From: Paenibacillus swuensis
GTDB taxonomy: Bacteria; Bacillota; Bacilli; Paenibacillales; DY6
DNA length: 64,000 nucleotides
Direction: 5' to 3'
Assembly (NCBI RefSeq): GCF_001644605.1
Contig: NZ_CP011388.1
Coordinates: 4,693,501-4,757,500 of the forward strand
Under the pieces are notes generated by a model that had not been told where the DNA came from, ran no database searches, and saw only the letters and a list, made by a program, of their open reading frames with translations. The position numbers and the translations under genes were made by a program. Shown here in pieces: positions 1 to 64,000 of the stretch. Position 1 is the first letter of the stretch; each line of letters opens with the position of its first letter.

Positions 1-6
1 TGAAAC

Positions 7-951
7 ATGAAATCTTGGGCAGGCAGCGCTCCTTCCGTGTCCGTACCCGCTCCGCCGGTTAAGAAGCGGGGTCGTTTATCCCGGCGCAACATGTGGTTTG
101 CATATCTCTTTATCTCACCTATGGTCATCGGTTATACGCTATTCTTGCTCTTCCCCATCGTGACCGCTTTCTACATGAGTTTTACGAATTGGTCGTTTAC
201 TACGGAGCTTGCTTTCGTGGGTCTGGATAATTATAAGCGGGCATTAACCTCGGATCCGGTTTTCTGGAAAACGGTCGGAAACACGTTGTACTTCTCCGCC
301 GGTTTGGTTCCGCTAAATATACTGCTGGCCTTATCCTTAGCGTTAGTTCTGAAACGGAATCTACCCGGAATCGGCTTGTTCCGCACCGCAATATTCACAC
401 CTGTCGTTACTTCCATTGTAGTCTGGGCGATTGTCTGGAAATATATTTTTGCTACGGACGGCGGGTTAATGAATCAATTGTTACAGGTGTTTGGATTCGA
501 TCCCATTCCTTGGATGTACACCACGAGTTTGGTCATGCCCATTGTAATCGTCATTAGTGTACTGAAGAATGTCGGTTTAAATATGATTATTTTCCTGGCC
601 GCGCTCCAGGATGTGCCCGCACTCTATTATGAAGCGGCCAAGATCGACGGCGCCGGGCGGGTACGTACCTTCTTTAACGTTACTTTACCGCTCATTACAC
701 CTTCTGTATTTCTGACGACGATCATTACGGTCATTGGTTCACTGAAAATCTTTGGCCAAATTTATATTATGACCGGAGGCGGACCCGGAACAAGCACGTA
801 CGTCCTGGTCTATTACATTTATCAGCAGGCTTTCAAATTGTTTGAATTCGGTTACGCGTCCGCCATCGCCTTTATCTTATTCTTCTTTATTCTTTTACTG
901 ACGATCTTGCAATGGCAGATGAAGAAAAGGTGGGTTCACTATGAAGAATAA
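7..951 (+). CDS. Sugar ABC transporter permease, MalF/UgpA type (CUT1)
   Basis: One of two inner-membrane subunits of a CUT1 carbohydrate importer. The 314-residue protein has a cytoplasmic, proline-rich start, six or so hydrophobic segments beginning near residue 30 (FAYLFISPMVIGYTLFLLF), and the EAA loop (YYEAAKIDGAGRVRTFF, near residue 208) that contacts the ATPase. An in-frame TGA at bases 1-3 bounds the reading frame, so the ATG at 7 is the first possible start; its ribosome site lies outside or at the window edge. The stop overlaps the next permease start by 11 bases, showing one operon. A binding-protein gene is expected upstream. It converges on the amylopullulanase, so maltodextrin uptake is a reasonable inference, but the substrate is not visible in the sequence. 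Confidence 0.93.
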   Translation: MKSWAGSAPSVSVPAPPVKKRGRLSRRNMWFAYLFISPMVIGYTLFLLFPIVTAFYMSFTNWSFTTELAFVGLDNYKRALTSDPVFWKTVGNTLYFSAGLVPLNILLALSLALVLKRNLPGIGLFRTAIFTPVVTSIVVWAIVWKYIFATDGGLMNQLLQVFGFDPIPWMYTTSLVMPIVIVISVLKNVGLNMIIFLAALQDVPALYYEAAKIDGAGRVRTFFNVTLPLITPSVFLTTIITVIGSLKIFGQIYIMTGGGPGTSTYVLVYYIYQQAFKLFEFGYASAIAFILFFFILLLTILQWQMKKRWVHYEE

Positions 952-1789
952 ATCCGGACGTCTCGGGTTCTTGCTCAAAAACGGACCGAGCTACATCTTT
1001 CTGACTTTGATTTCGTTGTTTGTCATGATCCCTTTTCTTTGGATGCTGACGACTTCCCTGAAAGACGAGACCAAGATTTTCATGTTCCCCCCTCAATGGT
1101 GGCCGGATCCTATCCGTTGGTCCAACTTTGCCGATGTGTTTCGCTTTCAGCCGTTTCATCTGTATTTGTTTAACAGCGTTTATATTGGGGTGTTGGTTAC
1201 GGCCGGGACATGCCTGTTTGCGGCGATTGCGGGGTATGCTTTTGCCAAAATGGATTTTCCGTTCAAGAACGCCATCTTCCTGATCCTCTTAAGCTCCATG
1301 ATGATCCCAACAGAAGTCACGGCCATTCCGCTGTTTAACTGGATGTCGCAGCTTGGTCTGGTCGACACCCACTTTCCGCTAATCGTTCCTCCGATGTTGG
1401 GGGCGGGCGGCATCTTTGGAGTATTCTTGATGAGACAATTTTTCATCACGGTGCCTAAGGACTTGAGCGAAGCCGCTGAAATCGACGGGTGCAATCCATG
1501 GACGACCTACTGGAGAATTATGTTTCCTTTGGCGAAACCTTCTCTAGCGACGCTAAGTATTTTTACGTTTCTGCACAGTTGGAATGAGTTCTTTGAACCG
1601 CTGATTTACCTGAATTCGAGCAAATTATTCACGCTGCCTCTCGCTCTCTCTTTATTCACGGACCAGAGCGGCACCCAATGGCATTTGCTCATGGCAGCAT
1701 CTGTGATGGCAACCGTACCTCTCCTGCTCGTATTCTTTATCGCGCAGAAGAAATTTATTGAAGGTGTGGCTATGACCGGATTAAAATAA
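941..1789 (+). CDS. Sugar ABC transporter permease, MalG/UgpE type (CUT1)
   Basis: Second permease of the same CUT1 importer, 282 residues. It starts inside the end of the upstream permease, preceded by the AAAAGG of GAAGAAAAGGTGGG, so translation is probably coupled. Hydrophobic segments include FLTLISLFVMIPFLWMLTTSL near the N-terminus, and the EAA loop SEAAEIDGCNPWTTYWRIMF lies near residue 175. The C-terminus ends AMTGLK, like the typical MalG-family ending (G-x-V/A-K-G). No ATPase gene follows; Bacilli usually share an MsmX-type ATPase among CUT1 systems. A terminator follows directly. Confidence 0.93.
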   Translation: MKNKSGRLGFLLKNGPSYIFLTLISLFVMIPFLWMLTTSLKDETKIFMFPPQWWPDPIRWSNFADVFRFQPFHLYLFNSVYIGVLVTAGTCLFAAIAGYAFAKMDFPFKNAIFLILLSSMMIPTEVTAIPLFNWMSQLGLVDTHFPLIVPPMLGAGGIFGVFLMRQFFITVPKDLSEAAEIDGCNPWTTYWRIMFPLAKPSLATLSIFTFLHSWNEFFEPLIYLNSSKLFTLPLALSLFTDQSGTQWHLLMAASVMATVPLLLVFFIAQKKFIEGVAMTGLK

Positions 1790-1830
1790 CACTGTTAAAC
1801 TACTAAAATAAACGATGAATATAACGAAAA

Positions 1831-1874
1831 AAGACCGACAGATCTGCGATATGATATGCAGAACTCTCGGTCTT
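1831..1874. terminator. Bidirectional rho-independent terminator
   Basis: Arms AAGACCGACAGATCTGC and GCAGAACTCTCGGTCTT form a 17-bp stem with two mismatches around a GATATGATAT-like loop. On the minus strand the stem is followed by six Ts, so it ends the amylopullulanase transcript; on the plus strand a T-rich tail suits the permease operon. Confidence 0.85.
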
Positions 1875-1884
1875 ATTCATTCTT

Positions 1885-4800
1885 CTAGTATTCTAACAAT
1901 TTCGACAGGATCAGCGCACATTCCGCTCGCGTCGCAAATGCCTGAGGAGCGAACCTGTTGTTACCCACACCTTTCAGGAAACCAAGCCCTACTGCCTGCT
2001 GTACTGCGTCCTTGGACCAAGCGCCTATTTCAGAACTGTCCGTGAAGTTGAGCTCTGCGCTTGAGACTTTTGTGTGCTCTTGTTTCATAGCAGACGCCCG
2101 CACCAGCATTGCGGCCATCTCTTCACGGGTGACAGGATCATTTGGCGCAAATACGGTAACGCTTTTTCCATAGATGAGCCCCGCTTTCGATGCGCCCGCT
2201 ACCGCTTTGGCATACCATTCGTTCGCAGACACATCGTTATAGCCGCTAGCCTCGGCCGATTCCTTCAAGTTCAAGGCGCGGACCAATAATGCCGCCAACT
2301 CCGCGCGGGTCACTATCCGATTCGGCTCATAAACATCAGTTGTTGTTCCGAAGACCATGTGCCGGGCCGCTAAATCTTGAATACTATGGAATGCCCAATG
2401 CTTGCTTGCCACATCTCCAAATGTTCTGTTCATTTCCAGCACCGCGTACTCCGAGAAATGACGAATCTCCGCCGATATCATGCCTTCCGAATTCAACTGT
2501 CCGCCGATCCATTCCAGCTTCCCATCTTCAGCAAGATGATAAATTCCAATTCGCTTGCGATTTACATTTTCTTTCACTTTAAATTGGATGACCATCGGCT
2601 TCGTGAACGTATTTAGGGAACTGATTTCCTTACCGTCCGCTCCGACAACCGACAGACGGAATTGATACACTTCAGATCCAGCTTTCCATGTTGCCTTTAC
2701 TTGGGCCTCCGCAGCGTGTAGTCGATCTTCTCTTGCTTGCACATCCAGGGGCTGCATCTGCAAGAGAACCTGCATGCCAGCAGTATGATTTGCCGCAGTG
2801 AGCATGAGCTGCTTCAGAACTTCCGAAGGAACTTCCACTTGTACATTACTGTTGTTGATCTGAAGTCCCTTATCTTTAAATAAATCTAATGCGTTAGTTG
2901 GGAGCAACACGTTGTGAATGTCATCTCCAACTTTGATTGTAACATTCTCAGCATGAGAGCTTTCTCCAACAGCTTTGAGAATTTGATTCAGATTCAGTTT
3001 GGATGACTTCGAGTCTGTCCATTCTTCTACATTGTTGCTGTGTCCACCGTTATTACCACTACCTTGCCCGTTGCCGTTGCCATTACCTTGGCCATTACCT
3101 TGGCTATTACCCTGACCCTCGCCATGGCCGTTACCTTGGCCGTTACTTTGACCCTCGCCTTGGCCATTTCCTTGACCATTGCCTTGACCCTCGCCTTGGC
3201 CGTTTCCTTGGCCGTTACCTTGACCCTCGCCTTGGCCATTTCCTTGGCCTCCGGCTGAGTTTACATTCACTTTCACTTTTGCTGTCTTCAACCCATCATT
3301 AGTAATTACAGTAATCTCTGCATGCCCCGGACGAATCGGAGTCACAACGCCGATTTCACTGACCGTTGCCACATCGGGGTTGCTTGAGATCCAACTTAAT
3401 TCCTTATTCGTTGCATTGTTCGGCAGAATGTTCGCGATTAAGGAATAAGGCGCATCATTTACAGATAGCTTTAATTCCTCCACATTTAACACAACTCCGG
3501 TAACCGCTACTTCCGTTCCTCCTGTATCTTCCCCTGTGCGGGTAATCATCAGTTCCATCGTCTTGGTTGCCTGCCCCGCGCGCCCTTTATCCGTATACCA
3601 CGGCAGATTCAGGGTTTCCGCGGACGGTTCAATATGCGCAACGAATTTGTTCAACCCAACGGATAGCGGAATCCTCTCGATCAACACATTACCATAAGCA
3701 TCCATGGCTTCCGCGGGAATCGGTTGTCCGTTCAGCGTAAAATTCACGCCATAAGGCACTTTGGCTTTCAACGTAAAATGCTCTTCATCTGTCGTATACT
3801 CGATGTTTTCATTATACGAGGTACGGGGGAGTGTAACCATTAAAGGCATATCCACCCAACGTAATACGTAATCATTCACGATCATCTTGTTACCGCCTTG
3901 ATTGGCGATGGTTAATTTCATATTCGTATCGGTTGAGCTGTAAGCCCAGTTACCATAATCCTGGGTATCATTAGGTACACGGGTATGGCTGGAGAAAGCT
4001 TCTGTATTCCAGCTGCCTCGTGTGAACTTGTATTCCATCGTTTTGCCAGCCATCATCTTGAACGAGTACTCGACCACCCGGCGATCCGTCGCACCGCTTG
4101 GAACCGTCAGTTTCCAACCGGAAGCGTTCCAACCGTTAACAGTACCCGCCAGATAGATGTTGCTCGTGGTCGGCGTGTACTCCGGAATATGCAAACGAAT
4201 GTTTACATCCACCAGGACAAGCTTCGGTGTTACCGATTGTTCACCTGATTCCGCTCTGTTGTAACTCTGGTCGAAGGCAGCAATCTTGTAAATATAAGAC
4301 GTATCATTGCTAACGGAAAAGTCCACATACGACGCGACGCCGGATGCAACAGTGGCCACTTTGGAATACGCCGACACTCCAGAAGCTGCTTTCCTGTAAA
4401 TTTCGAACCCTGAAGCTTCACCAACACCTGCGACCCACTGCAGCTGCACACGGTTGGATTCCACTTCAATGGCATTCAACACCGGTTCGGGTGGTGCTGT
4501 AACATCCGTTAGGTCCGCTAATGTAGTTACCGATTGTTCATCAGAGTTCCTGAAAGTATCCCCGTTATCTGTGGACACCTTAGCAAAATAACGGTAAACG
4601 CCAGCGACTGTAGGTTCGAATGAAGCTGTATAAATCTTCTTACCGTCGTTCGTATCCGCTTTATACCGTAACTTCGTTTCAAAAGCTAGGCTCGGCTCGG
4701 TTCCCTCCAAGTAGTAACGAATTGTGGCTAGGAGTCTGCTTGCCTCTTTCCCAGCAAGTGCACTATCATCCGTAAGACCCGGTACATCCACCGTAACCGC

Positions 4801-7800
4801 AATCTCAGAGGTTTTCTTGCCGAGACCGATTGTCATCTCCTCTGCCGGCGTACTGATTTCCACATGCTGAATGGCAAAAGAAGGCGTAGCTGAAACCATA
4901 TCGGTCCATAAACCCTCTCCTGTTCCGATTTGAGCGGTCACAGCATAATAGTATTTGTTTCCGTTTACTACAGCATTGTCTGTATAGCTTGTTTCCGTAA
5001 GGGTTGCGATCTTCTCCACAGCGCCTCCTTCCATGGGCGCCCGATATATATTATAACGTTCGCTTCCAACAACCGGGTTCCATGTCAGATGAACCTTAGA
5101 GTTATCACCATTAGCTTGCAATCCGGCGACAGGCTCTACCATGGATAACGCTTGCTCCGAAATCATCATGAGACCGGATCTTGCAGGTACGGTAATGTTT
5201 ATTTTGCCCGCGGTCACAACGCCTTGAACACTTCCGTACAACTGATCGATCAGGGTCAGACCATCCGGTAAAAATCCGGCAACGTTAGCATCGAATGTAA
5301 CTTCCGAAGACGAACGATTGATGACAGTCAGCCCTGCCTTACTTTCATTTTTGCGGGCATAGGCGATCACATCGCCTTCGGCGTATGCGACTTGCAAGTC
5401 ACCTGTTCTGAACACCTCGTTCTCATTACGAACAGATGCTGCCGACTGATAGGCCCGGAAAAGCTCGGCATAACGGCCTGCCCCTGCGTATTGATCCGCG
5501 GACGATTCAACACGCTCCCATGGAAAGGTTCTGCGTGAATCGGGATCTTTCGTACCCGTCAAACCTACTTCATCCCCGTAGTACACCGTCGGGGCACCAG
5601 GATAAGACATCTGGAAAATAGCCGTCAACGCTTGATCCTCCAGGGCCCGATCCGACGCCTCCCCAGGGATGGAGAGCTTCTCTTCCTCCCAATCCGGATG
5701 CTCATACTTCGTAATGGAACGCGTTGTGTCATGAGAGTCGACCAGGTTCAACATAGCCTTCCAAGCCTCATCCGGATAATTTTCACGAATACGCTCCAAG
5801 GCTTCGTGGAACTCCGCGGCGTTCCCGTTGATAATGAAATTCTGCATCGCGCCCCGGAATTGGTAATTCATGACCGAATCAAATTGATCACCAAGCAGAT
5901 AATGGGTAGCCACGCCCCACTCTTCACCTAATATAATCGGATCATCGATCGCTTGACCGTTGGCATCTAGTTTGCCGGCCGTTGATTTCACGGATTCCCG
6001 GAATTTCTGCCAAGTTCCCTGTGATACGTCCGGCGCGACGTCCAGTCTCCAGCCCCGCGCACCCAGCCAATTCCAACGCTGGGAAGTCGCATTTTGCATA
6101 GACCGGTCCGCTTCTTCCGCCGTCATCCCGTCCAAATTTAATCCGATGACTTGTTCCCTGTAATCCGGATTGTTGTACTCATGCAACCCCTCAAGCGCAT
6201 CCGCGTCACCTTCTTGAGGCGCTTTGGCATCGATTGCCGGCAGCGAATCATAGCCCCACCAAGCCTCGTATTTATAAATCTTACCTGTCTTGTCCCGGTC
6301 GTCCACCTTTACATTCTCTACAGTAAACCACTTGGTGAAATTAAAGTCCTCCGGGTATTGATACGGCTTGCCAGTGGCTGTGTTTGTCTTGCTCGTAAAA
6401 GCATTACGCACCTCTTGCTCAGCCTGTGCTTGAGTCGCTCCCGCATTTACTTCATCCCATACTTTGGACCAATATTCATAAGCCCCGATTTCCGGATATT
6501 TCTCATAACGGTCAAAATAAATGGAGTCATCGCCCACATGATTAAACACGCCGTCCACAATAATACGGATACCGGCAGCCCGAGCAGCCTTTGCGAAATC
6601 CGTAAACACCTGATCGGAAGCCTTGCGTGTCTCCTCATAATTTAATCCTGAAGTGGGGTCCCCGGAAACGTTGTAAATAGGCTCGCCGAACATCGGATCC
6701 AGATGTTTGTAGTCGGTCGCATCATATTTATGGTTCGACGCGGCCCATGCCAGCGGATTGAAATAGATGACCGTCACCCCGATGGATTGCAAATATTTAA
6801 TTTTCTGCTGAACCCCTTGAATATCTCCCCCGTAAAACTCATTGGTCCACACACCGTCCGTTTGCGCGTCCGGATAATACGGTTTGTTTTCGGGCAAAGA
6901 ACGGTCAGGTAATTCCGGAAAATCGGACCAAGTTCCCCACACTTGGGAAGGTGCAGGTTCGTTCGGTACACCCCCGTCCATATATTGCAGCGGATGCCCG
7001 CCTTTTTCCGTGAGATTCGCACCCTCCGGTTTCAACGTCCCGCGGTAGCCGTCCACCGTTTTCGCGCGATTATTTCCTTGGGAACCGTCAAAGAAACGGT
7101 CAGGAAAAATCTGATAAACGACAGCGTTCTTCATCCAATCCGGAGTCTTGAAATCCTTCTTGTACACCGTCAGATTGAACGGAATAGCCCCTTCCTCCGA
7201 GGCAACTCCCGTCCCGCCGCTCAAACCGTCATCTCCGTATTCCAACTTGCTGGCACCGTCAACCAGAATAAATTTGTACCCCCAGATTCCGATGCCCTGG
7301 AAAACCGTCTTGGGAATGATGACTTCAAAGTAATCCTGTTCTCCGACGGTCGCGGCTTTCTTCATCTCATAAGTCGAAGCCATTCCTTTACCGTCAATCA
7401 GCTCTACTTTGGCGATCTGAACGTCTTCCCGTTTGGCCGCGATGCGAAGGGTCACGTCCGAAGTCTCCTCGGCTACTGCCCCGAATGGCTTCTTAAAGGT
7501 TACCGACCGGCTGTTAAACGTGATGCCCGCTTTATCAATCTGACCGTCGGCGCCACTCTCCATGGGAATATAATCATGGACTAACTGACGTTCTGCTTGA
7601 GGTTTCGAGTAGTCCAAGGTGAACGTGACGTTTGACGGATCCAGCACATTTACCTTCAGATTAGCTCCATCCCGCGCGCCGTAATTCTCATATCCGGACC
7701 AATCGGGTCCGAACACAACTTTCGCTTCGTAGGATCCCGCGGGCAGTGTCCGTTGTAGTTTGTACAAGGTGCCGTCAAAGTGGTAATCGACGAAATATTG

Positions 7801-8838
7801 ATTCGCCTGCGCAGGAGACCACTCCGCTTCCCCAAACACCTTCTGAACCGAACCCACTATTCGAGGATGCTTATCCTCACTTATGGAGGATAGGAATTTA
7901 GGGATTCCCGCAACCCCTTCCACGTTCGTGCGTACCTGGTTGGTTGCTTCATTCACATACAAGTTCACTTTTCCTGGTTTTGTTAATGTGAACTCATAGT
8001 TATCTCCATTGTTGGAGTATCCCTCCCAGGTGCCGGAACGAACAATTTTGAACTCGTGCTTACCCGCGGGGAGTACTTCAGAGTACGCATAATAGTCACC
8101 GGTCAAGTGACTCATTTGCGTTTGGGCAGAAGCATTATTCCAGCCTTGCCAGGAGCCTGCAATAACCCACTTGGTCTTTCCCCCGGGCTGATCCGCAAAC
8201 ACATCCGCTGTGGGAGCGACCTCCCCGCCGGCAGAAGGTACTGTAATCACTGAATTATTGTTGGCTGTAGCCGGGTTGGTCGGGTCGAAGAAATAAACTT
8301 CATATTTCCCCTCCTCTCTGGCGACATACTTATATTCATAATCCGCTGCCGGAAGCGGGGTTGTCGTGTAGTTGTATGTGGACTCCGTGACGCTGGTTCG
8401 GGTTAGCTCATGTTCTGTCGACCAGTTGTCAAAAGATCCTTTCACAACATACTGGGGAGAACTATGCAGAACAACTTTGCCATTCTCATCGGATCGCGCG
8501 GTTAGCGTATCGTCTGACATAGCGGTTCCGTTAAACAGGAAGCGATATGTATACTGCTCGTTCGGGGATAATCCCGTGATTTCTGCGGATAACACACCGT
8601 CCCCGTCTCCGTCGGTCATGACGTACTCTTGACTGGAACCGAAACTTCCTTGGGCTTTCACAGTAACCTCTGGCAGTTGAAATGATATGCGCTGATCCTC
8701 CGTTACCGACGTTGCAGCAAGCGGCGAACCGGCCTCAACCGAAGTCGGCAATAGCAAAGTTAAACAAATCTGGACTATCATCATAACCGAAAGAAAAGCC
8801 GCCATTCGTCTCCTGCTTGTTCCCATCCTTGTGTGCAT
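1885..8838 (-). CDS. Giant SLH-anchored amylopullulanase / alpha-amylase (GH13)
   Basis: Secreted, surface-bound starch or pullulan hydrolase of 2317 residues. Seen in order: signal peptide (to about residue 36); CBM48-like module (VVKGSFDNW, ~131-205); two X25-like modules (~220-300, ~322-405); GH13 N-domain (~430-560); GH13 barrel (~565-1130) with region I DGVFNH (~763), region II RLDVAPD (nucleophile Asp, ~933), region III ILGEEWG (acid/base Glu, ~972) and region IV SHDTTR (~1035); two FN3 domains (~1235-1320, ~1450-1535); another starch-binding-like module (IYLAGTVNGWN, ~1550); a Big2 domain (~1778-1860); a Gly/Gln/Asn linker; an unassigned ~200-residue region; and three SLH domains (~2137-2317) that bind cell-wall polysaccharide. 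Start ATG has AAAGGGG seven bases upstream. The architecture fits known Bacillota amylopullulanases. Pure alpha-amylase versus pullulanase activity cannot be decided here. Confidence 0.95.
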   Translation of the reverse strand: MHTRMGTSRRRMAAFLSVMMIVQICLTLLLPTSVEAGSPLAATSVTEDQRISFQLPEVTVKAQGSFGSSQEYVMTDGDGDGVLSAEITGLSPNEQYTYRFLFNGTAMSDDTLTARSDENGKVVLHSSPQYVVKGSFDNWSTEHELTRTSVTESTYNYTTTPLPAADYEYKYVAREEGKYEVYFFDPTNPATANNNSVITVPSAGGEVAPTADVFADQPGGKTKWVIAGSWQGWNNASAQTQMSHLTGDYYAYSEVLPAGKHEFKIVRSGTWEGYSNNGDNYEFTLTKPGKVNLYVNEATNQVRTNVEGVAGIPKFLSSISEDKHPRIVGSVQKVFGEAEWSPAQANQYFVDYHFDGTLYKLQRTLPAGSYEAKVVFGPDWSGYENYGARDGANLKVNVLDPSNVTFTLDYSKPQAERQLVHDYIPMESGADGQIDKAGITFNSRSVTFKKPFGAVAEETSDVTLRIAAKREDVQIAKVELIDGKGMASTYEMKKAATVGEQDYFEVIIPKTVFQGIGIWGYKFILVDGASKLEYGDDGLSGGTGVASEEGAIPFNLTVYKKDFKTPDWMKNAVVYQIFPDRFFDGSQGNNRAKTVDGYRGTLKPEGANLTEKGGHPLQYMDGGVPNEPAPSQVWGTWSDFPELPDRSLPENKPYYPDAQTDGVWTNEFYGGDIQGVQQKIKYLQSIGVTVIYFNPLAWAASNHKYDATDYKHLDPMFGEPIYNVSGDPTSGLNYEETRKASDQVFTDFAKAARAAGIRIIVDGVFNHVGDDSIYFDRYEKYPEIGAYEYWSKVWDEVNAGATQAQAEQEVRNAFTSKTNTATGKPYQYPEDFNFTKWFTVENVKVDDRDKTGKIYKYEAWWGYDSLPAIDAKAPQEGDADALEGLHEYNNPDYREQVIGLNLDGMTAEEADRSMQNATSQRWNWLGARGWRLDVAPDVSQGTWQKFRESVKSTAGKLDANGQAIDDPIILGEEWGVATHYLLGDQFDSVMNYQFRGAMQNFIINGNAAEFHEALERIRENYPDEAWKAMLNLVDSHDTTRSITKYEHPDWEEEKLSIPGEASDRALEDQALTAIFQMSYPGAPTVYYGDEVGLTGTKDPDSRRTFPWERVESSADQYAGAGRYAELFRAYQSAASVRNENEVFRTGDLQVAYAEGDVIAYARKNESKAGLTVINRSSSEVTFDANVAGFLPDGLTLIDQLYGSVQGVVTAGKINITVPARSGLMMISEQALSMVEPVAGLQANGDNSKVHLTWNPVVGSERYNIYRAPMEGGAVEKIATLTETSYTDNAVVNGNKYYYAVTAQIGTGEGLWTDMVSATPSFAIQHVEISTPAEEMTIGLGKKTSEIAVTVDVPGLTDDSALAGKEASRLLATIRYYLEGTEPSLAFETKLRYKADTNDGKKIYTASFEPTVAGVYRYFAKVSTDNGDTFRNSDEQSVTTLADLTDVTAPPEPVLNAIEVESNRVQLQWVAGVGEASGFEIYRKAASGVSAYSKVATVASGVASYVDFSVSNDTSYIYKIAAFDQSYNRAESGEQSVTPKLVLVDVNIRLHIPEYTPTTSNIYLAGTVNGWNASGWKLTVPSGATDRRVVEYSFKMMAGKTMEYKFTRGSWNTEAFSSHTRVPNDTQDYGNWAYSSTDTNMKLTIANQGGNKMIVNDYVLRWVDMPLMVTLPRTSYNENIEYTTDEEHFTLKAKVPYGVNFTLNGQPIPAEAMDAYGNVLIERIPLSVGLNKFVAHIEPSAETLNLPWYTDKGRAGQATKTMELMITRTGEDTGGTEVAVTGVVLNVEELKLSVNDAPYSLIANILPNNATNKELSWISSNPDVATVSEIGVVTPIRPGHAEITVITNDGLKTAKVKVNVNSAGGQGNGQGEGQGNGQGNGQGEGQGNGQGNGQGEGQSNGQGNGHGEGQGNSQGNGQGNGNGNGQGSGNNGGHSNNVEEWTDSKSSKLNLNQILKAVGESSHAENVTIKVGDDIHNVLLPTNALDLFKDKGLQINNSNVQVEVPSEVLKQLMLTAANHTAGMQVLLQMQPLDVQAREDRLHAAEAQVKATWKAGSEVYQFRLSVVGADGKEISSLNTFTKPMVIQFKVKENVNRKRIGIYHLAEDGKLEWIGGQLNSEGMISAEIRHFSEYAVLEMNRTFGDVASKHWAFHSIQDLAARHMVFGTTTDVYEPNRIVTRAELAALLVRALNLKESAEASGYNDVSANEWYAKAVAGASKAGLIYGKSVTVFAPNDPVTREEMAAMLVRASAMKQEHTKVSSAELNFTDSSEIGAWSKDAVQQAVGLGFLKGVGNNRFAPQAFATRAECALILSKLLEY
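3060..3250 (-). repeat. In-frame Gly/Gln/Asn/Glu linker repeat
   Basis: Within the amylopullulanase gene, about residues 1863-1930. The unit QGNGQGNGQGEG (12 residues, 36 bp) recurs about four times with small variants (QSNGQGNGHGEG) and decays into NGNGNGQGSG. It is a flexible low-complexity tether between the catalytic/binding modules and the SLH anchor. The near-identical 36-bp units make length change by slippage or recombination likely; that is inference. Confidence 0.85.
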
Positions 8839-8895
8839 TCATATTCCCCTTTCAAAATGGTTGTTTCAAAATCAGATATTACCTACATGATTTCG

Positions 8896-8909
8896 TGCAA
8901 ACGATTGCA
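8896..8909. promoter_or_regulatory. LacI/CcpA-type operator upstream of the amylopullulanase
   Basis: TGCAAACGATTGCA, about 58 bases upstream of the amylopullulanase start. Central CG with near-symmetric arms is the hallmark of LacI-family operators (MalR-like or cre). It departs from the cre consensus TGWAANCGNTNWCA at two positions, so a maltose-type LacI repressor is as likely as CcpA. Confidence 0.6.
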
Positions 8910-8967
8910 TAAAACGACATAGTAACCTGTAAATCATCAGTTGTACGACACAAGTATACAAAATAAT

Positions 8968-8981
8968 TGAAAGCGGTTACT
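8968..8981. promoter_or_regulatory. Probable cre (CcpA) site
   Basis: TGAAAGCGGTTACT matches the cre consensus TGWAANCGNTNWCA at 13 of 14 positions, about 130 bases upstream of the amylopullulanase start. It suggests carbon catabolite control. Confidence 0.5.
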
Positions 8982-9093
8982 TAATTGATAAATCCATCAT
9001 AATGCCAAATGGCTAAATTATGCAAATGCCGTTTCCACCGCAAAAATCCAACTTTTCTAGCAATACCTTCCTCAATCTGCGTTATTCACTCAT

Positions 9094-9119
9094 TTATCAT
9101 GCAAACGTTTGCATGATAA
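9094..9119. promoter_or_regulatory. Perfect 26-bp palindrome with LacI-type core
   Basis: The core ATGCAAACGTTTGCAT is embedded in a fully symmetric 26-bp sequence (each half reads TTATCATGCAAAC). It lies about 255 bases upstream of the amylopullulanase start and just past the 3' end of the DUF3900-like gene. With the operator at 8896-8909 it could support a DNA loop by a tetrameric LacI-family repressor; spacing between centres is about 204 bp. Confidence 0.65.
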
Positions 9120-9128
9120 GCATAAAAA

Positions 9129-9167
9129 ACGCCCTTTTACCTAGTTTATAAGCTGGTAAAAGGACGT
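9129..9167 (-). terminator. Rho-independent terminator of the kimA-DUF3900 operon
   Basis: Arms ACGCCCTTTTACC and GGTAAAAGGACGT pair with a single mismatch; on the minus strand the stem runs into six Ts (plus-strand AAAAAA at 9124-9129). Confidence 0.88.
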
Positions 9168-9199
9168 TCCATAATTCATCATTATAAAATATAAGTGCT

Positions 9200-10342
9200 C
9201 TAAATTTCTTCGTCTTCAGGCGGCTTCTCGCGGATCCGCTCAATCACTTGGTTGAGTGTATCGGGTTTCAATAACTCCACAGGCGATACCCCTTTATCGA
9301 ACTGGAACAAGTCGCCTTCCAATATAACGATGTATCGGCCGTTCTCTTCCGCAATGTGCACCTTATTGCCATAGTCGGAAAGCAGCCCCTTCACCGCAAT
9401 ATGATCCAGCTTAAATTTCAGCTCCAGATCCTCCTTGTGTACAGTCAACTGAGCGGCAGCCTCCACGACTTGCTCATGCTCCCACTTCTCCTGTAATTCA
9501 CGCTTGTCGCTCGCCGCCCAGACCTCATAGCTGTGCTCTTCCTTCTGCCGTTCCTCCGGATAGCCGCCGGCAAAACTTTCTTCCGATGACGCATCCATGC
9601 CGTCAGGTGTAACGGGTTGCTGTGCGTGCTGCCACTTCTCGTCCATATACTGCTTCACCATGGAAACGACTTGCTCGTTCATGATTTCAGGCATGGATTT
9701 CTCATAGGACACATACTTCAGGAAATCCTCGAAGTATCTGGCATGTGACGCCTGATGAATTTTCAACTCATAGTCATCAATCATGCCCTCTTCAATCATG
9801 AACGGGTATTGTATCGATTTCATGTTCCTCGCCGTGATCGCCATATCCACTTGTGCAATAAGGCTTCTTTCATCCGCGACCCGTACTACTTTTGGTTCAA
9901 AATCGCACTTCAGCACGAATATAAACGGTTCGTTAAAGTACTCGTTCAGCTTCGCGCTTGCAATGATTAAGGCGCCGCCGCGAACCGCGCTCGTATCCAT
10001 ATAGACACGCAGCATGTCGTCGCATTGCGCCATGAATTCTTCTTCATCTCCCGCATGCCGCAATCTTTGGAACAGATTATAATTGGGATTGCTGTCCAGC
10101 TCATGCCCGGGCTCCACGATGAAACGGCCGATCTTCGTCGGAGCATTCTCCGATTCCGGATTCTTATCTACCTTCCGCTTGCTGATTCGGGCGAATTCTC
10201 CATCGAGGAAATGCTTAAGCTCACTGCTCAGGTAGGCTTCTTCATCCAATGTGCGGTAATGCTTATATCCTTTCGTTGCGGACGCGTCCGCGCTGTCGGG
10301 CTGAACAACAAAGAACGATAAATATTGAACGGAATAATTCAT
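9200..10342 (-). CDS. DUF3900-like protein of unknown function
   Basis: A 380-residue soluble protein without signal peptide or membrane segment. It is acidic and rich in charged residues, with a low-complexity middle (about residues 240-290, DGMDASSEESFAGGYPEERQ) separating a larger N-terminal domain from a C-terminal ~90-residue domain. The opening (YSVQYLSFFVVQ) and overall layout resemble the DUF3900 family of Bacillales as I remember it; no function is known to me. The gene starts 17 bases after kimA ends, on the same strand, so they are likely co-transcribed. The family label is moderate in confidence; a distant nucleoid-associated NdpA-like fold is an alternative I cannot exclude. Confidence 0.6.
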   Translation of the reverse strand: MNYSVQYLSFFVVQPDSADASATKGYKHYRTLDEEAYLSSELKHFLDGEFARISKRKVDKNPESENAPTKIGRFIVEPGHELDSNPNYNLFQRLRHAGDEEEFMAQCDDMLRVYMDTSAVRGGALIIASAKLNEYFNEPFIFVLKCDFEPKVVRVADERSLIAQVDMAITARNMKSIQYPFMIEEGMIDDYELKIHQASHARYFEDFLKYVSYEKSMPEIMNEQVVSMVKQYMDEKWQHAQQPVTPDGMDASSEESFAGGYPEERQKEEHSYEVWAASDKRELQEKWEHEQVVEAAAQLTVHKEDLELKFKLDHIAVKGLLSDYGNKVHIAEENGRYIVILEGDLFQFDKGVSPVELLKPDTLNQVIERIREKPPEDEEI

Positions 10343-10359
10343 GAATCCTCCTGCGTACG

Positions 10360-12186
10360 CTATTTTTTCAGATGATACGGCACCGTAGTCACAATCACAT
10401 TACGACGGTACAGCAGATAGGCCCGGATCATCAGACTGGATTGATTGTGCAGAATGTTATGCCATCCCTTCTTCGGAATGAATTGCGGTATAATCACCGT
10501 CACTTGATAGTCTGACTCACTCGCCTTGTGCACAACGGTGTCAATGAATCGCGTTAAAGGTTGAATAATGCTGCGGTAAGGAGAGTGCAGTGTAACAAGT
10601 CTCACATCCGGCTGCCACTTCTTCCACTTCTCTTCAAAGATCTCTTCCTCTTCCCTTTCAAAAGGGACATATACCGCGATAATCTGATGAGGATTTAACG
10701 ACTTCGCGTAGTTCAACGAAAATTCCACCACATGCGTAATTCCCGCCACCGGCACAATAATGACATTACCCGCTACCGGAATGGAAGGTTCACAGGTGGT
10801 CAGTCGCAATTGATCGCCTACGGCTTCGTAGTGCTTGTGAATACGGTGAAATATTAAAATAATCAGCGGCAAGAAAATCAGAATGGACCACACTTGACCG
10901 AACTTCGTCAGGAAGAACATCAGCGTAACCGTAAGACTGATGACGGCGCCTGTCGTATTAATAAACAGCTTCGTTCCCCATCCCGGAGGCTTCTCCCGAA
11001 TCCATTTCACCATCATACCGGATTGCGAGAGCGTGAACGGAATAAATACGCCTACGGCATAGAGCGGAATCAATTGCTCCGTTTGACCTTCAAAAGCCAG
11101 AATCAACAGAATCGAAGCGAAGCCCAGAATGATGATCCCGTTCGAATAGCCCAGACGGTCGCCGCGCACCGTGAACATCCTGGGAATAAACTTATCCTTG
11201 GCCAGATTAACGGCAAGCAGCGGAAACGCCGAATAACCGGTGTTAGCAGCTAAGATCAGTATTAAAGCCGTAGTTCCTTGTACAAAATAATACATGAAAT
11301 TCCGTCCGAATGTCTGCTCGGCGATTTGTGAAACAACCGTGACTTCACCTATAGGTTGTACTCCGTAATAGTAGGCTAACACCACAATACCTGAGAACAA
11401 GATGGCCAGCAAGGTTCCCATCGCGACCAAGGTCTTGGCGGCATTGTTCGGTGCGGGGTCTTTAAAGTTGGGTATCGCATTGGAAATGGCCTCAACGCCT
11501 GTTAAAGCCGAACTACCCGACGCGAACGCCTTTAGGAGCAGGAAAAGACTGATCCCGATGACAGGGGTTCCGACCGGCGTGTGTAACGCAGGTGACACCT
11601 GCCCTGTCACGATGTTATAAACCCCGACGCCAATCAGGATAAATAGGGCGACGACAAACAGATACACAGGATACGCCAGAACGGAAGCGGACTCTGTCAC
11701 CCCTCTTAAATTTAAAGTGGTAATAAATAATACGAATACAATAGCGATGACAACCGTGTAATCATGCAGGAAAGGAAACGCCGAAGTAATGGCGTCCGTT
11801 CCGGCCGAAACACTAACGGCAACAGTCAATATGTAGTCGACGAGCAACGAACCTCCGGCGATGAGACCGGGATTAATACCCAAATTCTCTTTGGAAACGA
11901 CATACGCTCCGCCTCCGTGCGGATAGGCAAATATAATCTGTCTATAGGACAGAATCAAAGCCGTCAGCAGAAGCAATACACCAATGGCAATCGGGATCGA
12001 ATACCAGAATGCCGCGGCGCTCACGGTAATTAATACGATTAGAATCTGCTCGGGACCGTAAGCCACGGAAGACAACGCATCCGACGATAAGATGGCCAGC
12101 GCTTTTGTTTTATTTAATTTTTGCTCTCCCAGTTCGGCTGATTTCAAAGGCCGCCCGATCAGGAATCTTTTGATTGAAGATAACAC
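10360..12186 (-). CDS. kimA: KimA-type high-affinity potassium importer (APC superfamily)
   Basis: A 608-residue membrane protein. B. subtilis KimA (YdaO) is close to this length, and the N-terminus (KRFLIGRPLKSAE, then ALAILSSDALSSVAYG) is typical of that family. About twelve hydrophobic segments fill residues 35-450 and a soluble C-terminal domain (from about 455) follows, as in KimA, where proton-coupled K+ uptake is inhibited by c-di-AMP. The start is GTG with GGTGGTGG upstream; no ATG alternative exists nearby. The upstream gap is only about 120 bases to the preceding terminator and I see no ydaO-type c-di-AMP riboswitch in it, unlike the B. subtilis gene. A general amino-acid permease is the alternative. 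Confidence 0.88.
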   Translation of the reverse strand: MLSSIKRFLIGRPLKSAELGEQKLNKTKALAILSSDALSSVAYGPEQILIVLITVSAAAFWYSIPIAIGVLLLLTALILSYRQIIFAYPHGGGAYVVSKENLGINPGLIAGGSLLVDYILTVAVSVSAGTDAITSAFPFLHDYTVVIAIVFVLFITTLNLRGVTESASVLAYPVYLFVVALFILIGVGVYNIVTGQVSPALHTPVGTPVIGISLFLLLKAFASGSSALTGVEAISNAIPNFKDPAPNNAAKTLVAMGTLLAILFSGIVVLAYYYGVQPIGEVTVVSQIAEQTFGRNFMYYFVQGTTALILILAANTGYSAFPLLAVNLAKDKFIPRMFTVRGDRLGYSNGIIILGFASILLILAFEGQTEQLIPLYAVGVFIPFTLSQSGMMVKWIREKPPGWGTKLFINTTGAVISLTVTLMFFLTKFGQVWSILIFLPLIILIFHRIHKHYEAVGDQLRLTTCEPSIPVAGNVIIVPVAGITHVVEFSLNYAKSLNPHQIIAVYVPFEREEEEIFEEKWKKWQPDVRLVTLHSPYRSIIQPLTRFIDTVVHKASESDYQVTVIIPQFIPKKGWHNILHNQSSLMIRAYLLYRRNVIVTTVPYHLKK

Positions 12187-12308
12187 GTTTTTCCACCACC
12201 ATTTATGATATTACATGTTTCTTTTTTGTTTTCTTACATAAGCAACATCACGTATCATACTCCTACCTATTCTTCTTGTAAACTGTTAATTCTAGTCGTA
12301 TGTTCTCA

Positions 12309-12340
12309 CAAAAAAAAACCGGCACCACTAGGGCGCCGGT
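12309..12340 (-). terminator. Rho-independent terminator after the sugar importer operon
   Basis: ACCGGCACC and GGCGCCGGT pair (one mismatch) around ACTAG; on the minus strand the stem is followed by at least eight Ts. It separates the binding-protein gene from kimA. Confidence 0.92.
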
Positions 12341-12408
12341 TCATGAATAGAACTAAAAAGGGACCAAAGCCCGTCTGCGCGATGCAAACTGGTCCCGGTC
12401 CCCATGCT

Positions 12409-13863
12409 TTAGTTCACTTTGATGACATTATAATGCTTTTCTTGAACTTCCTTAGCCGCGGCATCCAATTCCGCTTTGAAATCTACGCCTTTCTTGGAGA
12501 AGATCTTCTGAATCACATTCGTCATGGCGGCATAATACTCTTGTGTGTTATATTGCGCTTCAGGCTTTGCGTCTCCCAAACTATTGGATTCGGCGTTGTA
12601 TTTATATACGTTGTCGTATTTAGCGAATATGGCTTCTGCTTTCTGTCCGTATTCCGAATCTTGACTATAATAGTTAATATGAGGCGGAATAAAGAACTTT
12701 CCTTCGGTTTTACGAGCTTGAATGTCCTTCTCCACAGAGGTTAACCAGTCTTCGGAGAAGTAATCGAATGTGATGTAACGAAATGCCATTTCCTGTTCAT
12801 CCTTCGTGGCGTTCGGGTTGATTACCATATAATCCCCGCCAAGGATACCATAGTGCTTCCCGCCCTTTTCCATAGCCGGGATCGGATAGGTCAACACTTC
12901 ATCCGGTTTAAGCCCGCCTTGGTTCAACGCCTGTTCCAGCACGCCTTCCGCGCCGGCAATAACCATACCTGTGCGTCCTTGGGCGAACGCGCCTACCGCG
13001 TCTCCCCAGCCTAAAGCCCAGTCTTGCGGGATCGCATCCGCTTCCCATCTAAGTTTGTTGTAGAATTCGGCAGCCTTTACAGCGGCATCGGAATTGAATG
13101 CGGCCGTAACTTTGCCGCCTTCCACCGTTTGAATCTCGCCGCCCGCGCCGAAGAGGAAATTCGTCCAGTTCCAGCCGGACTCATTGCCTTTACCCATGGG
13201 CGCGACTCCCGCAATTCCTTTCTTCTTGTCGGCTACCGCTTTAGCCGTATTCAACATGTCGTCCCAAGTCCAGTCATACGCCGGTACGGCTACCCCTTTA
13301 GCATCCAACATCTTCTTGTTTACGATTGTGGCTGTCGTGTACCCTTTTTGCGGTACACCGAACATTTTGCCGTCGATCAGGAATTGTTTGGACAGGATTG
13401 GATTCAACTGATCTTTAAACTCGTAGCTATCCCACAGCGTTGTAATGTCGGCGGCCCAGCCTTTTTCCGCAAGGAATTTAGCCTCAGTCGCATAGGTGTT
13501 GAAGAACGTCGGTGCCTCGTTGGCGGCCATCTTGATACCGATTTCGTTCACATTATAATGCCAGTCCGACTTCTCGACTGTTACGTTCGGATATTTCTCT
13601 GTAAAACGCCGAATTTTATCATCTTCCAATTTGCGGTTTTCCACTTGATCTGGAAGCGGATAATAAATGCTGATTGTAATTTTCTTATCTTCAATTTTCT
13701 CCTCTGCCTCATTCGTCCCGCTATTGGTGTTCTCTGTTTTCGGTGCCTCGGTATTGCCCGTGTTGCCTTTGTTGCCGTTATTGCTGTTATTCCCTCCGCT
13801 ACAGGCGGCAAGCACCAGACTGCATGCGAGTAAGCACAGGATGACAATCGACCATTTACGCAT
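12409..13863 (-). CDS. Sugar ABC transporter substrate-binding lipoprotein (family 1)
   Basis: Membrane-tethered binding protein of a CUT1 importer, 484 residues from the ATG at 13863, which has GGGGAG upstream and starts MRKWSIVILCLLACSLVLAAC. A longer in-frame ATG at 13911 is rejected because it adds 16 polar residues before the signal peptide. The lipobox VLAAC gives a lipidated Cys, followed by a Ser/Gly/Asn/Thr linker (GGNNSNNGNKGNTGNTE) usual for Paenibacillus lipoproteins. The mature part has the family-1 solute-binding pattern (YPNVTVEKSDW, FGVPQKGY, WTWDDMLNTAKA, FAQGRTGMVIAG). Two permeases and a kinase/regulator pair lie upstream on the same strand. The substrate cannot be read from the sequence. 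Confidence 0.94.
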   Translation of the reverse strand: MRKWSIVILCLLACSLVLAACSGGNNSNNGNKGNTGNTEAPKTENTNSGTNEAEEKIEDKKITISIYYPLPDQVENRKLEDDKIRRFTEKYPNVTVEKSDWHYNVNEIGIKMAANEAPTFFNTYATEAKFLAEKGWAADITTLWDSYEFKDQLNPILSKQFLIDGKMFGVPQKGYTTATIVNKKMLDAKGVAVPAYDWTWDDMLNTAKAVADKKKGIAGVAPMGKGNESGWNWTNFLFGAGGEIQTVEGGKVTAAFNSDAAVKAAEFYNKLRWEADAIPQDWALGWGDAVGAFAQGRTGMVIAGAEGVLEQALNQGGLKPDEVLTYPIPAMEKGGKHYGILGGDYMVINPNATKDEQEMAFRYITFDYFSEDWLTSVEKDIQARKTEGKFFIPPHINYYSQDSEYGQKAEAIFAKYDNVYKYNAESNSLGDAKPEAQYNTQEYYAAMTNVIQKIFSKKGVDFKAELDAAAKEVQEKHYNVIKVN

Positions 13864-13987
13864 TGTGTAACTCCCCTTTTCAATCCTGAATTGATGTTGC
13901 ACCTTCATCATAAGTGAATCGCTCTCACGGAACGATGTGTATTCTTATCGCCTTCATGTGCAACGTTACGATCTATCTTAATTGACA

Positions 13988-14860
13988 TCAGCCTTTAACG
14001 CCGCCTAAATGAAGACCTCTCATAATGAATCGCTGGAAGGTCAGGAAAACGGCAATCGGCGGTACCATGACCATAAACAGGATGGCAAACTTAATATTCA
14101 AATCCAATCGTCTCGCGTTAATGATATACTTGTAGATTGCGGTTGCCAGCGGGTATTTATCGTCGCTGTGCATGACCAGAGACGGCCAAAACCAGTCGTT
14201 CCACGCTGTGGAGAATACGAAGATCGCCAAGGTGGAGATGACCGGAACCGATAAAGGTATCGCGATTCGCAAGAAGCACTTTATTTCCGATGCGCCGTCG
14301 ATGCGCGCCGCCTCAAACATTTCGGCGTGAATCTCATCGAAGAAGTTTTTAAGCAACAGAAGATAGAACGCGTTCGCCCCGGCCGGCAACCAGAACGCAA
14401 AGAACGAATTCAGCAAATTCAAGTCTTTCAAGTTAATGAAATTCGGAATCAGATAAGTGGTCGGCGGAATGAATAATGTCACAATGAACATAAAATGGAT
14501 CGTCTTGGCGTGAGGCACATTCAGTCTGGAAATGCTGAAAGCGGCTAACCCAAGCACAACAACCGTGACCAGCATATTTCCCCCAAAAATAAGCAACGTG
14601 TTTCGCAGGAACAGAGGCAGATCGATAAAGTCCCAGCCTTTCCGGAAGTTGTCCCAATGCCACTCGGACGGCAGAAATCTCGGCGGGAAGGAGTTAACTT
14701 CCACGTTGGACTTCAAGGCGTTGAAGAAGGTCATCAAAATGGGATAAATCATCGTGCATACCATGACCATGATCACGATAATCATCAGGGTGTAAACCAG
14801 TTTGTGACCAGGCTTATTTAAATCATGGTGAGACAGAATGCCTCGATCTTGTGATTTCAT
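13988..14860 (-). CDS. Sugar ABC transporter permease, MalG/UgpE type (CUT1)
   Basis: Permease of 290 residues with an N-terminal cytoplasmic stretch (KSQDRGILSHHDLNKPGHK), a first membrane segment near residue 24 (VYTLMIIVIMVMVCTMIYP), and the EAA loop EAARIDGASEIKCFLRIAIP. It ends RGLHLGGVKG, the classic MalG-type C-terminus. It begins two bases after the stop of the partner permease, indicating tight coupling, and is followed after a 124-base gap by the binding-protein gene. Confidence 0.94.
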   Translation of the reverse strand: MKSQDRGILSHHDLNKPGHKLVYTLMIIVIMVMVCTMIYPILMTFFNALKSNVEVNSFPPRFLPSEWHWDNFRKGWDFIDLPLFLRNTLLIFGGNMLVTVVVLGLAAFSISRLNVPHAKTIHFMFIVTLFIPPTTYLIPNFINLKDLNLLNSFFAFWLPAGANAFYLLLLKNFFDEIHAEMFEAARIDGASEIKCFLRIAIPLSVPVISTLAIFVFSTAWNDWFWPSLVMHSDDKYPLATAIYKYIINARRLDLNIKFAILFMVMVPPIAVFLTFQRFIMRGLHLGGVKG

Positions 14861-14862
14861 GT

Positions 14863-15786
14863 CTAGCTCTCCCTTCGGTTGGACAATCTGAACTGCAATA
14901 CGGCCAGGACGCTGAGTACCAGGAACATCAGCACACCCATCGCGGAAGCCACACCTAACTCAAGCCGGGTGGTTGCGTACTTCACGATCAGGAGCGCGTA
15001 AGTCAGGGTAGCGTTTACCGGTCCGCCGTCCAGCATCGCCAATTGCGATTGAAAGCCTTGAGAGGTTCCGATGAGTTGAAGGAGCAGCATCAGGAGCGCC
15101 AAGTTCTTGATTGACGGCAAAGTAATGTAACGAATTCGGGCCCATACACCGGCCCCGTCCATTTCCGCCGCTTCGTACCAGTCCCGGGGTATGCTTAACA
15201 CCGCGGCGAGATAGAGCAGCATGGCCGATCCGAACTGCTGCCAGGTTTCCATGATGACAAGGGAGAGCATAGACCATGACGGATCGGTCATGAACGAGAC
15301 GGATTCGCCCCCGGTACCGGTAATGACAGCGTTAATCGGTCCAACCGGATCATAGAACCATCGCCATAATCCGTAAAGAACAACCACGGGTATAACATTC
15401 GGCAGATAAGCCGCCACACGTACAAAGCCTTGAAACTTCCGTAGTTCCGAAATGGCGATAGCGAATACAATAGGTACCCAATACCCCAGCACCAGACCCA
15501 GCATCATATAATACAACGCGTTGCGGATGGCAACGGGAACTTCCGAATCTTGAAATACGGTCTTGTAATTGTCCAAACCGACAAATTCATTTCCTTGAAC
15601 GAAATCAACATCGTAAAAGCTGTACACAAATCCTTTGATGATCGGCATCCACAGAAACAGAATGAAGATGACGGCCGCAGGGACAATGAACAGATATCCC
15701 CACATATGCTTTCGAAGAGTCCGGAGAATTCCCGGCGATTTAATCTTTGGTTTGGAAGGATGAAGCGGAGCAGAGATTTGATTCAT
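14863..15786 (-). CDS. Sugar ABC transporter permease, MalF/UgpA type (CUT1)
   Basis: First gene of the importer part of this cluster, 307 residues. A cytoplasmic N-terminus of about 30 residues precedes hydrophobic segments starting GYLFIVPAAVIFILFLWMP, and the EAA loop reads YEAAEMDGAGVWARIRYITL. Start ATG follows AATGAGGAAACCCT. The 98-base gap to the response-regulator gene carries a 10-bp direct repeat that could be the regulator's target. No ATPase gene is nearby. Confidence 0.94.
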   Translation of the reverse strand: MNQISAPLHPSKPKIKSPGILRTLRKHMWGYLFIVPAAVIFILFLWMPIIKGFVYSFYDVDFVQGNEFVGLDNYKTVFQDSEVPVAIRNALYYMMLGLVLGYWVPIVFAIAISELRKFQGFVRVAAYLPNVIPVVVLYGLWRWFYDPVGPINAVITGTGGESVSFMTDPSWSMLSLVIMETWQQFGSAMLLYLAAVLSIPRDWYEAAEMDGAGVWARIRYITLPSIKNLALLMLLLQLIGTSQGFQSQLAMLDGGPVNATLTYALLIVKYATTRLELGVASAMGVLMFLVLSVLAVLQFRLSNRRES

Positions 15787-15820
15787 AGGGTTTCCTCATT
15801 CCTTTACATAACAGATATAC

Positions 15821-15871
15821 ATCTATTGTAGAAAAGGACCCCGCTTGCATGAAAGGTGCGTATCTATTGTA
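15821..15871. promoter_or_regulatory. Direct repeat upstream of the permease genes, possible AraC-type site
   Basis: ATCTATTGTA occurs at 15821-15830 and again at 15862-15871, a 41-base period (about four helical turns). AraC-type response regulators commonly bind direct repeats, and the adjacent gene encodes one. No strong -35/-10 pair is evident. Confidence 0.35.
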
Positions 15872-15884
15872 ATGATAGTCATTC

Positions 15885-17210
15885 TTACTTCTTTAACTCG
15901 CTGGGTGAAATGCCGTAAAATTTTTTGAATATTTTGCTAAAATGTTCCGGTGACTCGTATCCCACCTTCTCCGCGATCTCGTATCTTCGCATATCCGTCT
16001 GCAGCAGCAACTTCTTGCTTTCTTCCATCCGAAGCTTGATTACATATTCCCAAAGGTTAAATCCTGTATTTTTTTTGAATAAATAGCTTAAATAGTTGGG
16101 ACTGATATGGTTTTTCTGGGCTACTTCCTGCAGAGTTAACCCTTTCTGGGCGTAGTGCTGATCAATGTAAGCCCTTGCCTTGTCAATAAGATCATTGTTC
16201 TGAGCATGAAACTCCTCTTCAGACGGGTCCTGGGCTTCGCCTTCCCAATTGAAATCACCGTAATAGAACACGTCATGGTCTTTATGCTTCTTATTCCAAC
16301 GCATCGCTTTCTCCGCTTGCTCCGCGAGCATAGGCAGACCGTCGGTTCCTTTCACAATCTGACTGATTCCGATGACGCTGGTTAATCCCAAGTATTTGCG
16401 AATATGATGATGAATGCTGCGCCCGAGCATGTCGAGCAGATTGATTTTGTTCACATTGGCATCTTCCACCTGGGCTTCTTCCCATTCCAGAATGATACTC
16501 AGGACGTGATCCGAAGAGCTGAAGGCGGCATGCCTCCATTCCCGGTTCAGCAGCTCATGAAGAATATTCAATGCGGCGTACTCCAGCAACCGGGCGTCGC
16601 TTGCCGATAGAGTACGGACCTCTGATCGTTCTTCCAGACGCAGCCGAATGCGAACAACAGAGAAGTAAGGGCCTTGAAGCGCCACGCCAAGATCCGCAAG
16701 TTGCCGCAAGGCTGGAAGCTGTTGTTCCGGGTCTGAGATTAACCTGTTGAACCCCTCGGTTTTCTTCGGGTCGGGTTCCTCCATGCGGAAGTGCTCCTGA
16801 AGTTCCGTTAATAAGTCTTCCTGGGCTCTGGCCGGTTTTTCCATCTTCAACAGGACATTGCGGACCGAATCCAGCAGCTGACGGCTGTTCAGAGGCTTGA
16901 TCAAGTAGTCCTTAGCCCCCAACCGCAGCGCCATCTGAGCATATTGAAAGGTTTCATGCGCCGATATGATTATCGTCTGCACCCAGGGTTTAATCATTTT
17001 GGCCTGATGCATCAATTCGATGCCGTTAATCTCTCCCATCTGGATATCGGTAATCAGGAGATCGATCTCTTCCATCTTCAGGACATCTAAAGCTTCATAA
17101 GCATTATAAGCGGTGTGGATGTGTTCAATATCGAAACCCGATGTAGCCAGAAGGGAGCTCAATCCCTTGCATATCAAAGGTTCATCATCCACAATCAGAA
17201 TATGGTACAT
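15885..17210 (-). CDS. Response regulator with AraC-type DNA-binding domain (YesN-like)
   Basis: Cytoplasmic transcription regulator of 441 residues. The receiver domain (1-120) has the acidic pair DDE at 8-10, phospho-acceptor Asp55 (LLITDIQMG) and the conserved Lys in DYLIKPL. A ~200-residue middle linker follows, then two helix-turn-helix motifs of the AraC family (from about residue 340: LTLQEVAQKNHISPNYLSYL, then YEIAEKVGYESPEHFSKIFK). Start ATG has AGGGGGAT upstream. The partner kinase gene ends four bases before it. It most likely activates the importer genes downstream in response to the imported sugar or its binding protein. Confidence 0.95.
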   Translation of the reverse strand: MYHILIVDDEPLICKGLSSLLATSGFDIEHIHTAYNAYEALDVLKMEEIDLLITDIQMGEINGIELMHQAKMIKPWVQTIIISAHETFQYAQMALRLGAKDYLIKPLNSRQLLDSVRNVLLKMEKPARAQEDLLTELQEHFRMEEPDPKKTEGFNRLISDPEQQLPALRQLADLGVALQGPYFSVVRIRLRLEERSEVRTLSASDARLLEYAALNILHELLNREWRHAAFSSSDHVLSIILEWEEAQVEDANVNKINLLDMLGRSIHHHIRKYLGLTSVIGISQIVKGTDGLPMLAEQAEKAMRWNKKHKDHDVFYYGDFNWEGEAQDPSEEEFHAQNNDLIDKARAYIDQHYAQKGLTLQEVAQKNHISPNYLSYLFKKNTGFNLWEYVIKLRMEESKKLLLQTDMRRYEIAEKVGYESPEHFSKIFKKFYGISPSELKK

Positions 17211-17214
17211 TTAC

Positions 17215-19038
17215 TTATCCCCCTGTTACATTCAATTCTTCATGATTTGCGGAACCGGACGTTTGCGGAAGCACAATGACAACTTCGGTCCCCTGCGGTA
17301 TACGTTTACGATAATAAAGCCCGTAATCCTGCCCGAAATGCAGCCGAATACGCTGTGTCACATTCCTTATCCCGTAACCTAGAGAAGCATCCGCTTTCTC
17401 ATCGTTCAAGAGCTTCTCAATCGGTTCGAGTTTAAGCTCTTTGAATCCGTTATCCTCCACTCTCAGCTCCACTTGCTCCCCGGAAAGCCTTCCCCAAACG
17501 CGAATCTCACCATCTTCTTCCATATGCTTGATGCCGTGGAGAATGGCGTTCTCAATTAACGGCTGCAAGCTGATTTTGGGTATCAGATAGCCTTGAATTT
17601 CTTCAGGGACGTCCCAATGAATACTAAACTTGTAATCATAGCGTTGTTGCTGCAATTTCGTATAAGCCCGCGCATGCTCAAGTTCTTCTCCGATTGTAAT
17701 TAACTCTCTGCCGCGGCTTAAACTGATTTTCATCAGCTTGGACAGATCTTTAATCATTTCCGCCGATTCGTTGTTTCCTTCCAAGGAGCTTTTCCAATAT
17801 ATACTTTCCAGGGTGTTGTACAGCAGGTGCGGATTTATTTGTTCATACAAAATCTGCAGCTGTGCTTCCTTCTGCTTGATCTCCATCTGGTACTGATCCT
17901 GAATCAGGCTGTTCAGCCTGCGAGCCATATCATACATGGAGGTGATGAGGATTCCCACTTCATCATCCCTGTTTTTGGCGGGCGTTTCCGGAATACGTTT
18001 GCCGGGTACATAGGAACGCACGAACATAGCCAACTTCTGCAGCGGCGTCATCAACGACCGCCAGAAATAGGTGATGAGGATACATCCGAAGAGGCCATAA
18101 GCGACGGAAATCATCAAGATTACCCGTTTCAATTCATTTTGCTGCTGTAACAAGGAGCGTACAGGCAATTTGTAAATCAGATTGTGATGCAGAACAGAGT
18201 TGTTATTGATGATATAAATATGTTCTTCATCCATGTAATGCACGGCTTTGCCCCCGGTTTGCGGAAGCGCTGCCCCGGAGGGAAGTTCTAACGGCATTCC
18301 CAAACGATACCTCTCGCTGGAAGCCAGAATGATATGATTCGGGTCCGTTACGTACATTTCCCCATCAGGCAAATTCACCGATTTCAGCGATTCTCCGACT
18401 TTATCCTCCATCCTGGTCACCACCAGAACACCAATGACGCCGTTGCTTTGCGTAACATTGTTTACCGCTCGTATGTATGCAAGTGTCTTCTGATCCGCAA
18501 ACGCTTCGTTGCTGTCTATGACCTCCATAAAGCCCTTCCCTTTACGCGCAACGGCTTTATCATACCAATCCGGTTTATTGGATTCTGTGAAGAAATATAC
18601 TCCTGTCGGTGTCATCTGGATTTTCGGGGCAAAAAAATAATAGTCCTTCGGATCATACACATAAAAAGAGTAATAGACGGGATCCGTTCCCTTCGCACCG
18701 GTGGAGTAAGCATTCAGCAAGTCCTCCATCGCTCTGTATTTCGTTACCCGCTCCAACACGTCGTCTTCCCCGTTTGCAATGAGCTGCTGAGTCGTGGTGC
18801 TGCGGATTAATGTGCTTGTCACTTTAGTAACCGTATCCATATCCCTGCTGATCAAGGTAAGACTCTGCTTATTCAACTCGGCGTACGCATCGGTTACATG
18901 TTTTTTAAGAATCTGCTCCGCCTTGGCGTTTCCATACCAGTGCAGAAACAGGATCGGACTGACCATCATCAGAAACAGCAGAATAAGCTGCTGATTAATC
19001 TTCATTCTTGTTAAGGGATTCCGTAGTCCCGCGAGCAT
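17215..19038 (-). CDS. Sensor histidine kinase, YesM type
   Basis: Membrane sensor kinase, 607 residues from ATG 19038, eight bases after a perfect AGGAGG at 19047-19052. A GTG at 19047 in the same frame overlaps that site and is rejected. Layout: membrane segment near residues 17-37 (QQLILLFLMMVSPILFLHW), a ~260-residue extracellular sensor domain, a second membrane segment near 305 (VILMISVAYGLFGCILITYF), HAMP, the His_kinase motif INPHLLYNTLESIYW and a HATPase_c domain (LIENAILHGI, SLGYGIRNV). The regulator gene follows four bases later. It probably senses extracellular carbohydrate, directly or via the lipoprotein. Confidence 0.95.
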   Translation of the reverse strand: MLAGLRNPLTRMKINQQLILLFLMMVSPILFLHWYGNAKAEQILKKHVTDAYAELNKQSLTLISRDMDTVTKVTSTLIRSTTTQQLIANGEDDVLERVTKYRAMEDLLNAYSTGAKGTDPVYYSFYVYDPKDYYFFAPKIQMTPTGVYFFTESNKPDWYDKAVARKGKGFMEVIDSNEAFADQKTLAYIRAVNNVTQSNGVIGVLVVTRMEDKVGESLKSVNLPDGEMYVTDPNHIILASSERYRLGMPLELPSGAALPQTGGKAVHYMDEEHIYIINNNSVLHHNLIYKLPVRSLLQQQNELKRVILMISVAYGLFGCILITYFWRSLMTPLQKLAMFVRSYVPGKRIPETPAKNRDDEVGILITSMYDMARRLNSLIQDQYQMEIKQKEAQLQILYEQINPHLLYNTLESIYWKSSLEGNNESAEMIKDLSKLMKISLSRGRELITIGEELEHARAYTKLQQQRYDYKFSIHWDVPEEIQGYLIPKISLQPLIENAILHGIKHMEEDGEIRVWGRLSGEQVELRVEDNGFKELKLEPIEKLLNDEKADASLGYGIRNVTQRIRLHFGQDYGLYYRKRIPQGTEVVIVLPQTSGSANHEELNVTGG

Positions 19039-19134
19039 CCGATGCACCTCCTGCCTGTTATTTATAATATATCAAAATAAAACGGTTTCAGGAGAAACTC
19101 GTAATAATACACATCATTTACGTAATAACAACCA

Positions 19135-19162
19135 TAAGCCCCCATCCGGAGATAGGGGCTTT
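19135..19162 (-). terminator. Probable terminator after the methyltransferase-like gene
   Basis: AAGCCCC and GGGGCTT pair over a 13-14 base loop, about 17 bases past the stop of the 19180 gene. The T tract on the minus strand is poor, so the call is moderate. Confidence 0.55.
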
Positions 19163-19179
19163 CTCTGATTCCTACATAA

Positions 19180-20721
19180 CTAGTTCAACAAAAGCAACAG
19201 GGATAATGCTCCCTCGTGTTCGGCATCTAAGCTCAGTGTGCGCAAGACAAATTTCTTAGCCCTCTCCTCGTCTCCAAGCTCATAGCTGGAGATTGCAACG
19301 GCATAACCTACTTCGGGTTCGGTTGTCTCCTCTGCTTCAGCCTGGTTGAAGAAGGTCATGGCTTCCTCATACCGCTCCATCTGATATAGCAGCATGCCGC
19401 TTCTCAGAGCCAGATTCGAATGCTTCGCAACTTGATAAAACCCTTGCCACATCTGTTGAATACCGTATACAACGTCTTTGGATTCTTCCTCGCTTGCGGT
19501 TAACACCAGCACGGACAACCGGTACGCACATTGGGAAAACCATTCGGCATCGTAACGTCCCAGCCTCCAGAACGTAAGGATTTGTGAGAGATCCAGCGTA
19601 TTTAACTGATCATCAAACCATAGCTTCATGTTGAAGAAATCATCCGGTCCGAAGCTTTCAATCGACCGCCGATAAGCTAGCCGGGTAGAACCATAAGCTG
19701 ATGGATCCTCCAACATAAGAATACAACCGACATTCAAGTTTCGGTAATGATGCGGAGTAAATAAAGCCAGAGCTCCCCGGCTTTCCAAAGTATGTTGGAT
19801 GGCGTGGTAGTTCGCCGTTAGGGAGAAGCTGCCGTGATGAACGAAGTCAGGAGGCGGAGCGAATGCCCAATGGTCCAGCCGGTGAACTCCCTTATCCGCC
19901 GTCAGAAGCACAAATCCTTCCTGTGACAATCGACCCAGCCGCTCCAGACAAGAAAGCCCCACAGAGGGAAATAAAATATGGGAATCTTCAAGCTCCCGTT
20001 TGTATAATGCAATGATTTCCGAATAGGCGTATGAATCTTGCTCATACTCCGGAGATTTACGGTAATGGTATTCCGGAATGATGCGTTCCATCATCTCAGG
20101 GGTGGCTTCCTGCGTTCCTTCCGGCAGGATTAAAGACACATCGCAAGCATAAATCTGTCCTTCCCCCACATACAACAGGTCCTGTGGAATGCTGTCAAAG
20201 AAGTAATTGGCTACGATGAGCAACGGTTGCTTTAAGTCCCCGGGGGTGATTCGATGACCGGATTCAACCAGAAACAATTCGGTGTCGCTCACGGCATCAA
20301 ACGTAGCGAAGTCCAGCCATCCCCGCTCCACGTAAGGAATCAGTTTAGGATGTTCACGCCAATGCGAGATATTACGCTCAGCCAGATCGCTCATCACATA
20401 GCGAAACGGCGGAAGCCTCATTCCCGCAAGCTCAATTAATTGGCGAAGTTCATCCAACACATGAAAGGCCAAAAGACCGGAGCCCGCGCCAAGCTCGAGC
20501 ATGGTTACAGGCTCCGCCCCGTGACCCATGATGGCCCGGTCTTGCAAAAACGCGAACAGGATTTCGGCATAGGCTGCAGCAATCATCGGATTGCTGGTGA
20601 TAAATTGGGGAACTTGATCGTTACGCCAAGCTTCGACACCTTGGTTCTCGTAGTAGGCCCGTTGCAATGCCCATAGCGGAGAGTCGCTGAAAGGAAATAC
20701 AGGTTGTTTCGATGAAGTCAT
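19180..20721 (-). CDS. MidA-like SAM-dependent methyltransferase with C-terminal TPR-like repeats
   Basis: A 513-residue soluble protein. The SAM-binding motif LELGAGSG (about residue 76) is followed by the acidic turn VMSDLAERN and by LLIVANYFFDSIPQDLL, which parallels the ANE-x-FDA-x-P motif of the MidA/NDUFAF7 (Methyltransf_28) family. The last ~130 residues contain tandem helical pairs (LALRSGMLLYQMERYEEAMTF, VGYAVAISSYELGDEERAKK) typical of TPR repeats, an addition I do not associate with standard MidA. The substrate is unknown; NDUFAF7 methylates an Arg in complex I, but transferring that role here would be speculation. It starts 14 bases after the DUF218 gene ends, on the same strand, so both are probably one operon. 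The start has only a weak ribosome site (GCGGGTAGAGAC). Confidence 0.7.
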   Translation of the reverse strand: MTSSKQPVFPFSDSPLWALQRAYYENQGVEAWRNDQVPQFITSNPMIAAAYAEILFAFLQDRAIMGHGAEPVTMLELGAGSGLLAFHVLDELRQLIELAGMRLPPFRYVMSDLAERNISHWREHPKLIPYVERGWLDFATFDAVSDTELFLVESGHRITPGDLKQPLLIVANYFFDSIPQDLLYVGEGQIYACDVSLILPEGTQEATPEMMERIIPEYHYRKSPEYEQDSYAYSEIIALYKRELEDSHILFPSVGLSCLERLGRLSQEGFVLLTADKGVHRLDHWAFAPPPDFVHHGSFSLTANYHAIQHTLESRGALALFTPHHYRNLNVGCILMLEDPSAYGSTRLAYRRSIESFGPDDFFNMKLWFDDQLNTLDLSQILTFWRLGRYDAEWFSQCAYRLSVLVLTASEEESKDVVYGIQQMWQGFYQVAKHSNLALRSGMLLYQMERYEEAMTFFNQAEAEETTEPEVGYAVAISSYELGDEERAKKFVLRTLSLDAEHEGALSLLLLLN

Positions 20722-20735
20722 GTCTCTACCCGCTT

Positions 20736-21500
20736 CTACATAATATTGGCTTGAAATTTACCCAGCAACTCTTTTAATCCGGCTTGAACGGAATTGAACC
20801 CCAGACCGGACGGAATGAAATCGAATAAGGTCCAATGGTGTTTCACCGGTGGTTGATATAAGGTCGGCAAAGGAGTTACTTGCACACCCTGCTGTTTAAA
20901 CAGTTCCACCGCTCTTGGAATATGCCAAGATGATGCGACAAGAAGCGGTTTCTTAAAACCGTTTCTCTGCATGATCACTTTCGATTCTCTTGCATTCTCA
21001 AGTGTAGTTCTGCTCTTGTTATCCAGAATAATCATCTTCTCCGGTATATTCATCGCCATCAGGTATCGCTTGGAAATATCGGCTTCATTCCCTGCCCATC
21101 CGACACCCAGTCCCTTACCGCCCGATAAAATAATGGGCACCTTCAGTTTCTGGTAAAGCTTCATGGTAACCAGAACATTTAAGGCCGTCGCTGATTTCAG
21201 TTCACCCTGATCGTCAACACTCCGCGCATCCATGATCGCTCCTTCGCCTAACATGACAATCACATCGCCGGAAATTTCATCAGGATATGTTAATTGTTTG
21301 TCGATTTGCTTCGTTAACATGGCGCCCACAAATGAAATGCTGGAAAGATAGTACATGATCGAAATAAACATTAACAGATAAGATAAACCTCTCTTGCTAT
21401 TGAAAAAAGTGTACACGGTAAGTCCTACCAGCATCAGCCAGAGTAACGCCGGCGGAAACAATAAAGAATATATGATTTTCACCAAGTAAGCCGCATCCAT
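20736..21500 (-). CDS. DUF218 (YdcF/SanA/ElyC-like) membrane protein
   Basis: A 254-residue protein with two or three N-terminal membrane segments (YSLLFPPALLWLMLVGLTVY, LSYLLMFISIMYYLSSISF) and a DUF218 domain from about residue 78: DVIVMLGEGA, LSGGKG, and SSWHIPRAVELFKQQG, the usual family signatures. Related proteins such as SanA and ElyC affect envelope barrier and peptidoglycan precursor use, but the biochemical activity is unsettled. It precedes the methyltransferase-like gene by 14 bases. Confidence 0.85.
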   Translation of the reverse strand: MDAAYLVKIIYSLLFPPALLWLMLVGLTVYTFFNSKRGLSYLLMFISIMYYLSSISFVGAMLTKQIDKQLTYPDEISGDVIVMLGEGAIMDARSVDDQGELKSATALNVLVTMKLYQKLKVPIILSGGKGLGVGWAGNEADISKRYLMAMNIPEKMIILDNKSRTTLENARESKVIMQRNGFKKPLLVASSWHIPRAVELFKQQGVQVTPLPTLYQPPVKHHWTLFDFIPSGLGFNSVQAGLKELLGKFQANIM

Positions 21501-21575
21501 GGGTACACCCCGCTCCGTTCAAGATGCGTCTATTCTATCATTAGATCCTGTGAACGTCATGGGACTCTTAACCCA

Positions 21576-22619
21576 TTAGGTGGTCGCGGCACCCTCTGCA
21601 GCAAGCGCGCGGAAGTCCAAATCAACCAAGGTTTGTCCATGGATAATTCGTTCTCGGATCTCAGTATACCAAGTCTTGAGACGCTCAGGCATCGACTCGA
21701 CGTCCCTCTTCTTGCGAAGCACCAAATACAAGATGATGTCTCTCAGCTGAAGAAATAGCGGCAGAACATCCAACCACGCCGGCGATAAAGTGAATTCCTC
21801 GCTATAGCCTTCCCAGAATGCCTTGAAATACACTCTAGCAAACGCGGAGCGATCTTCGCCATAGTTCGCCGGCGCGCCTCTGCTTACACTATAGTATAGA
21901 GGGATTGCCACATCGTGGATAAACCAGGTATTCATCGCGTCGTCAAAATCAAACACGGTGATTCGACCTTCATCCGTGAAGAAATTCCCGGAATGTATGT
22001 CGCTGTGAATGAGACCGTAACTCCCGGCAACCTGCGGCAAATCTCTCAACTTCGATATCAGCATCTGAAGTCTTTCGCCTACAATAATGTCTTCCGCCGG
22101 AATAAACGCGCCGGCTCCCGTAATCATCACATCCTCATCCCACGCTAAACGAGGCTGCACCCCGTTAGTCTCAGGGGAGTAAAGCTGTGAAATACGGTGC
22201 ATTCGCCCGGTGACGGCTCCCCATGTTTTGAACAAATGCGTGTTGTATTGGGCTGGATTGTTGGGGTCTGGACGTACGCCTGGTGCTTTATGGAACAGAC
22301 ATGCGATGAAATAGGAAGATCCGGCCTGGATCTTTTCAGCGGACAGACCGTTCAAGGAGGGGATGAAACCCGCTATCTCATTCTCCATACCTGACGAGCT
22401 TAGGAAAGCGATCCAGTCCAGTTCCGAGATCACTTCCGCCAATGAGCGGTGAGAACTGTGTGTCAATCTCAGGATGGTTGGCGTATTCTGCCGATCTGCT
22501 TCATAAACATAGTTTTCAAAATCACCCAACTTGGACCAGCTCCCCCGCGTTAAACCGAACCGGGATGCCGCCTCATTGAGGATGTGCTCGCCAAATAAAA
22601 CTTCTACTTCTTGTTCCAT
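21576..22619 (-). CDS. APH-family phosphotransferase (aminoglycoside/homoserine kinase-like)
   Basis: A cytoplasmic kinase-fold protein of 347 residues. The catalytic loop HSDIHSGNF and metal-binding VFDFDDA (about residues 220-245) are intact, and the N-lobe (SWSKLGDFENYVYEAD) fits the APH fold. The family covers antibiotic kinases, homoserine kinase II, choline kinase and spore-coat CotS-like proteins; nothing here selects one substrate. Start ATG has AAGGAGG upstream. A symmetric 17-bp element just upstream (22640-22656) looks like a repressor site of the YodB type. Confidence 0.85.
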   Translation of the reverse strand: MEQEVEVLFGEHILNEAASRFGLTRGSWSKLGDFENYVYEADRQNTPTILRLTHSSHRSLAEVISELDWIAFLSSSGMENEIAGFIPSLNGLSAEKIQAGSSYFIACLFHKAPGVRPDPNNPAQYNTHLFKTWGAVTGRMHRISQLYSPETNGVQPRLAWDEDVMITGAGAFIPAEDIIVGERLQMLISKLRDLPQVAGSYGLIHSDIHSGNFFTDEGRITVFDFDDAMNTWFIHDVAIPLYYSVSRGAPANYGEDRSAFARVYFKAFWEGYSEEFTLSPAWLDVLPLFLQLRDIILYLVLRKKRDVESMPERLKTWYTEIRERIIHGQTLVDLDFRALAAEGAATT

Positions 22620-22637
22620 TACCTAACCTCCTTAAGC

Positions 22638-22658
22638 TTTACTATATATAATAGTAAA
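22638..22658. promoter_or_regulatory. Palindromic operator, YodB (HxlR family)-like
   Basis: TACTATATATAATAGTA (22640-22656) has perfect arms TACTAT/ATAGTA, extended to 8-bp arms by flanking TT/AA. From memory it agrees with the B. subtilis YodB box at all arm positions. It lies 19-39 bases upstream of the phosphotransferase start and about 105 bases from the divergent small gene. Confidence 0.5.
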
Positions 22659-22762
22659 ATGTTCAACACCTATGATTCATTTTCCTCCCAAGTTTCTTGT
22701 TTCCCGTCTTCTCTCATAGGGTACAAATAATAGAGTCTTAAACTCAGGAGGTGGCAGTACAC

Positions 22763-22957
22763 ATGGGTACAAACCAGAAGAACACGCCAACACGCCAAAG
22801 TGAACAAGACGATCAGAAAGCTCAGTTCAAGCAATTTGTAGAAGGCACAGCGGCAGCCCGGGAGCATCCTGCGCGAAAGGATGAGAAGGCCACGGGAACC
22901 CATCAGTATATGGACGAGCAGAATAAGTTGATAGACCAGCATAATTTGCGAAAATAG
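22763..22957 (+). CDS. Small hydrophilic protein of unknown function
   Basis: A 64-residue protein starting at ATG 22763, eight bases or so after AGGAGGTG; the in-frame GTG at 22751 is part of that ribosome site and is rejected. It is highly charged and Gln-rich (TPTRQSEQDDQKAQFKQF, then GTHQYMDEQNKLIDQH), has no Cys or Trp, no membrane segment and no signal peptide. Composition resembles intrinsically disordered spore or stress proteins, but I do not recognise a family. The strong ribosome site and the perfect terminator right after it argue that it is a real, well-expressed single gene. Confidence 0.75.
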   Translation: MGTNQKNTPTRQSEQDDQKAQFKQFVEGTAAAREHPARKDEKATGTHQYMDEQNKLIDQHNLRK

Positions 22958-22976
22958 AATTGTATATACGCAGAAT

Positions 22977-23010
22977 GAAAGAAACCTCAGCCGCGGCTGA
23001 GGTTTCTTTC
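22977..23010. terminator. Perfect 34-bp palindromic terminator
   Basis: Each 17-base arm reads GAAAGAAACCTCAGCCG; symmetry is exact. It sits between the convergent small gene and the DUF4309 gene and can serve both strands, although neither T tract is long. Confidence 0.85.
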
Positions 23011-23036
23011 GTAAGGTTACAAGGTTTGTCCAGTAC

Positions 23037-23627
23037 TTACTTTCTGGATGAATACACATTGATATGATCGATATGGCCCAATTTGCCTTTGACAACCTTC
23101 ATGGGACCTACAAATTTTAGTTGAAATTCACCTGCATGATACACATAAATTTTGTCCGTCCCGCTAAACCTAATATCTGCAGGCATACCCAGCGCAGAAA
23201 TGACCGCGCTAAAGGTCAAGGATTTGATGCCGTGGTTTGGATCCACATTTTGCCCGAAAGCCCGAAGATCGTACACCACGTCTCCGCTTCCTACACCGAA
23301 AGCAAAGGCGCCTGTACCCATACCAATGTTGTAAAACTCATAATTATTGCCGGCCGAAGGACCTTTGGTAGGTTTTCCCCAGGTTTTGTGCACCGTTGAA
23401 ATGAGGGTTTTGCCAGCGACAAAAGGAGTTCCGGGTATTTTACCTTGTTTAGCTAATGTATATATCCCCTTAATATAACTATTCGGAGCTTGGTTAGCCG
23501 TTGTTGCTGAGACTGGATTTTTGCTTCCTTCCGCGTGAGTTTCAGCAACCGTGGCAAGTGACCCCACAGATATTAAAGCGGCAAGTGTGACTTTAGACCA
23601 TTTGTTCATCAGCATTGTGTTAGTCAC
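23037..23627 (-). CDS. Secreted DUF4309 (YjgB-like) protein
   Basis: A 196-residue exported protein: signal peptide SKVTLAALISVGSLATVAETHA, then a domain with SYIKGIYTLAKQGKIPGTPF, VHKTWGKPTKG, YEFYNIGMGTGAFAFG and ISALGMPADIRF, which matches the DUF4309 pattern of B. subtilis YjgB. The function is unknown. The start is GTG at 23627 with GGAAGGTG nine bases upstream; an ATG at 23615 is a close alternative. Confidence 0.8.
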   Translation of the reverse strand: MTNTMLMNKWSKVTLAALISVGSLATVAETHAEGSKNPVSATTANQAPNSYIKGIYTLAKQGKIPGTPFVAGKTLISTVHKTWGKPTKGPSAGNNYEFYNIGMGTGAFAFGVGSGDVVYDLRAFGQNVDPNHGIKSLTFSAVISALGMPADIRFSGTDKIYVYHAGEFQLKFVGPMKVVKGKLGHIDHINVYSSRK

Positions 23628-23752
23628 CGTTCTTCACCTTCCATTCTTAGTTGTATGATGCTCCTTCATTGTAATAAAGAGTTGCGTCTAACTTGTTTCT
23701 GTATGTTTCAAAATGATATAAACTATGTAAACATTTATATAATAAAATAAAC

Positions 23753-23790
23753 AAAGGACCTGCCGAAAATTCATTGCAAACAGATCCTTT
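23753..23790 (-). terminator. Probable terminator after the collagen-like gene
   Basis: AAAGGACCTG and CAGATCCTTT form a 10-bp stem with one mismatch; the minus-strand side continues into TTTGTTTATTTTATT. Confidence 0.6.
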
Positions 23791-23809
23791 AGTTTAGTTC
23801 AAAATGAAA

Positions 23810-24760
23810 TTAAATCAGTCTCTTGATAACTACAGAAGCGTTCACGTTCGCTTGTGTACCTCCCGCTAATGTTTGTAGCGTCACAGCAGCTGAAGAAGTG
23901 TGATTTCGAAGAGTTAATACATCTCCGGATGCCAGCGCAATAATAGCCTGACCTGTGTTCTGTTGTGTCCCTGCCCCTGAACCATATATGGTACCTGCAA
24001 CCGGGGCACCATTAAGGAATAATCCAAACTGGTTAGGCTCAACACCCGACACAGAGAAATTAATTTCATAATCCCCTGCATTGGTTACTGCTATCTGAGC
24101 AGAACCTGGAGCGTGTGTAATGCCTGGCGTAAGCAGACCGTTTGTGTCAAAAATAACGTCCGCCTCAATAGGTACCACCTGAGCGCCTAAATTATAAATA
24201 TATCCAAATTCAGTTATTCCGCCTGTTCCTGTAGCTCCTGTAGCTCCTGTAGCTCCAGTGGCCCCAGTGGCTCCTGTTGCCCCCGCGGGACCAACGGCCC
24301 CGGTAATTCCTGCAGGGCCAGCAGGTCCGGTTGCCCCTACCGCGCCTGCAACGCCGACACTTCCTGCGACACCTACACTACCTGCGGTACCAACGCTTCC
24401 GGCTGAACCTACCGCACCAGCGGGACCTACAGCTCCGGCTGCACCTACAGCTCCGGCTGCACCTACATTGCCTGCTGAGCCGACAGAACCTACACTACCA
24501 ACTGAACCCGCACTCCCTACGCTACCAGCTGTACCAACGGCTCCGGCGCTGCCTACCGTACCTGCAGCACCAACACTTCCAGCAGCGCCTATCGCCCCTT
24601 GAGGAATAGTTACACGTACAATTTGCTCTTGAACGACAATTTTCTTGCAGCAACATTTGTTTGTTGCTGGATTTTTTTTCTTATGTTTTTTCTTAGTTGG
24701 GCATAGGATGACTGTTTTCTTTTTGCAACCTTTTTTGGGCTTTGGTACAGGACAACCCAT
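23810..24760 (-). CDS. Collagen-like surface/exosporium protein (BclA-like C-terminal domain)
   Basis: A 316-residue protein with three parts. Residues 1-45 are Lys/Cys-rich (KKGCKKKTVILCPTKKKHKK, CCCKK) with no classical signal peptide. About residues 56-182 are Gly-X-Y triplets, mostly a six-residue period G-x-A-G-x-V with little proline, passing into GAT repeats. The C-terminal ~130 residues (EFGYIYNLGAQVV to NVNASVVIKRLI) look like the TNF/C1q-like trimer-forming domain of Bacillus BclA. Such proteins decorate spores. The absence of a BclA-type exosporium leader and the basic, cysteine-rich head are unusual. Start ATG follows GGGAGGTG. I do not see a convincing sigma-K or sigma-E promoter, so spore expression is inference. 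Confidence 0.85.
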   Translation of the reverse strand: MGCPVPKPKKGCKKKTVILCPTKKKHKKKNPATNKCCCKKIVVQEQIVRVTIPQGAIGAAGSVGAAGTVGSAGAVGTAGSVGSAGSVGSVGSVGSAGNVGAAGAVGAAGAVGPAGAVGSAGSVGTAGSVGVAGSVGVAGAVGATGPAGPAGITGAVGPAGATGATGATGATGATGATGTGGITEFGYIYNLGAQVVPIEADVIFDTNGLLTPGITHAPGSAQIAVTNAGDYEINFSVSGVEPNQFGLFLNGAPVAGTIYGSGAGTQQNTGQAIIALASGDVLTLRNHTSSAAVTLQTLAGGTQANVNASVVIKRLI

Positions 24761-24890
24761 GAAGACACCTCCCTAGTGATTTGTTGTATACTACTCCAAT
24801 CATCTAGGGAAGGCATGGACTTATGTCTTGAGAAGCGTAGACGCTTGTCTATTTATTAAAGGAAATAGGCATTGCATATGGTAAATCCAT

Positions 24891-25544
24891 CTATTGTTCC
24901 TCCGCAGGTTCCAGCTCATTACGGGACAACTTCTTTACCGATACCACCTTACCGCTCTGGTCTAGTGCGGTAACAGTAAGGACTTTCCCGGCATGTCGAG
25001 GAACTCTGGCAAGCCATGAATGCTGTTCATCCCTTGGATGGTGAGCACGAATGAGCTGCGGCTCCGCTTCATATTGGGCCCCATCGGAAATGTGTAACTT
25101 GTGAATGTTTTGATTGGTTACAGCACCTAATAAGATGGGGAACGGTGAATCCTGCCGGCCGTTGTATGGCAGATACTCAACAAACAGTCCATCCGATTGC
25201 GCGCCTTGACCTCCCGACATGGATCCTCCCCAAGCCCATTTCCATCCTCGCCACGTCCATCGCACGTGTTCAACATTAAGATCATAATGGTTTTCTTTCA
25301 TAAACCTGCGATAAAGGACAAGGACTCCATTCTCTACAGCTTCTGTGTGAACATATACAGGATATTCGTTATAACTGCGGAACTTCGTAATGGCAGCTTG
25401 CGCTGCTTGTGACTCCGTAGAGTTTATATCCGTTGCATCTTTAATTCTTACTTTTTTAATCTCTTCCGATGACAGAGTGCCCAATATAACTAGGCACATG
25501 GATAAAGTGACGGCCACCAGTCCTATCCAATATTTCCTTTTCAT
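24891..25544 (-). CDS. Membrane-anchored extracytoplasmic protein of unknown function
   Basis: A 217-residue protein starting at ATG 25544 (MKRKYWIGLVAVTLSMCLVI), which gives a clean N-terminal membrane anchor; a longer frame to 25652 adds 36 residues that would precede it and lacks a ribosome site. AAGGAAGCAGGG lies upstream. The remainder is extracytoplasmic, with an odd Trp-rich stretch (VRWTWRGWKWAWGGSMSGG). I do not recognise the family. It is divergent from the glycosyltransferase gene. Confidence 0.65.
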   Translation of the reverse strand: MKRKYWIGLVAVTLSMCLVILGTLSSEEIKKVRIKDATDINSTESQAAQAAITKFRSYNEYPVYVHTEAVENGVLVLYRRFMKENHYDLNVEHVRWTWRGWKWAWGGSMSGGQGAQSDGLFVEYLPYNGRQDSPFPILLGAVTNQNIHKLHISDGAQYEAEPQLIRAHHPRDEQHSWLARVPRHAGKVLTVTALDQSGKVVSVKKLSRNELEPAEEQ

Positions 25545-25688
25545 GATCAACCCTGCTTCCTTACTTCGTATTAGTCTGCTTAAGAGTTCAGTGATAACGT
25601 CTAACCTTTGTACTATATCACATGGCCCAAACCCCCAACTCTTCCTCAACATACTCTACTGTAAACATCAAGGAAAGGGCTGTTGACT

Positions 25689-26843
25689 GTGACAAACTAT
25701 CAGGTTGTATGGAAGGGTCCCGTGCAAAAATCAACCGGGTTGGGCACGGCTAGTCGGGAATATGCTGTTGCTCTCCACCGCCAAGGCGTTGATATCAAAA
25801 TCTTATCCTCCCGGCGATCATCCTCCCCTTCCTTAATTACCTCCCTCTCCAACAAGCGCTATGCGGCGAATAAACCAAAAGTCCTTATACATCATGGGCT
25901 TCCCCATCAACTAAACTGGGCCAAGGCTAGAAGGACTTATGACTATATTCTGCTCAACACCGTATGGGAGACCACCAAGGTCCCTAGAAGCTGGTTTCCA
26001 AGCATTAACCTCTACGATGCAATATGTGTTCCTTCCGTCCAAAATAAGACTGCTTTGCGTAACAGCGGTGTAAAGGTTCCGGTCTTTCTTGTACCGCATG
26101 GAGTCCATACCCGCACCTTTACCCCCAGGAACCGAAAAAAGCCCCTGCCGTTTCGCAAAGGGACCTTTATATTCGTCTCCGTATTTACATTTCAGCATCG
26201 TAAAAACCCGGAAACCTTACTGCGCGCCTTTTGGGAGGAATTTTCCGCTACAGACAAGGCAGCACTTGTCATAAAGACTAGCGGGTTTGGATCTCGTGAG
26301 TCTGGTGCATGGATTAGAAGACGTATTCGGACCTATAAGAAGAGATTAAATTTGCGTAAGATAACCGCCCCTCTGCAACTTATCACGGGTTACACCAGCC
26401 CGCGAAGCCTAAAAGGTTTGTATACGGCAGGAAATGCTTTTGTTCTTCCAACAAGGGGAGAAGGCGTCGGCCTGCCGTTTCTTGAATCGCTAGCAAGCGG
26501 GGTACCGGTTATCTCTACACGATGGGGAGGACAAATGGATTTTCTTAACGACAGGAACTCCTATCTTGTAAGTTATCAACTGAAGCCCCCGGCATTGCGT
26601 ATGAAGCAAGCCATCTCCCGCACCTTCCGGCCTTTATTCGCCCAACCGGGTCAGCGATGGGCGGAGCCAAGTCTGAGCAGCCTGAAGAAGCAGATGAGGA
26701 AAGCCTACGCCGACCCGACTCTATGCCGGAGAAAGGGTGCCCAAGGCCGATCAGATATGAAGAAGCAGTCTTGGAGACATGCTGGTCAAGCCATGAAACA
26801 AGCGGTGGAATACGTAATTCGCAACAAGAAGCGTAAATTCTGA
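25689..26843 (+). CDS. GT4-type glycosyltransferase
   Basis: Cytoplasmic glycosyltransferase of GT-B fold, about 384 residues. The N-terminal half begins NYQVVWKGPVQKSTGLGTA with the glycine-rich acceptor loop; the C-terminal half has the nucleotide-sugar signature PTRGEGVGLPFLESLASGVP followed by ISTRWGGQMDF, as in the GT4 family (E-x7-E). The start is not certain: GTG at 25689 has AAAGGG nine bases upstream; TTG at 25683 in frame is the alternative. No polysaccharide cluster surrounds it, so the acceptor is unknown. Confidence 0.88.
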   Translation: MTNYQVVWKGPVQKSTGLGTASREYAVALHRQGVDIKILSSRRSSSPSLITSLSNKRYAANKPKVLIHHGLPHQLNWAKARRTYDYILLNTVWETTKVPRSWFPSINLYDAICVPSVQNKTALRNSGVKVPVFLVPHGVHTRTFTPRNRKKPLPFRKGTFIFVSVFTFQHRKNPETLLRAFWEEFSATDKAALVIKTSGFGSRESGAWIRRRIRTYKKRLNLRKITAPLQLITGYTSPRSLKGLYTAGNAFVLPTRGEGVGLPFLESLASGVPVISTRWGGQMDFLNDRNSYLVSYQLKPPALRMKQAISRTFRPLFAQPGQRWAEPSLSSLKKQMRKAYADPTLCRRKGAQGRSDMKKQSWRHAGQAMKQAVEYVIRNKKRKF

Positions 26844-26901
26844 GTGATGGCCGACACAGTGATTGCGCTGTGACCGAGGTTCAAGGGGAGTGGCCACTTT
26901 A

Positions 26902-27795
26902 TTAACTCCGCCATATCTCACCCAAAGCATCCTCCAGCTTCCCGTAACGAAATGTGAACCCTTTTACCGATAGACGCTCCGGCACCACCCAGCGGCTTTT
27001 GAGAATCAACTCCGTCTCCGTTCGGATCAGCATAGCTCCGATCTCTAGCAACCATCTCGGGGAAGGCAGTCCAACCCTAACACCAGCCGCAACGCGCAAC
27101 TGCTTCATGAATTCCTGGTTCATAACCGGATGCGGTGATGAACAATTAAACACTCCGTTAAGCGTCTTATGTTCCATAATAAATTGTACGATGCGAAACA
27201 CATCTTCAATATGGATCCAGCTAAACATCTGTCGCCCCGACCCTTGGACACCGCCCAATCCGAAATTTACCAAGTTTCGATATGGTCCGATTACACCGCC
27301 GTCACGCCCCAGAACTATGGCCATTCGCAGGGCTGCCTGCCGTACACCCGGAACCCGGCACGAGAAGAACGCTTCCTCCCACGCCTTGGCAACATCAACG
27401 GAAAACCCCGTCCCCAATTCGCCGTTGTCTTCGGTCATAGGCCGGTCCTCGGCATGTCGGTAAATGGTTGCCGTACTCGCGTTCATCCACAGCGCCGGCG
27501 GCTTCGCACATGCCTTTATCGCATCCCCCAGCGCTTGCGTCGTATCCACCCGGGAGCTTACAATCTCCCGTTTATTCTTTTCATTGTAACGGCAATCCAC
27601 AGACTTTCCCGCCAAATTAATGACAACATCGGCCCCGTCCAAAGCATCTATAATTGATCTCCGATCCGACCAGGAGATATGTCCGTTCCCCCGTGAAATG
27701 ATCTTCACAACATCCTGAAGTTCCCTGAACTTTTGCTCCAAAAAACGTCCTACAAAGCCCGTTCCGCCAGCCAGCACAATTTTTCGATTCATCAT
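26902..27795 (-). CDS. TIGR01777-family SDR epimerase (YfcH/SDR39U1-like)
   Basis: A 297-residue NAD(P)-binding protein. The Rossmann motif GGTGFVGR is at residues 9-16; VVINLAGKSVDCRYNEKNK and MNASTATIYRH are characteristic of the TIGR01777 family, and the tail (VVPERLSVKGFTFRYGKLEDAL) matches its DUF1731 end. The substrate is unknown. Start ATG has TAAGGAG upstream. It stands alone between a + strand glycosyltransferase and a + strand NlpC/P60 gene. The 269 bases upstream show no clear element beyond this gene's ribosome site. Confidence 0.9.
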   Translation of the reverse strand: MMNRKIVLAGGTGFVGRFLEQKFRELQDVVKIISRGNGHISWSDRRSIIDALDGADVVINLAGKSVDCRYNEKNKREIVSSRVDTTQALGDAIKACAKPPALWMNASTATIYRHAEDRPMTEDNGELGTGFSVDVAKAWEEAFFSCRVPGVRQAALRMAIVLGRDGGVIGPYRNLVNFGLGGVQGSGRQMFSWIHIEDVFRIVQFIMEHKTLNGVFNCSSPHPVMNQEFMKQLRVAAGVRVGLPSPRWLLEIGAMLIRTETELILKSRWVVPERLSVKGFTFRYGKLEDALGEIWRS

Positions 27796-28064
27796 AAACG
27801 CTCCTTAGAAACCAGTTATACAAGAATCATAGCTTAAGGAATTCGCTTGGGGCAGTTCTAAATTTTATAGTCCTCCTCCTAATTTATATTGTCAAGTGTA
27901 ATCTTCTGAGAGAATCTTCATTACTTTCTAATAGTGATGCAGTAACGCTTGCCATACAAGGTTCTTTCCTCGTGTTGGTAAATGGTGGTTGTTTCAAAAT
28001 ATGTTAGGGTAGTTTCAGGTCATCATCTGGTTCAACCCATTACATATTTGGAGGTACACATCTT

Positions 28065-28562
28065 ATGAGTAACAAGTCTATCCCTTCTCTCAGCAAAACA
28101 GTACTTAGCGTCACACTGGGGCTATCTATAGCATTAGCCGGAAACGGAGTTATGCCGCAACCTAAAGCTCATGCCGCGTCTGCATCCGTAACCAACAAAC
28201 TAATCTCTTCAGGCAAAAAATACCTAGGCGTGCGATATCAGTTTGGAGCATCTTCGAATACGACCAGAGCTTTCGACTGCTCTTCTTTCACACAACGTGT
28301 GTTTAAACTCAATGGCGTGAAGCTGCCCCGCTCTTCCAAACAACAGGCTAAAGCGGGTACATATATTTCCAAAAGAAATTTGAAAGCCGGGGATCTTGTT
28401 TTCTCGGATACCAATCGTGACGGTATTATAAATCACGTATCCATCTATATCGGCAACGATCGTCTGATGCATACTTACAGAGTGGGAGTCGGTGTTACGA
28501 TCTCTAAGTTCTCTGGCAGCGCATGGGATCGTACCTATAAGACCGCCCGCCGTGTAATCTAA
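28065..28562 (+). CDS. Secreted NlpC/P60 peptidoglycan endopeptidase
   Basis: A small exported hydrolase of 165 residues: signal peptide (VLSVTLGLSIALAGNGVMPQ, ending near AHAA) followed directly by one NlpC/P60 domain. The catalytic Cys lies in FDCSSFTQ (about residue 68), the His in NHVSIYIG (about 126), and the third residue in LMHTYR. Such enzymes cut gamma-D-Glu-diamino acid bonds in wall stem peptides. There is no LysM or SH3 wall-binding domain, so it is a minimal form. Start ATG follows TTTGGAGG. A strong terminator follows. Confidence 0.93.
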   Translation: MSNKSIPSLSKTVLSVTLGLSIALAGNGVMPQPKAHAASASVTNKLISSGKKYLGVRYQFGASSNTTRAFDCSSFTQRVFKLNGVKLPRSSKQQAKAGTYISKRNLKAGDLVFSDTNRDGIINHVSIYIGNDRLMHTYRVGVGVTISKFSGSAWDRTYKTARRVI

Positions 28563-28578
28563 CGTCCTCCAAACAGCA

Positions 28579-28617
28579 AAGGGCTATCTCGTCATCATGA
28601 ATGACGAGATAGCCCTT
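28579..28617. terminator. Strong bidirectional terminator
   Basis: Arms AAGGGCTATCTCGTCAT and ATGACGAGATAGCCCTT pair perfectly (17 bp) around CATGA. It follows the NlpC/P60 gene and faces the end of the DUF2277 gene. Confidence 0.93.
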
Positions 28618-28743
28618 CTTGGTTGAATTGATTATTTGCGATTCTTCATCCATTCCGGAAGGAAAATATGTAATTGTACTAGGGTCAAAAACTATGAACT
28701 TCATCATATGTTTAATCCCTAGTTTGTCAATGGGATTTATGGA

Positions 28744-29019
28744 CTACTCACTCATGCCGAATCTCTTGGCATTTCTGGCTTTGGCGCGTTCGGCCTCTAC
28801 TTCCCTGTTGCGAGCATCCGCATTGGTTACCAGGGAATCCAGTAACTTCCGAGCCACAGCGGTAACGTCCGTAACGGCGTCATGAAATGCTTTTTCATTA
28901 GCCTTCGATGGCTGCTGAAATCCGGAAAGTTTTCTCACAAACTGCACGGCCGCTGCCTCAATCTCCTCTTCCGTTGCCGGAGGATCGAAGTTAAATAATG
29001 TCTTGATATTTCGGCACAT
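28744..29019 (-). CDS. DUF2277 protein
   Basis: A 91-residue soluble protein starting MCRNIKTLFNFDPPATEEEI, with AAAVQFVRKLSGFQQPSKAN and ARKLLDSLVT, all typical of the DUF2277 family, whose function is unknown to me. The conserved Cys is residue 2. It starts 26 bases after the MarR-type regulator ends and is probably the fourth gene of the mhq-like operon, suggesting a role in electrophile or thiol stress (inference). Confidence 0.9.
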   Translation of the reverse strand: MCRNIKTLFNFDPPATEEEIEAAAVQFVRKLSGFQQPSKANEKAFHDAVTDVTAVARKLLDSLVTNADARNREVEAERAKARNAKRFGMSE

Positions 29020-29045
29020 CCGAATAACCCCCTGTTGATATATTT

Positions 29046-29501
29046 TTATACCTCGACATGTTTCCCCAGTTTCTTCAACAGTCCGATCGCATGTTGTTTC
29101 TCATCCCCCGTAAGTCCGCTCATCATCCCATCAACGAAAGCCGCATGTTTCGGAAATATACTTGTAAATAGCGCTTGGCCTGCTTCCGTCATTTCAGCAT
29201 AAGTCACTCGGCGGTCATCTGCGCTCGGCACTCGTTTAAGTAAGCCTCTTTTTTCGAGCTTGTCGATGTTGTAGGTTATGCTGCCGCTCGTTACTAAAAT
29301 TTTTTCCCCGATTTGCTGCAATGGAATTCTTCTTTTGTGAAAGAGAACCTCCAGGATTGTAAACTCCGAAGCGGAAAAGCCATGGGACTTCATATCTTTG
29401 ATGGCTTGATCCATGACGGTTTTGTAGGCTTTAGACAACACAACAAACAATTTCAGCGATACAGCTTCACTCTCTTCATTTAGAATCGACTGCGATACCA
29501 A
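29046..29501 (-). CDS. mhqR: MarR-family repressor, MhqR-like
   Basis: A 151-residue winged-helix regulator (LQQIGEKILVTSGSITYNID recognition region, wing KRVPSADDRRVTYAEM). It begins with TTG at 29501 inside the esterase gene (22-base overlap) with GGGGG seven bases upstream; no earlier start is better and the next Met is far inside. In B. subtilis MhqR represses the mhqNOP, mhqED, mhqA and azoR2 genes in response to methylhydroquinone. Here it is encoded with mhqO- and mhqD-like genes and the operon promoter carries a matching palindrome, so autoregulation is likely. It has no Cys, so sensing would not be by thiol oxidation. Confidence 0.82.
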   Translation of the reverse strand: MVSQSILNEESEAVSLKLFVVLSKAYKTVMDQAIKDMKSHGFSASEFTILEVLFHKRRIPLQQIGEKILVTSGSITYNIDKLEKRGLLKRVPSADDRRVTYAEMTEAGQALFTSIFPKHAAFVDGMMSGLTGDEKQHAIGLLKKLGKHVEV

Positions 29502-30088
29502 TCTGCGGCCCCCTGGATTTCCGACATGGTGAGCTGATGCCCGTGAGACTCCCAGTGAACTTCAACTTCCGCACCCGCCCCGTCCAACAACTGCCTAAGT
29601 TCCTCTGTTTCCTGCGGGGAACATATAGGATCATTTCGGCCGGCTCCGATGAACACCGGTAATCCGTTCAGTTCCGGCAGCTGCATATGGCGGCGGGGAA
29701 CCATCGGATGAAGAAGTATGGCTCCTTTAAACACTTGCTCATAATGAAACATCAAGCTTCCCGCGATATTGGCACCGTTGGAGTACCCCACTGCAATCAT
29801 ATGTCCACGCTCAATCTCATAATCTTCAGCCGCTTGATCCAGAAATTCATGAAGTTCTTTGGTGCGCGCAATCAGATCCTCTTCATCGAAGACCCCCTCG
29901 GCAAGACGCTTGAAGAAGCGGGGCATGCCGTTCTCCAACACGTTACCTCTGACACTAAGCACGGATGCGGAAGAGTTCACAATGTCTGCAATCGGAAGCA
30001 AGTCGTTCTCTGTTCCTCCAGTTCCATGAAAGAGTACAAAGGTCGGCGCCTTCGGGTCAGAGCCTTTCCTGAATAAATGTTTCATCAT
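29480..30088 (-). CDS. mhqD: Alpha/beta-hydrolase (phospholipase/carboxylesterase), MhqD-like
   Basis: A 202-residue cytoplasmic esterase. It has the oxyanion region VLFHGTGGTEND, nucleophile Ser in GYSNGAN (about residue 109), Asp in GRNDPICS and His in SHGHQLTM, a complete triad. MhqD homologues act with MhqO on quinone-type compounds. The start overlaps the dioxygenase stop (ATGA, 4 bases). Confidence 0.88.
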   Translation of the reverse strand: MMKHLFRKGSDPKAPTFVLFHGTGGTENDLLPIADIVNSSASVLSVRGNVLENGMPRFFKRLAEGVFDEEDLIARTKELHEFLDQAAEDYEIERGHMIAVGYSNGANIAGSLMFHYEQVFKGAILLHPMVPRRHMQLPELNGLPVFIGAGRNDPICSPQETEELRQLLDGAGAEVEVHWESHGHQLTMSEIQGAADWYRSRF

Positions 30089-31032
30089 TGATCCTCCTTC
30101 AGCACACGGACTTGAATCGGCGACAGTCCCTGCTCGATCAGCATTCGCTTCTCTTCAAACCAATCGGGAAGCATCAGCTTTTCTCCCAACTTCTCAAATG
30201 GCTCATCCTTCGTAAAACCCGGCGGGTCCGTTGCAATCTCGAACAGAATCCCACCCTCTTCACGGAAATAAAGCGCGTTGAAATATTGTCGATCTACAAT
30301 AGGCGTAACTTGCAACCCGCTTTGTTCCACCGTCGCTCTCCATTGTAGATGGTCCTCATCGTCCTTGGCGCGCCAAGCGATATGATGTACCGTTCCCGCG
30401 CCCCCGTGACCCCATTCCATTGCGTTCGCGTTGATATCAATGTAGTTCCCCAGATCCCCTTCCGAACGGAAGCGGAGCAGATCGGCATCGGAGCCGACAT
30501 AGGTAAAGCCCAAGATTTGCTCCATAACTTCCCGCGTTTTTTCAGGATTGATGCTGTAGAGGACAGCGCCGCCAAACCCTTTAATGGCCATCTGCGCCGG
30601 CACACCGCCGAACGCCCACTTGCTCTCCGGTCCCTCCGCGCGTTCCACAATTTCCAGCTGCAGTCCGTCCTCATCCCTGAACCGAAGGAATGTCTCATTG
30701 AAACGTGTCATCTCAGTGAAGGAGACGTTCAGCTTCGTTAACCGCTCACGCCAGAACTCAAGCGAACCAAGCGGCACCACAAATGTGCTCCACCCCACTT
30801 GTCCTCCGCCAATCTTGCCTTTGCGGCCTTGTGCAAACGGGAAAAAGGTCATAGCTGTACCCGGACTTCCGCTCTCATTGCCAAAATATAAATGGTACAC
30901 TTCCGGAGCGTCAAAATTTATCGTCTTCTTCACCAGCCGCAATCCTAGCACACCTGCGTAAAAATCAATATTGTTCTGAGCATCTCTGACAAAAGCTGTG
31001 ATGTGATGAATACCTGCAGTTTTCCGGGTCAT
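30085..31032 (-). CDS. mhqO: Ring-cleaving dioxygenase, MhqO/MhqA-like (glyoxalase fold)
   Basis: A 315-residue protein with two vicinal-oxygen-chelate halves: GIHHITAFVRDAQNNIDFYA at the start, then MAIKGFGGAVLYS and GTVHHIAWRAKDD. The metal ligands are His in HHITAF, His in VHHIAW and Glu in GGILFEIATDPPGF. MhqO-type enzymes open hydroquinone or catechol rings. First gene of the four-gene operon, with ATGGAGGT upstream of the start and a promoter plus operator immediately before. Confidence 0.9.
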   Translation of the reverse strand: MTRKTAGIHHITAFVRDAQNNIDFYAGVLGLRLVKKTINFDAPEVYHLYFGNESGSPGTAMTFFPFAQGRKGKIGGGQVGWSTFVVPLGSLEFWRERLTKLNVSFTEMTRFNETFLRFRDEDGLQLEIVERAEGPESKWAFGGVPAQMAIKGFGGAVLYSINPEKTREVMEQILGFTYVGSDADLLRFRSEGDLGNYIDINANAMEWGHGGAGTVHHIAWRAKDDEDHLQWRATVEQSGLQVTPIVDRQYFNALYFREEGGILFEIATDPPGFTKDEPFEKLGEKLMLPDWFEEKRMLIEQGLSPIQVRVLKEDQ

Positions 31033-31074
31033 CTCAGTACCTCCATTATTTTGAGTATTTACTTTAAAATTAAG

Positions 31075-31121
31075 TATCTTAAATTTAAGATAATTATACC
31101 GCTAATGATTTACTTTTGCAA
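31075..31121 (-). promoter_or_regulatory. Promoter and MhqR-type operator of the mhq-like operon
   Basis: On the minus strand: -35 TTGCAA (31116-31121), 17-bp spacer, -10 TATAAT (31093-31098), and then TATCTTAAATTTAAGATA (31075-31092), a perfect 18-bp palindrome that abuts the -10 and covers the expected start site. It shares the TATCT-N8-AGATA frame with the MhqR box of B. subtilis as I remember it. Confidence 0.8.
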
Positions 31122-31177
31122 TACTACGTTTTCCATTATAGTGTGAAGATATACTTGTTAAGAAGAGGATCGGTGAA

Positions 31178-31672
31178 ATGATGCGAACGATACGTAATGT
31201 GAAACCAGAGGATTTAAATCAACTTTCATCCATCGAACTTCAATGCTTCCCCGAGCAGAAGGCCGCGACACGTGAAGCGTTTCAGGAACGGATTCGTCTG
31301 ATTCCGGACAGCTTTTGGGTAGCCGAAACGAATGGGATCATTGAGGGTTTTGTGAACGGTCCCGTTACAGAAGAGGCCTATATTACAGATGATTTGTTTA
31401 CGAGTACCAAAGAAAATCCGCCATTAGGCGGACATCAAACGATTCTGGGACTTGCAGTACCTCCGCATCTGCAGAACCAAGGTATTGCCGCCGGACTGCT
31501 TAAGCATTTGGAACAACAGGCTTTTATGGTGAAGCGGCAATCGGTAACACTCACTTGCAAAGAAGAGTTAACCGCTTTCTATGAGAGACGCGGATATATC
31601 AACAAAGGTGTCTCCGCTTCAAATCATGGCGGTATCGTTTGGTACAATATGACCAAAGAATTACATAAATAA
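31178..31672 (+). CDS. GNAT N-acetyltransferase, AANAT-like
   Basis: A 164-residue acetyltransferase. The acetyl-CoA loop is in LAVPPHLQNQGIAAGLLKHL; the N-terminus (SIELQCFPEQKAATREAFQE, then FWVAETNGIIEGFVNGP) resembles arylalkylamine-type GNAT enzymes. The acceptor is unknown. The start is ATG 31178, or the adjacent ATG 31181, after AGAGGATCGG. It is divergent from the mhq-like operon and shares the same 145-base intergenic region, so the palindrome there might affect it too. Confidence 0.88.
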   Translation: MMRTIRNVKPEDLNQLSSIELQCFPEQKAATREAFQERIRLIPDSFWVAETNGIIEGFVNGPVTEEAYITDDLFTSTKENPPLGGHQTILGLAVPPHLQNQGIAAGLLKHLEQQAFMVKRQSVTLTCKEELTAFYERRGYINKGVSASNHGGIVWYNMTKELHK

Positions 31673-31702
31673 AAGCCGGACCGAGCAACTCGGTCCGGCT
31701 TT
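31672..31702. terminator. Strong bidirectional terminator
   Basis: AAAGCCGGACCGAG and CTCGGTCCGGCTTT pair perfectly (14 bp) with loop CAA, between the convergent acetyltransferase and azoreductase genes. Confidence 0.95.
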
Positions 31703-31716
31703 CATATGAAAGGGTT

Positions 31717-32352
31717 TTAGAAACGCTTAGCCGCTTCAATCGCTTGTTCAATCGCCTTAGCTTTAATGTCTGCAGCTTGATCCGGCGCAACTGCCATGCC
31801 TTCAACAAACAGTTTCTCTACAGAAGGAATGCCAAAGAATCCCGCAATCGTCTTCAGGTAACGGTGACCCATTTCCACTTCTGCCGCCGGGCCTTCCGAA
31901 TAGATGCCGCCGCTTGCTTGAATGTGGAACAATTTCTTGTCCGTCAGAAGTCCAACAGGACCTTGCGCAGTATACTTAAACGTTTTACCTGCAACGCTGA
32001 CAGCATCAATGTAAGCTTTCATCACTGGAGGGAACGAGAAGTTCCACATTGGATTAACGAACACATACTTGTCTGCGGCAATGAACTGATCAACCAGTTG
32101 ACCGAGGCTGCCCACTTTGCGTTTCTCTTCGTCGGATAATGCCGAAAACTCGGTTCCTGATGCCAACTTGCCCCAGCCGCTGAACACGTCTGTATCAATC
32201 TGAGGAACATCCACACTGTAAAGATCCAAGTGAACTACTTCGTCCTGCGGGTTGGATTCACGGTACGCGGAGATGAATTCTTTACCTACCGCCATGCTGT
32301 AAGAAGCTTTGTCGTCGTGCGGGTGTGCCGTAATGTATAATACCGTTGCCAT
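31717..32352 (-). CDS. azoR: FMN-dependent NADH-azoreductase
   Basis: A 211-residue flavodoxin-fold quinone/azo reductase. [20 protein letters not shown] is the FMN-phosphate region, [19 protein letters not shown] the conserved flavin segment, and [12 protein letters not shown] the third. AzoR proteins reduce quinones by two electrons, protecting thiols; in B. subtilis azoR1 and azoR2 are under YodB and MhqR. Start ATG follows AAAGGATG. A near-consensus promoter and a palindrome lie upstream. It complements the neighbouring mhq-like operon. Confidence 0.93.
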
Positions 32353-32425
32353 TGGAAAATCATCCTTTGCGATTTAATGTATGAAACCTTTATCATTATG
32401 TAGATTTAATAGCGGCTTCAAACAC

Positions 32426-32476
32426 ATTATAAATAATTCGCTAAATAATATCAAGTTAATTACTTATATTTAGTAA
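32426..32476 (-). promoter_or_regulatory. azoR promoter with upstream palindrome
   Basis: On the minus strand: -35 TTGATA (32449-32454), 17-bp spacer, -10 TATAAT (32426-32431). Five bases upstream of the -35 lies TTACTTATATTTAGTAA (32460-32476), arms TTACT/AGTAA, of the TACT-N7-AGTA form reported for YodB targets. Its position just upstream of the -35 would suit a repressor partly overlapping the promoter or an activator. Confidence 0.7.
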
Positions 32477-32499
32477 AATATTAATAATAGAGCATGAAT

Positions 32500-32527
32500 A
32501 AGCTGCCGGCGCAATCGACGGCAGCTT
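32500..32527. terminator. Terminator between the GH5 and azoR regions
   Basis: AAGCTGCCG and CGGCAGCTT pair perfectly across a 10-base loop just past the stop of the large GH5 gene; T tracts are short on both sides. Confidence 0.65.
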
Positions 32528-32533
32528 TTCCAG

Positions 32534-35500
32534 TTACTTATTCATCTCATCGGTTAGCTTACGGATTATTTCTGATTGTTCCCTTGTAAGAAACTTCTGA
32601 CCTGTCTGATTCTTGAATTTCTGAACTAACGCCTGCAACCCCGTCCAAGTAAGCGTAACCTTGAATGTAACTGTTAACCAAACCTTATTCCCTGCATAAT
32701 CTGTGGCCTCAAACGTATAGGAGTTGATCCCCCACTTGAATAAATAAGCCGGTCCCGTAATATTTCGGCATGTTGTTGATGCTACCCCGGACAACTCATC
32801 CACCGCCTGGCAGGTGATGCTCACCGTCTCGTTTAAATTGTAGGTTCCCTTGTTTCCGTCCACTTGGATCACAGGCGGATCATACTCAGTCGTTCTAACC
32901 TTGAGCACATCGCTGACCTCCGATGTATTTCCGGCCAGATCCCGCGCTTGTATGGTGAAATGATACTCCTGGTATGGAGTTAGTCCGCTTAGTTTCACAC
33001 TGTAGACGGATCCTGTAATCGTCTGTTGCAGAAAAGTGCCGTTATAGATATCATAGCCGGCGATCGGTCCCTGGTCCGCGGAAGGTTCCCACGTTAACGT
33101 AAAGCCGGAATCCGTAATCTCCTTCGCATGGAGGTTAACCGGTTTCGTAGGAGCTTCCAAATCAGGAATTACCTCCCCTTTCTCGCCAATGAACTCTACT
33201 TCAGCCATGTTGCCGTGACTGCCTGTCGGCGCAAGATATCTGAAGTAACGATACGCGTTCGGATCAGCGATGCTGATCTCCGTCCAACCCGGCTGCGGTG
33301 AAGCTTCTATAACATGAAGGTCACGGTAACCGCTCTCCGGGGACTGGTTGGAGCCTTGAAATCTGCCTCCAACCGCTCTCCCTGCGGCCCATGACGTATC
33401 CAGTGTGAAGAACCGGATTGTCACAATGCGGTGCTCATTCCCTTCGCCCGCATCCATCCCCGCATAATTGCCGTCAGCCTGTTTGGCATCATAGTACGTA
33501 TCAGTCTTGCCATCGAACACAGCGGTGAAACCGCTGCCTGTTCTCCATGCCTCACCTGAGCCAAATACAGTACCGACTATTTCCTGAGGGCCTGTCGGCA
33601 CATCGGTGAGCGGTTTCGTATAGATTGTGGAAGGCATAGGCGTTAACACGTAATCATCCAGGTATGCATAATAGCCGCTAGCCGGCTTCCATATAAATAC
33701 GTTCGCATCCATCACTTCTGCCGGGGTGGTGAAAATTACGTACTTGGTTTCGTACGCATTGGGTTTGGTGATACGGATGATATGTTTAATTTGTTCAGCG
33801 CCTGCTTGTGCGCGATACTGTACGCCCGTATGAACTTCGCCGTCTTCGCTGGTCACTTGACCTGAAACGCTCAAGATATAAGTTGTGTTTGGCTCCAGCT
33901 GGATATCTTGTTGGCCTCCGCCGACATTTAACCCGACTTTAACAGCTTTCGTTCCGGATTGAGGCCTTTCTTCCGCCATCGTTCGATTGCCGTAACTCGA
34001 CCAGTTGCTATCTCCTGATTCAAAGCCGGAATTGAGCAGCAGATTGGGAATACGGGTCAAGACCAGATCGTCTACAAAGAGGAAACCGCCGTCGTCTGAG
34101 GTCTTGTTCAAGAAAATACCTGCACCCGTCACGGTTCCAGGCGTTGTGAAGATGACTTGACGGTACTCAAAGTCGCCGAAATTGGTAATAGCTGCTTTAT
34201 GTTGGGTTACTGGTGTGCCTGCGCCTGTTTCCATCTCTATTCCAAGCTCACTCGGCAGATCCGGCTTCTTGTCATGCTTTAACCAAGCGCCCAATACATA
34301 GGTCGTATTTGCTTCCAACGGCACAAATTTTTTGACTCCGCCTGCCATGGTGCCCAGCTTAAGAGCATGTGCGCCCGTATGGACAGGGGCGGTTACAACG
34401 GCCTTGTTGTTGAAACCTAAGCCATAATTCACCCAGCCGCTGTCGAGCAGTCCGGATTCAAATCCGCTCTCTGACAGAAGGTTCGATATTCTGGTCAAAT
34501 ACATATCATCCACATAAGCATTGGCCGCTGTGCTGTTCTTCCACACAAACAGATTTCCTTCCACCAATGAGGGAGGCGTCGTGAACATCATCTGCTGCAA
34601 CGCGTAGTCCCCGCTATGATCGTAGTACAGGATATGCTTGGTTTGGGGATCCCCGGCCGCTTTACGATATTGCACCCCGATCTCCGTCTTGGCGTTCGGC
34701 GTAACATCATGCTTCACCCATGCGGTCAGCAAGTAGGTTGTATTCGGTTCCAGAACGACATCCTGCCCCCCGCCGCCGACACCTGGCCCTACCTTTAATG
34801 CTTTAGCGCCTGTATGCGGCTGCTCCGCGACGACGCTGCGTCCTCCCCAATTCGTCCATTGTACATCGCCCTGCTCAAAGCCGGGATTCAGCGCAAGATT
34901 CACATGATCCGCAGATTTCAGCGCAATGTATTGGAATAAAGCGTTATTCGTTGTGTTTCCGTCAGCCGTCGTATGCGTATTGTTCATAACGAAGCTAATG
35001 GCCGAATTGGCAGTTAGGGTCACGGGCTTGGTGCCCTTTAGCACAAGACTGCCTCCTGGGGCAATCGCGTTTAAGCTTTCTACGGTTTCCACGGGAATGC
35101 CGTTGATAAAGAATGTACCCGCTGTCTTGCCTCCCGTTGCTGCTTGCGCGCCTTTGTTGTCAATCCGCGCTTCCAATGTCACAACGTCGCCGAAATAGTA
35201 ATTTGTCTTTGCCGGTAAGGGCTTAACCTGCGCAACTAGCGGATCTGCGCCGATCGCAGCCGGTTGTCCCTGCACAATCAGCGTTAGAGCGTTATTGTCC
35301 GGCTTCGCGTCCGCACCGTAGCTGCTATCTGGTTCAATGACCGCTTTCACGTTAACACTCTGTCCGGATAGCGTGATTTCCGGTGACAGAACCGGCACGG
35401 ATTCCTTGAACATCAGCTCGCTGTTCAGATCAACTGCAGCCGCTTTAACGTCATTGATATAAAATCCGATTTGCAGCGAGCCCGTCACTTTCTTATCGCC

Positions 35501-38089
35501 GGTGTTGCTTACAAGCGCCAGCAAGCGGGTTTTGTCCCCCACTTGGAACGTTGTGCGATCCATTTGCAGCGATGTAACGCCCAAATCGGAGATATCCGTA
35601 ATATTGTGGTTATCGTTCCATACCGAATTGCCTTGCCGGGTCAGATTGGATGGCTTCAAACCGTCCGTTCTGTCGATACAATAACCTCCGTGGCATGCGG
35701 GTGCATTCGCCAAACGGTAAGTGTCCCCCGCGAACCAGCTCCAGACGATCCTACCGATTCGATTAGCGCCCGCCACTTCGCGGACCGTGTCGATAACGGA
35801 GGTTACTTTGCTGTTGTAAGGTGAACCATACTCTCCGATATGGAATGAAAGTCCTTTGGCATGGACTTTGTCGATGTAGTCCTGCAGACGTTTCTTTCCG
35901 TTCGGCAATACCGCGCCCCCGCTTTCCCAGCTGTCATACATATGCAGGGCGAACGTAACGTTACCGTATGAAGCAAGCTGCTCGCCATAGGTAAGCACCG
36001 CGCTTTGGGACTCCACAATTTCCCCGAAATTCTGCTTCGTTTCGGATGCGAACTGAGCGCCGTCCACCACAATCATATTGTTAGCTCCGGCCTCTTCCCG
36101 GATCGCCTTGATGACCTTCTCATGGGTTGTTAAGAATTGCGGCGAAAGATTTCCAGGTTCATTCATGATATTGAACCACACATAAGGATTGTCCTTATAC
36201 TTGATGGCGAGATTTTTGTGAAATTCGGCCAATTCCGTCAGGGAAGGTGTTGTCGTATCCGTATAATAGGAACCGGAGAAATCGTGCGCTTCCACCTGAA
36301 CCACGATACCCGCAGCGGTATACTTATCTATAATTTTATAAAGATGGTTGATATCCTTGAAAAAGGAACCCGGACCGATTTTACTGTTCACCCGAATCGT
36401 ATTGAATTTCCATACATCTTTCACTAACCGAATCTCGGAGTCCGGTGTCATATCTCGATTCCAATACCAGTTATAGCCGTCCACATTGACGCCCTTGATG
36501 ATAAATTCGTCTCCGTCCGGATTCAGAATTTTCGTGCCGTCTACATTAAACACACCGGCAACCGTCTGAACGACCGCAGTCGCTGGCGCCGAGATGTTGC
36601 CTGAAGCGTCTTTAGCCCGCACCGATACAAGATTCTCTTTGGCCGGAATCAACCCCGTAAGCGAATAGGTCGTCTGTGTTGTCGTACCCACCTTCTGAGT
36701 ACCTACATAGACATCATAGCCGGTTACTGCGACATTATCGGAAGATGCTGACCATGCGAGCTTGGCTTTGGTGCTCTTCGTATCGCTGACAGTGAGTTCC
36801 CCGGGTACTGAAGGCGGCGCATTGTCCGCATCGGGATCTTCATAACCGTAAACCTCAAATTCAGGTAATCGAATGGTGGAATAAGCGCCCTGCTCAGGCA
36901 CTTGAATCGTCAGCTTCACAAACTTGGCCGATCTTTCGTTGATGAGATGGGTTGTGCTGGATTGGCTGTTTCCGGTTACACGTACGGCTTCAGACCAAAC
37001 CGTGCCGTCCGAGCTCAACGCGATGGTAAATTCCTTCGTGTTATAGGATGGAGATTCTACAACGCCCCCATGCTTGAGTACGAATTTAGAAACGTTATAG
37101 TGCTGCCCCAATTCGACTTGAAGCCAGCCGTTCGCGCCGTTCCCTTGACACCACTTGGTATAGATGTTACCGTCCAGTGCCTTGGCGCCGCTTTCGCTGC
37201 TGTTGCATTGTCCAGATGTTACAGCGGTTTTGTTAAGGGCTACATTCCGCAGAAGAGGCATCGTAGTCACCTGGACACTCTCGCTGGCAGATGAAACGTT
37301 ATTCTCGCCGTCAACCGCTTTTACGGTGAATGCATAAGCAGTGGATGCGCTCAAACCGTTGATTGTAGCTGCGTAAGTGCTTCCGTTCACGCTGGCAAGC
37401 ACTTGACCTGTATTATTCAGAATTTGATAACCTATTACAGCAACATTATCTGTGGATGAATTCCATGTTAAGGTCACGGAAGTATCGGACTTCCCGGTAA
37501 GCCTCAGACCTGACGGGGCCGAAGGAGCCGCTTGATCCCGGTTAGGATCGGGTACACCGAAAACTTCGAATTCATTGATTCGCGCTGCCGTCTCCGTTGA
37601 TACCTGAGCCGGCTGGTCCACGAGCAGCTTTACATATTTTGCGGTAACAGGGGATATTTCGTGAGTAGATACATTATAGGTATTCGCTGTTACGGACACG
37701 TTGTCAGACCAGGATACACCATCGAGGCTTGTCTGAATTCGATAGGCCTTCGTATTCCGGACAGGCTGCTCCCATCCCGCTCCGGCGTGAGCGATTGTGA
37801 ACTTCGTAACGATATGGGTTCCTTCCAAATAGACCTGAAGCCACGAACCCTCCCCCTGGCCGGCGCACCACTTGTTGTTAAGGTTACCGTCGAACGCTTT
37901 CGAAGGTCCCTCTGTGTTTGCATTACATGAAGCGGAAGCTGAGGCCGGTTTATTTAACGCAACGTTCACAGGAGCGGAAGGAGCCTCCGCGTGAGCTGTT
38001 AATACAGGGGCCGACGTGAATAATCCGTACGGAAGCAAATTACATAACAACATTATAATCAGAATATGGGGCAATCGTTTGGTCATCAT
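32534..38089 (-). CDS. Giant secreted multimodular GH5 glycoside hydrolase
   Basis: An exported 1851-residue beta-glycanase. In order: signal peptide (~1-36); discoidin-like module (~40-180); FN3; second discoidin-like module (~280-415); FN3; GH5 barrel (~515-825) with acid/base Glu in NIMNEPG (~643) and nucleophile Glu in HIGEYG (~750); two CARDB-like beta domains (~830-1060); three tandem CBM4/9-like repeats, each starting N-L-x-x-x-x-G-F-E-x-G (~1065, ~1205, ~1348); a discoidin-like module (~1503-1640); FN3; an Ig/HYR-like domain; and a short helical tail. There is no SLH, sortase or dockerin motif, so it is probably released. It shares its catalytic segment (VVQVEAHDFSGSYYTDTTTP) with the GH5 at 48232. 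The GH5 subfamily and substrate are unknown. Start ATG follows GGGAGGTTT. Confidence 0.93.
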   Translation of the reverse strand: MMTKRLPHILIIMLLCNLLPYGLFTSAPVLTAHAEAPSAPVNVALNKPASASASCNANTEGPSKAFDGNLNNKWCAGQGEGSWLQVYLEGTHIVTKFTIAHAGAGWEQPVRNTKAYRIQTSLDGVSWSDNVSVTANTYNVSTHEISPVTAKYVKLLVDQPAQVSTETAARINEFEVFGVPDPNRDQAAPSAPSGLRLTGKSDTSVTLTWNSSTDNVAVIGYQILNNTGQVLASVNGSTYAATINGLSASTAYAFTVKAVDGENNVSSASESVQVTTMPLLRNVALNKTAVTSGQCNSSESGAKALDGNIYTKWCQGNGANGWLQVELGQHYNVSKFVLKHGGVVESPSYNTKEFTIALSSDGTVWSEAVRVTGNSQSSTTHLINERSAKFVKLTIQVPEQGAYSTIRLPEFEVYGYEDPDADNAPPSVPGELTVSDTKSTKAKLAWSASSDNVAVTGYDVYVGTQKVGTTTQTTYSLTGLIPAKENLVSVRAKDASGNISAPATAVVQTVAGVFNVDGTKILNPDGDEFIIKGVNVDGYNWYWNRDMTPDSEIRLVKDVWKFNTIRVNSKIGPGSFFKDINHLYKIIDKYTAAGIVVQVEAHDFSGSYYTDTTTPSLTELAEFHKNLAIKYKDNPYVWFNIMNEPGNLSPQFLTTHEKVIKAIREEAGANNMIVVDGAQFASETKQNFGEIVESQSAVLTYGEQLASYGNVTFALHMYDSWESGGAVLPNGKKRLQDYIDKVHAKGLSFHIGEYGSPYNSKVTSVIDTVREVAGANRIGRIVWSWFAGDTYRLANAPACHGGYCIDRTDGLKPSNLTRQGNSVWNDNHNITDISDLGVTSLQMDRTTFQVGDKTRLLALVSNTGDKKVTGSLQIGFYINDVKAAAVDLNSELMFKESVPVLSPEITLSGQSVNVKAVIEPDSSYGADAKPDNNALTLIVQGQPAAIGADPLVAQVKPLPAKTNYYFGDVVTLEARIDNKGAQAATGGKTAGTFFINGIPVETVESLNAIAPGGSLVLKGTKPVTLTANSAISFVMNNTHTTADGNTTNNALFQYIALKSADHVNLALNPGFEQGDVQWTNWGGRSVVAEQPHTGAKALKVGPGVGGGGQDVVLEPNTTYLLTAWVKHDVTPNAKTEIGVQYRKAAGDPQTKHILYYDHSGDYALQQMMFTTPPSLVEGNLFVWKNSTAANAYVDDMYLTRISNLLSESGFESGLLDSGWVNYGLGFNNKAVVTAPVHTGAHALKLGTMAGGVKKFVPLEANTTYVLGAWLKHDKKPDLPSELGIEMETGAGTPVTQHKAAITNFGDFEYRQVIFTTPGTVTGAGIFLNKTSDDGGFLFVDDLVLTRIPNLLLNSGFESGDSNWSSYGNRTMAEERPQSGTKAVKVGLNVGGGQQDIQLEPNTTYILSVSGQVTSEDGEVHTGVQYRAQAGAEQIKHIIRITKPNAYETKYVIFTTPAEVMDANVFIWKPASGYYAYLDDYVLTPMPSTIYTKPLTDVPTGPQEIVGTVFGSGEAWRTGSGFTAVFDGKTDTYYDAKQADGNYAGMDAGEGNEHRIVTIRFFTLDTSWAAGRAVGGRFQGSNQSPESGYRDLHVIEASPQPGWTEISIADPNAYRYFRYLAPTGSHGNMAEVEFIGEKGEVIPDLEAPTKPVNLHAKEITDSGFTLTWEPSADQGPIAGYDIYNGTFLQQTITGSVYSVKLSGLTPYQEYHFTIQARDLAGNTSEVSDVLKVRTTEYDPPVIQVDGNKGTYNLNETVSITCQAVDELSGVASTTCRNITGPAYLFKWGINSYTFEATDYAGNKVWLTVTFKVTLTWTGLQALVQKFKNQTGQKFLTREQSEIIRKLTDEMNK

Positions 38090-38135
38090 AAACCTCCCTG
38101 GATTGTGTATTCAATTTCAATTCATTTCACCGTAG

Positions 38136-41100
38136 TCAGCTTCCGAACGTAATTTTAATCGTCTTAATTTCATAAGGCTTGATATCAAACCGTATCTCAT
38201 GCTCGTGAACAGGGCCGCAATTCTCCTCCAATAAATTAGTGAACCGCCAATGTCTATAAGGAAACGCAGGAATCAGCTGCAGGTTCGCCGAACTCCCCTT
38301 GTACTCATGAAGCCGCACAATCACATCGGTTCCCGCTTCCGTTTGCTTTACGGTATCCACCCATACACAGTCGGCGGACAAGGTAAATAAAGAAAGCTCC
38401 TCCGCGGCCATCCCGCCTTGAGTAACCGTTACGGGCTCATTTAAAAACCACGCGGCCGTCTGGGTATTTCCATCAGCCCAATCTCCTTCATGGGGATACA
38501 GACTGTAAGTAAATGCGTGCTCTCCCTGATCCGCGTTCGGATCCGGCCAAACAGAGCTTTTGATCAAAGATAATCTCATAACGCTGTCTTTAATGTCGTA
38601 GCCGTATTTACAGTCATTCAGCAAGCTTACTCCGTATCCCCTTTCCGACACATCGGCCCATTGATGCCCGCAGGTTTCAAATCGCGCATAATCCCAACTT
38701 GTGTTCCAGTGGGTAGGGCGGCGAACGTTCCCGAATTGAATGTCGTACGTGGCCTCCGTCGCGCGAATTTGAACAGGAAACGCAACCTTCAACAGTTGCT
38801 GCTTCTCATGCCAATCCACTATGGTACGGAAATCGATTCTTCGTGACTCGCGATACAGCATCATATTTTGACGAATGACGGATTTTCCATAAGTCCATTC
38901 CAGCTTTACGGTTACACGCAACGGCCCTGCTTCAAGGACTTCAATGCAAGTCGCATTCGTTACTTCACGCCCATGCTCCAAGCTGAATATATCGATATCC
39001 CAGGCGTCAAAATTCAACGGTTTATCCTCAAACACCTGAAAAACATTCCCTTTTGACCCTACAGCCAAAACATCGCGTTCAGCTGTACGATCCCAAAGTC
39101 GGGTAATTTGACCGCTTGCATTCCAGCTTAACTTGTAGAAAGGAGTGATCAGGCCATCCTTGGTTAACTCAAAAGCTTCAAATTTCGTCAACAGTTCCTC
39201 GGAGTCGTTTATTGTGCTCTCAAGTGTGGTATAACCCAGAGAAGGAATACCCGGTACATAGACAAGCCAGCCTTCCTCCGTCGGCTGAACATCGAGTTGT
39301 TTGCCGTGTTGCGTCCAACGGACCGACTCGCTTTGTTCACGATATAAGTCATCGGAATACGAATAAGGTATGACCACGTAGTCCGCCCGAATCTGATTGG
39401 AACTGTTCCAGATCGTATAAACCGCACTGTTGTTTTCATTGGATTCAAGGAGTGATGTTACGGCTTCCTCTTGAATTGAATGAACTAGCCCGAAGGCTTC
39501 TTCATACTCAAGCTCCGCATCGGCGTATACCTCCGCAATGGATGAACCCGGAATGATATCATGAAACTGGTTTCGAAGAACAATTTTCCAGGCTAGATCG
39601 AACCGGGCTTTATCATAATGACTCGGTTCTCCCTTGACGAGAGAATTCATTACCCCAAGCCACTCCGCCCTGCGCAACGCAATCTCGATCTGTCTGTTCC
39701 AACGCTTGACTTTGGCTTGACTCGTGTAGGTTCCGCGGTGATACTCGAGGTATAATTCACCGTCCCATACATGGACATACCCGTCGTAGGTATCCACGCG
39801 CTTCTTCAAACCGGAGAAATATTCATCGGCTGTGCCTGTTACAATTTCGGGCAATCCCGGCATCTCGGACAAAGCGCGCCGCATCTCGAGCATGTTCCGG
39901 TTCACCCCCCCGCCGCCGTCCCCGTATCCATAGGCAAGCAACAGCTGGTTATTCATTTCTTTATCCTTGTAACTGTTCCAAATGCCGGTGACGGTGGAAG
40001 CTCTGACATCCCCGTTGTACGTATAGAACCACGTATCGGATTTGGCATCCGGCTCAGGTGTGGTGATGAAATGCACCAACACCTCCGAACCGTCCATCCC
40101 CCTCCAGCGGAAGGTGTCGTGCGGCATACGGTTGTACTGATTCCAGCTGATTTTCGTAGTCATCATAACGGGGATCCCGCAACCGCTAAGAATTTGAGGC
40201 AGTGCCCAACTGTAACCGAACACATCGGGTAACCACAAGTACTTGCATGCTTGACCGAATTCCTCGCGGAAGAACGCTGTTCCATACAGAATCTGACGGA
40301 CCAGCGATTCTCCAGAAGGTAAATTGCAGTCCGCCTCCAGCCACATCGCTCCCCCCGCTTCCCAACGTCCTTCCTTCACTTTCTCCTTGATCTGCGCATA
40401 TAACTCCGGAGAATCCTCTTTAATATATTCATAGATTTGAGGCATCGTCTGGAGAAATTTATATTCCGGATATTCTTCCATTAACCGCAGGACGGTTGTG
40501 AAGGAGCGTTCCGCTTTCTCCCTTGTGTGCTGCAGCCTCCACATCCAGGCTACGTCGATATGAGTATGCCCGACACAGGTTACCGTAACCGGATGCTCGG
40601 TTTTCATGGAAGACAAGGCCAGATTCAGCACATCTAATGCTTCCGCTGTTGATTGATAAAAACGGTCTGATCCGGGTTCGGACCAATCCAGCCTGCTGAA
40701 CGCCCGATCCAAAACCTTAAGAAGTTCCTGATATTCGTATCGGTGTTCATTCAACACATTTAAAGTTTCCAGAACCGCCTTGCCCCGGGTGCACAATTGA
40801 TCCGTTGGGACATCCATCAAACTGAGCTCAAATTGCTTAAACACATGCTCTTGTTCTGTCTGAGGCCCTCCGAACTCATGACCGGACCATAACCTGAAAT
40901 GCAGCCTAAAGCTTTTCCCCTTGCAATCCATGGGAAACAGCACTTCTTTATGATGAATATCCACACCTTGGTAAGGCGCTCCGTCCACATAAAGCAGCGA
41001 CTCAAAACCTCCCAGATTCCCGCCGAAATTAGCGCCAAAGTCAAACCGTCCGGTAACCCTTCCGGTATGCCATGCTTCCGGCACCTCGATTTCCGTGTAG

Positions 41101-41312
41101 ATCCATGCGTATCGGTCTCTCCCTTTCCACCGGCTTCCCGTTGTCCGCGTCTTCCAACCCGAATGCTCTGATGCAGGCGGTGTCCTGAAGGGTTGCCCGA
41201 TCGGCTCTTCCAGCATACGAAACTCATGAATGTGCAGATTTTCTTTGAAACGGTAGCGCTCCAGTTCATTTATTCTTGCTATTAATTTTTTTAATTGGAG
41301 AAACACAAGCAT
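38136..41312 (-). CDS. GH38 alpha-mannosidase
   Basis: A cytoplasmic exo-enzyme of 1058 residues without signal peptide. The zinc site includes GHTHIDVAWMW (about residue 250), the catalytic nucleophile Asp is in WLPDVFGYSWALPQIL (about 364), and the C-terminal beta-sandwich half follows. GH38 enzymes release alpha-linked mannose from imported oligosaccharide. The start ATG follows the stop codon of the permease directly (GGAGTAGATG), so the ribosome site overlaps that stop and translation is coupled. Its place behind the importer genes says the importer brings in a mannose-containing sugar. Confidence 0.94.
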   Translation of the reverse strand: MLVFLQLKKLIARINELERYRFKENLHIHEFRMLEEPIGQPFRTPPASEHSGWKTRTTGSRWKGRDRYAWIYTEIEVPEAWHTGRVTGRFDFGANFGGNLGGFESLLYVDGAPYQGVDIHHKEVLFPMDCKGKSFRLHFRLWSGHEFGGPQTEQEHVFKQFELSLMDVPTDQLCTRGKAVLETLNVLNEHRYEYQELLKVLDRAFSRLDWSEPGSDRFYQSTAEALDVLNLALSSMKTEHPVTVTCVGHTHIDVAWMWRLQHTREKAERSFTTVLRLMEEYPEYKFLQTMPQIYEYIKEDSPELYAQIKEKVKEGRWEAGGAMWLEADCNLPSGESLVRQILYGTAFFREEFGQACKYLWLPDVFGYSWALPQILSGCGIPVMMTTKISWNQYNRMPHDTFRWRGMDGSEVLVHFITTPEPDAKSDTWFYTYNGDVRASTVTGIWNSYKDKEMNNQLLLAYGYGDGGGGVNRNMLEMRRALSEMPGLPEIVTGTADEYFSGLKKRVDTYDGYVHVWDGELYLEYHRGTYTSQAKVKRWNRQIEIALRRAEWLGVMNSLVKGEPSHYDKARFDLAWKIVLRNQFHDIIPGSSIAEVYADAELEYEEAFGLVHSIQEEAVTSLLESNENNSAVYTIWNSSNQIRADYVVIPYSYSDDLYREQSESVRWTQHGKQLDVQPTEEGWLVYVPGIPSLGYTTLESTINDSEELLTKFEAFELTKDGLITPFYKLSWNASGQITRLWDRTAERDVLAVGSKGNVFQVFEDKPLNFDAWDIDIFSLEHGREVTNATCIEVLEAGPLRVTVKLEWTYGKSVIRQNMMLYRESRRIDFRTIVDWHEKQQLLKVAFPVQIRATEATYDIQFGNVRRPTHWNTSWDYARFETCGHQWADVSERGYGVSLLNDCKYGYDIKDSVMRLSLIKSSVWPDPNADQGEHAFTYSLYPHEGDWADGNTQTAAWFLNEPVTVTQGGMAAEELSLFTLSADCVWVDTVKQTEAGTDVIVRLHEYKGSSANLQLIPAFPYRHWRFTNLLEENCGPVHEHEIRFDIKPYEIKTIKITFGS

Positions 41313-42200
41313 CTACTCCTTTACTGAACCAAGCATAATGCCTGTCATGAAATATCGCTGCAAGAAAGGATATACCAGCATAATAGGCAGTAACGTTACG
41401 AAGATCTTGGCGGCGTTCACGGTTCGTTGCGAAACCGATCTCAGCAATTCGATATCTTCCTCGCGGTATTCCTTGGTGGGATCAATCTGAACCACAAGCT
41501 GCTGCACATAGGTCTGCAGAGGATAATTCTCTTCTTTATTCATATAAATCAATCCGTCAAAAAAAGAGTTCCAGTGACCGACCATAGTAAACAGAACGAT
41601 GGTGGCAAGGATGGGAACCGATAACGGCAGATAAATGACGAAGAGTTTATACCAGGGTCCGGCACCGTCTATAGAAGCTGATTCATCCATTTCCTTGGGC
41701 AAGTTCCGAAAGAAGTTAACCATTAAGACGACATTAAATACACTGGCCGCGCCCGGTAACACCAATGCCCAGATTGAGTCAATCAATCCCAGATCACGAA
41801 TCGTTAAGAAGGTCGGAATCAACCCGCCGTGGAACATCATTGTGAAGATACAGAACCACATATATACATTTCTTAAAGGAAACTGTCTGACTTCCCGCGA
41901 TAAAGGAAAGGCCATTAGGGTAATGACGCTCAAGGATACAATGACACCTAACACAACCCTCTTCACCGATACCCATGCCGCGTCAAAAAATTTCTGGTCA
42001 CTGAGAATATTTGCGTAGGAATCCAAAGTGAAGCCTATCGGCCAGAAGGATACGATGCCTGCGGCGGCTTTGGAGCTGTCGCTTAGGGAAACGGCTAAAG
42101 TATTTATAATGGGCGTGACAGAACCCAATGCCAGCAGAGCAAGAATCAGAAGGATCGCGATGTCCGCCATTTTGGAACTCAACGTTTTGTTTTGGATCAT
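41313..42200 (-). CDS. Sugar ABC permease, LplC/YtcP type (CUT1)
   Basis: Permease of 295 residues, with hydrophobic segments from about residue 11 (IAILLILALLALGSVTPIIN) and the EAA-type loop DESASIDGAGPWYKLFVIYL. It ends RYFMTGIMLGSVKE, the standard LplC/MalG tail. GGGAGGGT precedes the start. It is directly followed by the GH38 gene. Confidence 0.93.
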   Translation of the reverse strand: MIQNKTLSSKMADIAILLILALLALGSVTPIINTLAVSLSDSSKAAAGIVSFWPIGFTLDSYANILSDQKFFDAAWVSVKRVVLGVIVSLSVITLMAFPLSREVRQFPLRNVYMWFCIFTMMFHGGLIPTFLTIRDLGLIDSIWALVLPGAASVFNVVLMVNFFRNLPKEMDESASIDGAGPWYKLFVIYLPLSVPILATIVLFTMVGHWNSFFDGLIYMNKEENYPLQTYVQQLVVQIDPTKEYREEDIELLRSVSQRTVNAAKIFVTLLPIMLVYPFLQRYFMTGIMLGSVKE

Positions 42201-42215
42201 GTGCGTACCCTCCCG

Positions 42216-43106
42216 TCAAAATATTCTGTAATTGGCAAAGCGATAAGCCAGATATGATGATACACCGATGAGTATAAAGCTCACCACGGATTTAAAGAGT
42301 CCTATTGCAGTTGCGATTTCGTACTGTGCCTGAGATAGGCCTAACCTGTAAACATAAGTGTCTATAATGTCTCCGGATTCATAAACAACGACATTATACA
42401 TATTCAATACCTGTTCAAAGCCCGCATTCAGAACACCCTGCATGCTTAATGTGGCCAATAGAATGATGGTCGTTGTCAAGCTGGGTAACGTAATGTATTT
42501 CAAGTTCTGCCACCTGTTAGCGCCGTCAATAGCGGAGGCTTCATACAAATTGGGATTAATGTTGGTTAAAGCGGCAAGATAGATAATGGCACCAAATCCG
42601 AAATCCTTCCAAGTATCCGTGCCTACCAAAATGGCCGGGAACCATGCGTTGCTGCCCAAAAAAGTGATGGCATCAACGCCCATAAGGCCTAAGGTTTTGT
42701 TAATTAAACCTTCATTAGAAAACATATCTTTAAACATACCGGCCAAGATAACCCACGATAGAAAATAAGGAAGATACACCACAGTTTGCACCGTACGTTT
42801 AAACCATCGGATCCGAACTTCATTTAACAAGAGGGCAAATACCAACGATGCCACATTATTCGCAATTATCTTCGCCGTTGCGATAAACAGCGTGTTATAG
42901 ACCACTTGAAAACTAAGCGGATTGTTAAATACGGATCTGAAATGCTCAAAGCCGATCCATGGAGAACCCCAGATGCCCGCCACAGGATTAAATTGTTTAA
43001 ATGCCAGAATCACCCCGAACATCGGATAAATACTGAATATTAACAGCAATAAGATACCAGGGAGTAACATGAGGTGGTAATGGGAACGTTCAACTTTGTT
43101 ATTCAT
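42216..43106 (-). CDS. Sugar ABC permease, LplB type (CUT1)
   Basis: Partner permease, 296 residues. It starts NNKVERSHYHLMLLPGILLLL and has the conserved LplB segments MFGVILAFKQFNPVAGIWGS and PWIGFEHFR, and the EAA loop YEASAIDGANRWQNLKYITL. The ribosome site (AGGCTGGTG) is weak. It precedes the LplC-like permease by 15 bases. Confidence 0.93.
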   Translation of the reverse strand: MNNKVERSHYHLMLLPGILLLLIFSIYPMFGVILAFKQFNPVAGIWGSPWIGFEHFRSVFNNPLSFQVVYNTLFIATAKIIANNVASLVFALLLNEVRIRWFKRTVQTVVYLPYFLSWVILAGMFKDMFSNEGLINKTLGLMGVDAITFLGSNAWFPAILVGTDTWKDFGFGAIIYLAALTNINPNLYEASAIDGANRWQNLKYITLPSLTTTIILLATLSMQGVLNAGFEQVLNMYNVVVYESGDIIDTYVYRLGLSQAQYEIATAIGLFKSVVSFILIGVSSYLAYRFANYRIF

Positions 43107-43133
43107 AACAGCACACCAGCCTATTCCGAAAGA

Positions 43134-43172
43134 AAGGAGTGAAAGCGCCCGCTTGCTTCGCTCGCACTCCTT
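43134..43172 (-). other. Intercistronic hairpin after the binding-protein gene
   Basis: AAGGAGTG and CACTCCTT pair, with an inner AGCG/CGCT, in the 81 bases between the binding-protein gene and the first permease. There is no T tract. Such hairpins commonly protect the 3' end of the abundant binding-protein message; that role is inference. Confidence 0.5.
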
Positions 43173-43187
43173 CCCTGATCTGTAATG

Positions 43188-44876
43188 TTATTTCTTTAAC
43201 AGCTCTGTCATTTCTTTAATAATCTGATCTCCGCCTTGCTGTTTCCATGCTTTTACCATTTCGTCATAAGCGCTGATTGGCTTCTGTCCCATTACAATCG
43301 CCGTAATTTCTTTCTTGGTCAGATCGTCCAGAGGCGCCGATTTGGCAGTCGTGGTTTCTGTAGTCAGGTAAATCGGCTCAATATATGCTTTCGGCGTATT
43401 GGTCAAAATTTCAGATGCATCGCCCCAGGCCCGCTGAGCCGCCCAATTGTCTAGATTTTTGGGGTCTGTTTTGAATTTTTGAATACTGTCAAAATGCTTT
43501 TGAAACTCTTCGGTTAAGGTTGATTTATCATTCTTGTCCAGCGCTTCCTTCAACAGTTTATACTGTCTTTCGATTTCATCCTCATACTTGGCTGCCGCCG
43601 CCACAGGCCACGGCAAGAATTTATTGTAGCCGCCCTCTTCCACTTTCTTCTCCCACAGCTCCGTCAGTTCAGGAATACGCTTCAGTTCGAATTCTTCGTT
43701 AATATTAACAAGCTTCATCGCCAGCTCTGGGTGCTTAAATCCTTTCTTCACCACAACCCATTGCCATGAGCGCTGCTTAGCTGTTCCATACCACTTGCCG
43801 TCATCACTCAGTATTGCATATGGTTTCCAATCGGCGTTCGGGTCGTTCTTCATCGTTTCATTCAAAGGATAATAAGGGCCCCACCATACCCATTGCATAA
43901 TGCCCGCTTTACCGTTAGCGATCATTTCGTTGTTTTTGGCCTCATCCTTCAATGCGAATTCCTTGTCAATGAGACCTTCCTTATATAACTCGGCCATTTG
44001 GGCCACGCCCGCTTTGTATTCCGGCGTATCCATTCCGCTCATGACCTCGCCTTGCTCGTTTTGTATCATAAGTCTTGTTGCTTTGTTAGCATAAAAGCCT
44101 AAGTTAAATGTGCGAGGATCATTCCCCACAATGAAACCGGCTGTGTCTGCTTTTCCGTTACCGTCAGGATCCTGGGTTTTGAAAGCTCGCGCGATGTTCG
44201 TCAGGTCTTCGAACGTTTTCGGAGGCTGCAGACCTAATTTATCCAGCCAGTCCTGGCGAATCCATGCAAAATCATGACCCTCGGATTGAACGGATAAGTT
44301 CGGAATCGCCATCAGCTTACCGTCAAAGGTCACATCTTCCAACGCTTTGTTACCCGCCGCTGAATGAAAATCTTTGAATGTGGGAGAAGCATAATCTTCA
44401 TAAACTTTGGTTACATCTTCAATCATGCCGTTCTGTACTAGCTTCTTTAATTGATTCAAATCTCCGACAACAAATATATCCGGAATATCATTACTGGCAA
44501 TAGCCAAATTCAGGCGGTCCCGAAGACCGTTGTTCTCCGCTGGCGCGGTCCAAATCACTTTCGTCTCAATATTGTAATTCTCTTTCAAGTAACGTGTCGC
44601 ATGATTATCCTCGTAGGAATTTCCCTCGGGAAATTTCACATTGGGCCTTGTGCCGATCGCGGTGGTGTAACTGACCGGTTCAGCATATTTACCGAAGGGA
44701 TCCGCCTTTTCAACCGGTGTTGGCGTTTCTTCGGTGGAGCCTTGGTTTGTTGCGTTCTTGCCGTCTGACACCGCGTTCGCATTGTTGTTGGTACCCGCCG
44801 AATTGCTGCAGGCCGGTAAAGCGAGCAGCATGACAGCCAGCGTTGCCGTCAGCCATCGGGAATAATAATGTTTCAT
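43188..44876 (-). CDS. Sugar ABC substrate-binding lipoprotein, LplA-like
   Basis: A 562-residue lipoprotein. Signal sequence WLTATLAVMLLALPAC has the lipobox LPAC, followed by a Ser/Asn/Thr-rich linker (SNSAGTNNNANAVSDG). The length and pattern (KENYNIETKVIWTAP, DIPDIFVVGDLNQLKKLVQN, DFAWIRQDWLDKLGL) match the large LplA-type binding proteins usual beside YesM/YesN systems. First gene of importer operon with LplB, LplC and GH38. GGGAGGGTT precedes the ATG. Confidence 0.94.
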   Translation of the reverse strand: MKHYYSRWLTATLAVMLLALPACSNSAGTNNNANAVSDGKNATNQGSTEETPTPVEKADPFGKYAEPVSYTTAIGTRPNVKFPEGNSYEDNHATRYLKENYNIETKVIWTAPAENNGLRDRLNLAIASNDIPDIFVVGDLNQLKKLVQNGMIEDVTKVYEDYASPTFKDFHSAAGNKALEDVTFDGKLMAIPNLSVQSEGHDFAWIRQDWLDKLGLQPPKTFEDLTNIARAFKTQDPDGNGKADTAGFIVGNDPRTFNLGFYANKATRLMIQNEQGEVMSGMDTPEYKAGVAQMAELYKEGLIDKEFALKDEAKNNEMIANGKAGIMQWVWWGPYYPLNETMKNDPNADWKPYAILSDDGKWYGTAKQRSWQWVVVKKGFKHPELAMKLVNINEEFELKRIPELTELWEKKVEEGGYNKFLPWPVAAAAKYEDEIERQYKLLKEALDKNDKSTLTEEFQKHFDSIQKFKTDPKNLDNWAAQRAWGDASEILTNTPKAYIEPIYLTTETTTAKSAPLDDLTKKEITAIVMGQKPISAYDEMVKAWKQQGGDQIIKEMTELLKK

Positions 44877-44927
44877 TTCTTGAACCCTCCCATGATTAAG
44901 ATCACTTATTTACATTTTCATTGTATA

Positions 44928-44941
44928 AGTAAACGCTGTCA
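44928..44941. promoter_or_regulatory. Possible cre-like site upstream of the LplA-like gene
   Basis: TGACAGCGTTTACT (minus strand) agrees with the cre consensus except at two positions. It lies about 52 bases upstream of the start within a 158-base gap that also holds two related AACGAA-n-TTTCCC stretches (44953-44966 and 44999-45014), possible sites for the adjacent AraC-type regulator. Confidence 0.35.
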
Positions 44942-45034
44942 TTCCGTGAGTGAACGAAGTTTTCCCGTATGTAGAAACATTTCAATCTTTCACGGAACAA
45001 CGAACATATTTCCCACATTCAACGACATCTTTAT

Positions 45035-46387
45035 TCATTGCCGGGTTGAACTTGCCGCGGCTTGACGAAATTCCGTAGGCAGCAATCCGGTTTCCTCTCT
45101 GAATATGCGGCTGAAATAACGGGTATCGTCATATCCGCACAAAGTGGCAATCGTTCCTACTTGTGTATCCGTCTGCAATAACAATTGCTTGGCTTTGGCC
45201 AATTTCAGATCCTTGCAATATTGCTGAAACGGCTTCCCTACGATGTCCTTAAAGCTCTGGGAGAAATAACTCCGGCTTAAATGGTATTTGCGAGCAAGCT
45301 CATCCTGACTGTAATCCACCGCGTAATCTTTAGAAATATACTCAACGGCCTCCAGTATCCGTTCCACAATGTCGCGTGAATAAGCAAATTCCTTCTCCTG
45401 TCGAACTAACAGTTGCTTCTTTACCCGCTCAAGCCAGCTAATCCAATCCTGCCAATATAAACAATGCTCGAAGCCTTGGCTCGTTTGAGATAAGTTAGGT
45501 ATGAGCGAAGACCATCTGGAATATGCGGAGTAAAATACGGCCCGGACTAGTCTTGGATGCAGGTGAAGCCTGCGAAGTTCCATAAGGAGCTGATTGTAAG
45601 CAGCATCGTTGTATAACCAAGCTAATGAATTTGTGCAGAAATCACTGCCTGCTTTGACATCCGCCTCATTCTCATTAAACGCGGGATAAGCCTCATTTAA
45701 ATGTAAATATGTCGTATTTTCCGGATATTCCTCATAGAACAGCGCGGCGTCCTTCAACCTCTGGACACGTTTAGCCAGATTACTCGGATCTGTATATCTC
45801 AGCCCTTCTACCCTGATTTGGAACCATCGGGCGGCATCCGGCGGTACCACAGCTTCCCCGCCAAGCACCAGTTTAAATCCCAAATCGATGTCCACTACAG
45901 TCCTGCCCTGAATATCCCAATCCGCATCTGATAGCGTGGACACTTCAATCCCGGGTCGAACCGCATACATGAAACCCTGGTCCGCTCCGTATTCACCGGA
46001 ATCCTGTTTCGTCGCCATCTTCCCTGTAATCCGCTTTAACACTTCTTCCATCATATCTTCTTCCAGTTCCAGCTTTACAATATAATCAATAGCGCCCATT
46101 CGTAACGCTTTCTGGATAAACTTAAAGTCTTCATGACAGGTAAGGACCACGATTTTAATATGCGGATGAAGAGTACGCACCTGTTCTATCAGTTCGAATC
46201 CGCCCATAACGGGCATCGTCAAATCCGTGAACAGAAGATCGACCTGCGCGGTTAACAACGTTTCCAAGGCAGCTTTACCGTTGCGCTCCTCGGCAACAAT
46301 CTCTATATTGTATTTGTGGAGCGGCATCGTCGAAATAAACCCTTTGCGTACCAGCCTTTCATCATCAACAATCATGGCTCTGATCAT
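45035..46387 (-). CDS. Response regulator with AraC-type DNA-binding domain (YesN-like)
   Basis: A 450-residue regulator: receiver domain with phospho-acceptor Asp55 (LLFTDLTMP) and Lys in DYIVKLE, a ~200-residue linker, and a C-terminal AraC domain (YSQDELARKYHLSRSYFSQS and VGTIATLCGYDDTRYFSRIF). Its start overlaps the kinase stop by four bases (ATGA). It likely activates the LplA-like operon downstream on the same strand. Confidence 0.95.
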   Translation of the reverse strand: MIRAMIVDDERLVRKGFISTMPLHKYNIEIVAEERNGKAALETLLTAQVDLLFTDLTMPVMGGFELIEQVRTLHPHIKIVVLTCHEDFKFIQKALRMGAIDYIVKLELEEDMMEEVLKRITGKMATKQDSGEYGADQGFMYAVRPGIEVSTLSDADWDIQGRTVVDIDLGFKLVLGGEAVVPPDAARWFQIRVEGLRYTDPSNLAKRVQRLKDAALFYEEYPENTTYLHLNEAYPAFNENEADVKAGSDFCTNSLAWLYNDAAYNQLLMELRRLHLHPRLVRAVFYSAYSRWSSLIPNLSQTSQGFEHCLYWQDWISWLERVKKQLLVRQEKEFAYSRDIVERILEAVEYISKDYAVDYSQDELARKYHLSRSYFSQSFKDIVGKPFQQYCKDLKLAKAKQLLLQTDTQVGTIATLCGYDDTRYFSRIFREETGLLPTEFRQAAASSTRQ

Positions 46388-48111
46388 GGCTTAACCTCCT
46401 CCGACATTCGGGTAAGGGGCAGCGTAAACAGAAACCGCGTCCCCTTCCCTTGGCTGCTTTCTACTCGAAGCTCCGTTCCCATATGCACTTTAAGCATCCG
46501 ATCCACGAATTTCACCCCGATGCCCAGCCCTACTTGCTTTTCTTGCTCTTCAGAATGAAGCAAGACAGCAATTTCATCAGCAGTCATACCTCTTCCGTTA
46601 TCCCACACTTCAACTAAACATTCGTCGCTATTATGCGTTTGAATACGTACGCCAATCAATCCCTGACCATCCTCCAAACCATGGTATAGGGCATTTTCCA
46701 GCAATGGCTGCAGAACGAACCTCGGTATTCTAACCGTCTCCAAGCCTTGATCCATATCGATATGTACTTTGAACTCATAATCGTACCGGATTTGCTGCAA
46801 TTCCACATAATCCTTCAGCGCGGCCACTTCTTCCTTCATGGTGACCACGGTCCCGTTCTTTCCGATATTGTAACGTAACAGTTTGTAGAACAAGGTAACC
46901 AGCTTATATATTTCATCATGACCGGCTTGCCTTGCCAGCCATTGTATTGTGTTCAATGTATTGTATAAGAAATGGGGATTCATCTGAGAAACAAGCTTCT
47001 CCACTTCCAGATGACGTTTCTCCTTTTCCTGATGCTCCACCTCCAGAAGCAATTTCCAGATCCGTTGTCTCATCCAGGAAAATTTGTTCAACACTTGATC
47101 AAACTCAGGAATTGAGGTTTTTTCGATTTCGGTATGAAAATTACTGTCCGCTAGGGATTGAATTTGTCTGTTGAGATGAATCAAAGGACCATAAATCATC
47201 TTCCAGATGGCAAAGCCAATCATTAATGCGAGAATGAGCGTGCAGACAATACCTAACGTAAACAGCACCATCCATTGATTAATTTCTCGGTTGAAACCGG
47301 CGATGGGAATCGCTGTAAGAACACTCCAGCCCATCACGCTGGTTTCTTTATAGAAGTAATAGCCCTTGTGCGCGATGCGATCTTTATTTCCGAATGAAGG
47401 CAATGTTGTGGCATGCCCCGTTTTCTTTCGTAAACCGTCATAGATATACTTGCCATTCCCATCCGTTAACAGGTGATGAGCTTCATAACCGAATTGGTTA
47501 TCGACCAATAATTTGCTCGCTTCCGACAAATTAGACTCAATGGAAATATAAGCGGGTCTGTTAGTGGCCAAGGACAATTTACGACTTACCGAAAACACGA
47601 GCTTGCGCGGATTGGTATCATATTGTGTTTCATGAGGGCCGTGGAACGTAACGTTATCAATAGCGGACAGGACAGGCAATCGTTCAGGCGCGGCATCCGT
47701 CCTTACAGAAATGCTGGGAAATTGAATATCCGTCCCGGGAAAATAGACCATCATAAAGCCAAGCGCGGGGTTCGTAAAGTTGTATAGATTGTAGATTCGT
47801 TTAAGCTCGCCGATAAGTTCAAATCTTCGAAAAACATCATCATACGGCGTATCCTTGTCAAAAAGTCGAATTAACTCCGAGTCCAAGGCAAACCGCTGTG
47901 ACGTATAATTCAGATTAAACAGCACCGTTTCAATATTTTCTTTCATTCTAATTTCCGACTGTCTGATCCCCTTATCAATCTTATTATTCAAAATGGAGTA
48001 AATGGAATAGTAGGATAGTATCCCAATGATGACTAAAGGCACCAATGAAATGAAAATAAGGAGCAGATTCAGCCTATATTTCAGCGTTCTCGGTTTAGTA
48101 AACAGATTCAT
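46384..48111 (-). CDS. Sensor histidine kinase, YesM type
   Basis: A 575-residue membrane kinase: membrane segment near residue 13 (LNLLLIFISLVPLVIIGILS), extracellular sensor, second membrane segment (WMVLFTLGIVCTLILALMIG), HAMP, then QMNPHFLYNTLNTIQWLA and an ATPase domain (LLENALYHGLE, VGLGIGVKFVDRML). AAAGGAG precedes the start. Pair of the 45035 regulator. A terminator separates it from the upstream GH5 gene. Confidence 0.95.
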   Translation of the reverse strand: MNLFTKPRTLKYRLNLLLIFISLVPLVIIGILSYYSIYSILNNKIDKGIRQSEIRMKENIETVLFNLNYTSQRFALDSELIRLFDKDTPYDDVFRRFELIGELKRIYNLYNFTNPALGFMMVYFPGTDIQFPSISVRTDAAPERLPVLSAIDNVTFHGPHETQYDTNPRKLVFSVSRKLSLATNRPAYISIESNLSEASKLLVDNQFGYEAHHLLTDGNGKYIYDGLRKKTGHATTLPSFGNKDRIAHKGYYFYKETSVMGWSVLTAIPIAGFNREINQWMVLFTLGIVCTLILALMIGFAIWKMIYGPLIHLNRQIQSLADSNFHTEIEKTSIPEFDQVLNKFSWMRQRIWKLLLEVEHQEKEKRHLEVEKLVSQMNPHFLYNTLNTIQWLARQAGHDEIYKLVTLFYKLLRYNIGKNGTVVTMKEEVAALKDYVELQQIRYDYEFKVHIDMDQGLETVRIPRFVLQPLLENALYHGLEDGQGLIGVRIQTHNSDECLVEVWDNGRGMTADEIAVLLHSEEQEKQVGLGIGVKFVDRMLKVHMGTELRVESSQGKGTRFLFTLPLTRMSEEVKP

Positions 48112-48134
48112 TAAACAGATCTCCTTTGGTGGGG

Positions 48135-48164
48135 AAAAAAGAAGGCAGGAGAACCTCCGCCTTC
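48135..48164 (-). terminator. Terminator of the 638-residue GH5 gene
   Basis: GAAGGC-A-GGAG and CTCC-GCCTTC pair with one bulged A and loop AAC; the minus strand continues into six Ts. The GH5 gene is therefore probably transcribed alone. Confidence 0.88.
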
Positions 48165-48231
48165 TTCCACAGCATGAATTAATAGAAATAGTTTAATGGA
48201 TATACTTGGTTTTGTCTGTACCGGGTAAGTC

Positions 48232-50148
48232 TTATTTATCTATGCCGAACGCCTGAAATTCATATATTCTGACCGTGTTGTACTGACCTTGCTCGGCCTT
48301 GGTGACGGACAACCGGACATACCGCGCATCCGCCGGCGAGATTGTATGCGTAGTGGTATTGGCTGTGTTCCCGGTTACGGTAACTCGGTTCGTCCAGTTC
48401 ACACCGTCCATACTCGTATCAATGGTGAAATCCTTCGTATTGGCATTCGCCGTTTCTCCGCCGGATCCAGCATGGCCTACGACGAATTTACTTAACGTTT
48501 TCACAGCGCGTAAGTCCACTTTCAACCACTTCACGGCATTTCCGTTATTGTTACACCACTTCGTGTTCGGATAGAAACCGAATCCGTCCACCGCGCTTGA
48601 ACCGGAGGAATCGAAGGAACAGTTACCGTCCACCGTTGCAGGTTGATTGAGCGCAACGTTCGTTAATCGGAGCACCTTAAACTCATAGATCCGTGCAGCG
48701 TTGTTGCCGCTCTGTTCGGCTTGCGTAATGTTTAACCGGACATATCTTGCTTGCACCGCATTGATCGTATGCGTTGTTGCGGATGAAGTGTTATTGTTGA
48801 CAGACACCTGAGGAGTCCAGTTTGTGCCGTCATTGGAGGTGAGAATTTCGAAAGCTTTCGTGTTGTAACTACCGCTCTCATTCCCCGATCCTGCGTGACC
48901 GACATAGAACTTCGTGATATCATAGCTCGTTCCAAAATCCACCTGTAACCATTTGGCTGCTGTGCCCGCACACCATTTCGTAAATTGCTGTCCGTCAAAA
49001 GCTTTAGCCGCGGATTCACCCGCGTTGCAGGAACCGCTGGCCGAGTACACCGGCGGGTGAGTCAAGTCCCATACCAGACTCCCGAACGGCGTCAGGTTCG
49101 TCGGCTTCGCTACACCGTCCGTCCGATCGACACAAGAGATATTGCCGCAAGTTACGGTGACATGATCATTCATCAGGTCTCCCGAGAAAGCGTGCCAAGA
49201 GATTCGGCCGATATTGTTAGGAACGACTTCATTCTTAATGACCGAGGCAACCCCTGTATTGTTAAAGGTTCCGTTGTACATCCCGTATTCGCCTACATGG
49301 AACGAGAGGCCTTTAGCAAATACACGATCCTTGAAATCGGTGAAGCGGGTCTTTCCGTTCGACAGTACCGCATCGCCATATTGCCAGCCCCCGTACATGT
49401 GGATCGAAAATGTTAAATTCTTCAGGGGATCGTGGTTGAGCAGCGTTTGTCCGTGTGACAGCAAGCCGCTTTCAGAATCGCCGATTTGCGAGCCGTTGTA
49501 AGTGACGGTGTCATTAGCGAAGTTATCACCGTCGACGATAATGATACTTTCGTTGCCGGTGCTCCGAATCGCATCAATCACTCGTTTGTGGGTGTCCACA
49601 TATTGTTGAGGTACTGGATTATGATTGTATCCGGGTTCATTCATCACATTAAACCACAGATAACTGCCTTTGGGATGGTTCTTATACCGCGTCGCTAGAT
49701 CTTTGTGAAAGTCCGCTAATTCCGTAAGGGAAGGCGTTGTCGTGTCCGTGTAATAGCTTCCGGAGAAATCATGAGCTTCAACCTGGACAACCACGTTATT
49801 GTTAATGTATTTATCGATTAGATTGTATAGATATTGCTTATCCTTATGGTATTGGGTTCCTCCTATTTTATTGTTAACCCGCACCGTGTTGAATTTCCAT
49901 ACATTCTTGATCGTATTTAACCAGGAGTCCGTTGACATGTCCAGCTCCCACACCCAGTTATACCCGCTAATATTCGTTCCGTTGATGATAAATGGATTGC
50001 CGTTCGGATCGATGATCTGATTGCCTTCAATGTGAAATTTACCTGTAGCAGCCGCCTCCGCCTTGTTCATGAAACCCCCAGCATGGCCAAACATCAGTGT
50101 GAAACACCATACCAATAACAGCAACTTGATACCTGTCTTCTTCATCAT
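48232..50148 (-). CDS. Secreted GH5 glycoside hydrolase with two discoidin-like modules
   Basis: A 638-residue exported enzyme: signal peptide (LLLLVWCFTLMFGHAGG, to about residue 33), GH5 barrel (~36-360) with acid/base Glu in NVMNEPG (~166) and nucleophile Glu in HVGEYG (~285), then two F5/8C (CBM32-like) modules each carrying a Cys pair (SCNAGESAAKAFDG ... KWC). The catalytic domain is a clear paralogue of the GH5 in the 1851-residue enzyme (shared EAHDFSGSYYTDTTTPSLTE and DRTDG segments). A perfect cre site lies 88-101 bases upstream. The barrel resembles bacterial mannanase-like GH5 enzymes in layout, but the substrate is not proven. Confidence 0.94.
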   Translation of the reverse strand: MMKKTGIKLLLLVWCFTLMFGHAGGFMNKAEAAATGKFHIEGNQIIDPNGNPFIINGTNISGYNWVWELDMSTDSWLNTIKNVWKFNTVRVNNKIGGTQYHKDKQYLYNLIDKYINNNVVVQVEAHDFSGSYYTDTTTPSLTELADFHKDLATRYKNHPKGSYLWFNVMNEPGYNHNPVPQQYVDTHKRVIDAIRSTGNESIIIVDGDNFANDTVTYNGSQIGDSESGLLSHGQTLLNHDPLKNLTFSIHMYGGWQYGDAVLSNGKTRFTDFKDRVFAKGLSFHVGEYGMYNGTFNNTGVASVIKNEVVPNNIGRISWHAFSGDLMNDHVTVTCGNISCVDRTDGVAKPTNLTPFGSLVWDLTHPPVYSASGSCNAGESAAKAFDGQQFTKWCAGTAAKWLQVDFGTSYDITKFYVGHAGSGNESGSYNTKAFEILTSNDGTNWTPQVSVNNNTSSATTHTINAVQARYVRLNITQAEQSGNNAARIYEFKVLRLTNVALNQPATVDGNCSFDSSGSSAVDGFGFYPNTKWCNNNGNAVKWLKVDLRAVKTLSKFVVGHAGSGGETANANTKDFTIDTSMDGVNWTNRVTVTGNTANTTTHTISPADARYVRLSVTKAEQGQYNTVRIYEFQAFGIDK

Positions 50149-50235
50149 TCCAACACTCCTTTAACTCGCAGATTAGTCCGAGACTCTATTGCCTAAAGCG
50201 GTGTTTCGCTTGACATTTCACCTCCAATCGTAATT

Positions 50236-50249
50236 TGATAACGTTTACA
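50236..50249 (-). promoter_or_regulatory. cre (CcpA) site upstream of the GH5 gene
   Basis: TGTAAACGTTATCA on the minus strand fits all 14 positions of the cre consensus TGWAANCGNTNWCA. It predicts glucose repression of the extracellular enzyme. Confidence 0.75.
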
Positions 50250-50332
50250 ATTTTTAGTGTAGCATTCCGATGCGGGATTCATAAGGGGAGCCGTGTAGAC
50301 ATTCGGTGTGAAAAGTGTTGCAATTGTGGATC

Positions 50333-50364
50333 AAAAAAAGACTGAACCGTTAATCTCGTTCAGC
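50333..50364 (-). terminator. Terminator of the AraC-type regulator gene
   Basis: On the minus strand GCTGAAC and GTTCAGT pair around GAGATTAACG and are followed by seven Ts. Confidence 0.88.
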
Positions 50365-50382
50365 CAGTTGTTTTTTTGCTTT

Positions 50383-51393
50383 TTAAGCCCGCTCCATCAA
50401 ACGATATTGTCTTGGCGATACCCCCGTCCATTTCTTAAAGGCGTTCTGAAACGCGCTAGGCTCTGAATAATGCAGCAAATAGGCAACATCCGCGACGGAA
50501 TGGTCCGGTTTGCTTAAGTAGCTGATGGCCAACTCTTTGCGGACACTTGTCGCTAAATCGTTGTAAGAAGTATTCTCTTCTTTCAGCTTAGCCTGCAGCG
50601 TCCGGGTACTGAGCCGGAGTGCATCCGCCGTTTGGCCCAAGGAGGGAAGAGTTGACGGCATACAGGAGAGCATCCATTGAAACACTTGATCCGATAATGC
50701 GCTGCCCCGGGTTAGCTTCGCTTTCGTCTCCTCCGCAATCCCTTCGAACATCCGAAGCATCTTCGGATCCGAATAAACAATGGGAGCGTCCAACACATCC
50801 CTGTTCATACGCAACACGTTTTCTTTACATTCGAACTTGGGAATGACGCCGAATACAGCCCGATACGGTTCCAGGTTATCCGGCGCCCCGTGTGCGAACT
50901 CCACGTCATGGAGAGGGATTCGCCGACCGCTCATTTTCACAATAAATTGATAGATTGAACTAGCCATATCTTCCATACAATGCCTGGAGGCTCTTCCGCT
51001 TGAAGTCACCATAATGAACCTCAACAGCAACTGATCTCCCTGCGACTCCCATTCCAGGTTAAACTCGCTGCTTATAAGCACATTATATCTTTGATAAGCT
51101 TCCAGCGCTTGAGCAACATGACCTGAATGCATCATGACATAACCGAGAACCCCCAAATCAACCACATCCGTTATCTGTCCCTGATGAAGTCCGAAGTGTT
51201 CATCGTTCGTATACTCCGCTGCCGCGTAAATCAGCCTTTCCAGCTCTGTCGCAAGAATCCGGTACTCCACGTCACGCAACAGCTCATGGTCAAAAGAAAC
51301 GTAACGACAAAACTGTTCCGGATCATACCCCTTATGCATGATGGATTTCATGATCGGATGCACCATCGATATGGAAATGCCATGGCGAAGCAT
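50383..51393 (-). CDS. AraC-family regulator with OruR-type N-terminal domain
   Basis: A 336-residue one-component regulator. The N-terminal ~190 residues (LATELERLIYAAAEYTNDEH, LGVLGYVMMHSGHVAQALEA) match the Arabinose_bd/OruR-type sensing domain; the C-terminal AraC domain has LGQTADALRLSTRTLQAKLK and VADVAYLLHYSEPSAFQNAF. AAAGGAGGAG precedes the start. It is divergent from a flavodoxin-fold oxidoreductase across 113 bases containing two palindromes, and most likely controls it. The ligand is unknown. Confidence 0.92.
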   Translation of the reverse strand: MLRHGISISMVHPIMKSIMHKGYDPEQFCRYVSFDHELLRDVEYRILATELERLIYAAAEYTNDEHFGLHQGQITDVVDLGVLGYVMMHSGHVAQALEAYQRYNVLISSEFNLEWESQGDQLLLRFIMVTSSGRASRHCMEDMASSIYQFIVKMSGRRIPLHDVEFAHGAPDNLEPYRAVFGVIPKFECKENVLRMNRDVLDAPIVYSDPKMLRMFEGIAEETKAKLTRGSALSDQVFQWMLSCMPSTLPSLGQTADALRLSTRTLQAKLKEENTSYNDLATSVRKELAISYLSKPDHSVADVAYLLHYSEPSAFQNAFKKWTGVSPRQYRLMERA

Positions 51394-51426
51394 GCGAACT
51401 CCTCCTTTTTGCGTAAATCATCAACT

Positions 51427-51482
51427 TTTCAGCGCCTGAAATCATTTCTGTAAATGACAAAACATTCTAAGATGAGTATAGC
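51427..51482 (+). promoter_or_regulatory. Divergent regulatory region with two palindromes and a promoter
   Basis: TTTCAGCGCCTGAAA (51427-51441) is a perfect inverted repeat and TCATTT-CTGT-AAATGA follows at once (51442-51457). A plus-strand promoter candidate is ATGACA (51454-51459), 17-bp spacer, TATAGC (51477-51482), for the oxidoreductase gene. Confidence 0.5.
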
Positions 51483-51506
51483 ACTGAAACCGAGAGGAGA
51501 ATTACG

Positions 51507-52097
51507 ATGACAAAGAAAAAAATTCTAGTGATTAACGGTCACCCCGATCCGCAAAGCTATGGTTCCGCATTATCACAAGCTTACCTCGAGGGGGCTTCGG
51601 GCAGTACAACTGAAGTTCAACTTCTGGAGTTAAATCGACTGAAATTCCAACTGAATTTACAATACGGCTACCGCCAAAGAACGGAATTGGAACCTGATTT
51701 ATTGAAGGCTCGCGAGTTAATCCAATGGGCGGATCATCTGGTTTTGATTTATCCAACTTGGTGGGGTTCGACGCCGGCCCTGCTGAAAGGTTTTATTGAC
51801 CGTGTATTCCTGCCGGGATTCGCTTTTCAATTCAAGGAAGGCTCTTCTGCGAAATGGGATAAACTTTTAAGCGGCAAGTCTGCGCATCTGATCGTAACCT
51901 CCGACACCCCCTCATGGTTGAACCGGCTTATGTATCGACGGGCCGGACTCATGGTCATGAAACGGAATACGCTGCAATTTTGCGGGATCAATCCGGTTCA
52001 AATTACAGAAATTAACCCGGTGAGTTCCTCCTCGGCGGAGTTTCGGACCAAATGGCTTGAGAAGGTAAAGAAGCTGGGTTCCATTAAGAACAAGTAG
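51507..52097 (+). CDS. NAD(P)H-dependent flavodoxin-fold oxidoreductase (KefF/MdaB/NQO1-like)
   Basis: A 196-residue FMN or FAD quinone-reductase-type protein: KKILVINGHPDPQSYGSAL at the N-terminus, LVLIYPTWWGSTPALLKGFI in the middle and the flavin-facing HLIVTSDTPSW. GAGAGGAG precedes the ATG. Its 3' end overlaps the convergent ArsO-like gene by 14 bases. Its divergent AraC-family neighbour is the likely regulator. Quinone or nitro-compound reduction is the family role; the substrate is not evident. Confidence 0.9.
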   Translation: MTKKKILVINGHPDPQSYGSALSQAYLEGASGSTTEVQLLELNRLKFQLNLQYGYRQRTELEPDLLKARELIQWADHLVLIYPTWWGSTPALLKGFIDRVFLPGFAFQFKEGSSAKWDKLLSGKSAHLIVTSDTPSWLNRLMYRRAGLMVMKRNTLQFCGINPVQITEINPVSSSSAEFRTKWLEKVKKLGSIKNK

Positions 52098-53448
52098 TTG
52101 GCCCACAGGACGAGACTTCATTTATCGGAACACTTCTAATACTACTACTTATATTTGTACAGCAAGTTTCCTGGTAATCGGCGGCCGGTGTGTTCGGGAT
52201 GGAACAAACACCGGTTTCCGGAAGGTGAAGCTTCACTTCCCGAGCTGCTTCAAAGTCGCCTGATAATGCGGCGACAACGCTGCGAACCTGTTCGTAGCCG
52301 GTCGCAAGTAAGAATGTCGGGGCGCGGCCATAACTTTTGGATCCAACAATATAGAAATTCTTCTCTGGCTGGCGAAGCTCGGACTCACCGTGCGGACGAA
52401 CTGTGCCGCAACTATGGATATTGGGATCAATTAAATCCGCCAGTTGGGAGACGGATTCAACAGCAGTATCCGCAGTAAAGCGCAGTTCACGTATGAATGA
52501 GAAATCTGGTCTGGCTCCAGTCGCTACGATTATTTCATCAATCTTATCAATGGAATAGGCTTGAGTTAATTTCGTACCATGCAGTGAAAGCGTTGATGTT
52601 TCTTCATTGTTCATAATTTGCTGGATGAGAAACGGCGTGTGAACCAATATATTTCCATTCTGTACATATTGGTTCGCGCGGGTTCCAAGTTCCCCTCTTG
52701 CGGGTAAACCATCGTTTTCACCGCCGCCAAAAGCGTCAGATACATTCTGTTTTCTAAGCACCCAATGGATGGTGGTTTCCGGAATGTGGAGTTTCAGTTC
52801 ATGAAGCAGTGTAAGGGACTGAATAGCAGAGTGACCACTGCCTATAACCGCAATGTTTTTGCCGGAATAACGTTGTTTGCTTAATCCCAATATATCTGGA
52901 ATGCCATACATAATGTGATCCGCATGCTCCTGTTCACCGTCTGCAGGATTACCGTTTGCACTGATCGGGTTCGGGGTTAACCAAGTCCCTGTTGCATCAA
53001 TAACGGCGGAGGCTTCTGTACGATTTACTTGTCCTTGATTCTCGTATTCAATGATGAAGGGTGCTTGCTCACGACCAGCCGTTTTCATTTTATCGAAACC
53101 TTTGCGGTAAATCGCTTTAACCTTTGACTCAAGATGAATAAATGGCTTGATCGAATCTAATTGCGATAGCGGCTCTAGATAAAGTTGGACCAGCTCTTTA
53201 CCCGTAGGCATCCGATCTTGCGGGGGTTCGCTCCAATCCGTTTCAATAAGGAGCTCCTTAGCAGACGAGTCGATATTAAACTCCCAAGGAGAAAACATCC
53301 TAACGTGTTCCCAGCTAAGAACAGAAGCCCCCACCTGACTGCCTCTCTCAAAAAGAACAAAAGGTTTGTTTCGCTTCACAAGTTGAGCAGCAGCCGCTAA
53401 AGCTATAGGACCTCCTCCTATAATTGCGGTGGGTAACTGATTAGACAT
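52084..53448 (-). CDS. arsO: ArsO-like FAD-dependent monooxygenase/oxidoreductase
   Basis: A flavoprotein of 454 residues from ATG 53448 (SNQLPTAIIGGGPIALAAAA), which has AGGGAGGAA upstream; a longer frame to 53505 runs through a palindromic operator and is rejected. It has the FAD dinucleotide fold GGGPIA, a second nucleotide fold VIGSGHSAIQS for NADPH, and the ATGARPDFSF motif. The tail is Cys-rich (YQETCCTN, CGPTTCS). Flavoproteins of this type accompany ars operons and are called ArsO; their exact reaction is unsettled as far as I know. It lies downstream of the Cys-rich MarR gene, both on the strand opposite arsRBC. A thioredoxin-reductase-like role is the alternative. Confidence 0.78.
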   Translation of the reverse strand: MSNQLPTAIIGGGPIALAAAAQLVKRNKPFVLFERGSQVGASVLSWEHVRMFSPWEFNIDSSAKELLIETDWSEPPQDRMPTGKELVQLYLEPLSQLDSIKPFIHLESKVKAIYRKGFDKMKTAGREQAPFIIEYENQGQVNRTEASAVIDATGTWLTPNPISANGNPADGEQEHADHIMYGIPDILGLSKQRYSGKNIAVIGSGHSAIQSLTLLHELKLHIPETTIHWVLRKQNVSDAFGGGENDGLPARGELGTRANQYVQNGNILVHTPFLIQQIMNNEETSTLSLHGTKLTQAYSIDKIDEIIVATGARPDFSFIRELRFTADTAVESVSQLADLIDPNIHSCGTVRPHGESELRQPEKNFYIVGSKSYGRAPTFLLATGYEQVRSVVAALSGDFEAAREVKLHLPETGVCSIPNTPAADYQETCCTNISSSIRSVPINEVSSCGPTTCS

Positions 53449-53492
53449 ATATAATTCCTCCCTATTTACATTATTATCATCATATAACATAG

Positions 53493-53505
53493 TTGCAAAA
53501 TGCAA
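53493..53505. promoter_or_regulatory. Palindrome shared by the ArsO and MarR promoters, copy 1
   Basis: TTGCAAAATGCAA, 45-57 bases upstream of the arsO-like start. The same 13-mer occurs before the MarR gene (54008-54020). Proposed operator of the MarR protein. Confidence 0.65.
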
Positions 53506-53530
53506 TTATAAACTTTTAAAAAAACCTCCA

Positions 53531-53971
53531 TTATTTAGAAGGTACACAACATTGTTTCATCGCTTCATTTAACAATTTAATCGAACGAATCACAGTCTCT
53601 TTTTCAAACTCTGACAGCTTGGAGAGAACACCTTGAAGTTGAGCATTCACGGTAAAGTTAATGTTATTCTCCATTTCCAATCCTTCTGGCGTCAATGACA
53701 AGATGTTAATACGGTTGTCATCCGGGTGAGGTGTTTTCTTTACTAGACTTTTATCAACCAAAGTTTTCACCTGTCTGCTGAAAGTTGTAATGTCAATCCC
53801 CAGAGCTCCCGCAATTTCCTGCATAGAAGGGTTATGCTGCCGATTTACTTCGTATAGGATATGACTTTGTACAATCGATATCTCTTGTCCACAGCAGGTA
53901 TCGCAACATTGCTCATTTAGTAAACCAAAGTTTCTAGAAAGGATTTGAAATATATTCCGTACATTTTCCAT
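53531..53971 (-). CDS. Cysteine-rich MarR-family regulator of the arsenic locus
   Basis: A 146-residue winged-helix protein. The MarR core is clear (SMQEIAGALGIDITTFSRQV, wing KKTPHPDDNRINILSL). Unusual are four Cys in the first helix region, C22-C23-D-T-C26-C27, and a C-terminal pair C141-C142, six in all, absent from typical MarR proteins. Such clustering suggests binding of As(III) or another thiophilic ion (inference). AGGAGG precedes the start. Its promoter has -35 TTGCAA and -10 TATAAA with the 13-bp palindrome over the -35, indicating autoregulation. It is divergent from arsR. Confidence 0.88.
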   Translation of the reverse strand: MENVRNIFQILSRNFGLLNEQCCDTCCGQEISIVQSHILYEVNRQHNPSMQEIAGALGIDITTFSRQVKTLVDKSLVKKTPHPDDNRINILSLTPEGLEMENNINFTVNAQLQGVLSKLSEFEKETVIRSIKLLNEAMKQCCVPSK

Positions 53972-53991
53972 GGTTATAACCTCCTAACTCA

Positions 53992-54020
53992 TTTATACCC
54001 ATATTATTTGCATTTTGCAA
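53992..54020 (-). promoter_or_regulatory. Promoter of the Cys-rich MarR gene with palindrome copy 2
   Basis: Minus strand: -35 TTGCAA (54015-54020), 17-bp spacer, -10 TATAAA (53992-53997). The palindrome TTGCAAAATGCAA (54008-54020) covers the -35, a position that fits repression. Confidence 0.7.
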
Positions 54021-54090
54021 GTTAATTATTATTTATAGTCAAACAGGTATATGGATGCTCTTCGGCGTTTTATGCAGTTAAAATAATTAC

Positions 54091-54119
54091 TTGCTTATAT
54101 AACGCATTGATTATATACT
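54091..54119 (+). promoter_or_regulatory. ars operon promoter with AT-rich inverted repeat
   Basis: -35 TTGCTT (54091-54096), 17-bp spacer, -10 TATACT (54114-54119). TATATAA and TTATATA (54096-54102 and 54111-54117) form an inverted repeat across spacer and -10, a likely ArsR operator. Confidence 0.7.
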
Positions 54120-54141
54120 TTCCACATAAAGGAGGCTGCCT

Positions 54142-54471
54142 ATGGAAGATCGGATTATGGAGATGGCAGAAGATTTAAAGTTGTTAGCGGATAAGACCCG
54201 GCTTTCTATTGTTGCCTTGCTAAAGGAACGAGAGCTTTGCGTTTGTGATATTACCGATATCACAGGAATGTCTCAACCCAATGCCAGTCAACATTTGCGA
54301 AAGCTTAAGATGGCCGGAATGGTGAATGAAAGTAAAAGGGGACAGTGGGTTTATTATTCGCTGGTTACGACAGATAAACCTTATCTCGAGTGTTTATATG
54401 GTAGCCTTCCCAGCATGAAGGAGAAAATTGATGCCGTGAAAGGCTGTTGTGAGGTTGGGGAGGACGTATGA
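54142..54471 (+). CDS. arsR: ArsR arsenite-responsive repressor
   Basis: A 109-residue ArsR/SmtB repressor. The metalloid-binding ELCVCDI motif (Cys33, Cys35) leads the recognition helix, followed by [20 protein letters not shown] and wing [11 protein letters not shown]; further Cys are in YLECLYG and KGCCEVG. As(III) binding to the motif releases DNA. AAAGGAGG precedes the start. It overlaps arsB by four bases and so is the first gene of arsR-arsB-arsC-phosphatase. Confidence 0.95.
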
Positions 54472-55880
54472 CATCTTTAGCTATTATTATATTTTTAATT
54501 ACTTTAACATTGGTGATTTGGCAGCCTAAAGGACTGAACATCGGTTGGTCCGCTGCAGGCGGAGCCATTCTGGCTCTATTATTCGGTGTTGTGAGTTTGG
54601 GTGATGTGTGGACCGTTACAGGCATCGTGTGGAACGCTACGCTTGCGTTTGTAGCCATCATTCTCATATCTCTAATCCTGGATGAGATTGGTTTCTTCGA
54701 ATGGTCTGCTCTGCATATGGCCAGACTTGCGAAGGGCAACGGAAAGCTTATGTTCGTATATGTCATTTTGCTGGGAGCAGCGGTATCTTCTCTATTCGCA
54801 AATGACGGAGCCGCATTGATCTTGACTCCGATTGTCCTTGCTATGGTAAGAGCCTTAAAGTTCGATGATAAAATGATTCTGCCGTTTATAATGGCCAGCG
54901 GATTTATTGCAGACACCACATCTCTTCCGCTCGTTGTAAGCAACCTGGTTAACATTGTATCCGCGGATTATTTCGGAATAACTTTCTTGCAATACGCAAG
55001 CCGCATGATCATACCTAATTTCTTTTCGCTCGCAGCGAGTATTCTCGTGTTATATCTTTATTTCCGCAAGAGCATACCGACGAATTACAATGTATCAGAA
55101 CTTAAGCAACCTCATGAAGCGATCAAAGATGCGAAGCTGTTTCGATTATCGTGGATCATTCTTGGCATTCTGCTTGTTGCTTACCTATCCAGCGAATTTA
55201 TCGGTGTTCCGGTTTCCTTTGTAGCCGGAGCGGTTGCAATCTTGTTCATCCTTGCTGCAAGAAGAAGTCCTGCAATCCATACCGGCAAGCTGGTTAAGGA
55301 AGCTCCGTGGGCTGTCGTTGTGTTCTCTATCGGAATGTATGTCGTCATTTATGGACTGCGTAACGTCGGACTCACAGATTTATTAGGAGATGTTATTCAA
55401 CAAGTTGCCGATCAAGGACTCTTTGCCGCTACCTTAGGTATGGGCTTTATTGCCGCGGTCATTTCATCCGTCATGAATAACATGCCTACCGTTATGATTG
55501 ATGCCCTCGCTATTGAAGGAACCAATACAAATGGGATCATACGAGAAGCTCTTATTTACGCGAACGTCATTGGCAGTGATTTAGGTCCTAAGATTACCCC
55601 TATAGGTTCTTTGGCCACACTTCTGTGGTTGCATGTATTGTCTCGTAAAGGCGTAAAAATCACTTGGGGCTACTACTTTAAAGTTGGGATTATTCTTACG
55701 ATTCCAACGTTGCTTATCACCCTGCTCGGACTTTACCTGTGGCTTTCATATATTATCGCGGCAAGTGTGAATATATGGGTGTCCATTGCGATCATTACTC
55801 TCGTGATTGCTCTGATTTCCGGGTTGATCCTGATAGCAGTAAACAAGAGACAGAATAAAGAAGGTCAACAAAGCAACTAA
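54468..55880 (+). CDS. arsB: ArsB-type arsenite efflux permease
   Basis: A 470-residue membrane protein with about twelve segments. [18 protein letters not shown] and [19 protein letters not shown] are the ArsB/NhaD signature loops, and [20 protein letters not shown] is strongly ArsB-like. It expels As(III)/Sb(III). The ATG overlaps the arsR stop. No arsA gene follows, so it would work as a secondary transporter. Confidence 0.94.
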
Positions 55881-55911
55881 ATACATTAATCATTTAAAGG
55901 AGAATTATTTC

Positions 55912-56337
55912 ATGGAGAAAAAACCGCTTGTTTACTTTTTGTGCACAGGAAATTCATGCAGAAGTCAAATTGCGGATGGATTTTTACAACAACTTGGCGG
56001 TCATAAATATGAAGTGAAAAGCGCAGGCTTGGAGGCGCATGGACTAAATCCCCGTGCTGTAGAGACTATGAAAGAAGCAGGAATTGATATCTCCAAGAAC
56101 ACGTCTGATGTAATTGATCCTGATCTGTTGGCAGACGCGGACTATATTATTACTCTGTGCGGTCATGCGAATGATAATTGTCCTGTAGTTCGCAATGATA
56201 AAGCCGTAAGATGGCACTGGGGTTTTGATGATCCCGCCAAAGCGACAGGCACGGAAGAAGAAATTAAGAATCAATTCCGTACGGTTCGTGATTCCATTAA
56301 GAAACGTATCGAACAATTTGTAGAGGAAGGCAAGTAG
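55912..56337 (+). CDS. arsC: Thioredoxin-coupled arsenate reductase
   Basis: A 141-residue low-molecular-weight-phosphatase-fold arsenate reductase. The P-loop [10 protein letters not shown] holds Cys11 and Cys16; the redox pair Cys83 and Cys90 ([12 protein letters not shown]) completes the three-Cys relay of the thioredoxin-dependent S. aureus/B. subtilis class (equivalents of Cys10, 82, 89). Preceded by AAAGGAG, 31 bases after arsB. Confidence 0.96.
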
Positions 56338-56368
56338 CGTTTGGATCATTCAAAAAGGAGTGCAATAT

Positions 56369-56806
56369 ATGACTAGAGACAAAAAATATCACGCCTTATA
56401 TGAAGATAAAATCTTCATGGGCGGAGCTGCGGACGTTAAAGATATGGTATTAAACGAAGGTATTGATGTAGTTGTAGATTTACGCGCGGAGTCTGTTGAA
56501 TGTTCCTATCCGGAGGCGAGCGTAGAATGGGTTAAAATCCCGTTGGGTGACAACGCTGCCGGCAGTCAGGAGAACTTATTCCGATCCGCCATTGATGCCG
56601 TAGTGGGGGCTTACCGCGAAGGTAAAAAGGTCGCTTTTCACTGCGGCGGAGGTAAAGGCAGAACGGGTACTGTAGCTATAGGCACACTGCTTGAACTTGG
56701 TGAAGCGAGTTCTATTGACGAAGCCGAGCTAAAAGCTAAGAACATTCGCAGCATGATTGATGTTAAGCCCGCGCAAAGGGAGTCGCTTGAAAAGCTATAT
56801 TCGTAA
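56369..56806 (+). CDS. Dual-specificity/tyrosine phosphatase-like protein in the ars operon
   Basis: A 145-residue protein starting at ATG 56369, eight bases after AAAAAGGAG; an in-frame GTG at 56360 is inside the ribosome site and rejected. The signature HCGGGKGRTG is a full CX5R phosphatase loop with catalytic Cys and Arg, and DVVVDLRAE lies before it as in DSP-type enzymes. It is the last gene of the ars operon, followed by a terminator. Cysteine phosphatases and arsenate reductases share chemistry, so an accessory arsenate- or organoarsenical-related role is possible, but ordinary protein or sugar phosphatase activity is equally open. Confidence 0.85.
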   Translation: MTRDKKYHALYEDKIFMGGAADVKDMVLNEGIDVVVDLRAESVECSYPEASVEWVKIPLGDNAAGSQENLFRSAIDAVVGAYREGKKVAFHCGGGKGRTGTVAIGTLLELGEASSIDEAELKAKNIRSMIDVKPAQRESLEKLYS

Positions 56807-56827
56807 TGAGTTAAGACCATAACCAAA

Positions 56828-56860
56828 TAACCTTGGCCAACTAACGGCCAAGGTTATTTT
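56828..56860. terminator. Strong terminator after the ars operon
   Basis: TAACCTTGGCC and GGCCAAGGTTA pair perfectly with loop AACTAAC, followed by TTTT; on the other strand it faces the end of helD. Confidence 0.93.
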
Positions 56861-56949
56861 CATATTCGCTGTACCCAAGACGATCCGTTCGGAAGGCGGA
56901 CCCGTCTTCCTTACTTATTATTACAACCGATATCATCATCCCGGATACG

Positions 56950-59367
56950 TCAATCTGACGCGGTCTCATACACATCCGGATGCAACGCATGAACAAACGG
57001 CGACCATTCGCCAGTCGAATACAGATAAAGTCGATGCATCGCCCGCGTACATGCTGTGTAAAGAAGCTTCCGTTCGTTGTCTCGACCATAAGCTTCGGGC
57101 GATGCATCATAGATTAAGACCGCATCGAATTCAATACCCTTTGCGAGATACACGGGAATGATCATGACTCCTTTTTCAAAGTCCTTTGTTTCCTTTGTAA
57201 CAAGCTGCAGTGCTTCGCTTCCCTGAGTTCGCACTGATTCATAGGCCTCTCTGCTTTCGGCCGCGGTCTTCGTAATGACAGCGATGGATTCGAAGCCCTC
57301 AGCCCTGAGCGCCGCGATATCGACAAGAATGCGCGCATCGCGCTTTGACCCGCTGGCTATTCTCCTCAGCAGCGGCTTATGCCCCTCCCTGTCAAATGGT
57401 GCGATCTCTCCCCCGTCCGGAAGCATGCCCTTCGTAAATTCAACAATTTCTCTGGTTGAACGATAACTGCGCATAAGGCGAATCAGGCTTGTTTCCGCTT
57501 CGCCGTAAAGTCGGATGATCGGCGAATCGGTTGCAGACAGATTGGTGGCTTGCATGAAGATCGCTTGCCCGAAATCGCCGAGCACCGTCATCCGCGCACG
57601 AGGAAACAGCTTCTTCATATATTCATATTGAAACGAAGAATAGTCCTGTCCCTCATCGACGAAGACATGCCGAATCTCTGTGTTCGTGCGGACGCCCTCA
57701 ATTAATTCTTTGAGATATAAATACGGTGTCGCGTCTTCGTGGAACAGCTTGTTGCTGAGCAGCGTTTCCTTGGTTTGTCTGCATATTTCCGGCCAGAGCC
57801 CAGGGACGTCGACCCCGTTCGTTTGCTCCCGATAAGCAACTTCGTCAACAAACAATTGGCCATAAATGCTTTTGACATCTACAAACGAGAATTTCTTTAC
57901 ACTTTTCCTAAGCGGTTTGAAATGTTCTTTCACAATCCTTCGGAGGAGTAAGTCTTCCTCTCTCAGGCCGAAGTCAAAGTCGCTTTCATCTCCCCTGCGC
58001 TTGTTGTTCATTTTCTCGCGAACGGAGGCGTAAAGCTCCGCAAGATCCAATAACTCTGACTCTTTATGAAGCTCCCCGAAAGCTTCCGCATATTCATCGG
58101 TATCCAGATAGTTGAGTTCTTCCTGCACCCAGGACGCATCGCGTTCCGCGCGTTCCAGCTTGGTCAATTCGTCCAGCAGCCATTCCTGCAGCTGAGATAT
58201 CCGATGATTCAACGGCAGAGTACGTTCATAACTGTAGAATTCGTCGCGCATTCGCTTAACGCTGATCAACTCGCGATCTCGAAATTGAATGCTGTTAAAT
58301 CGCATACCCTCCCGCCCCAACCATAGGCCATAGTTCTGCAGCGCAAGCAGGAACTCCTCGGAAGCTTTATACTCAATCCCCTGAACACGAGCCTCATATC
58401 CCGACGTTCCTTGTTCGGTCAGCACATACTCCGTCTGATCAAAAATATCCTCAGGGCGCAACGTGGACCCCAGCCAATAGTCCAGATATTCCTGAAACGT
58501 CGTCTGCTGCATATTTTCTTCGCCAAGCTCCGGCAGAACGGTAGAGATATAACTTACAAACATCGGATTCGGCGAGAAGAGAATAATCTGATCCGCCCTG
58601 ATCGACTGTCGGTTTTTGTACAACAAATACGCAACCCGTTGCAACGCTGCGGAAGTTTTACCGCTGCCTGCAGCTCCCTGTACGATAAGCATTCGGCTAT
58701 GATCATTACGGATAATGGCATTTTGTTCCTTCTGGATGGTGGACACGATACTCTTCATTTGCGAGTTCGCGCCTTGGCCAAGCACTTGCTGCAACAATTC
58801 GTCTCCAATCGTTTCGCTCGCGTCAAACATATTAACAATGCGCCCGTCATGAATTTGAAACTGCCGTTTAAGCTCCATCCTTCCGTCGATTCGTCCGGAC
58901 GGTGTATCATATGAAGCCGGTCCGGGTGAATAGTCGTAGTACAGACTGGCAATCGGTGTGCGCCAGTCGTAGATCAGAAAGCTTAATTCGTCTTCGTCGA
59001 CGAAGGATGATACACCGATATAAACTCGCTCACTATGCTCTGTACCTTCCTCCAGAAAGTCAATACGCCCGAAATAAGGAGACGGGAGCAGACGGTTCAT
59101 GCTTTTCCAGCGTTGTATCATTTGCTTTTGGACGCGTTCCCGTTCGGCCAACATCGCGGATTGCTGTTGTACAGAGTAAAAGGTATCTTCGAAATCATCC
59201 GTGGTAGCCGTATTAATCGTCAGATCTTCCCAGAACCGCTTGCGGATTTCCGCAGCCTGATCTCGCAGTCCAGCAACCTCCGGCTCAAGTTTATCCATAC
59301 TCGCCTGCAGTTTGTTTCGAACCTGATCAAGCCGATCTTGTTCTAGCACCCATTCCTTTTCTTCCAT
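56950..59367 (-). CDS. helD: HelD-like RNA polymerase-associated ATPase (UvrD-type helicase fold)
   Basis: An 805-residue cytoplasmic protein. It has an N-terminal coiled coil (DQVRNKLQASMDKLEPEVAG) that in HelD enters the polymerase secondary channel, a domain with FLIYDWRTPIASLYYDYSPG, Walker A QGAAGSGKTSAALQR (about residue 234), Walker B region VFVDEGQDYSSFQYEYMKKL and GDFGQAIF. HelD releases stalled polymerase from DNA and can oppose rifampicin in some bacteria. The ATG at 59367 lies 15 bases after AAGGAG; a GTG at 59382 overlaps that site and is rejected, and TTG 59370 is possible. The leader carries a strong minus-strand promoter and a long inverted repeat. Confidence 0.9.
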   Translation of the reverse strand: MEEKEWVLEQDRLDQVRNKLQASMDKLEPEVAGLRDQAAEIRKRFWEDLTINTATTDDFEDTFYSVQQQSAMLAERERVQKQMIQRWKSMNRLLPSPYFGRIDFLEEGTEHSERVYIGVSSFVDEDELSFLIYDWRTPIASLYYDYSPGPASYDTPSGRIDGRMELKRQFQIHDGRIVNMFDASETIGDELLQQVLGQGANSQMKSIVSTIQKEQNAIIRNDHSRMLIVQGAAGSGKTSAALQRVAYLLYKNRQSIRADQIILFSPNPMFVSYISTVLPELGEENMQQTTFQEYLDYWLGSTLRPEDIFDQTEYVLTEQGTSGYEARVQGIEYKASEEFLLALQNYGLWLGREGMRFNSIQFRDRELISVKRMRDEFYSYERTLPLNHRISQLQEWLLDELTKLERAERDASWVQEELNYLDTDEYAEAFGELHKESELLDLAELYASVREKMNNKRRGDESDFDFGLREEDLLLRRIVKEHFKPLRKSVKKFSFVDVKSIYGQLFVDEVAYREQTNGVDVPGLWPEICRQTKETLLSNKLFHEDATPYLYLKELIEGVRTNTEIRHVFVDEGQDYSSFQYEYMKKLFPRARMTVLGDFGQAIFMQATNLSATDSPIIRLYGEAETSLIRLMRSYRSTREIVEFTKGMLPDGGEIAPFDREGHKPLLRRIASGSKRDARILVDIAALRAEGFESIAVITKTAAESREAYESVRTQGSEALQLVTKETKDFEKGVMIIPVYLAKGIEFDAVLIYDASPEAYGRDNERKLLYTACTRAMHRLYLYSTGEWSPFVHALHPDVYETASD

Positions 59368-59411
59368 CAATACCGAACACACTCCTTTTTATTTTTCGGA
59401 TAAAAAAAGAG

Positions 59412-59527
59412 CATTGACAAATCAACCTTTCGGATGTACAATAAAATTAGGATAGAATTGCAACGAACCTAATAATTAATTTGTCAATGACGCTACTGAT
59501 TATATCACAGCGTTTTTTGTTATTCAA
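59412..59527. promoter_or_regulatory. Convergent promoters and 11-bp inverted repeat in the helD leader
   Basis: Minus strand: TTGAAT (59522-59527), 17 bp, TATAAT (59499-59504) with TG one base before the -10, reading toward helD. Plus strand: TTGACA (59414-59419), 17 bp, TACAAT (59437-59442), reading the opposite way into the same segment. CATTGACAAAT (59412-59422) and ATTTGTCAATG (59479-59489) are exact inverted repeats; in the helD transcript they form a stem followed by CTCTTTTTTT, a possible attenuator. The plus transcript meets ACGCT...AGCGTTTTTT (59490-59517), a weak terminator-like end. Confidence 0.65.
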
Positions 59528-59602
59528 TTTATTTTTAAATATATGTACAAACGATGATTCTCCATTTTATTTTGGGGGATCATTTTTTAAATTCACCAAA
59601 TT

Positions 59603-59645
59603 TTCACAACGGTTGTGAACTATTTCACATACTTTCCTGTATGAT
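59603..59645 (+). promoter_or_regulatory. Rex-type operator upstream of the cyd operon
   Basis: TTGTGAACTATTTCACAT (59613-59630) matches the Rex consensus TTGTGAA-N4-TTCACAA except for the last base. A further TTCACAA (59603-59609) makes a second inverted pair with TTGTGAA across CGG. A -10-like TATGAT is at 59640-59645. Rex represses cydABCD in Bacillota when NADH is low. Confidence 0.78.
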
Positions 59646-59741
59646 AGCAATATAAACCAATTCGAACCGTTTAATCCGTCCACACTGGTGTAATATGTAA
59701 TAGACTGATTTCGGTTTAATAGAATAGAAACAGGTGAGCTC

Positions 59742-59861
59742 ATGGACCAAGATTCGAACGACAGCAACCGCCGTATTCGCAAACAGGAGAAAACCTTATT
59801 CATTGTATGTATCGCAGTGGCGGTCATTATGCTCCTGTCTGTGTTACGCAGAATATTCTAA
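59742..59861 (+). CDS. Small membrane protein (39 residues) preceding cydA
   Basis: ATG 59742 follows CAGGTGAGCTC. The peptide has a charged cytoplasmic start (MDQDSNDSNRRIRKQEK) and a single membrane helix (TLFIVCIAVAVIMLLSVLRR), ending IF. It is not in standard size-filtered gene calls. It lies between the Rex site and cydA, 49 bases before the cydA start, in the same direction, so it should be on the cyd transcript. I do not recognise it. It could be an accessory bd-oxidase peptide or a translated leader. Confidence 0.6.
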   Translation: MDQDSNDSNRRIRKQEKTLFIVCIAVAVIMLLSVLRRIF

Positions 59862-59910
59862 ACCCGTCTAAATCATGATTTCCGTACCAAAAAAGGGAGT
59901 TGACCGCAAC

Positions 59911-61257
59911 ATGCCGCAATACGATCCGGCCGTCTACAGCCGCATCCTGACGAGCCTTACGCTCGGGTTTCACATCATCTTCGCCACCATCGGCGTCGGC
60001 GTTCCGCTGATGATCGCGCTCGCCGAATGGATGGGGATCAAGCGTAACGATCCCCACTACACCTTACTCGCCCGCCGCTGGGCGCGCGGCTTCGTCATTA
60101 CCGTCGCTGTCGGTGTCGTCACCGGCACCTCCATCGGGATTCAGCTCAGCCTCCTGTGGCCGAGCTTTATGCGCATCGCGGGGCAAGCGATCGCCTTGCC
60201 CCTGTTCATGGAGACGTTCGCCTTCTTCGTTGAGGCGATATTCTTGGGCATCTATCTCTATACCTGGGATCGATTCAAGAAACCGATCTATCATTTCTGG
60301 TTGAGCATTCCCATCATTCTGGGTTCTTCGGGCTCCGCCATGTTTATCACCATGATGAACTCGTTTATGAACGCGCCCGCGGGCTTTACGCTGGAGGACG
60401 GCAAGATTACCAACATTCAACCCATCCTGGCGATGCTTAACCCGGCTACGCCCACGAAGGTGTCGCATGTGCTGTTCTCCGCCTACTTGACCTGTGCTTT
60501 CATTCTGGCCGGGATTGCCGCCTATTCCATTCTCAAGGGACGCAAGCACGTTTACTATAAGAAGGCGCTGAAGCTCACCATGACCACTGGCCTGATCTTC
60601 GCGATCGGCACAGCCGTAGTCGGCGACTTGTCAGGTAAATATCTGGCCGAATATCAACCGGAGAAGCTGGCTGCCGCGGAGTGGCATTTTGAAACCATCG
60701 AGAAAGCGCCTTTAATTCTGGGCGGGATTCTCACGGAGGACAATGAAGTGAAATTCGGGCTCCAAATCCCTTACGCTCTCTCCATTCTGGCACATGGGAC
60801 GCCCAATGCTGTCGTGAAAGGACTGAATGAATACAAAGCCGAGGATTTGCCGCCCTTATATATCCATTACCTGTTCGACGCGATGGTCGCCATCGGCATG
60901 TTCCTGATGCTGCTGACCCTGCTGTACTTCATCCTGCGGAAATGGCGCAAAGGCAATCCGCATCACAGGCTGCTCCTGTGGGCGATCGTCATCGCAGCCC
61001 CGCTGTCCGTCTTCGCGATTGAATTCGGCTGGGTATTCTCCGAAGTCGGCCGTCAGCCGTGGATCCTTCGCGGATTCATGCGAACCAACGAGGGAGCCAC
61101 CACTTCCGAACATGTCGACATCATGCTTTACCTGTTCTTGCTTTTATATCTCGTGCTGGGCATCGCGGTGAGCCGTGTGCTGCGGACCCTGTTCCGTAAC
61201 AATCCCGCTGAAGCCGAACTGCTCGCGCTTGAGGATTCGGGGGCGGATAAACGATGA
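59911..61257 (+). CDS. cydA: Cytochrome bd quinol oxidase subunit I
   Basis: A 448-residue membrane protein from ATG 59911 (MPQYDPAVYSRILTSLTLGF), 11 bases after GGGAG; an in-frame ATG at 59875 adds 12 residues and lacks a ribosome site. Heme-ligand regions are visible: His in FHIIFATIGVG, His in KVSHVLFSAYL, and GWVFSEVGRQPW with the hallmark GRQPW. The quinol-loop motif QPEKLAAAE is intact and the Q-loop is short, as in Geobacillus-type enzymes. It reduces O2 to water with quinol. Third-base G/C is visibly high compared with the ars genes. Confidence 0.96.
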   Translation: MPQYDPAVYSRILTSLTLGFHIIFATIGVGVPLMIALAEWMGIKRNDPHYTLLARRWARGFVITVAVGVVTGTSIGIQLSLLWPSFMRIAGQAIALPLFMETFAFFVEAIFLGIYLYTWDRFKKPIYHFWLSIPIILGSSGSAMFITMMNSFMNAPAGFTLEDGKITNIQPILAMLNPATPTKVSHVLFSAYLTCAFILAGIAAYSILKGRKHVYYKKALKLTMTTGLIFAIGTAVVGDLSGKYLAEYQPEKLAAAEWHFETIEKAPLILGGILTEDNEVKFGLQIPYALSILAHGTPNAVVKGLNEYKAEDLPPLYIHYLFDAMVAIGMFLMLLTLLYFILRKWRKGNPHHRLLLWAIVIAAPLSVFAIEFGWVFSEVGRQPWILRGFMRTNEGATTSEHVDIMLYLFLLLYLVLGIAVSRVLRTLFRNNPAEAELLALEDSGADKR

Positions 61258-62282
61258 GCTATGAACTTTTAGGTATCACGGTCTTATGGACCTTTTTGTA
61301 CGGCTACCTGATTGTGGCCTCTGTGGACTTCGGCGCCGGTTTCTTCAGTTACTATAGCGAGTTGACCGGCAAGAAGAACGTCATCCACCATATCATCCAG
61401 CGTTATTTGTCTCCGGTATGGGAAGTAACCAATGTCTTTCTCATCTTCTTCATGGTGGGTATTGTCGGCTTCTTTCCGGACACGGCCTATTATTACGGAA
61501 CGGCTTTGCTGATTCCGGGCAGTGTCGCTATCATTCTGTTGGCCATTCGGGGCTCTTACTACGCTTTCGCGAACTACGGTTCGAAGAAAGACAACCGGTT
61601 CTATCTGTTCCTTTATGGCGCGACCGGTTTATTGATTCCTGCTTCCTTATCCACCGTGCTGACCTTGTCGGAAGGCGGATTTATTGAGGAACGAGGCAAT
61701 AAAGTCATCTTTTTGTACGAAAAATTGTTCACCAGCTCCTACTCCTGGTCCGTCGTTCTGCTTGCGATTGTCAGTGTGTTGTATATCTCAGCTGTGTTCC
61801 TGACGTATTATGCCAGCCGGGCGAATGACGGTGCGGCTTTACAACTCCTGCGCCGATACGCGCTCGGTTGGAGCATGCCGACAATTCTCTCCTCCATGCT
61901 GGTGTTCTTTGCGATTTCGCGGCATAACCCGGTGCATTTTGAACGTATGGTGGATCTGTTTTGGATGTTTGCGCTATCCTTTATCTGTTTCGCGGTTGCC
62001 GTTTATCTCGTATGGACACGCAAAGCTTACGGGCTGGCGTTCGTGTTCGTGATGCTTCAATTCGCATTCGCTTTCTTCGGTTACGGGGCCGCGCATATGC
62101 CGCATATTCTGTACCCTTACTTAACGATTTATGATAACTTCACGAACGATACGATGGCCGTCGCGCTTATTGTCGTATTCATTCTCGGATTATTGGTGCT
62201 CATTCCATCCCTGGCATTACTCATGCGATTGTTCCTGTTTGATGCCAAATATGTGCAAGGACAGACCAAGCCTGCCAAGTAA
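61254..62282 (+). CDS. cydB: Cytochrome bd quinol oxidase subunit II
   Basis: A 342-residue membrane protein overlapping the cydA stop by four bases. It starts SYELLGITVLWTFLYGYLIV and contains SVDFGAGFFSYY and PVWEVTNVFLIFFMVGIVGF, the usual CydB/CioB segments. It pairs with CydA. cydCD genes are not in the window. Confidence 0.95.
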   Translation: MSYELLGITVLWTFLYGYLIVASVDFGAGFFSYYSELTGKKNVIHHIIQRYLSPVWEVTNVFLIFFMVGIVGFFPDTAYYYGTALLIPGSVAIILLAIRGSYYAFANYGSKKDNRFYLFLYGATGLLIPASLSTVLTLSEGGFIEERGNKVIFLYEKLFTSSYSWSVVLLAIVSVLYISAVFLTYYASRANDGAALQLLRRYALGWSMPTILSSMLVFFAISRHNPVHFERMVDLFWMFALSFICFAVAVYLVWTRKAYGLAFVFVMLQFAFAFFGYGAAHMPHILYPYLTIYDNFTNDTMAVALIVVFILGLLVLIPSLALLMRLFLFDAKYVQGQTKPAK

Positions 62283-62324
62283 CAACATTTCATACTCACA
62301 CGTGCAAAATAAGGAGGAAACCGC

Positions 62325-62447
62325 ATGCAGGACTTTCTCATCTTCTACGCGCCGCCGCTTCTGGTTGTGTTGGCTATTATGCTGATTTTTTGGTGGGGCG
62401 CGCGCCCCGAAACCTCGGAAAATCGGTTGCCGAAAGGACAGGAATAA
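62325..62447 (+). CDS. cydS: CydS-like small subunit of cytochrome bd oxidase
   Basis: A 40-residue protein with a perfect AAGGAGG eight bases upstream of ATG 62325. It begins MQDFLIFYAPPLLVVLAIML, one membrane helix, followed by WWGARPETSE and a polar tail. The start and topology match what I recall of CydS of the Geobacillus bd oxidase (about 33 residues, M-Q-x-F-L-I-x-x-A-P), a single-helix subunit near heme b558. It lies 42 bases after cydB and before the terminator. Confidence 0.85.
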   Translation: MQDFLIFYAPPLLVVLAIMLIFWWGARPETSENRLPKGQE

Positions 62448-62461
62448 CGCAACTTAAACAC

Positions 62462-62494
62462 AGAAGGACACTTGCCTATGGGCAGTGTCCTTCT
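62462..62494. terminator. Bidirectional terminator after the cyd operon
   Basis: AGAAGGACACT and AGTGTCCTTCT pair perfectly (11 bp) around TGCCTATGGGC, between convergent cydS and the DUF11 gene. Confidence 0.88.
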
Positions 62495-62507
62495 CTGTTG
62501 TTTCAGG

Positions 62508-64000
62508 CTATTCTTCATCATCTTCCACAGTCAGCAGCTCTCGGTTTGAAATGATGTCATGTTCTCTCCGTAATAGTCCCGCGACCGTGTTGAAACGCCC
62601 GTTCGCAACCAGCGGGAGCGAATTATTAGCCGGAACATCCAGCACTCGGACTTGGAAACGCAGCGAAATCGATTGATTAGGATCTAGTTGACCCAGACGT
62701 ATGCCGGCAATAATTTGTTGGATCGTAGCGACCTGTCCGTTAATGATCAGGGTGCCTTGAATAAATTGCAGTATGGGCGGAAGCGGCACATTCACAATCA
62801 GGTTGAAAATATTAATAAGGATCTGAGAAGAGATCGTCACATTAATCGTGACAATTTCATTAACTACAACCGCGGGGGGATTAACAATAATTTGAATAAC
62901 TGCAGGATTACCCCTAAGCGTAAAAACAGCTTCATTACTTTGGACCGCTAAAGGAGCTCGGGTACCGCCCGGCGTTTGAAATACGCCATTCACCGTCACC
63001 ACATCGCGGATCGTCGCCGGTAACGTCTCCGCATCAGGCAGAACCTGATACGTAACAGCAACGGTACCTCCGACAGGAATTGCAGGTAACGATATACCCG
63101 TTAACGGACTCTCTTGAGGGTCATCCACACCGTTTACCGTAACACTGCCTTCAATAAATCCATTCACCGTGGAATCGATTAGTACAGCACCAATCGCTGG
63201 AATTTCCCCTGAATTCGTAACAACTATGGTGTACAGTAGCGTATTTCCTGTTGTGATTTCATTCGCTCCTGCAAACTTTCGTACAGTAAGACTGGAAAGA
63301 AACACGGTCACAATCACAATATTGGATTGCGCCGGCAATTGCCCGCCTACTCTTCCGTTAGGGGTAATCGGATTAAACACGGCGCTAAACTGGTTAGGAA
63401 TCTGACGGTTATCAGGTACGCTAATCACCCTTGCCTGAAACGAAACGCTGGTAGATTGGGTAGGTTGTAAATTCCCCAGCTGAATGGAGTTGATTATATT
63501 CGGCAATGGCGTAATCGAAGCGCCAAGGGTTTGTGTTGAGCCCGGTATCAACTGCAAATTCGAACTCAAGACATCGGTTAAGACGATTTGAGTGGCTGTG
63601 GCGTTTCCTGTGTTCGTAATTCTTAATGTGAACGTTAAAATGTCATTCAATAACGTCTCAACCTTGTCTACCGTTTTTTGCAAAGTGAGTTGACCCTCAA
63701 ACACACTCACAATGACGGGGTTAGAGGACGAAGTTCCTGTAATTGGCGGACTGCCTACGAAAGGGATATAGGAATATTGAATATCTGCTTGATTAACAAT
63801 TTCTCTGGTACTTAAATTTAAACTGCTTGTCGGTACGATTCGCGCTGCAAAAGTGACGGTAACCGGACTGCTGATCGTCAGAGGTATGACTACCCCTGCG
63901 AGCGGATCGGCATTCGGTTGCGTAACTCCGTTAACCTGCAGGGAACCTGCCACGAATTGGGTACCCTGCGGTAGTTCATCAATGAATATTGTTTCTATGG
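62508..64000 (-). CDS. DUF11-repeat surface or secreted protein (5' part missing)
   Basis: The reading frame stays open to the window edge, so the N-terminus lies beyond base 64000; at least 497 residues are seen. It consists of tandem DUF11-type beta domains: each has D-x-L-T-F-T-L-R-I-T-N-T-G-like (LTFTLRITNTGNATATQIVL; LLYTIVVTNSGEIPAIGAVL; a diverged VTINVTISSQILINIFNLIV), then L-x-G-S-x-x-x-N-G and V-S-V-Q-x-R-V ends. Spacers carry the typical QSN-x-V linkers. The C-terminus (SNRELLTVEDDEE) is acidic and has no LPXTG, SLH or membrane helix, so attachment is unclear. Confidence 0.85.
   Translation of the reverse strand, partial: IETIFIDELPQGTQFVAGSLQVNGVTQPNADPLAGVVIPLTISSPVTVTFAARIVPTSSLNLSTREIVNQADIQYSYIPFVGSPPITGTSSSNPVIVSVFEGQLTLQKTVDKVETLLNDILTFTLRITNTGNATATQIVLTDVLSSNLQLIPGSTQTLGASITPLPNIINSIQLGNLQPTQSTSVSFQARVISVPDNRQIPNQFSAVFNPITPNGRVGGQLPAQSNIVIVTVFLSSLTVRKFAGANEITTGNTLLYTIVVTNSGEIPAIGAVLIDSTVNGFIEGSVTVNGVDDPQESPLTGISLPAIPVGGTVAVTYQVLPDAETLPATIRDVVTVNGVFQTPGGTRAPLAVQSNEAVFTLRGNPAVIQIIVNPPAVVVNEIVTINVTISSQILINIFNLIVNVPLPPILQFIQGTLIINGQVATIQQIIAGIRLGQLDPNQSISLRFQVRVLDVPANNSLPLVANGRFNTVAGLLRREHDIISNRELLTVEDDEE

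Follow-up and report, generated by a model that had tools for sequence, protein, structure and literature searches.

Why should the gene for an RNA polymerase recycling and protection factor be preceded by two promoters that read towards each other? The window, by which we mean the whole 64-kb stretch of Paenibacillus swuensis DNA that was analysed, carries helD on the minus strand at 56950–59367, with the ATG at 59367. The product is a class I HelD: it scores 1071.6 bits against NF041464 HelD_BACSU (cut-off 419) and matches the solved B. subtilis HelD chain 6wvk_H over its full length (E=2.5e-221). Where B. subtilis HelD has D56, D57 and E60, the window protein has DDFED, which is shifted by two to three residues when the proteins are aligned without gaps.

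In B. subtilis, convergent promoters with starts 39 bp apart precede helD (Sudzinova et al., NAR 2026, gkaf1407; PMC12802891). The antisense promoter is several-fold stronger, while the sense promoter PhelD is slow in escape and suppressed by transcriptional interference. At sub-MIC rifampicin, polymerase is arrested at the busier antisense promoter and the interference on PhelD is relieved. Mutation of the antisense −10, a promoter swap, a shorter distance or a rifampicin-resistant polymerase abolishes the regulation. The same arrangement stands before pps, and a motif search found it before 18,798 genes (PMC12802891).

We consider it highly probable (about 0.87) that the window holds a rifampicin alarm built on two promoters, as known from B. 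subtilis helD and pps, which by analogy would operate in P. swuensis as well. Below we describe how it is laid out, how widely it is conserved and which other rifampicin-defence genes it precedes. The initial annotation of this locus had suggested that drug-bound polymerase is sensed by polymerase interference. This mechanism is proven for B. subtilis helD and pps, and the window has the same anatomy; the idea was thus right in outline, but it is not new because the B. subtilis mechanism has already been published (PMC12802891). It is important that an antibiotic-sensing circuit without a sensor protein was recovered independently from raw sequence. What the window adds to the known mechanism is a well-supported and well-conserved Paenibacillus-type case with a clade-specific terminator layout.

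A convergent promoter pair in the helD leader

The sense promoter PhelD (59499–59527, minus) consists of a −35 TTGAAT (59527–59522) and a −10 TATAAT (59504–59499) with a spacer of 17 bp. Its predicted start is at about 59493, which gives a helD leader of about 126 nt as compared to 98 nt in B. subtilis. The antisense promoter Panti-helD (59414–59442, plus) has TTGACA (59414–59419) and TACAAT (59437–59442), also 17 bp apart, and a predicted start at 59449/59450. The distance between the two −10 elements is 56 bp, the predicted starts are about 44 bp apart and the pair sits about 130 bp before helD. All these elements had been located correctly before, including the 17-bp spacers and the 56-bp distance; the extended TG motif (TGA) upstream of the PhelD −10 had been overlooked. 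Panti combines a perfect −35 with an A-tract immediately upstream (59402–59408, plus), which in the helD mRNA is a run of seven Ts and is found as a T-run in both leader clades described below. One further TTGACA (59487–59482, minus) was considered as part of a second helD promoter and rejected, as inspection by eye found no −10 at 16–18 bp. An Rfam scan of the entire 64-kb window gave no match.

A pair of this quality is not readily produced by chance. Specifically, a scoring scan of the window yields two convergent pairs, the best of which is the one in the helD leader (score 22.0). The other, at 13532–13643, lies inside a gene for a sugar ABC substrate-binding protein and is taken as a chance occurrence. 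None of 1500 dinucleotide-preserving shuffles of the 400-nt helD leader reaches a score of at least 22. In 746 kb of related loci only three pairs scoring at least 20 fall outside helD leaders, which contain nearly all pairs of that score.

Conservation of the pair was followed by scanning about 400 nt around the helD start in about 110 loci from relatives and named GTDB genomes. Paired promoters are present in 94 of these leaders, from Paenibacillus, Cohnella, Saccharibacillus, Ferroacidibacillus and Alicyclobacillus; the comparison of related helD leaders that the initial annotation had called for comes out in favour of the pair. The Panti −35 TTGACA is nearly invariant, and the sequence between the two promoters, where antisense RNA and leader overlap, varies strongly. 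The 90 distinct leaders were sorted, by inspection and by a rule, into two clades. Clade A (62 leaders, the window included) has a PhelD −35 of TTGAA and a Panti spacer of mostly 17 bp. In clade B (28 leaders) the PhelD −35 is mostly of the TTGC type, and in most cases Panti combines an extended −10 with a spacer of 18 bp. Both promoters are retained in clade B, where the two palindromes discussed below are missing.

The window pair agrees with the rules used for genome searches across species (−35/−10 spacing of 16–20 bp, 45–100 bp between promoters, at most 300 bp upstream of the gene; PMC12802891): its spacers are 17 and 17 bp, 56 bp separate the −10 elements and helD follows after about 130 bp. 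The downstream gene is likewise of the expected kind, being a class I helD where the alternative would be pps/rph. The narrower B. subtilis seed pattern, TTGN3 N17-18 [AT]6 N45-55 [AT]6 N18-19 N3CAA, is not a cross-species definition (PMC12802891); it does not cover the window pair, in which the gap of 56 and the antisense spacer of 17 are each one base outside.

The predicted antisense RNA and its terminator-like hairpin

Transcription from Panti would produce a short RNA antisense to the helD leader. From the positions of promoter and terminator we predict an RNA of about 70–73 nt (59450–59520, plus), and about 74 nt in the sister leaders of clade A. Its 3′ part contains a terminator-like hairpin, ACGCT...AGCGT followed by T6 (59490–59518, plus), with a fold of −8.1 kcal/mol (z −2.6). 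This hairpin, which is absent from the initial annotation, is wrapped around the PhelD −10. In clade A as a whole the inverted repeat around the −10 has the consensus AACGCTAT-GATATAATCG-ATAGCGTT. The PhelD transcript cannot form the hairpin because one half of it is located upstream of the PhelD start. The antisense transcript can, and the U-run that comes next gives the layout of an intrinsic terminator. A terminator near PhelD belongs to the dual-promoter alarm, and in the window this place is taken by the predicted hairpin and T-run.

Several comparisons support the hairpin on the antisense strand. Among 48 relatives, 91% of the hairpin cells are paired on this strand, with covariation, as against at most 53% in all slid controls. 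The outermost pair occurs as AU, GU, CG, GC and UA, and RNAalifold recovers the hairpin. More specifically, at stem pairs 4–9 from the −10, deviations that appear on the helD strand as C-A or A-C, and hence as G-U when read in the antisense RNA, account for 50 cells, versus 7 cells of the opposite kind. The window itself is a weaker example of clade A, since its stem has only 5–6 pairs plus an inner helix and contains two wobbles of opposite type.

A second terminator-like hairpin, also absent from the initial annotation, is found further downstream (59553–59589, plus), and antisense RNA reading through to it would be about 139 nt long. In B. subtilis the antisense RNA is about 90–94 nt long, and in vitro a longer form of about 138 nt is seen as well (PMC12802891), so the distal site of the window resembles the long form in position. 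Because the B. subtilis RNA of 94 nt starts 39 bp from the sense start, its terminator would lie upstream of PhelD. Clade B seems similar in this respect: the 11 leaders examined have a GC-rich terminator upstream of PhelD and antisense RNAs of about 111–133 nt. The shorter predicted antisense RNA of clade A, with its terminator built around the PhelD −10, therefore differs from the B. subtilis form and looks like a variant of the published switch.

Mode of control and alternatives

How would such a pair respond to rifampicin? On the B. subtilis model, Panti-helD would fire often when no drug is present, and the polymerases leaving it would run over the start and −10 of PhelD before stopping at the hairpin located there, so that PhelD is kept off. 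When a small share of polymerase has bound rifampicin, arrest would occur first at Panti, the busier promoter. This would end the interference, and a drug-free polymerase could escape from PhelD, displace the arrested one and transcribe helD, whose product would protect polymerase. How the locus responds to the drug in P. swuensis, how the two promoters compare in strength and where exactly the RNAs end are predictions of this model, and the promoter strength and slow escape that it requires are expected in the window by analogy with B. subtilis.

The features shared with B. subtilis PhelD/Panti-helD are a class I helD, convergent sigma-A promoters in its leader with starts about 40 bp apart, and a short antisense RNA with a predicted intrinsic terminator and a second, distal terminator-like site. 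The 94 of about 110 leaders with the pair, the recovery of rph and DHA2 leaders by a model built from helD leaders, the covariation of the terminator and the B. subtilis mechanism itself all argue for the alarm. Against it count the gap of 56, one base over the 45–55 of the seed pattern, and the 17-bp spacer of Panti without extended −10. B. subtilis Panti has a 19-bp spacer and an extended −10, and the authors thought that this feature might matter (PMC12802891). Asymmetric interference between face-to-face promoters as such is also known from the lysis-lysogeny switch of phage 186 and from Shigella icsA (PMC12802891), which unlike the proposed alarm do not sense a drug by means of arrested polymerase.

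It could also be asked whether the helD leader acts as RNA. The arms CATTGACAAAT (59412–59422), which contains the Panti −35, and ATTTGTCAATG (59479–59489), found just downstream of the predicted PhelD start and in clade A only, form an exact 11-bp inverted repeat bracketing the space between the promoters. In the helD mRNA the repeat is followed by CTC and then by seven Ts, so the repeat and T-run of the initial annotation are indeed present. An exact 11-bp repeat within 80 nt appears in 10 of 2000 shuffles of the AT-rich stretch (0.5%). As a layer added to promoter control, the stem with its U-run could end transcription, hide the ribosome-binding site or protect the 5′ end. The arms extend to a stem of 16 pairs in the window leader (−21.2 kcal/mol, z −4.1), in clade A 88% of main-helix cells are paired and a few double changes occur, wobbles are more frequent in the sense than in the antisense direction (68 versus 29) and clade A leaders fold better than their shuffles (−17.3 versus −9.6). 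The arms are kept in several rph leaders too. Yet the conservation of the repeat stops at clade A: clade B has no stem, the arm match there being 5.0/11 compared with 5.3–5.4 in controls. The T-run is conserved in both clades and the stem in A alone, which makes the T-run independent of the stem. For the helD leaders of both clades RNAalifold yields no consensus structure. In addition, the stem is AU-rich, its loop region is long and a CTC separates the stem from the U-run. As one arm is fixed as the Panti −35, covariation of the repeat is limited in what it can show, and in B. subtilis the interplay of the promoters alone explains the control. Of the attenuator-like stem proposed earlier, the pairing in clade A leaders stands and the link to the T-run appears weaker. 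An A-tract just upstream of a −35 strengthens a promoter through the UP-element effect, and the A-run at 59402–59408 reads better as such a tract of Panti, with a UP-element role that we infer, than as the U-run of an attenuator. Attenuation is not supported over this simpler reading. The leader stem may be real, protecting the mRNA or hiding the ribosome-binding site; overall, leader-RNA control as an added layer appears unlikely.

Other explanations are less probable still. The predicted antisense RNA and the helD 5′ leader have about 44 nt of overlap, and the former could in principle act on the stability or translation of helD mRNA by base pairing. However, the overlap is just the part that varies strongly among relatives, and in B. 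subtilis the control follows the promoter activity of lacZ fusions while the antisense −10 mutation relieves PhelD in vitro too (PMC12802891); together with the effect of a rifampicin-resistant polymerase these results fit promoter interference. Interference in cis explains the control in B. subtilis and a base-pairing regulator, as implied by the antisense RNA of the initial annotation, is unnecessary; we regard it as improbable. Least probable in our opinion, although both palindromes are conserved in clade A and overlap promoter elements, is that the palindromes are sites for a regulator protein. A palindrome of 19 bp, the rifamycin-associated element (RAE) found with actinobacterial helR/rph, has been proposed to bind a regulator in this way (PMC12802891). 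The window resembles it in having a leader palindrome before a rifamycin-defence gene, but a 19-bp palindrome is not found in the 5′ UTR: the arms of the sole exact repeat are 11 bp long and separated by 56 bp, and the imperfect hairpin around the −10 has arms of about 8 bp. Changes in the −10 palindrome preserve pairing of the antisense RNA through G-U, which a DNA site would not need, and clade B has both promoters and neither palindrome. Unlike the RAE, control of the B. subtilis type needs no regulator in B. subtilis, where purified polymerase reproduces the interference (PMC12802891).

The element before other genes

The dual-promoter element is not confined to helD. At E<=1e-5, a sequence-only model built from 47 helD leaders, with no other leaders used, matches 299 of the 399 genomes sampled from the order, about three quarters. 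Among the best 66 places, which were examined, 54 are before helD, 7 before the rifampicin phosphotransferase gene rph and 5 before a gene for a DHA2-family MFS efflux protein (TIGR00711). An earlier search of 61 genomes had matched about 20 rph leaders and one DHA2 leader. Paenibacillaceae rph leaders thus share with B. subtilis Ppps/Panti-pps, which precedes a rifampicin phosphotransferase gene, the same promoter arrangement; the window differs from it in that its downstream gene is helD and the P. swuensis genome has no PPDK_N gene. More specifically, PPDK_N (PF01326) finds no match in this 99.97% complete genome, which therefore contains neither rph nor a PEP synthase/PPDK of the PPDK_N type.

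In the P. swuensis genome the element occurs once at full strength, with one further weak partial match (E=0.004). No convergent-promoter element precedes two other HelD-family genes of this genome (C1:4233422–4235770, L031; 4385740–4387812, L032), and the second class I helD copy is without the element. The same is true of a 62% homolog of the DHA2 pump at 1770366–1771829.

A close DHA2 gene follows 3′ of helD in 18 of the 80 helD loci of named genomes (two of these DHA2 genes are partial), and rph does so in 2 of 80. DHA2 is found downstream of helD in conserved order at L071, L073–L075, L077, L079, L084, L089, L090, L097, L098, L124, L138, L146, L149 and L150, and directly behind the dual-promoter element at L188, L253, L254, L273 and L280. 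In L236 and L245 a decayed helD remnant separates the element from the efflux gene or from rph, which suggests that a helD operon was the source of the element. It seems that the pump was once part of a helD operon and that the element was retained after helD had decayed. The linked DHA2 pump can accordingly be named as a candidate exporter of rifamycins that would belong to the alarm regulon, and the element would then stand before three kinds of likely defence gene: helD, rph and the DHA2 pump.

It is possible, although we would put it slightly below an even chance, that two things hold jointly: that the clade A switch is compacted and self-limiting, its antisense terminator being built round the PhelD −10 so that the transcript stops within the very promoter core that it represses, and that the same element drives the DHA2 pump, alone or together with helD in an operon, which would give rifamycin defence a third arm so far unrecognised. 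If the switch is compacted in this way, a terminating polymerase would pause and dissociate on PhelD, so that occlusion is added to collision, and about 30 bp would have to act both as a promoter and as a terminator for the opposite strand, the two being selected jointly. A terminator embedded in a promoter would bear on how the level of interference is set.

Some further features of the region were noticed. In the helD leader at 59382–59411 (minus), CUCUUUUU can pair with the ribosome-binding site AAAAGGAG (59382–59389, minus) just downstream of it, and 92% of cells pair in clade A; this pairing may simply follow from the sequences of the A-tract and binding site, or it may reflect translational control. 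On the other side of the promoter pair, a Rex-box-like palindrome, TTGTGAACTATTTCACA (59613–59629), is located upstream of cydAB-like genes (59875–62282, plus). Directly before the gene for cytochrome bd subunit I there is a 39-aa open reading frame (59742–59861, plus) with one hydrophobic stretch, the product of which could be a small oxidase subunit.
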